Shown: positions 1 to 22,005 of the stretch, one piece after another
Numbering within the stretch: position 1 is the first letter of the stretch
Layout of the letters: each line of letters begins with the position of its first letter
Virus record (IMG/VR): IMGVR_UViG_3300023181_000299
Span: 1 to 22,005 of that record
Origin: a virus
DNA: 22,005 nt
Reading direction: 5' to 3' (one strand)
The notes under the pieces: generated by a model
The model's input: the letters and a program-made list of their open reading frames with translations, nothing else
Databases searched by the model: none
What the model was told of the DNA's origin: nothing
Made by a program: the position numbers and the translations under genes

Positions 1-177
1 GCCGATGACCTCCGCCAGCTCGGAGCTACTGCGCCGCAGCCGCACGACAATTGCATTCGGCGAATCGACGCCAATCGAACGGTCGCGGTTCGGGAAGATG
101 CGGCCACCGACAAGCGCTGGCTCTGTCTTCAACAGATCGACCAGCGCCTGCCGGATCGCGCGGTGCGCGGTGGTCAT
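1..177 (-). CDS. Phage tail protein, partial (probable tail terminator or minor tail protein)
   Basis: This is the N-terminal part of a gene that runs off the left edge, so only about 59 codons are visible. The start codon at 177 overlaps the stop of the upstream gene in an ATGA arrangement, which implies translational coupling in the late operon. The peptide begins MTTAHRAIRQALVDLLK and continues with a short basic stretch, the usual look of small tail-terminator or minor tail proteins that follow the head-tail joining gene in lambdoid phages. The family is inferred from position and general appearance; no diagnostic motif is present in the visible part. Confidence 0.6.
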   Translation of the reverse strand, partial: MTTAHRAIRQALVDLLKTEPALVGGRIFPNRDRSIGVDSPNAIVVRLRRSSSELAEVIG

Positions 178-479
178 GGCTTCTCCAGAATGATTAAGGT
201 CAAGCCAACCTCAAGCTGGCCGTCCGGACGGCGCTCGGCCACCCGCCACGGCTTGCCGTTGACCGTAATGTCGGTGCCGACGAATTCGGCCGGTACTTCG
301 GCGCTGCTGATCACCATCTGCGGATCCGCCGCACCCATGCCGACCAGCCCGACCGTCCCCTGCCTATATTCGGCGTCGAAAATGACCGACACATCGTTGC
401 CGCCGATGACGGCAATCGCGTTGGCCAGGTGTTTCATCACGCTGACGTTGAGCCGAGCTTCGGAGGCCGCGAAGGACAT
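174..479 (-). CDS. Small head-tail joining/adaptor protein
   Basis: A 101-aa protein lies directly downstream of the DUF2190 gene, with a 14-bp gap, and upstream of a tail gene with which it shares an ATGA overlap. In lambda-like structural modules this position is held by a small head-tail adaptor (FII-like). The sequence has a mixed alpha/beta character, with an N-terminal helix (residues 1-25) followed by strands such as NDVSVIFDAEYRQG and a C-terminal TLIILEK strand, compatible with a small beta-rich connector. No catalytic or metal-binding motif is visible. The structural role is inferred from gene order; the coding call itself is firm because of the overlap and the late-operon context. 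Confidence 0.65.
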   Translation of the reverse strand: MSFAASEARLNVSVMKHLANAIAVIGGNDVSVIFDAEYRQGTVGLVGMGAADPQMVISSAEVPAEFVGTDITVNGKPWRVAERRPDGQLEVGLTLIILEKP

Positions 480-493
480 GGTCGCGGGGCCGG

Positions 494-826
494 TTAGCGG
501 ATGCCGCCATCGAGCAGCACGCGTGCTGCCGCGTCGCCGTTGGCCTTGGCGCCGGACAGGGCGCCCACCAGCGTGTTGCCAGCGGCCGTGACGGTGATGC
601 GGCGGTCGTCGCCGTCCCAGTAGACCTTCGTGCCGACGGCACCGATATCGGTGGCGAGCGCGGTAATATCGAAGACGCCCAGGCGCTTAATCTCGACCTG
701 CGCGCCGTTGGCAGCGTCGCATGCAGCGATGCCGAATAGGGCTCCCACCAACACGCCTTGGCCGCTGGTCACCGCGTAGGGCGCGGGGACGGTGATGACC
801 TCACCGCTTTGAACAAAATTTCTCAT
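494..826 (-). CDS. DUF2190 family capsid decoration protein
   Basis: The 110-aa protein matches the DUF2190 pattern: an N-terminal segment MRNFVQSGEVITVPAPYAV, then the typical G-VLVGALFGIA stretch, and a C-terminal half with strands and the ALSGAKANGDAAARVLLDG ending. Family members are found directly after the major capsid gene in many tailed phages and are thought to decorate or stabilise the capsid, as lambda gpD does. The start is supported by an AGGA ribosome binding site about 8 nt upstream (minus-strand reading CAGGATCAGATC then ATG). It follows the protease/capsid fusion gene by about 50 bp and precedes the head-tail joining gene, as expected for this module. Confidence 0.85.
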   Translation of the reverse strand: MRNFVQSGEVITVPAPYAVTSGQGVLVGALFGIAACDAANGAQVEIKRLGVFDITALATDIGAVGTKVYWDGDDRRITVTAAGNTLVGALSGAKANGDAAARVLLDGGIR

Positions 827-877
827 GATCTGATCCTGATTGATTTGGGTTGAGTAGGCTCGCTGGCCGACCGGCCG

Positions 878-2932
878 CTATGCCTGGCCTTTGTAGAGGC
901 CGCGATAGTCGATCGCTTTCGTCGCGAAATCCAAACGGCACTTGTACGAGATGCCATCGACCTCGAAGCCGACTTGGCTCTCGATCACAGGGCCTTCGGC
1001 ACCGTCCAGGTAGCAATACTCGACGGTGTCGATTTGGCCGTTGTTGCTGGCGAGGTACCAGTCGGTCAGGCTCAGGCCGTCCAGCACTGATTCAACGATC
1101 GGTTCGACGGCGGTACGACCACCCGCGCGGAATTCATTGATGTCCGCTTGCTTGGCCGGAACGTAATTGGAACTGGTCAGCTGATAGGCGTCTTGCTCAA
1201 GCGAGGTCGGAACGATCAGGAACTGCGGCGCGATGTTCAGGTCCTCGCCTTGCAGGCCCTTCTGCTGGCGCATCGCGGCCCGGCCGGCTTTCAGACCGGC
1301 CATGGCAAGCGGCGCGCCGGTGCCAAGATTCTTATGGTCGGCGTGGAAGACTTCTTTTCCATCGGCCATCATGCCGCTGGTCAGTTGGCTGTAGACCAGG
1401 CGATTTTCGAGGCGGCGGGCGCTGGCGCCAAAGGCGCTGACGAGGCGGTCGAAGGAGCGCAGATCGTCGTTGATGATGGATGCCCGGGTCAGGCCGACGA
1501 TACGGCCGTGGGTGACAACCGAGTAGCTCTCGCCGCCGTCCTTCATGGTGCCGTACTTGAATTCGCCGTGCTCATTTGTGCGCAACAATTCCGGTGCGCC
1601 CGACAGCTGCACCACGTTGATGCCCTTGAAGTCCGGGGCGTTCGGGGCCTTGCGCGCCCACAGGTCGTAGGTGCCGACGGCGCCGACATAGCCGTCGCGC
1701 AGGCGCTTGTTGGCGACGTTGGAGAACAGGGCGGCGAAGTCGCTGGTCGTGTGCATGCCCGAGCGGAAGTGCAGCATCTCGGTGGCCAGACGCATCTTGT
1801 CCATGCCACGCGTTTCGATGCCACGCGAGGCCAGGAACTCGCGGCCGATCTCCAGCACGCTCATGCCACGGAACTGGCGTCCGTTGTCGGTCAGCGTGGT
1901 AGCGGCGTTTACGCGATGCATGAACGCTTCCTCCATGCCGCGCAGACGGGTTTCATGCTCATCGCCGATAGTCTGGATACGGACGTTCTGCTGGTTGCCG
2001 CGTGCGGTGTCGGCCCGGGCCAGTTCCTCCAGCACGGCACTGCGGGCCTGGTCGACGGAGTTACCGCTACGGATCAGGCCGGCGGCCAACTGCCCGACAT
2101 TGTGGCGAGTGCACAGGTCGGTGATGTCGGCGGCGCGGGTGGCAGCGGCGGCGCTGGCGGCATCGATGGCGGCCTGATTACCGGCGCCTGCAGGGTCGGC
2201 GGCGCGCTGCGCCTCGATGACAGGTGCCGCTGGCGCGGGAACGCCTGGAACGACCGGTGCGGCGCCGCCCGGGGTATTTGCTGGTGTAGGCATGGAATTT
2301 TCCTGAGTGATTAAATGGGCGGGCGCCCGGGTGAACTCGCACGGCATTCCGTTCGAGGGCTGTTCGCGGGTGCTCGCATTGGCATCCGCTGGAACGGTGA
2401 CGAAACTGATTTCGTAGGGCTGCCAAGACACGGCGCGGTAGAGCGGCATGTTGACGCCGTCGGTGCGATCGATGGCGCGAGTGATTTCGTATTTAGTGAC
2501 GGCATAGCCAAAGCTGATCGAGCGGATGATGCCGGCCCTGATGTCGGCTACGATGCCGGCCATCTCAGGACGGGTGGACAAGCGAAGAGTGGCGCGGCCC
2601 TCACCGTTCTCGATGCTGGCCCGGACAGCGATCCCCAGGATCGACTCGACGCCGCCGTAGGTTTGGTGGCCGTTCAGGACCTGCACCACGCCTGCGTCGA
2701 AGCGGGACATATCCACCGCTTCCGCAGTGACGACCAGCTCTTCCTCGTACGGCTGTTCGTTGTACCAGTCGTAGCGGCGCACGCGACCGCCGACAGTCCA
2801 CACGCATTCGATGGTGTTGTCGGCTTCGTTGAAGGTTGCCGGAACGAGCTCCGCCGCGCGCGCCATCTGCGGCATCGTGCGCGGTGTGCAGTCGTCTGCC
2901 GGTGCGGTCAGGGGAGTTTTAGGAGTAGGCAT
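878..2932 (-). CDS. Prohead protease / major capsid protein fusion
   Basis: A 684-aa polyprotein. Residues 1-200 resemble an HK97-type (S78/U35) prohead protease: His89 in NGHQ, Ser140 in the SISFGY box and Glu174 in the PYEISFVTVPAD segment fit the expected catalytic residues. Residues 214-330 are Ala/Pro-rich then helical (AAIDAASAAAATRAADI), like a scaffolding delta domain. Residues 340-684 look like an HK97-fold major capsid protein. Such fusions are known in prophages. The protease would cleave itself and the scaffold during head maturation. The first start codon (2932) has no clear Shine-Dalgarno and immediately follows an in-frame TGA, whereas an internal ATG at 2293 (Met214) has a good one. 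A 35-bp palindromic element lies 21 bp upstream of the first start and a terminator lies further upstream, after the portal gene. Confidence 0.92.
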   Translation of the reverse strand: MPTPKTPLTAPADDCTPRTMPQMARAAELVPATFNEADNTIECVWTVGGRVRRYDWYNEQPYEEELVVTAEAVDMSRFDAGVVQVLNGHQTYGGVESILGIAVRASIENGEGRATLRLSTRPEMAGIVADIRAGIIRSISFGYAVTKYEITRAIDRTDGVNMPLYRAVSWQPYEISFVTVPADANASTREQPSNGMPCEFTRAPAHLITQENSMPTPANTPGGAAPVVPGVPAPAAPVIEAQRAADPAGAGNQAAIDAASAAAATRAADITDLCTRHNVGQLAAGLIRSGNSVDQARSAVLEELARADTARGNQQNVRIQTIGDEHETRLRGMEEAFMHRVNAATTLTDNGRQFRGMSVLEIGREFLASRGIETRGMDKMRLATEMLHFRSGMHTTSDFAALFSNVANKRLRDGYVGAVGTYDLWARKAPNAPDFKGINVVQLSGAPELLRTNEHGEFKYGTMKDGGESYSVVTHGRIVGLTRASIINDDLRSFDRLVSAFGASARRLENRLVYSQLTSGMMADGKEVFHADHKNLGTGAPLAMAGLKAGRAAMRQQKGLQGEDLNIAPQFLIVPTSLEQDAYQLTSSNYVPAKQADINEFRAGGRTAVEPIVESVLDGLSLTDWYLASNNGQIDTVEYCYLDGAEGPVIESQVGFEVDGISYKCRLDFATKAIDYRGLYKGQA
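2291..2304 (-). promoter_or_regulatory. Internal ribosome binding site and in-frame start within the protease/capsid gene
   Basis: On the minus strand AGGA (2301-2304) is followed by seven bases and an ATG at 2293, in frame with the protease/capsid gene. Initiation here would give a 471-aa scaffold-plus-capsid protein starting MPTPANTPGG without the protease domain. The spacing is better than at the outer start. Internal starts of this kind are known in lambda, where Nu3 is nested in C. Use of this site is inferred. Confidence 0.5.
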
Positions 2933-2953
2933 TCAGACAGTCTGCCGATTCAT

Positions 2954-2988
2954 CTGTCTCATTTCCCGGAAAACTGAGACGATGTTTA
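2954..2988 (-). promoter_or_regulatory. 35-bp palindromic element, copy 1, upstream of protease/capsid gene
   Basis: This copy differs from the one at 4811-4845 at only two of 35 positions. It holds the inverted repeat GTCTCA ... TGAGAC around a TTTCCCGGAAAA centre. It ends 21 bp upstream of the protease/capsid start and lies about 20 bp beyond the terminator that follows the portal gene. It is a candidate activator site or promoter element. Confidence 0.6.
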
Positions 2989-3007
2989 AGGCCCGTGAAA
3001 AAGGCAT

Positions 3008-3031
3008 AAAAAAACCCGCGCATGGCGGGTT
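3008..3031 (-). terminator. Rho-independent terminator between portal and capsid genes
   Basis: On the minus strand a 7-bp stem AACCCGC/GCGGGTT with a five-base CATGC loop is followed by seven T residues. It begins about 19 nt after the portal stop codon and before the palindromic element of the protease/capsid gene. It would split the late operon unless transcription is antiterminated. Confidence 0.8.
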
Positions 3032-3049
3032 AAGCAAAACGCTCTTTTT

Positions 3050-4576
3050 TCATGCGGGCTTTCTTGGCCCGCTAAATATTCGGGTACGCTTCGATGTCGC
3101 GACAGGCTTCGCCGCGTCATCCTCCAACGCTTCGGTAGGCAGATTGCCTTTTTGCAGAAACAGCAGGTATTCCAATATTCCCATCGCACTAAGCTTGTCG
3201 TAGTCGGACTTGATCTCGGCGAACACATCGTCCGGATTGTCGCCGCGCTGACGAATCTTTTCACTGAGACTACACAGGCCGCCGCCGATCTCTGCCAGGT
3301 CGGATTTGACGTCGTCGACCGGATTGACGTATTCCCACTTAGGAGGGCTGTAGCGCACGGCGTAATCAGGGCGGCGGATGCTGCCGTCCAAATAAGCCGC
3401 ATCGACCGCAGCGCGGTGGATGGGATCCAGCATCTTGGGGATAAGCACCAGCCATTGCATGCGGCCGACGCTGCGCCGGAAGTCAAGCAGACGCACGCGC
3501 GCACTGCTGAAATTCACCTCGTTCATATCACCGGTCATCATCTCGTACGGCACACCGAATCCAGCCGAGATAATATGCATCTGGTATTTCACGTATTCGA
3601 CATGGCCTGGTGCGACCTTCGGCTCGATGACGGTTACGTTCGTGCCTGCCGGCATCTGGAACACGCCGCCGCTTGGCAGCTCGCCGAGGTCGCCGGTCTG
3701 GTTGGCATGCTGCGCCGGGTCGCCGTCGCCGAACACCGGCGCGCCCGCCATCTGCGCAACATCGCCGCTACCGATGACGCCTAACCGTGTTTCGAGATTC
3801 TTCCGCGCCAGCTCCGCGTCCTCGTACAGCTGGAGATCGCGCACCCGTCCGATGATCGGCGCCATGCGCGGGAAGCCGCGCCCCTGCCCAGGTCGCTTCG
3901 GACTGTACAGGTGGATGATGAACTGGGCCGGCACGCGCTGGCTCTGGTTCTTCTTGCCGCGCAGGCGCGTGGCGTCGCCTGGATGTTGGGGCCAAAGGAA
4001 GTAGGCGGTGACGGCGCCGAGGGCGCTGTACTCTATACCGTTGATAACGTCCTGCCCATCGACCACGCCGGTGCGCGTGCTGTCGAGCCAGTCGATTTCC
4101 AGCAGTTGGAGCTGCAGCGGGATGGGTAGACCATCGCTTGGCCGGCGCGGCCGCAAGCGGATCAGCACCTCGCCGTCCGCCTCCATTGTCTCGTAGGCCG
4201 CCGCCTGCATGCCGTAGTAGTCCAGGCGGCCGTCCGCGTCGCAGACCTTGGTCCACTGTTCGAACAGCGCATTGAATTTGTCGGCGTCGCCGCCGATCGA
4301 GCGGGGCATGATACCGGTGCCGACGGTGGCCGAGACCAATCCCTCGAAGCCGGCCTGGATGTATGGGACGTTCTGCAGCAGCGAGCGAGACTTGGCGCGC
4401 AGCGTGGCGGCGTCCGCCAGGTGGTCTGCGTTGGCGCTGGCGCCCGCACGGCGAGGGCGCCAAGTGTCGCGCGGACTGGCGGCCTCGTAGGCGCGCTCAA
4501 GCTGCTTGCGGGCGAAATGACGTTGAATGCCGGCATTCGGGCTGACCCAGCCGACGACCCGGTCGATGATGTTCAT
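3050..4576 (-). CDS. Lambda-family portal protein
   Basis: The 508-aa protein is a typical lambda-type (Phage_portal_2) portal: N-terminal MNIIDRVVGWVSPNAG, then a helical ARKQLERAYEAA region, the SLLQNVPYIQAGFEGLVSA segment, GEVLIRLRPRR and LQLLEIDWLDS strands, and the GVPYEMMTGDMNEVNFSSAR region that is highly characteristic of the family. The portal ring forms the unique capsid vertex through which the terminase packages DNA. Its start overlaps the stop of the gpW-like gene by one base (TGATG), so the two are probably translationally coupled. Length and order (terminase, W, portal, protease/capsid) match the lambda head module. A terminator follows the gene. Confidence 0.95.
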   Translation of the reverse strand: MNIIDRVVGWVSPNAGIQRHFARKQLERAYEAASPRDTWRPRRAGASANADHLADAATLRAKSRSLLQNVPYIQAGFEGLVSATVGTGIMPRSIGGDADKFNALFEQWTKVCDADGRLDYYGMQAAAYETMEADGEVLIRLRPRRPSDGLPIPLQLQLLEIDWLDSTRTGVVDGQDVINGIEYSALGAVTAYFLWPQHPGDATRLRGKKNQSQRVPAQFIIHLYSPKRPGQGRGFPRMAPIIGRVRDLQLYEDAELARKNLETRLGVIGSGDVAQMAGAPVFGDGDPAQHANQTGDLGELPSGGVFQMPAGTNVTVIEPKVAPGHVEYVKYQMHIISAGFGVPYEMMTGDMNEVNFSSARVRLLDFRRSVGRMQWLVLIPKMLDPIHRAAVDAAYLDGSIRRPDYAVRYSPPKWEYVNPVDDVKSDLAEIGGGLCSLSEKIRQRGDNPDDVFAEIKSDYDKLSAMGILEYLLFLQKGNLPTEALEDDAAKPVATSKRTRIFSGPRKPA

Positions 4577-4788
4577 CAGTCGCCCCGGGAAGTGGTGAAG
4601 CGGAAGCTATAGCTGCTGCGGCGCGGCATGGGCGCGGCGGCACGCAATACGCCGGCGACGTGGTCGCGCGCTTGGATCAACTCGACGGTGGAGCGGTACT
4701 TGACGCGCCGACCGTCCATCTGAACTTCCAGTTCACTGGTGGCGATCGCGCGATCGAGGGCGTCAAGGTCTGTTTGTGTAAGGGCCAT
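4576..4788 (-). CDS. gpW-like head-tail joining protein
   Basis: A 70-aa protein starting MALTQTDLDALDRAIA with a helix, a basic beta hairpin (VQMDGRRVKYRS) and a second helix (VELIQARDHVAGVL). This helix-hairpin-helix plan and the size fit phage lambda gpW, which joins heads to tails. Its position directly before the portal gene, overlapping by one base, is also that of lambda W. There is no Shine-Dalgarno before the ATG; instead a 35-bp palindromic element ends 22 bp upstream. Start choice rests on fit to the gpW pattern. Confidence 0.85.
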   Translation of the reverse strand: MALTQTDLDALDRAIATSELEVQMDGRRVKYRSTVELIQARDHVAGVLRAAAPMPRRSSYSFRFTTSRGD

Positions 4789-4810
4789 GCTGTTGACTGT
4801 ATCGGCGTGA

Positions 4811-4845
4811 CTGTCTCATTTCCCGGAAAAGTGAGACGATTTTTA
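4811..4845 (-). promoter_or_regulatory. 35-bp palindromic element, copy 2, upstream of gpW-like gene
   Basis: This copy has the same dyad, GTCTCA ... TGAGAC, around a CCGG-centred AT-flanked core, with two mismatches to the copy at 2954-2988. It also contains the TAA stop codon of the Mor-like gene (4843-4845). It ends 22 bp before the gpW-like start codon, nearly the same distance as at the capsid gene. It is a candidate site for the adjacent Mor-like protein. Confidence 0.6.
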
Positions 4846-5196
4846 GCGCCCCGATGTTTTGATGATGCGATAAACCGTCGCACGGCTGACGCCCAGGCGG
4901 CGCGCCACCTCGGTCGGGTTGCGACCGTTGAAGAGTCGCAGCACCTCCTCCACCAAGAGTTGGCGGGCACTCCTCGATCGGCGGGGAATATAAGTTTCGA
5001 TACCGGAGAACTCTTTGCGCGCCGCATCCTTCAGCTCAGCCACACGCGGAGCAATCTCGGGGAACTCGGCCAAGATGTATTCGAAGATCGCCTCGACCAG
5101 ATCGGACTCGACGATCGCAGCCGAGCTCACCAGTCCCTCGATGGTTTGCGTGATGGCGGCCGAGGTACTGCGGGTTTCGTCGATTGTCTCGGCCAT
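4843..5196 (-). CDS. Mor-like transcription activator family protein
   Basis: A 117-aa protein whose C-terminal half resembles the Mor/C activator family of phage Mu: a YIPRR segment at the junction, then a helical region (ARQLLVEEVLRLFNGRN) leading into a helix-turn-helix (PTEVARRLGVSRATVYRIIK). The N-terminal half is acidic and helical (VESDLVEAIFEYILAEFPE), as in the Mor dimerisation domain. Mu Mor and C activate middle and late promoters by binding dyad DNA as dimers. The ATG has a good Shine-Dalgarno (AGAGG, 6-nt spacing). The 5' end overlaps the terminase large subunit ORF by 70 bp and the stop codon lies inside a palindromic repeat. Lying inside a head module is unusual. A small-terminase role is less likely because a Nu1-like gene already precedes the large subunit. 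Confidence 0.72.
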   Translation of the reverse strand: MAETIDETRSTSAAITQTIEGLVSSAAIVESDLVEAIFEYILAEFPEIAPRVAELKDAARKEFSGIETYIPRRSRSARQLLVEEVLRLFNGRNPTEVARRLGVSRATVYRIIKTSGR

Positions 5197-7181
5197 GGAG
5201 CGCCTCTTTCAGTTGTGTGTTCGTTGTTATCATTGGGTGCAGCTTGTTGCTCTTGAGGTATAGGCTCAGGCTCCTTCGGCCCCGCCGCTACCTCCGGGCG
5301 CTCGTCCGGTTCGGGTGGCGCCGGAAGCGCCTCGGGTGGCGCTGGCGGCGGATCGTCAAACAGGTCGCCGATCGGCGGATCCACTTTGTTGCGCACGCCT
5401 TGCCATTGGGCTTCATTCAATTTGTGTAGACCCAGGTAGTACGCGACGGCCAGGTTGTAGACCATCAAATCTCCGGCCTCGTTGCGCGCCCCATTCGGCT
5501 TCTGCCACACGCTGATTTTCTTTCCGCGCTTGTAGGTCGCGACGCGGAACTCGACGGTGAGTTGGTCGTAGTATTCGTCCGGAAGATCCGTGGAGAAGTG
5601 AACAGCACCAGGCCCCCTCGCGAACTTGTAGCGGCTGGCAAGCCAGTCCTTCGCCGTATCGGTGCCGATGAACCACAGCTTCGCGCCCTGGGGCACCTTG
5701 CGGCCCATCCAGTCGATATCCATCAGGCTTGGCTTAGCACTCAGCACCGGCTTATTCGGCTGGGACGCGCCTTTTATAGCGAAGACATGGCGCCACTGGC
5801 GGTCTGCGGTGAAGTTGTAAACGTCCTGCGTGTTGTGACCACCCGAATCGACGAAGGCGGCGCTAATCGGCAGCATCTTCCCGCTGGCGTGCCGATACCG
5901 GCCGGTGAGGATAGCGTCCAAGCGCGCCCACACGGCGGTTTCCGCAGGTGCGCCCAACAGCACCTGGTAGTCAACGATCCAGCTTTCGAGGCCCTCGCCC
6001 CACGCAACCACCTTCACTTCGAGCCGGTCCGGCTGGGTGTCAACTGTGGCGGTTAGGATGAGGCCACCCTTCGGCACGGTGCCCAGACGGTAGTCTTCGG
6101 CCCGGGCCTTCAGTTCGGTGGCCTTGGTCTGTTCCTTTTGCCGCGCCCAGCAGCGCGCCAGGCGGGTGTTGTAGAAAGTGATCATCAGCTCTTCGCTACC
6201 GGCGGCCAGCTTTTCCTTGGCAGCCAAATACTCGGTCATCAACCCCTTCCAAGAAAACCAGCCGTAGGGCAAGAACATGCCCGAGATAGTCAGGCTGACG
6301 GTCTCGCCGTCACCGGCCACGCCAGTGCTCCAAGCACCGCGTGCGAACATGCGGTTCTTGTCGCTCTCGTACATCATGGCGCCGCAGTCGATGCACGGGT
6401 ACCTGGCCACCTGGCCGTCCTCGGACAGCTCCAGCCGTTCGAACACCAGCGGCTGGGCATGGCCGCAGTGCACGCAGTCGGCGAGCGCCTCTTCCTGAGT
6501 ACCCATCTGATATAGCTCATCGATGGCGGACTCACCCTCAATGGTTGGCGAGCTGGGATAGTAAGCTTTCTTGTTCTTCTCGAAGGTAGTCTGGCGGGCC
6601 TCGGCCAGCTTCCAACTGGCGCCCTCGCCGTTCACGTTGGCCTCGGCCCGGTCGATCTCGTCGTACAGAACCCGGCGCGCCGGTAGTTCCGAAAGGTTGG
6701 CGGCGGCGCCGGACGTGACGATGGTGAGTGCGCCGCCTACATATTCCTTCGTGTCCAGCGTATTGACGGAGTCGCGCGAGCGCGGCGCCGCCACTCGCTC
6801 GCTTAATTCCGGCACTGCCGCGATGGTTTTGGAGATCCGCGTGCTCGTACGTTTTGCCAGCTTACCGGTGGGAAGAATCCAGAGGAAATTGGCCGGGCTC
6901 TGGTGCACGCTCGCGGCGAACCAATTCAAGCCGACTTGGGTTTTGAGCATCTGGCTTGCGCCTTTGAGCACGACGCGCTTGCAAGGATGGTTGTCGGATA
7001 GCGCCTGCATCACACGGCGTGCGTGTGGCGTTCGCGACGTGCGGTACTTGCCGTGCTCATTAGCGCCGGAGTCGGCCGGGATGATCATGAACTTGTCGGC
7101 CCATTCGTCGACCGTCATATCCGGATCCGGCTGCAAGCCGCGATGGAACGCGCCAGCGATAGTGAAGGCGGCGCCGTTCAT
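5127..7181 (-). CDS. Terminase large subunit (GpA family)
   Basis: A 684-aa packaging ATPase/nuclease. From the chosen start, a Walker A-like loop (GASQMLKT, 74-81) and Walker B (VLYDEID, 171-177) form the ATPase. The C-terminal nuclease shows acidic strands in ILTATVDTQPDRLEVK and AAFVDSGGHNTQDVYN. Cys residues in VHCGHA and YPCIDCG suggest a zinc ribbon. The ATG at 7181 overlaps the small-subunit stop in an ATGA arrangement, and MNGAAFTIAGAFHRG fits the family; upstream in-frame codons belong to the small-subunit gene. The tail from about residue 615 is Pro-rich and its last 23 codons overlap the Mor-like gene. The enzyme cuts DNA at cos and pumps it through the portal. Confidence 0.95.
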   Translation of the reverse strand: MNGAAFTIAGAFHRGLQPDPDMTVDEWADKFMIIPADSGANEHGKYRTSRTPHARRVMQALSDNHPCKRVVLKGASQMLKTQVGLNWFAASVHQSPANFLWILPTGKLAKRTSTRISKTIAAVPELSERVAAPRSRDSVNTLDTKEYVGGALTIVTSGAAANLSELPARRVLYDEIDRAEANVNGEGASWKLAEARQTTFEKNKKAYYPSSPTIEGESAIDELYQMGTQEEALADCVHCGHAQPLVFERLELSEDGQVARYPCIDCGAMMYESDKNRMFARGAWSTGVAGDGETVSLTISGMFLPYGWFSWKGLMTEYLAAKEKLAAGSEELMITFYNTRLARCWARQKEQTKATELKARAEDYRLGTVPKGGLILTATVDTQPDRLEVKVVAWGEGLESWIVDYQVLLGAPAETAVWARLDAILTGRYRHASGKMLPISAAFVDSGGHNTQDVYNFTADRQWRHVFAIKGASQPNKPVLSAKPSLMDIDWMGRKVPQGAKLWFIGTDTAKDWLASRYKFARGPGAVHFSTDLPDEYYDQLTVEFRVATYKRGKKISVWQKPNGARNEAGDLMVYNLAVAYYLGLHKLNEAQWQGVRNKVDPPIGDLFDDPPPAPPEALPAPPEPDERPEVAAGPKEPEPIPQEQQAAPNDNNEHTTERGAPWPRQSTKPAVPRPPSRKPSRDW

Positions 7182-7720
7182 TCCGTTGCATCCTCTTCGC
7201 CCAGGGCCAGCTCGGTGGCGAGCGTGTGCTGCATGCTGGCGAGCAGCGCCCGATGTTCTCGCGTGATGATCGCCTCGCACTCATCGGCGTCGCTGATGGT
7301 AGCGACATCAGCACCAATGCGACGCGAGCAGTTGTTCATTCCGTCGCGCAGCGCCCGAGCGATTTTGTAGATGATGGCTTCGACGTCGGCCTTGATCAAG
7401 TACGTGCCGCGTGCGTTGGCCTCCTTCATCTCAGCCAGTGCTGCCTCCGCCGCCTCGCGCCGCGCCCGGCTGCTGTCATAGGTGTTGGCTCTCCCCTCGG
7501 ACTCCCCTCCCCTCGGCGACGGCGAAACCGCTGCCAAGGAGGCAGGCCTCCTGCCGTTGGCACGGGGGCGCGTGTGGCGCTCGTACAAGATCGTCGCGTA
7601 TTCGGTATCGACCTGCCCGTCGGTGACAGGGATTTCGCAACGCTTGATGGCGGCGTATCCCTGCTGGCGTGAGATACCCAAGGACTCAGCCCATTTTGCG
7701 ATAGTTGTCAGGTTCGGCAT
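7178..7720 (-). CDS. Terminase small subunit, Nu1-like
   Basis: A 180-aa protein with an N-terminal winged helix-turn-helix (TTIAKWAESLGISRQQGYAAIKRCEIP), then a low-complexity linker (about 60-80) and a long helical region (ARREAAEAALAEMKEANARG) leading to an oligomerisation-type domain ending QHTLATELALGEED. This architecture and the position directly before the large subunit, with an ATGA overlap, match lambda Nu1-type small terminases, which bind cos and recruit the large subunit. The Shine-Dalgarno is weak. Short TAGT-x-TCAGG repeats overlap and precede its 5' end and could be its binding sites. Confidence 0.85.
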   Translation of the reverse strand: MPNLTTIAKWAESLGISRQQGYAAIKRCEIPVTDGQVDTEYATILYERHTRPRANGRRPASLAAVSPSPRGGESEGRANTYDSSRARREAAEAALAEMKEANARGTYLIKADVEAIIYKIARALRDGMNNCSRRIGADVATISDADECEAIITREHRALLASMQHTLATELALGEEDATE

Positions 7721-7862
7721 TTGATGGTCTTGGCGTAGTCAGGGTAGTTGTCAGGAAATGGTTTAGGCTGTCGCTAGCGTTTTAACGGGGTTCGAATTAC
7801 CCTTGGCCGGCCTCCTCTAGGGAGGACCCAAATAGGGGGGCCACCGGCTATAAATGAATGAA
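7702..7862. other. Candidate cos region with repeats upstream of terminase
   Basis: The sequence between the tail-type gene and terS carries TAGTTGTCAGG at 7702-7712 and 7745-7755 and the shorter TAGTCAGG at 7736-7743. Further on are a CCTCC/GGAGG hairpin (7811-7825) and a six-G run. In lambda the cos site, with repeated terminase-binding R sites, lies directly upstream of Nu1. The cos identity here is inferred from position and repeats only. Confidence 0.35.
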
Positions 7863-8618
7863 TCATGTGCGGGCGGTCCGGACGGCCTCGGCGAAGGCGA
7901 GCTGGAACTCGCCTTGGAACTCGGTCTTGACGGTCTGCTCGACCACATACTTGAAGTCGAAGCGGGGCTGGTAAAGGGCCGAGCGCACGAACAGCAGGAC
8001 GGGCCTGACAGCGGTGCCGCCGTTGAAGCTGATGCGTTGATACACGCCCAATGGCAGACGGTCGCCGGGAGTGCCGACGAAGTAGACAAAGCCCTGCACG
8101 CGCTTGTTGCCGCGCGCCAGGCGAGCTTTGCCGTTGTCGTTCATGTTGGCCTTGTAGCCCATCTCAGGGAAGGCGCGAAAGAAGGCGAGGATCTGCACAA
8201 TCTGGCCTCGGCTCATGTTGCCGTAGCTGTCCACCTTAGCGCCCTGCCCCGGTACCGCGCGGTACCCAACGGGCATCACGCCAGCGGCGGTCAGCGCCAC
8301 CTCGAAGCGCTTGAGCTTTCGCTGCCCGCCGCTTACCTGTGCGGCCAGGAACTTGGACGCCGGCACAGCCTTGGCCGAATCGTCTTTCAGCTTCACCTCG
8401 GCCTCCATTCTGGTCGAAGTGGCCGGCCGCGTGAACGTGCTGCTCAACGTGAAGGGAGTAGGGTTGCTGAACACATCCCGCATCTCGCGCACCTCGGCCA
8501 GCTCGGCAGTCTTTGCGGTGCGCGTCAGCGCGACCCTGGTTGCGAACCGGACCTGCTTCTGACCGGCGACGGTCTGCCCGGTCAGCCCATTGATCGCGCC
8601 ACGTACATTGATATTCAT
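7863..8618 (-). CDS. Putative phage tail-completion/structural protein (gpZ or HK97 gp10-like)
   Basis: A 251-aa protein beginning MNINVRGAINGLTG. This start has a strong GGAGGAGG ribosome binding site, so it is preferred over a GTG further upstream that would run through a terminator. It has an RFATRVALTRTAK helix near the N-terminus, a QVSGGQRKLKRFEVAL block near the middle and a C-terminal FVRSALYQPRFDFKYVVE region. This pattern is familiar from prophage proteins lying near terminases and loosely resembles minor tail protein Z or HK97 gp10, but I see no decisive motif. It is the first gene after two late terminators, so it would be the first gene read when they are overridden. Confidence 0.6.
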   Translation of the reverse strand: MNINVRGAINGLTGQTVAGQKQVRFATRVALTRTAKTAELAEVREMRDVFSNPTPFTLSSTFTRPATSTRMEAEVKLKDDSAKAVPASKFLAAQVSGGQRKLKRFEVALTAAGVMPVGYRAVPGQGAKVDSYGNMSRGQIVQILAFFRAFPEMGYKANMNDNGKARLARGNKRVQGFVYFVGTPGDRLPLGVYQRISFNGGTAVRPVLLFVRSALYQPRFDFKYVVEQTVKTEFQGEFQLAFAEAVRTART

Positions 8619-8649
8619 CGGTCCTCCTCCAACTCTGCTGCACTGAACT

Positions 8650-8675
8650 AAAAAAAGAGCCCGCGCACGGCGGGC
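8650..8675 (-). terminator. Rho-independent terminator upstream of the late genes (tR'2-like)
   Basis: On the minus strand a GCCCGC/GCGGGC stem with a five-base loop is followed by TCTTTTTTT. It lies between a small ORF (8716-8838) and the tail-type gene starting at 8618. It is the second of two terminators facing the late operon. Confidence 0.8.
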
Positions 8676-8715
8676 AAAACGAGTGGCAACTGTAGGCACC
8701 GCTTATAGCTGCGGG

Positions 8716-8838
8716 TCAGACGGGATCACCTCCTTCGCTGTTGGAAACTGGAGTGCAGACGTCTGCACCAAGGGCCACAACTTCGGCCCATGCCCCGTCC
8801 AACAAATCCTTGTCGGCAGGCGTGCGGCGCTCTACCAT
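8716..8838 (-). CDS. Small ORF between two late terminators
   Basis: A 40-codon ORF starting MVERRTPADKDLLDGAWAEV and ending SEGGDPV. Its composition looks coding and it lies between the terminators at 8869-8904 and 8650-8675, so it would be expressed only on read-through or from a local promoter. No clear Shine-Dalgarno precedes the ATG. The 3' part contains a 16-bp palindrome (8753-8768) and a 13-nt match to the complement of the 16S rRNA 3' end (8723-8735). Function is unknown, and it may instead be a non-coding leader. Confidence 0.35.
   Translation of the reverse strand: MVERRTPADKDLLDGAWAEVVALGADVCTPVSNSEGGDPV
8753..8768. repeat. Perfect 16-bp palindrome shared with the ParB-like gene
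   Basis: GTGCAGACGTCTGCAC is a perfect 16-bp palindrome. Its TGCAGACGTCTGCA core is found once more in the window, at 17696-17709 inside the ParB-like gene. Confidence 0.6.
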
Positions 8839-8868
8839 TGCGCTACTGGTAGGCTCTCGCGAGGGACG

Positions 8869-8904
8869 AAAAAAAACCTCGCGAGGCAAATGCCCGGCGA
8901 GGTT
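8869..8904 (-). terminator. Rho-independent terminator after the late promoter (tR'1-like)
   Basis: On the minus strand an 8-bp stem AACCTCGC/GCGAGGTT (arms 8897-8904 and 8875-8882) is followed by eight T residues. It lies about 105 nt after the stop of the 223-aa gene and about 65 nt after the predicted transcription start of the promoter at 8974-9003. Confidence 0.85.
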
Positions 8905-8967
8905 TATTTACTCAACAGCTTCTGATCCGGCATCAAACATTGCCCTAGATACAGTTACTGCGAGAAT
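8869..8967 (-). ncRNA. Candidate short leader RNA (6S-like) between late promoter and terminator
   Basis: A transcript starting about 7 nt after the -10 box (near 8967) and ending at the T run (8869) would be roughly 100 nt long. The only reading frame is a 10-codon ORF without a convincing ribosome binding site. In lambda the equivalent terminated RNA from pR' is the 6S RNA. This is predicted from promoter and terminator alone. Confidence 0.5.
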
Positions 8968-8973
8968 GACGCA

Positions 8974-9003
8974 AATATAGTGCCTGTGTAACACACGTGT
9001 CAA
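8974..9003 (-). promoter_or_regulatory. Near-consensus sigma-70 promoter (pR'-like late promoter)
   Basis: Minus strand: -35 TTGACA (8998-9003), an 18-bp spacer and -10 TATATT (8974-8979). The spacer is rich in dyads, including TGTGTAACACA (8985-8995) and ACACGTGT (8993-9000). It begins just after the stop of the putative late regulator gene, so it does not transcribe that gene. A Q-binding element in lambda lies in the same part of pR'. Confidence 0.7.
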
Positions 9004-9009
9004 CAGCTT

Positions 9010-9681
9010 TTAAAAAATAGGCACAATGCCCTGATCGACGAACTGCCTGTTGAGACGTTGCAAAGCCCGATCCTCCAGCTCGTGTACCCGTCTCTTCAAA
9101 ACTTTGAACGATCGCGCGTAGATCATATGATTGCCGCCGAAAGACTGCGCCAAGCTCCGGAAGCTGATCTCAATCCTGAGGTGGTCCGCGTACAGTTTGC
9201 CAAGCAGACAGTCCAGGGCGAACGGCGGAATCTTTGGAAACGATGGAGAAAGCCAATCCGACAGCCCTTTGATCGCTGCGGTCCGCTCCGACGAAAATGC
9301 GAAGCGGCGGCGCGGCGGCGCGCATTGCGACTGTCCATCATCGAGGTCCTCAAATTCCACCTGGCCGAACTTAGCCTGTAGCGCCCAGCACTCCGGTGCG
9401 GGAAGCACACGGACTGCCCGAATGACCTTTGCACATAGCGCACGCACCTCGCCCATTTCTAAGCCGCCGAAGTTGATCGTGGCTGATGGGCTGCCGCGCA
9501 ACTGGTCCAGCCAATTGCGCTGGTCGCCCGTCGTTAGATTCGCGCCTTCCATCATCCTGATCAGCGCCTTGCGCAATGGCGCGTCTTGCTGCGCCTCTTG
9601 CGCCAGGATCAAGAACGCCACATGTACCGCCTGCCCTGCCGTAGAGAACACCGCCTCGCTTGCTTTTAATTCCACTACCAT
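9010..9681 (-). CDS. Putative late-gene regulator, possible Q-type antiterminator
   Basis: A 223-aa protein I do not recognise by family. The middle (about 75-112) is helical (MGEVRALCAKVIRAVRVLP, then ECWALQAKFG), and the C-terminal third has a probable helix-turn-helix (FRSLAQSFGGNHMIYARSFKVLKR) followed by a helix, reminiscent of sigma-4-like or antitermination proteins. It is the last gene of the pR-like operon, as lambda Q is, and is followed by a strong promoter, a short leader and a terminator ahead of the late genes. The start has an AAGGGG ribosome binding site with 7-nt spacing. The late-regulator role is inferred mainly from context; a conserved phage protein of other function is the alternative. 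Confidence 0.75.
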   Translation of the reverse strand: MVVELKASEAVFSTAGQAVHVAFLILAQEAQQDAPLRKALIRMMEGANLTTGDQRNWLDQLRGSPSATINFGGLEMGEVRALCAKVIRAVRVLPAPECWALQAKFGQVEFEDLDDGQSQCAPPRRRFAFSSERTAAIKGLSDWLSPSFPKIPPFALDCLLGKLYADHLRIEISFRSLAQSFGGNHMIYARSFKVLKRRVHELEDRALQRLNRQFVDQGIVPIF

Positions 9682-9684
9682 AGT

Positions 9685-10014
9685 CTACCCCTTGATATTC
9701 TGTTTAGCCTGCTCATCCAGTGCTGCTTGCCATGCCACTTGCCTTCCGCCACGCCCAGGCTCACGCGGCGCGTTGGGGTTATCCAGATCCACCCGGTTGC
9801 CCTTAGCATCGGTTCCGATCCGCACCACACCCGCCCGCTTGACGAATGGCGTGCCGAATGTCCGACCGTTCTCCTCGCTGAAAAAACATCCGGGTTCGCC
9901 GTTCATAGCGCGCACCAGGATCGCGTTGAAGTAGTCCACGCCCAGCGCCGCCCTCATGTCGTCGATGATCTGCGCCGTGACGGGCATTTCCGCCCTGAGA
10001 CTCCCCTTACTCAT
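9685..10014 (-). CDS. Conserved-type phage hypothetical protein
   Basis: A 109-aa protein with a good AAGGAG ribosome binding site before MSKGSLRAEMPVTAQ. It ends three bases before the start of the putative late regulator, so they are co-translated in the pR-like operon. Segments worth noting are IDDMRAALGVDYFNAILVRA (helical) and a basic, glycine-rich C-terminal part (APREPGRGGRQVAW). There is no recognised domain. The position corresponds to the lambda nin region between replication genes and Q, where small accessory genes are common. Confidence 0.7.
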   Translation of the reverse strand: MSKGSLRAEMPVTAQIIDDMRAALGVDYFNAILVRAMNGEPGCFFSEENGRTFGTPFVKRAGVVRIGTDAKGNRVDLDNPNAPREPGRGGRQVAWQAALDEQAKQNIKG

Positions 10015-10162
10015 GACTCACTCCTTGATTTCGTCCCACCTCTAAAAGGTTGGACAGAAGGTTGGACGGCTGAAACCCGCTTGGATACTCATTCTTCCAA
10101 CCTCCCAACCTACCCAACCTATTTCTTGGTTTGATGGGAAAGGGGTTTGGCGGAGAAGTCCC

Positions 10163-10198
10163 TATGTGCGCGCGTATACGCATGTGCGCGCGCGCATG
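10163..10198. other. 36-bp alternating purine-pyrimidine tract (potential Z-DNA)
   Basis: Every base from 10163 to 10198 alternates pyrimidine and purine, mostly GC dinucleotides with a GCGTATACGC palindrome at 10072+100 (10172-10181). Such tracts can adopt left-handed DNA under negative supercoiling. It lies in the middle of the repeat block. Confidence 0.75.
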
Positions 10199-10246
10199 GC
10201 GGTTGGCGAGGTTGGGAGGTTGGCGGAGGCCCAGCCTATGCGGGTT

Positions 10247-10286
10247 CCAGCCGTCCAACCTCAAATACGGCAGGTTGGACGGCTGG
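10247..10286. repeat. 15-bp perfect inverted repeat, 10-bp loop
   Basis: CCAGCCGTCCAACCT and its exact complement flank ten bases. The AGGTTGGACGGCTG arm also appears as a direct copy at 10059-10072, giving three copies in the block. No T run follows on either strand, so it is not an intrinsic terminator. Confidence 0.8.
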
Positions 10287-10397
10287 TCCGCGCTGGCCGG
10301 AATTTTGAAGCGCATCAACCGCGATCCCGCCTTTTCCGCCTGCGCACTTGGCACCCGCGATCCCTGGCAGACGATCACTATTGCTTCGCCCAAAACG

Positions 10398-12914
10398 TTA
10401 GAAAGGGAGGTCAACTGGTGCCCCCGTTGGTTGCACCACAGGCGCTACAGGGCGCGAATAGAAGCGCTCGCGAGCACCGGAGGTCTCGCGGTCCTTCTCC
10501 CACCCCAGCTTGCGCATGATGGCCGAGATACGCATCGTCTCCAGCTTGGCTGGGCCAAGCTTGGATATCTCGAAATGCAGCCCCTTGGTGAGCAGCTCGC
10601 GAACAGTCACACGGTCGATCTTGCCGCCGAGCTTAGGTGTCCCATCCGAATTAAGCCCCTCCAGGTAGTCATACACGTGGCCATGCCATGGGTCCGCTAT
10701 CTCGCGGTTTTCCTGCTCCGGCGAGATCAAGCGCGTCTGCTGTTCGCGCGTCGGGTAGTGCAGCACGCCTGCCCGCATCATGGCCACGGCCTCGCCAAAC
10801 AACTGATCTCTGTCGGTGGCCAGCGCGTCCAAGTTGATGCGCCCCGTCGCCACCGGCCAGAATCGACGATTCCCTGTCGTGTCCTTGAAATACTCGCCCT
10901 CGTTGGTGGTCGCCCCGAAGGCGCAACGGCGCGGCATGTTCTTCATGCGCCGACCATATGGCTCACGGAAGCGGTCGACGGTCGACGACATGAATGCCTT
11001 GATGGCCGTCACCTCGGAGCGGTTGAATTGCTCCAGCTCGGCCACCTCGTACAGCAGCACGCCTTGGATCGACAGATAGCCGTCCTTCTCCCCCATGCGG
11101 AATGGAGTGTCGGCGAACCAGTCGCCGCCCAGCACCTTCAGCGCGGTTGACTTGCCCTCGCCCTGCCCGCCCTCGAACACCGGCGCATAGTCGTGCTTGA
11201 TGCCAGGGTAGTAGGCGCGCTTCACCAGGCCGGCGAAGAACATGACCGCGATCAGCTGGAGGTATTCTGTGTCGGCGCAACCCCAGTAGGTTGAGAAGGC
11301 CGATTTGACGCGCGGCACGCCGTCCCACATCGAGGCGCAGCGGTCCATGTAGTCGGTCACCGGATTAAACGAATGCTTGCGCGCCGACTGCGACACGCCG
11401 CGCTCGATGTCGCCGATCGCGGCCAGCAGCAAGCTGTGGTGCTGCGACATGTACAAGCCCAGCATGAAGTCGTCGCTCTCGGTCCACTCGCCCGGCTCGC
11501 TCGGCCACGGTGTCGCGCGCCGCTTGATCTGCAGGCCGCTAAACAGATCCAGGCCAACCAGTCCAATCAACCTCGGATCGCCCTCCATAACCGTGAAGAC
11601 GTTCTCGCGGCACCCCTTGATGCCGCCATTACCGGTCTGTATCAATTGCGCCCGCAACTGCTTACGCGACACGCCCGCGCCAGCCGGCAAAGGGGTGGAA
11701 GCGCCGGCGAACTGATCATCCATCGGCGTGTCTAGCCATGCGGGTACGCCGTCATCCAGGGACGAGGCGGCGCCCCCTTCCGCGCGCTCTTCCGCAACAG
11801 CGTCGGCGGCACCAGGACGCAGTTTCCCCACCCAGCCCAGCACATCCTCGACGGTGCCGCCGCCCGCTATCAGGTCGGCGATGTCCCAGCCATCCTCAAC
11901 TACGCCAGGCGCGGGAATATCGACGATGAAGGTCGAGCACCCTAGTTCTTGCAGGATGCGCCCGATCTTGATCATGGCCGACATGCCCGGCTGCTCGTCC
12001 TCAGGCATCAGCTCGCTGGCGAGCTTGTGGGTGTCCTTGTAGCGCTTGCTGTCGGCATCAGGCCACATGACCACGGTGCGCCCGGCCAGCGGCGTCCAGT
12101 CGGTCTTGGCCGTCGCCTTGCTGCCACCGGACCAAGACACGACGTCGAAGTCGCCACCGAGCATGGCATGACCAGCATCGACGCACTTCTCTCCCTCCAA
12201 AAGCAGCACGGGCAGATCCGGGCGCAGAGCACCCCGCAGGTACAGTGGACGAGGTTCAGGGAACGCCATCCACCGCCACTCGCAACGCGCCGTCTCGGCG
12301 TGCTTGGCGTACACGCACGGCACCACCACCTTGTCGCCAGAGGAATCGGTAAATCGGTAGATCACGCCGAGGAGCAGCCCAGCCTGATCACGGTATTCCC
12401 AGGACGCATCCGGCTTGCCGCGCACCACGTGCGCCTTCGGATACGGCCCGGCATCGGCCGGAACGGGCAAAAGCGGCGTCCACGGGGTCTTTGATTTCTT
12501 CGCGGAAATCGCCTCTACCCCCTTGCCAGCTTGCGCAGGCGCGCGGTTAACCGGGGTCAAGGGTTTGATGGCATCAGGGCGAGGCTTAGTCGATTTCGGC
12601 GCATTGGGATTGGGCGTCAAAGCGATGCCCAATGCGGCGGCTATCGCCGCGCAGGCCTTCCCTTGTGAGACGCCCTCCTTGAGGGCGTAAAGCGAAATAA
12701 GATCAGAGCCGCCCTCTTCTGCGGAGAAGTCAGACCAGACGCCCTGCTTCGCGCCTTCGAGACGAACGCGTAAAGATTTCCCGGCTTCGCCGGAGATAGA
12801 ACCAATACAGAACTCCATGCCCTCGGTGACGCCATTGGGGAACCAGTCACCGAGCAGGGACGCGATGTTTTGAAGCGCAGCTTCACCGACTGTTGCAAAA
12901 TCGTCGAGCGTCAC
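10398..12914 (-). CDS. Primase-helicase: TOPRIM plus VapE/D5-type ATPase
   Basis: An 838-aa replication protein. The N-terminal 100 residues resemble the substrate-binding part of phage primases. Residues 237-290 form a TOPRIM-like domain (LLLEGEKCVDAG, then WPDADSK). The C-terminal half is a virulence-associated E-type SF3 helicase, with Walker A GGQGEGKST (582-590), Walker B region LLYEVAELE (about 620-628) and a sensor/arginine segment TTGNRRFWPV. It should initiate prophage DNA replication by priming and unwinding. The start is GTG at 12914, four bases after the upstream stop, with a weak AAGG. A low-complexity linker (100-145) separates the N-terminal part from the TOPRIM. It plays the role of lambda P plus primase. 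Confidence 0.92.
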   Translation of the reverse strand: MTLDDFATVGEAALQNIASLLGDWFPNGVTEGMEFCIGSISGEAGKSLRVRLEGAKQGVWSDFSAEEGGSDLISLYALKEGVSQGKACAAIAAALGIALTPNPNAPKSTKPRPDAIKPLTPVNRAPAQAGKGVEAISAKKSKTPWTPLLPVPADAGPYPKAHVVRGKPDASWEYRDQAGLLLGVIYRFTDSSGDKVVVPCVYAKHAETARCEWRWMAFPEPRPLYLRGALRPDLPVLLLEGEKCVDAGHAMLGGDFDVVSWSGGSKATAKTDWTPLAGRTVVMWPDADSKRYKDTHKLASELMPEDEQPGMSAMIKIGRILQELGCSTFIVDIPAPGVVEDGWDIADLIAGGGTVEDVLGWVGKLRPGAADAVAEERAEGGAASSLDDGVPAWLDTPMDDQFAGASTPLPAGAGVSRKQLRAQLIQTGNGGIKGCRENVFTVMEGDPRLIGLVGLDLFSGLQIKRRATPWPSEPGEWTESDDFMLGLYMSQHHSLLLAAIGDIERGVSQSARKHSFNPVTDYMDRCASMWDGVPRVKSAFSTYWGCADTEYLQLIAVMFFAGLVKRAYYPGIKHDYAPVFEGGQGEGKSTALKVLGGDWFADTPFRMGEKDGYLSIQGVLLYEVAELEQFNRSEVTAIKAFMSSTVDRFREPYGRRMKNMPRRCAFGATTNEGEYFKDTTGNRRFWPVATGRINLDALATDRDQLFGEAVAMMRAGVLHYPTREQQTRLISPEQENREIADPWHGHVYDYLEGLNSDGTPKLGGKIDRVTVRELLTKGLHFEISKLGPAKLETMRISAIMRKLGWEKDRETSGARERFYSRPVAPVVQPTGAPVDLPF

Positions 12915-12917
12915 GCC

Positions 12918-13379
12918 TTACGCCTTCGATCCGGAGTTGACCCGCTCGCCGGCCGTCAACGATTCCCCGGCCAGGTGTGGTTTTACGGCGTCGCCCATCC
13001 GCGAGGGATAAGAGGCGTAGTCGTGGGCACCCTCACGCATCAATGGCATGCGGATCATGTGTTTGGCCGCCAAGGTGCGTGACGAGACGAAAATGCGCGG
13101 ACCGACGACGACCGGCGCCACCGGCATAGGTGCGTCCGCGTCGACGTCGATATGTTGAAGGCCAGCACGCGTCAGGACGTACGCATCGCCGTTGAATTCG
13201 ACCATGCGCAGGAACTGCAGCCGATCGATGATCACCTTATGGAATTCACTGATCGTTTCGCTCCACTTACAGGAATTCATCCATGCGTGCAGGTCAGCGC
13301 GGCCACCGACGCGGTGAAGGCCCATAAGCGCGCCCTGGGCACGACTGCCCGCACGCGGTATCGAGTGACGGCCGCTCAT
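12918..13379 (-). CDS. Phage hypothetical protein with possible winged helix (replication-region)
   Basis: A 153-aa protein overlapping the upstream YmfL-like gene in an ATGA arrangement and ending just before the primase-helicase. The segment ETISEFHKVIIDRLQFLRMVEFNG followed by DAYVLTRAGLQHIDV has the helix-helix-strand look of a winged helix. The C-terminal half (ASYPSRMGDAVKPHLAGE) is not recognised. In the pR-like operon this is the place of an initiator such as lambda O or a small accessory replication protein. The domain call is tentative. Confidence 0.7.
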   Translation of the reverse strand: MSGRHSIPRAGSRAQGALMGLHRVGGRADLHAWMNSCKWSETISEFHKVIIDRLQFLRMVEFNGDAYVLTRAGLQHIDVDADAPMPVAPVVVGPRIFVSSRTLAAKHMIRMPLMREGAHDYASYPSRMGDAVKPHLAGESLTAGERVNSGSKA

Positions 13380-13837
13380 TCCGCACGCTCGGCATCGGGC
13401 TTGCAGTACACGCGGAAGCTCAACGCCAGCAGCTCAGCAATCGATTTCTGCATGCCGGCGGCAATCGCCTCCAGTTCGAAGCGCTCCTTCGCGTCGATCA
13501 CGTCATCCTCGGTCGCCTCGTCGAAACGCTTCGACAACTCGCCCAAGTGCACGCTCACTTCGCGGAATTTTTTACCCAGGGCCTCGTTACAGTGATCGAG
13601 ATCGCTGGGCAGCTTGACGAAGGACCCACCGCTTTTGATCGCGACGGCTTCCGCGAAGTGCGTCGTGCCGGCGAATGCCTGCAACTGGAGCGCCAGCTCG
13701 ACTTGCACGCCCTGCCCTTTACGCTCGTAGATGCGGTTTTCCAGCGCATCGCGAGACATGCCCAGCGCACCTGTTATCGAGTCCCATCCTCCGGGGAATG
13801 CCTTGATCATTGCTAAATAAGATTTTCTGATTTCCAC
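13376..13837 (-). CDS. YmfL-family (CII-like) regulatory protein
   Basis: A 153-aa protein with the YmfL pattern: KSYLAMIKAFPGGWDSITGALGMSRDALENRIYE at the N-terminus, a helix-turn-helix-like region, and a helical C-terminal half (KRFDEATEDDVIDAKERFELEAIAAGM). YmfL of the e14 prophage and its relatives are counted as CII-like phage regulators. It is the second gene of the pR-like operon after the Cro-like gene, where lambda carries cII. The start is GTG at 13837 with GGGGA upstream. Its targets are not evident. Confidence 0.8.
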   Translation of the reverse strand: MEIRKSYLAMIKAFPGGWDSITGALGMSRDALENRIYERKGQGVQVELALQLQAFAGTTHFAEAVAIKSGGSFVKLPSDLDHCNEALGKKFREVSVHLGELSKRFDEATEDDVIDAKERFELEAIAAGMQKSIAELLALSFRVYCKPDAERAE

Positions 13838-13883
13838 TACGTCCCCAGTTCTCGGTGGTTTGCAAGTTGCGATTTGTAAAATA

Positions 13884-14186
13884 TTATTTGTTAGGTAATT
13901 TGATGTTGCTGGAACTGCGACCGGGCTCTATCAGCGGCTCGGTAGGTTGAGGACGCGCTGCCGACTCTCTTATAAAAGTCCAGTCGACCTTGCCGTTTAA
14001 ATCCTCGCAGCGGACCCTACCGGCCGTCAGTTTTTCAATAGTTGGGCAGTGCTCCGCTGGCACTCCATTGATTAGCCATTGCTGCACGACCTGATAGCGC
14101 ACCCCGACCGCCTGAGCAAACGCTTTGAGAGTCGGGTAGGTTGCGATAGCGGAAGCTAGAGCTTCATTGACGAGAGATTTATCCAT
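13884..14186 (-). CDS. Cro-like (YdaS-type) helix-turn-helix repressor
   Basis: A 100-aa protein with a Cro/YdaS-type helix-turn-helix at residues 15-60 (TLKAFAQAVGVRYQVVQQWLINGVPAEHCP, then IEKLTAGRVRCEDL) and a short polar tail. It is divergent from the CI-like gene across an 82-bp operator region, as Cro is in lambdoid phages. The ATG has no Shine-Dalgarno, and a promoter whose -10 TATTAT lies 8 bp upstream would start transcription almost at the start codon. It should favour lytic growth by repressing the CI-like gene. Confidence 0.85.
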   Translation of the reverse strand: MDKSLVNEALASAIATYPTLKAFAQAVGVRYQVVQQWLINGVPAEHCPTIEKLTAGRVRCEDLNGKVDWTFIRESAARPQPTEPLIEPGRSSSNIKLPNK

Positions 14187-14268
14187 GGCCGAGATAATAC
14201 TAGAAAAACTAGTGTCTACAAGAAAATTCTGTATTGGCGCAATAAATTCTTGTGTTCATACTTGCGAC
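14187..14268. promoter_or_regulatory. Divergent Cro/CI operator-promoter region (OR-like)
   Basis: The 82-bp gap holds ACTAG-N5-CTAGT (14199-14213) and the heptamers ACAAGAA (14218-14224) and TTCTTGT (14247-14253). Promoter for the Cro-like gene: minus-strand TTGTAG (14216-14221), 16-bp spacer, TATTAT (14194-14199). Promoter for the CI-like gene: TTGGCG (14234-14239), 17-bp spacer, CATACT (14257-14262). Both predicted starts fall at or next to the start codons. Confidence 0.6.
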
Positions 14269-14670
14269 ATGAGCATCCATACACGCATTAAGGAGCGCCG
14301 TCTCGCGCTAGGAATGAAGAGCCATCAGGCGCTCGCTGACCGCTTGGGCGTCAGTTGGCAAACGGTCCAGCTATGGGAGAAGGACGGGGGGACTGCGCCG
14401 AATAGAAATCGCCTACCGGCTGTTGCAGCAGTGCTTGAAACAACGCCTGAATGGCTTGTCTATGGGGATCAAAAAGGTTTAGCCGCTGTGCCGGATGGGG
14501 GAAAAACTGGCTATGCTTCCCCAGCGCGCATGCAGTGGGTAAGTGACGAAGAATATGACTTGCTCAGCCTCTATCGCACGACCGACGCAGAAGGCCGGAG
14601 TAAGATCATGGCTACAGCTGAAACGATGCCGCGCGTTCTACTTCCCTTTGCCGTTGGCAACGAGTCGTAG
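14269..14670 (+). CDS. CI-like helix-turn-helix phage repressor
   Basis: A 133-aa repressor starting MSIHTRIKERRLALGMKSHQ, with a classical Cro/CI (HTH_3) domain at residues 5-60 (ALADRLGVSWQTVQLWEKDGG, then VAAVLETTPEWLVYG). The C-terminal half is short and contains no Ser/Lys catalytic LexA-type peptidase motif, so RecA-driven self-cleavage is unlikely and induction must work another way. The chosen ATG fits the family; an earlier in-frame ATG would place the operators inside the coding region. It lacks a Shine-Dalgarno and may be leaderless. It is the only gene of the immunity switch on the plus strand. Confidence 0.85.
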   Translation: MSIHTRIKERRLALGMKSHQALADRLGVSWQTVQLWEKDGGTAPNRNRLPAVAAVLETTPEWLVYGDQKGLAAVPDGGKTGYASPARMQWVSDEEYDLLSLYRTTDAEGRSKIMATAETMPRVLLPFAVGNES

Positions 14671-14802
14671 CGTAGGAGGTGCTTGGTTTAGCGCCTTATC
14701 AGGGTGCTTCCTCGCGTCCATCTCCAGTAGGATCAAGTTCTCATCTTTTCTTCGTTGATCCATCGCCAGATACGCGGCGATCACCCTACTCAAGTTTTCC
14801 AT
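14638..14802 (-). CDS. Small hypothetical protein convergent with the CI-like gene
   Basis: A 54-aa ORF starting MENLSRVIAAYLAMDQRRKDE and ending TLRLVANGKGK. It has a predicted helix (RVIAAYLAMDQRRKDENLIL) and a basic tail, with coding-like composition. The last 33 bases overlap the 3' end of the CI-like gene on the other strand. An ATG six codons upstream (14820) is the alternative start, and neither has a good Shine-Dalgarno. Similar small ORFs sit beside repressors in many prophages, but the function is unknown. Confidence 0.4.
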   Translation of the reverse strand: MENLSRVIAAYLAMDQRRKDENLILLEMDARKHPDKALNQAPPTLRLVANGKGK

Positions 14803-15052
14803 TGCTTTAAAAAAAATCATATAGCCAAAGAATCAACTATACAGCGTTGAGTTCCTACTGGCATACCAAAGATAGAGCTTGTTTCCCCCCGCAATTGTCA
14901 AATGAAATGTAACAGATTGTCACACTTGGCTATTTTGCCTCTGTGGAGGCGGCGGCCGACGCAATCCGGATACGCTGATTCGAACCTTGAAATTGCCTCC
15001 AGTTTGGAGGCAAATACAACACTTTTTGTTCGGCTCGCGCAAGAATCGCGCG
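14803..15052. promoter_or_regulatory. Control region of the Arc-like gene with two inverted repeats
   Basis: Two related dyads lie upstream of the Arc-like start: GCCTC-N4-GAGGC (14937-14950) and the larger TTGCCTCCA-N3-TGGAGGCAA (14993-15013). The larger one starts directly after TTGAAA (14987-14992), a possible -35 box. Two ATTGTCA direct repeats (14894-14900, 14916-14922) lie 22 bp apart further upstream. The dyads are likely operators for the Arc-like protein. Confidence 0.55.
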
Positions 15053-15301
15053 ATGCGAAAACCACCTATCCAGAAAACTGCAAAAGACGACCAAGTAAAG
15101 ACTGCGTTGCGCCTTCCCGTCGGGTTACGCGAGGAGATGAAAGATGCGGCGCAACGAGCAGGGCACTCCCTGAACGACGAAATTTTAGGTCGCTGCATGG
15201 CGGCATCTTTAGCGGACCGCTTGACCGCCCTTGAATCGGAAAATGCCGAGATAAAAGTAATGCTCCGCGAGGTGCTTGAGGCCGTGTCGATCCGCCGATA
15301 A
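15053..15301 (+). CDS. Arc-family ribbon-helix-helix DNA-binding protein
   Basis: An 82-aa protein starting MRKPPIQKTAKDDQVKTALR. The strand QVKTALRLP, the helices VGLREEMKDAAQRAG and SLNDEILGRCMAA form an Arc/MetJ ribbon-helix-helix domain, followed by a coiled-coil tail (LESENAEIKVMLREVLEAV). Arc-type proteins bind operator dyads as dimer pairs. Two related inverted repeats lie just upstream, suggesting autoregulation, and a terminator follows the stop. This makes it a self-contained unit between the CI-like gene and the plus-strand operon. It may act in immunity like the P22 immI Arc/Mnt pair, though no Ant gene is visible here. Confidence 0.85.
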   Translation: MRKPPIQKTAKDDQVKTALRLPVGLREEMKDAAQRAGHSLNDEILGRCMAASLADRLTALESENAEIKVMLREVLEAVSIRR

Positions 15302-15326
15302 CATTCTTCTTTTTGCAACACGACAG

Positions 15327-15348
15327 CCCGCCCGAGCGGGTTTTTTTT
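15327..15348 (+). terminator. Rho-independent terminator after the Arc-like gene
   Basis: CCCGC (15327-15331), a CCGA loop and GCGGG (15336-15340) are followed by eight T residues. It isolates the Arc-like gene from the operon starting at 15465. Confidence 0.85.
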
Positions 15349-15364
15349 CGCCTAAACAGACGCA

Positions 15365-15431
15365 TTCTTGTATTTCATACACACAAGAACTGCTAGTTTT
15401 TCTTGTATTACTATATTTTCTAGCATAGAAT
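15365..15431 (+). promoter_or_regulatory. OL-like operator and promoter of the plus-strand early operon
   Basis: The region holds TTCTTGT (15365-15371), ACAAGAA (15383-15389), TTCTTGT (15400-15406) and the dyad TGCTAG ... CTAGCA (15391-15425). The 18 bases at 15393-15410 match the Cro-side operator (14195-14212, minus strand) with one mismatch. A promoter is TTGTAT (15403-15408), 17-bp spacer, TAGAAT (15426-15431). This is strong internal evidence that one repressor controls both early operons. Confidence 0.7.
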
Positions 15432-15464
15432 CCCCGAATCGAAACGAACTAGGCGGGGATCGTT

Positions 15465-15674
15465 ATGGCAAGAATGACAGCAGCAGCTTATAAGGCAAGC
15501 ATTAAAGCAGCCGGCGCTTTTGCGCTAAAAGACTCTCCCAACGATGCAGATTTGCGCTGCCGTCTACTCGTCGCCTACTTGGCCGGCTCGTTCGACGACG
15601 ACGATAAAGGCACCGCCGATCTTTTGCGCACCGTTTATCAGTCAGGCACAACGCCAACTGGCGATCAAGCATGA
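15465..15674 (+). CDS. Small early phage protein, unknown function
   Basis: A 69-aa protein, the first gene of the plus-strand operon, with an AGGCGGGG ribosome binding site. It begins MARMTAAAYKASIKAAG and has an acidic middle (GSFDDDDKGTADLL). The stop overlaps the next start in an ATGA arrangement. First early genes of this kind often act against host functions, but there is no motif here to say so. Confidence 0.65.
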   Translation: MARMTAAAYKASIKAAGAFALKDSPNDADLRCRLLVAYLAGSFDDDDKGTADLLRTVYQSGTTPTGDQA

Positions 15675-15826
15675 GCACCTTCATCGTCAAGGTGCGCACG
15701 GCCAGCCGCACTAACACCTACTTCGCCATCGCCGCGTCGACCGCCGACGCCATCATGGACGCCACGGATCAACACGCCGAGGAGGAGTGCGTCATCGCCG
15801 CACAGCCACATGGTGGCGCTCGATGA
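15671..15826 (+). CDS. Small early phage protein (51 aa), unknown function
   Basis: A 51-aa ORF starting MSTFIVKVRTASRTNTYFAI and ending AAQPHGGAR. It overlaps the preceding gene by four bases (ATGA) and the following one likewise, which strongly supports translation. The beta-rich N-terminus and an acidic helix (AIMDATDQHAEEECV) suggest a compact fold. Family unknown. Confidence 0.7.
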   Translation: MSTFIVKVRTASRTNTYFAIAASTADAIMDATDQHAEEECVIAAQPHGGAR

Positions 15827-16122
15827 ACCGCTCCAATAAATCCCGCGAGCTGCACGCCGTGCTGGAGGCCGCGAACAACGCCGCCCGCGTCACGCGCTTC
15901 GCCGATGCGACCAATTGCACACGCGGCGAGATCACTGGCGCCGACGGTTGCGTCGATCCCTTCATGGTCCTCAGCGCCATGCGGGCACGTGGCTATGTAG
16001 TCGGCGAGCCGCGCATCCCGAAGACACAAACTAAGCCAGGCTACACGGCTTGGAAGGTCGCCATCACCTTCAAGGACGCGGTCGCAACGCTGGTCTTCTT
16101 TACACCTGGTGTCGCGCGATGA
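15823..16122 (+). CDS. Small early phage protein (99 aa), unknown function
   Basis: A 99-aa protein starting MNRSNKSRELHAVLEAANN, coupled by ATGA overlaps to the genes on both sides. The start was chosen for that overlap; an earlier in-frame ATG would overlap the previous gene more deeply. It shows GEITGADGCVDPFMVLSAMRARGY, then a YTAWKVAITFKDAVATLVFF strand region, so it is a mixed alpha/beta fold. I do not recognise the family. Confidence 0.7.
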   Translation: MNRSNKSRELHAVLEAANNAARVTRFADATNCTRGEITGADGCVDPFMVLSAMRARGYVVGEPRIPKTQTKPGYTAWKVAITFKDAVATLVFFTPGVAR

Positions 16123-16322
16123 CCGCGCCCACGCCACAACTGGCGGTCGATGTGCGCTGCCTGCTGGCCCGGCCGCTCAGCGAGCTGCGCGGCTTCACCG
16201 ACCCGGCCGGCCGCCCCATCACACCACGCCAGGTGCGCGCCGTTCTCGTCGCAGAGCTGGCCAGCGGGAACGAACTCCTCCCCGTCGGCCGCACCAACCA
16301 ATTCGATTTCATCAAGAAGTAA
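16119..16322 (+). CDS. Small early phage protein (67 aa), unknown function
   Basis: A 67-aa protein starting MTAPTPQLAVDVRCLLARPL at an ATGA overlap with the previous stop. It ends NQFDFIKK, 32 bp before the next gene. The segment GRPITPRQVRAVLVAELASG looks helical. No recognised domain. It is the fourth member of a tightly coupled run of tiny genes. Confidence 0.65.
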   Translation: MTAPTPQLAVDVRCLLARPLSELRGFTDPAGRPITPRQVRAVLVAELASGNELLPVGRTNQFDFIKK

Positions 16323-16354
16323 CCGGGCGAAAGCCCATTTTTCAGAGGGAAAAC

Positions 16355-16645
16355 ATGGAAACCACACTTCAACCCGCAACTGCAGAACAAAGCAACGGGC
16401 CCTTATTCTGCAAGGACTGCGTGCATTACACGCAGCCACTCAAGGACTTTGCGCGCTGCTCGGCACCGCAGGTACGCCAGATCGATTTGGTAAAGGGATT
16501 TTACGCCCCACGCTGCAGCGATGAACGGGATGATCGCCGTCCAAACCAGTGCGGCAGCGCCGGGAAATTATTCCTGCAAGCCGGCCCGAATAGCGTCGCC
16601 GGCCTGAATCAAAGCGCTACTGATCCCATCGAGCGACGGGCATAG
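16355..16645 (+). CDS. Small Cys-rich (zinc-ribbon-like) phage protein
   Basis: A 96-aa protein starting METTLQPATAEQS with a clear ribosome binding site (AGAGGG). Cys residues in FCKDCVHY, in ARCSAP, in YAPRCSDER and in NQCGSAGK form a probable zinc-binding pattern common in small phage proteins. The last 26 codons overlap a convergent gene on the other strand (16568-16840). The tail after the last Cys is low in information and may simply run into that gene. Function unknown. Confidence 0.7.
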   Translation: METTLQPATAEQSNGPLFCKDCVHYTQPLKDFARCSAPQVRQIDLVKGFYAPRCSDERDDRRPNQCGSAGKLFLQAGPNSVAGLNQSATDPIERRA

Positions 16646-16840
16646 GTGGTGAGTGACGACAGCCGCAGCGTAATCCTTCGCCGCTGCATTCATGACTGCG
16701 GCCACTAGCTCAGGATGCTTCAACGCGGCCCCATCGCCTAAGAGTTCATTTACCGAAGCAATCGCCTGTGACAGGTATCCATGCGCCGTTTTAGAGGCAT
16801 CGGCGGCAAGCTCGGTATAAGTTTTTGAACCAGGAATCAT
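16568..16840 (-). CDS. Small protein on the opposite strand within the early operon
   Basis: A 90-aa, largely helical protein starting MIPGSKTYTELAADASK, with segments such as HPELVAAVMNAAAKDYAAA and SSALIQAGDAIRAGLQE. The composition is typical of a real protein. It is the only minus-strand gene inside the plus-strand operon and overlaps the Cys-rich gene by 78 bp. An AAAGAAAG stretch lies upstream of its ATG. It may be expressed in the lysogen when the operon is repressed. I do not recognise the family. Confidence 0.6.
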   Translation of the reverse strand: MIPGSKTYTELAADASKTAHGYLSQAIASVNELLGDGAALKHPELVAAVMNAAAKDYAAAVVTHHLCPSLDGISSALIQAGDAIRAGLQE

Positions 16841-16883
16841 TGTGCACTTTCTTTGTTAAATAATCATCTTACACGGATATATC

Positions 16884-18830
16884 ATGACCATCGACATCAC
16901 CGCACGGGCACCTGAAATAGATCCCGTCATCAAGACGCTGGAGCACATGGAGAACCAGCCATCGTTCGGCGACATCCCCATCGCCTGCACCCAGCCCTCC
17001 AAGACCAACCCGCGCAAGATCTTCGCCACGGACAAGCTGGACGACCTCGCCGCCAGCATCAAGCAGCTGGGCGTCGCGCAGCCTATCCTGGTGCGCCCCA
17101 TCCGCACCGACGGCGCCGGCGTGACCTGGTTCGAAATCGTCGCCGGCGAACGCCGCTGGCGCGCCTCTAAGCTGGCCGGCAAGACTACCGTGCCCGCGAT
17201 CGTCCGCAAACTGACCGACATCGAAGCGCTTGAGATCCAGGTGATCGAGAACTTGCAGCGCCAGGACCTGCATCCGCTGGAAGAGGCAGAGGGCTACGAG
17301 GTGCTGATGGAAGAGGCTGGCTACAACGGCGAAACCATGGCCGAGAAGGTCGGCAAGAGCAAGGCCTACATCTACGCCAGCTTGAAGCTGTGCGCGCTGA
17401 ACGAGAAGGTGCGCAAGATGTTTTACGACGGCCTGCTGACGAAGTCCACCGCCTTGCTGGTCGCGCGCATTCCGATCCCGGCGATGCAGGAGGCGGCAGC
17501 AAAGGAGATCTCGACCGGCTACCGGGGTGTGATGTCGGCGCGCGACGCGTTCCAGCATATCGAGAACAACTATATGCTGAAGCTCAAGAAGGCCGAGTTC
17601 AAGCCCTCTGATGCCGATCTCGTCCCTGCAGCTGGCGCGTGCACTACCTGCCCGAAGCGCAGTGGCAATCAGCCGGAAATCTACAGCGACGTAAATGCAG
17701 ACGTCTGCACTGACCCTGGCTGCTTCAAATCGAAGACCGCAGCGCACGTCATCAAGATCAAGCAGCTGGCCACCGCCAACGGGCAGACCGTCATCAGCGG
17801 TGCCGAGGCGAAGAAGATCATGCCGCATTCGTATTCGTCTGAGCTCGGAGGCGGCTACGTCAGCCTCGACAGCATCAACTATAACGACAGCAAGCGGCGG
17901 ACATACCGCCAGTTGATCGGCAAGGATGCGGCGCAAACGGTTCTTCTGGAAAGTCCTCATGCCGCCGAGATCAAGGAGATCGTGAAGGTAGCCGATATCA
18001 AGGATCTTCTCAAGGAAAAGGGCGTTGGCATTTCGGCAGGGGCTGGCAAGGCTAATGACAGCCGCGACCGCGAAAAAGAGCAGGAAGCAAAGGCGAAGGT
18101 CGAGCGCGCGTATCGTACAGAGCTGTTCACTGAGATTCATCACGCATCGCTGATGATGAACCTGGTCGACGAGGATCTGCGCCTGCTGGCGCGCATCATG
18201 TACAACAACCTGCCAAGCAACACGATCCCGACCAAGCTGGTCATGTCCCTGCACGGATGGACGGACGACACGTTTGCCTATCCGGACCGCGAGGGCAAGC
18301 TCAGCACCGCCATCAATGCGCTCTCGCCCGCCGAGTTGAACCAGCTGATCCGCGACTGCATGCTGAGCCACGATATGCACGTCAACGTCTACACCAGCTA
18401 CTCCGAGAAGGACGAGCCAAACCGCCTACTGGCGATGGCCGCGCGCACCAAGATCGACGCCAAGTCGATAAAGAAACGCTTCACCGACGAAGCGAAAGCA
18501 AAGGCCGACGCGAAGAAGAAAGCAGCGGCGCAAAAGGCCGCGAAGGTCACTGGCGCCAAGCTGCCCGCCCCTGCAGCTGCCACCAGCACGCCGGCCTTGT
18601 CGGCGCCGGCCAAGGCCACTCCATCGACAAAGCCCAAGGCGCCCGCTAAGCCCGCACCGAAAGTGAAGCCCAAGGCCGCAGCTACAAAAGCAGCAGAGAC
18701 AAAGCCTGCAACCTCGCCCGCAAAGCCAGCGGTCACACCTCCAGCAGCTGAGCCAACGACTGCGACGCCAGCACCAAACGTCCCGGCAGCGGCATGGCCC
18801 TTCCCAACCTCCAGCCAACCAAAATTCTAA
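16884..18830 (+). CDS. ParB/RepB/Spo0J-family protein with long Lys/Ala/Pro tail
   Basis: A 648-aa protein. Residues 30-110 form the ParB N-terminal domain, with the CTP-binding-type motifs GERRWRA (88-94) and ENLQRQDLHPLEEAEGY (122-138). A helix-turn-helix follows (about 150-172), then a central region with a Cys cluster (CTTCPKR ... VCTDPGCF, about 253-281). From about residue 545 the tail is Lys/Ala/Pro repeats, probably disordered. No ParA gene accompanies it, so classical partition is not implied; phage ParB-like proteins of this kind may regulate transcription or protect DNA. A 14-bp palindrome lies within the Cys-cluster codons. There is no strong Shine-Dalgarno; MTIDITARAP is chosen as the longest in-frame start. 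Confidence 0.85.
   Translation: MTIDITARAPEIDPVIKTLEHMENQPSFGDIPIACTQPSKTNPRKIFATDKLDDLAASIKQLGVAQPILVRPIRTDGAGVTWFEIVAGERRWRASKLAGKTTVPAIVRKLTDIEALEIQVIENLQRQDLHPLEEAEGYEVLMEEAGYNGETMAEKVGKSKAYIYASLKLCALNEKVRKMFYDGLLTKSTALLVARIPIPAMQEAAAKEISTGYRGVMSARDAFQHIENNYMLKLKKAEFKPSDADLVPAAGACTTCPKRSGNQPEIYSDVNADVCTDPGCFKSKTAAHVIKIKQLATANGQTVISGAEAKKIMPHSYSSELGGGYVSLDSINYNDSKRRTYRQLIGKDAAQTVLLESPHAAEIKEIVKVADIKDLLKEKGVGISAGAGKANDSRDREKEQEAKAKVERAYRTELFTEIHHASLMMNLVDEDLRLLARIMYNNLPSNTIPTKLVMSLHGWTDDTFAYPDREGKLSTAINALSPAELNQLIRDCMLSHDMHVNVYTSYSEKDEPNRLLAMAARTKIDAKSIKKRFTDEAKAKADAKKKAAAQKAAKVTGAKLPAPAAATSTPALSAPAKATPSTKPKAPAKPAPKVKPKAAATKAAETKPATSPAKPAVTPPAAEPTTATPAPNVPAAAWPFPTSSQPKF
17695..17710. repeat. 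Second copy of the TGCAGACGTCTGCA palindrome
   Basis: Positions 17696-17709 repeat the palindromic core found at 8754-8767. In both places the bases can be read as codons for ADVCT, on plus here and minus there. Confidence 0.55.
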
Positions 18831-18838
18831 GGATACAC

Positions 18839-19321
18839 ATGAACGCACCTCTAGATACCCTCACCCGCGCCGCACACGCCGACGCAACCGCCATCATGGA
18901 CTTTGCCGCAGCCATGGCCACCAAGATGCACCAGGCCGCGATGAAGGGCCATGCCGGCTGGGAAAACGAGGAACTGTGCACAACCGCAATGCTCCGCGTT
19001 CATCTCCGTGAAGCCGTGGCCAAGGGCGATCCCGTCGACGTCGCCAACTACGCGATGATGTTGCACGCGCGCGGCGCCGGCACCGCAATGCCCAATGCGT
19101 TCACCACCCTCTTCCTGGAGAAAATGGCGATGCGCGATGCACTGCGCGCGGTGCTGGATGAGGTCGCGCCTGGCTGCACGCCAATGAGCATCGATTCCTC
19201 CCTGCCCCATCCATTGATCGACTTGGTACGCCGTGCCGCCGACGGGATCGCGCCATGCACGTGCCCTACCGGCGACGGATCGCTCAGTTGGCCCTGCCCG
19301 GCGCATCCGCCAGGTAAATGA
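18839..19321 (+). CDS. Conserved-type phage hypothetical protein
   Basis: A 160-aa protein starting MNAPLDTLTRAAHADATAIM, with an AAGGA ribosome binding site nine bases after the ParB-like stop. The segment WENEELCTTAMLRVHLREAV, then KGDPVDVANYAMMLHARG, is a pattern seen in many phage early proteins of unknown role. Two CxC/C-P-C segments near the C-terminus (PCTCPTG, WPCPAHP) could bind metal. It is cotranscribed with the ParB-like gene. Confidence 0.7.
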   Translation: MNAPLDTLTRAAHADATAIMDFAAAMATKMHQAAMKGHAGWENEELCTTAMLRVHLREAVAKGDPVDVANYAMMLHARGAGTAMPNAFTTLFLEKMAMRDALRAVLDEVAPGCTPMSIDSSLPHPLIDLVRRAADGIAPCTCPTGDGSLSWPCPAHPPGK

Positions 19322-19339
19322 ATTAAATATCAAAAACAA

Positions 19340-19371
19340 CCACCACCGGCGCCCGCGCCCGGTGGTTGACC
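19340..19371. repeat. GC-rich hairpin before the excisionase gene
   Basis: CAACCACC and GGTGGTTG are perfect complements flanking a GC-rich core with alternative pairing. A run of five T residues follows on the minus strand only, so it is not a plus-strand intrinsic terminator. It may fold in the int/xis leader or act as a weak minus-strand terminator. Confidence 0.5.
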
Positions 19372-19394
19372 AACACAATTAAACGAGCAAGATC

Positions 19395-19673
19395 ATGTTG
19401 CGCTATATGACCATCCCCAAGTTTGCAATGGAATCGGGTTACACCGAGGACGCGATCCGCACCAAAATCAGGGACGGCATCTGGCCGCAAAATGAGGTCT
19501 GGACCAAAGCTCCGGACGGCCGCAATCTTATAGATGTTCAAGGGTACGAGAAATGGGTAGAGACGGGCGGGGCGTTAAAGCTGCATCGGAGAGCAGCATC
19601 GAAATCACTTTCACCTATCAAGGCATTAGGTGCCGTGAGCGCATCTCGCTCCAGCCCACCTCCGCTAATCTGA
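19395..19673 (+). CDS. xis: Excisionase (Xis-like)
   Basis: A 92-aa protein whose first 56 residues match the excisionase pattern: MTIPKFAMESGYTEDAIRTKI, then DGIWPQNEVWTKAPDGRNLID and GYEKWVET, a winged helix that binds DNA near attachment sites. A start at 19407 (MTIPKF) is equally possible. The C-terminal 37 residues overlap the integrase gene by 121 bp in another frame and look non-conserved. Its place directly upstream of int is as expected. Confidence 0.8.
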   Translation: MLRYMTIPKFAMESGYTEDAIRTKIRDGIWPQNEVWTKAPDGRNLIDVQGYEKWVETGGALKLHRRAASKSLSPIKALGAVSASRSSPPPLI

Positions 19674-20734
19674 AGCGCGCGGAGCATCATCGCTCCGCCA
19701 TCATGCACGCAATCGCCACCGACAGCTTTGACTACGCTGCCACCTTCCCAAAGTCCACCAATGCAGCCAGATTCGCCAAGCAGAAGGGCGACGTCGAAAC
19801 CATCGAAGCTTTCTTGGAGTCGTGGCTCAAACGCCAGCGGCCGCACATGAAGGCGAGCAGCTTCGATGGATATCGGAAAATCGTCGACGGAAAGCTGATA
19901 CCGTGGTTTGGAAAGCTGAAGGTTTCCGAGCTTAAGAAGGCACACGTGCGCGAACAGCTTAGTCCGCTGATCGCCAGCAACAAGACGTTGGCCAACATAC
20001 AGAGCGTTCTGCGCAAGGCGCTGGATGACGCGATCGAGGACGAGTTGATCGACATCAACCCGCTTGCATCGTGGTGCTTCTCAAAGATTGAGCCACCGGA
20101 CGAGGTCGACGACATCGATCCATTTAGCAAGGACGAACAGGCAATCATCCTAGAACAGATCGACGGCCAGGGCCGGAACCTGTTGCAGTTCGCGTTTTGG
20201 ACCGGCATGCGCACCTCGGAGCTCGTTGCGCTCGACTGGGGCGACATCGACTTCGTGCGCGGCGTAGTCAAGGTGACGCGCGCCCTTACCCAAAAATCGA
20301 CGGAGCCGGAAGGTACGAAGACTGCGGCCGGGCGGCGCGAAATAAAACTGCTGCAGCCGGCAATGGACGCGTTGAAGGCTCAGAAACAACATACCTGGCT
20401 GCGCGGCGCTGAGGTGTTCCAGAATCCTCAGTCCTGCCTCCGATGGACCGGCGACCAAGCGATCCGCAAGACGCTCTGGACGTGGGCGTTGAAGCGCGGG
20501 GGCGTTCGATACAGGAAGCCTTATCAGACGCGCCACACGTATGCCAGCATGATGCTGTCGGCAGGCGAGCATCCGATGTGGGTAGCGAAGCAAATGGGCC
20601 ACAAGGACTGGACTATGATAGCGCGCGTCTACGGACGCTGGATGCCGGATGCGGACGTGGGTGCCGGCAGCCGGGCGGAGTCAGTCTTCGGCCGAACTAC
20701 AGGCGAGCTTCTCAGCGGGCACGCTTTTCTCTGA
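19553..20734 (+). CDS. int: Tyrosine site-specific integrase
   Basis: A 393-aa tyrosine recombinase. The N-terminal Arm-type domain (MGRDGRGVKAASESS, ITFTYQGIRCRERISLQPT) is of the DUF3596 type, followed by a core-binding domain (about 80-175). Catalytic residues are Arg220 (GMRTSEL), Lys256, Arg327 in YQTR, His350 (MGHKDW) and Tyr360 (ARVYGRW). The box II HxxR has Tyr instead of the first His (YQTRHTYASMM), a variant known in this integrase group. The enzyme integrates and, with Xis, excises the prophage. Its 3' end overlaps the convergent DUF3800 gene by 23 bp. The nearby ssrA 3' end is the probable target. Confidence 0.95.
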   Translation: MGRDGRGVKAASESSIEITFTYQGIRCRERISLQPTSANLKRAEHHRSAIMHAIATDSFDYAATFPKSTNAARFAKQKGDVETIEAFLESWLKRQRPHMKASSFDGYRKIVDGKLIPWFGKLKVSELKKAHVREQLSPLIASNKTLANIQSVLRKALDDAIEDELIDINPLASWCFSKIEPPDEVDDIDPFSKDEQAIILEQIDGQGRNLLQFAFWTGMRTSELVALDWGDIDFVRGVVKVTRALTQKSTEPEGTKTAAGRREIKLLQPAMDALKAQKQHTWLRGAEVFQNPQSCLRWTGDQAIRKTLWTWALKRGGVRYRKPYQTRHTYASMMLSAGEHPMWVAKQMGHKDWTMIARVYGRWMPDADVGAGSRAESVFGRTTGELLSGHAFL

Positions 20735-21728
20735 CCAATAATGGTTTGGCAGCACCGCTGAGAGTCCCGAGCACTTGTGCGGTACGTGACGAAACGCCCG
20801 CCGAGCCAGCTAACGAAATCATCTCGATAATATTTTCGTCACCCAGGGTACTAAGAAGGTTCGCTCCGAGCAGAAGCGCGACCTCGTGCGCCCGTTCAAA
20901 CCCTCCCCGCAGCAAACGACGAGTCCCGGATGCGAGTAAGTCGGCTACTTGAATGCCTGGCTCAGTTGCTGAATCGACGAGTTTGAAATCCTCGCGAATA
21001 ATTTTCCCAAGGTCAATCCCGTCACGCGGAGGCAGACCGTACTCGTCTGTAAGATAGGTCGGCTGCTCGCCTGGCGCAAATTCAAAACGATCAAAGTAGC
21101 TGTAATCCGCGCCTACCAGCTGAATCAGTGGCTCCCCGAAAGACATTGTCTGTATAACGGCCGGGAGCATGAGCTCGAACGCATTATCGTACGCGGTCGG
21201 CTTAGTGTTTTTTTGATCAATACGCCAGCGAAAAAATTCCAGCGCCTCCGGCTTATGCTGCGCGTAATAAAGTGATGACCGAGCTACGGTGCGATGAAAC
21301 AAACCAATTTGGGCTTGTAACTGAATATAGAGCTGCTCAGGCATTGCTCTTACCTTGTTTGCAAGCTCCATAAGACCTTGGCGAGCAGCCGCATGCTCCA
21401 TTTTGTCGACATGCTTCACAATCTTCTCCGCCTGCTGGTCTCGATGAAGGGCAACCAGAGCTGGAGTTTCCGCGTGAAGGTCAACCGCTGTAGCGAACGC
21501 GATGCCGCCAAGTTTACTTAAATCCTTCAAAAATCGAATATACCGCGCTTCGCTTAAGGATTTGAGCTTCACTTCGCCTCCATCCCCATAATCGTCACGA
21601 ATCACCAGCATCAAAGCCTGCAACTTTGGGAGCTGAGCTTCCGGGATAGCAAAAGCAATGACTACAGACCAAGAGTCACCGCCCGGCGCGTGGACAAAAC
21701 TACCCGATTCATCAATGTAAATGTACAT
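20712..21728 (-). CDS. DUF3800 domain-containing protein (cargo gene)
   Basis: A 338-aa protein with the DUF3800 hallmark at its start, MYIYIDESGSFV, followed by SWSVVIAFAIPE. The later acidic segments, KLVDSATEPGIQVADLLA, fit the C-terminal part of this RNase H-like fold. DUF3800 proteins are frequent in mobile elements and some defence loci, and nuclease activity has been suggested. The ATG at 21728 is chosen because the family begins there; in-frame ATGs at 21788 and 21821 would add an unconserved extension. None has a Shine-Dalgarno. Lying between the integrase and the ssrA attachment site, it is likely a lysogen-expressed cargo gene. Confidence 0.85.
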   Translation of the reverse strand: MYIYIDESGSFVHAPGGDSWSVVIAFAIPEAQLPKLQALMLVIRDDYGDGGEVKLKSLSEARYIRFLKDLSKLGGIAFATAVDLHAETPALVALHRDQQAEKIVKHVDKMEHAAARQGLMELANKVRAMPEQLYIQLQAQIGLFHRTVARSSLYYAQHKPEALEFFRWRIDQKNTKPTAYDNAFELMLPAVIQTMSFGEPLIQLVGADYSYFDRFEFAPGEQPTYLTDEYGLPPRDGIDLGKIIREDFKLVDSATEPGIQVADLLASGTRRLLRGGFERAHEVALLLGANLLSTLGDENIIEMISLAGSAGVSSRTAQVLGTLSGAAKPLLVREKRAR

Positions 21729-21780
21729 GGCGGCGTGGGCGTATGGGAAGTCGGCATGCGCCGAAATTGATAAAAAAAAA

Positions 21781-21842
21781 GCTGTCATTATGTTGTCATT
21801 CTGGTGCCTAAACAGCCCCAAAATACCCCAATTAATGACAGC
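21781..21842. repeat. Inverted repeat upstream of the DUF3800 gene
   Basis: GCTGTCATTA (21781-21790) and its perfect complement TAATGACAGC (21833-21842) flank 42 bases. A further TGTCATT (21794-21800) lies inside. It lies in the DUF3800 control region and could be an operator or an integrase/Xis arm site. Confidence 0.5.
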
Positions 21843-21878
21843 CCTCTACAGCTAACTACTTGATTTCAAACGAATTTT

Positions 21879-21900
21879 TGGTGGAGACGGCGGGAATCGA
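21879..21900. other. Probable phage attachment site in the ssrA 3' end
   Basis: The CCA end and T-arm of tmRNA lie at the phage boundary, where tyrosine integrases often cross over. The other att copy is outside the window, so the exact core is not determined. The inference rests on int, xis and cargo lying just inside an intact ssrA 3' end. Confidence 0.5.
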
Positions 21901-22005
21901 ACCCGCGTCCGCAAGCACTCCACAGACAGTTCTACATACTTAGCACTATCATTTAATTTAACCAGTACAACACGGACGTGCACGTTTTGGACTAGCGATT
22001 CACCT
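21879..22005 (-). ncRNA. ssrA: tmRNA, 3' part (runs off the window)
   Basis: The minus strand ends with the tRNA-like GGGTTCGATTCCCG T-arm and CTCCACCA 3' terminus, the signature of tmRNA, preceded by the GCGGACGCGG stem segment and an upstream stretch consistent with pseudoknot-rich betaproteobacterial tmRNA. About 127 nt are visible; the tag-coding part and 5' end lie beyond the right edge. tmRNA rescues stalled ribosomes in trans-translation. Its 3' end is a classic integration target for prophages and islands. Confidence 0.93.

Follow-up and report, generated by a model that had tools for sequence, protein, structure and literature searches.

Does the 223-aa protein encoded at the end of a phage early operon act as a Q-type antiterminator that lets RNA polymerase read into the late genes? 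The window, i.e. the whole stretch of 22,005 nucleotides that was analysed (an IMG/VR virus record), is a temperate phage with an integrase, CI/Cro-like and CII-like regulators, a VapE-like primase, and terminase, portal and capsid genes. An earlier note had described an early minus-strand operon closed by the 223-aa gene and followed by a near-consensus promoter, a leader of about 100 nt with a strong terminator, a second terminator and the late genes. This layout was borne out, and the features considered below, all on the minus strand, are as follows.

9010-9681, minus strand: gene for the 223-aa putative AlpA-family antiterminator (open reading frame, PHROG 17923, AlpA homology, model); helix-turn-helix at residues 174-217
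8974-9003, minus strand: late promoter, -35 TTGACA (9003-8998) and -10 TATATT (8979-8974), kept in relatives
8987-8992, minus strand: candidate binding element GTTACA at -25 to -20 (core TGTTACA), from the register of the AlpA element (ABE) GGGACG and covariation with residues 185 and 186
8963-8968, minus strand: -10-like, predicted sigma-dependent pause element CATTCT at -1 to +5, from conservation of A+1 and T+5 and the position of CACGAT in PalpB
8952-8961, minus strand: GCAGTAACTG block, conserved in relatives
8869-8905, minus strand: terminator 1 (tR'-like), folding into a 9+4 bp stem with a T-run ending at 8869
8650-8675, minus strand: terminator 2, GCCCGCCGTGCGCGGGC and then a T-run, from scan and fold, shared with L002 and L004
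7863-8699, minus strand: first late gene, minor tail protein by its match to PHROG 1924

Upstream of the 223-aa gene (9681-9010) lie the CII-like, VapE-like and 109-aa genes of the same operon. The promoter, with its 18-bp spacer, sits directly after the stop codon of the 223-aa gene, matches the consensus at 11 of 12 positions and was the best sigma-70-like site within the 20 kb scanned. Transcription was assumed throughout to start at 8967, 7 nt past the -10, which fits this promoter. From there, terminator 1 is predicted to give a 99-nt RNA when the protein is absent, and terminator 2, which ends at 8650, a 318-nt RNA. The simple scanner found terminator 2 in the window and missed terminator 1. 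The first late gene may have its true start codon downstream of terminator 2, and the terminase, portal and capsid genes lie 3' of it. On the integrase side, the record ends with the 3' part only of a tmRNA gene (21879-22005), which suggests that the phage integrates into ssrA.

The 223-aa protein was indeed unrecognised, as the earlier note had stated: its sole match was PHROG 17923 (E=2e-55), which is of unknown function, no credible Pfam or NCBIfam match was obtained for any of 27 aligned relatives, and a PDB sequence search with the single protein returned no match. Once the alignment of relatives, and not the single protein, was used, AlpA of Pseudomonas aeruginosa was picked up. This protein is an established Q-like antiterminator (PMC9371919). 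A profile of the family alignment matched AlpA in hmmsearch with E=6.9e-8, including an N-terminal match (MFQSTEQALAVAYWMF versus iFedagqAvhvaflvl), and hhalign against five AlpA sequences gave E=1.3e-8 across 170 columns, compared to a probability of 0.1 against lambda Q. The 223-aa protein shares about 19-25% identity with AlpA and exceeds its 176 residues by about 47. An AlphaFold model built from the alignment (pLDDT 79.8, pTM 0.73) was most confident in the C-terminal half, weak at residues 1-8 and 64-70 and of low confidence in the N-terminal ring region. A comparison of folds with Q proteins had been suggested in the earlier note; when the model was searched against the PDB with Foldseek, the top two matches were structures of AlpA with RNA polymerase, in the loading and in the loaded complex (7xya and 7xyb; probability 1.00, TM-score by target 0.67-0.70, with modest E values of 3e-3 to 6e-3). 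Nothing else in the PDB was credible, and 21Q was absent from the 50 best fold matches. The protein thus shares with AlpA a ring-forming N-terminus, modelled at low confidence, and a C-terminal helix-turn-helix (residues 174-217), the latter as originally noted. The earlier note had assigned it to no known Q family; by homology, its family is that of AlpA and not that of lambda Q. AlpA itself, searched against annotated phages, gave no credible match.

The promoter controlled by AlpA, PalpB, carries the element GGGACG at -25 to -20, in which every base pair matters, and a -10-like CACGAT at -1 to +5, of which A+1 and T+5 are needed (PMC9371919). In the window, GTTACA occupies the register of GGGACG between the -35 and the -10, and CATTCT lies at -1 to +5 with A+1 and T+5 in place. 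This -10-like pause element (8968-8963), absent from the earlier note, is the most telling part of the module. A dyad, TGTGTAACACA, had been pointed out in the promoter spacer as a candidate binding element; it is present (about 8995-8985), but its symmetric flanks are not kept and only the core TGTTnCA is found in relatives, and a two-fold operator was rejected on that ground. Of the dyad, it is GTTACA at -25 to -20 that matters as the candidate element. The symmetry need not matter, because AlpA binds its element as a single molecule (PMC9371919). A full architecture pattern (-35, element register, -10 and -10-like element) occurred once in the window versus 0.003 times per dinucleotide shuffle, a count that is description more than test because the pattern was drawn up after the family had been seen. 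The leader DNA showed no useful similarity to annotated phages. A pause is predicted at +15 (T8953, next base G8952), because YTG is conserved and because the distance resembles the one known for lambda.

The DNA downstream of the stop codons was read in a first set of 36 relatives, and the layout of the module was derived from them before comparison with the published PalpB elements. The common order is TTGAC, TGTTnCA, a TATATT-like -10, CAnnnT, GnAGtAAyTG and a terminator, and the module was present downstream in nearly all testable relatives. Within the transcribed part, the strongest columns were the A and the T of CAnnnT (96% each) and the bases in between were free, the pattern to be expected where sigma region 2 reads a -10-like element. 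Counted from the T preceding the element to the -10-like element, the distance was 25 bp in all first-set modules and in all twelve alp loci examined, where the alpB promoters beside alpA show the same distances as the phage module. Within these 25 bp the promoter -10 shifts by 1 bp, the split being 14/11 in most loci and 13/12 in Burkholderia-type loci, and the distance from the -35 to the element varies from 9 to 11. A fixed 25 bp with a mobile -10 is what a loading geometry predicts, in which the element-bound protein and sigma at the pause element would have to stay in register, whereas the promoter -10, no longer held, would be free to shift.

The module was also intact where DNA of 0.2 to 5.3 kb had been inserted (L013, L018, L019, L022, L024, L027, L028, L029 and the phages of L020 and L023), and in L170 6.4 kb separate the gene from an intact module; its conservation is thus not an effect of gene adjacency. 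Loci with such inserted cargo include some of the Burkholderia type. L026, whose contig ends 1.6 kb downstream, was left outside the module count. In 41 new loci from a later scan, the module was found downstream on the same strand in all 41, 36 by pattern and 5 by reading (L167, L174, L185, L209 and L210), and the 25-bp spacing held in 40 of them, L164 having 24. Since the pattern goes back to the first set, its matches are not blind, although the new loci played no part in making it; many of the 41 are closely related to one another, and the tallies were read from tables. The distant BgManors32 (31% identity) kept the promoter, a CAAATT pause element and the terminator; its element has diverged, and it was the one relative without a recognisable element. 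Seven paralogues in one genome, G263 (L039 and L041-L046), were without a detectable late-promoter module in the DNA examined.

An intrinsic terminator between the promoter and the controlled genes is likewise common to the family. Because of bulges and long loops, half of the terminators escaped a simple stem-loop scan, and folding beside T-runs was used instead. Of 37 modules, 35 have a terminator-like hairpin with a T-run no more than 150 nt from the start, compared to 47 of 370 shuffled leaders (13%). Termination would occur at about +45 to +60 in most relatives and at about +99 in the group of the window. A tRNA-like reading of 8700-8850 was rejected, since ARAGORN and Rfam were without a match there; an evalue-mode Rfam scan returned chance-level miRNA and norovirus matches only.

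We then considered whether the protein and its candidate element vary together. AlpA contacts its element through R128, K138, S139, T140 and H142 (PMC9371919), which align with residues 175, 185, 186, 187 and 189 of the 223-aa protein. R175, the counterpart of R128, is kept in almost all relatives. When all protein columns were scanned in 33 relatives, base -22 was best associated with residue 186 (AlpA S139) and base -23 with residue 185 (AlpA K138). The DNA-contact residues are thus either conserved or co-vary with the element, the covarying pairs in the recognition helix being residue 185 with base -23 and residue 186 with base -22. In the first set, M186 went with A-22, T or P with C-22, and K with C-23. 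The pair L009 and L017, which carry TGGGACAG and TGTTCCAG, are 95% identical over the N-terminal part (128/135), compared to just 15/27 in the helix-turn-helix. A tree from which the helix-turn-helix was left out showed about 6 changes of the base and about 7 of the residue class, with 8 joint changes versus 13 if independent; because the sequences are related, these counts are descriptive and carry no formal probability. Among the new loci, M occurred with A-22 in 31 of 34 (exceptions L164, L166 and L208; L037 is a further exception to this rule), T with C-22 in 3 of 3 and K with C-23 in 3 of 3. R185 occurred with G-23 in 6 of 6, and G-23 in no other new locus; G is likewise found at -23 in AlpA (K138) and in L009 (R). 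This last link was spotted from L009 and AlpA and was not written as an advance prediction.

Taken together, the AlpA homology, the finding that nearly all testable relatives keep the promoter, the pause element and the terminator, and the protein-element covariation strongly support the Q-type role that had been proposed from the single sequence. We thus judge that the 223-aa protein is very probably (about 0.93) an AlpA-family Q-type processive antiterminator controlling the phage late genes via a pR'/tR'-like module. We infer the pausing, binding, loading, nozzle mechanism, read-through and timing as follows. The protein would be made last in the early operon, while host RNA polymerase would start constitutively at the downstream promoter, at about 8967, and pause near +15 because sigma region 2 would bind once more, to the -10-like CATTCT at -1 to +5. 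Without the protein, transcription would stop at terminator 1, giving the 99-nt RNA, or at terminator 2. With it, the C-terminal helix-turn-helix would bind GTTACA at -25 to -20 and the protein would load onto the paused polymerase; the N-terminal part would then constrict the RNA exit channel and thereby keep terminator hairpins from forming, and polymerase would read into the late genes.

A spacer-bound protein with a helix-turn-helix could also simply activate, or repress, the late promoter, next to which the terminators would be incidental. The conserved element between -35 and -10 fits such a role, and AlpA, too, was regarded as an activator at first (PMC7969949). However, the promoter is already near consensus, a terminator lies directly 3' in 35 of 37 modules, and the homologue AlpA turned out to be an antiterminator. 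Moreover, the transcribed -10-like element is conserved and keeps its 25 bp to the binding element even where the -10 has shifted, which would be superfluous for an activator. We therefore regard this explanation as improbable.

Even less probable is that the protein is a lambda Q, 21Q or 82Q family member that annotation missed. Its place in the genome and the logic of its promoter are alike, and AlpA and 21Q have a common fold (PMC9371919), but the absence of a credible Pfam or NCBIfam match in the 27 members, the hhalign probability of 0.1 for lambda Q, and the ranking of AlpA first with 21Q outside the 50 best PDB fold matches speak against it. More specifically, PF06323, PF06530 and PF03589 were without a match among the 27 members, which sets 21Q and 82Q apart at the level of Pfam families, as hhalign does for lambda Q. 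The module could finally be a decoy, with the protein acting in replication or recombination and the promoter serving the late genes by default without antitermination. The prophage copies in G263 without a visible module would fit, but the element bases are tracked by recognition-helix residues across many relatives, and we give this explanation hardly any weight.

As a predicted antiterminator, the 223-aa protein is functionally like lambda Q, 21Q and AlpA, and by descent, as far as the alignments tell, it is AlpA-like. It shares with the AlpA system (PalpB and tB, programmed cell death) a homologous protein, an element at -25 to -20, a -10-like element at -1 to +5 and an intrinsic terminator thereafter. 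In contrast to the alp genes, which form a chromosomal lysis cassette, it is phage-borne and followed by structural genes, and its element is GTTACA instead of GGGACG, matching changes in the recognition helix. The proposed mode of action resembles that of 21Q, with a spacer DNA element, a sigma-dependent pause and an exit-channel nozzle (PMC6606751), but the Pfam-family search found no sequence match to 21Q, which binds a direct repeat as two protomers whereas AlpA binds as one. With lambda Q, pR', 6S and tR' it has in common a short leader RNA to a terminator and a regulator closing the early operon, whereas homology to lambda Q, which has a zinc finger (PMC9371919), was undetectable by hhalign. 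GafZ of the Caulobacter gene transfer agent, likewise a putative antiterminator, also has its element between -35 and -10, but it was reported to resemble neither the known Q proteins nor AlpA in sequence or structure (PMC11150451).

The published Q families are 21Q, lambda Q and 82Q, plus AlpA, which was said to have no sequence homology to other antiterminators; it was also suggested that further Q-like proteins may come to light (PMC7969949, PMC9371919). The open-access literature, to which our search was confined (subscription papers and preprints being outside its scope), yielded no report of phage relatives of AlpA, and the branch is unrecognised in the libraries and open-access literature searched. 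In 120 Burkholderiales genomes, PF06530 gave one match over the cut-off and PF03589 none; PF06323 gave none either, with its positive control silent too. We consider it rather probable that AlpA relatives are a fourth phage Q family, mainly in phages of Burkholderiales and relatives, from which the alp regulator was domesticated, and that the pairs 185/-23 and 186/-22 form an evolvable code while the 25 bp are held. PHROG 17923 thereby gains a predicted function, and phages that almost entirely lack the classical Q families gain a known mechanism by which their late genes may be controlled. Peña et al. inferred a prophage origin of the alp cell-death system from holin-like genes and Q-like action; with a phage family whose regulator is homologous and whose promoter is laid out in the same way, this origin can be tested directly. 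Element and recognition helix also vary naturally, which provides ready-made specificity pairs.

Some further observations were made near the module and in relatives. A 14-bp perfect palindrome, TGCAGACGTCTGCA, occurs in the window between the late terminators (8754-8767) and inside a parB-like gene (17696-17709; gene 16884-18830, ParB_N and HTH_ParB). It recurs in L002, L003, L004, L009, L016, L017, L021, L031, L032, L034-L037 and L089, differs at one base in the parB of L146, and is a candidate parS-like site or operator. Also between the terminators, just ahead of the late genes (about 8690-8755, minus strand), a block GGAGGTGATCCCGTCTGACCCGCAGCTATAAGCGG is conserved in L002, L004, L033, L089 and L119; it may be a cos/pac-type site or an RNA element, and the window terminase is lambda gpA-like. 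Varied cargo, much of it defence-like, is inserted between the antiterminator gene and the late promoter in L018, L019, L022, L024, L027, L028, L059 and L060, for example an OLD/GajA-like nuclease (L019), AAA_13 PDC-S06 (L027) and an AriA/PtuA-like ATPase (L022). The copies of the antiterminator gene in G263 have diverged, and several stand after a RusA-like gene, each then with different cargo; cargo likewise follows the gene in L061-L066 of G263, with a SIR2-like PDC-S25 directly 3' in L061. In L011 and L030-L037, an insertion of about 100 aa at residues ~119-205 is predicted to form two long antiparallel helices, in an overall poor model. Finally, a 191-aa open reading frame adjoining a RusA-like gene (L040, in G017) is a distant relative (E=8e-8) with a CPCC motif, possibly a zinc-bearing variant.
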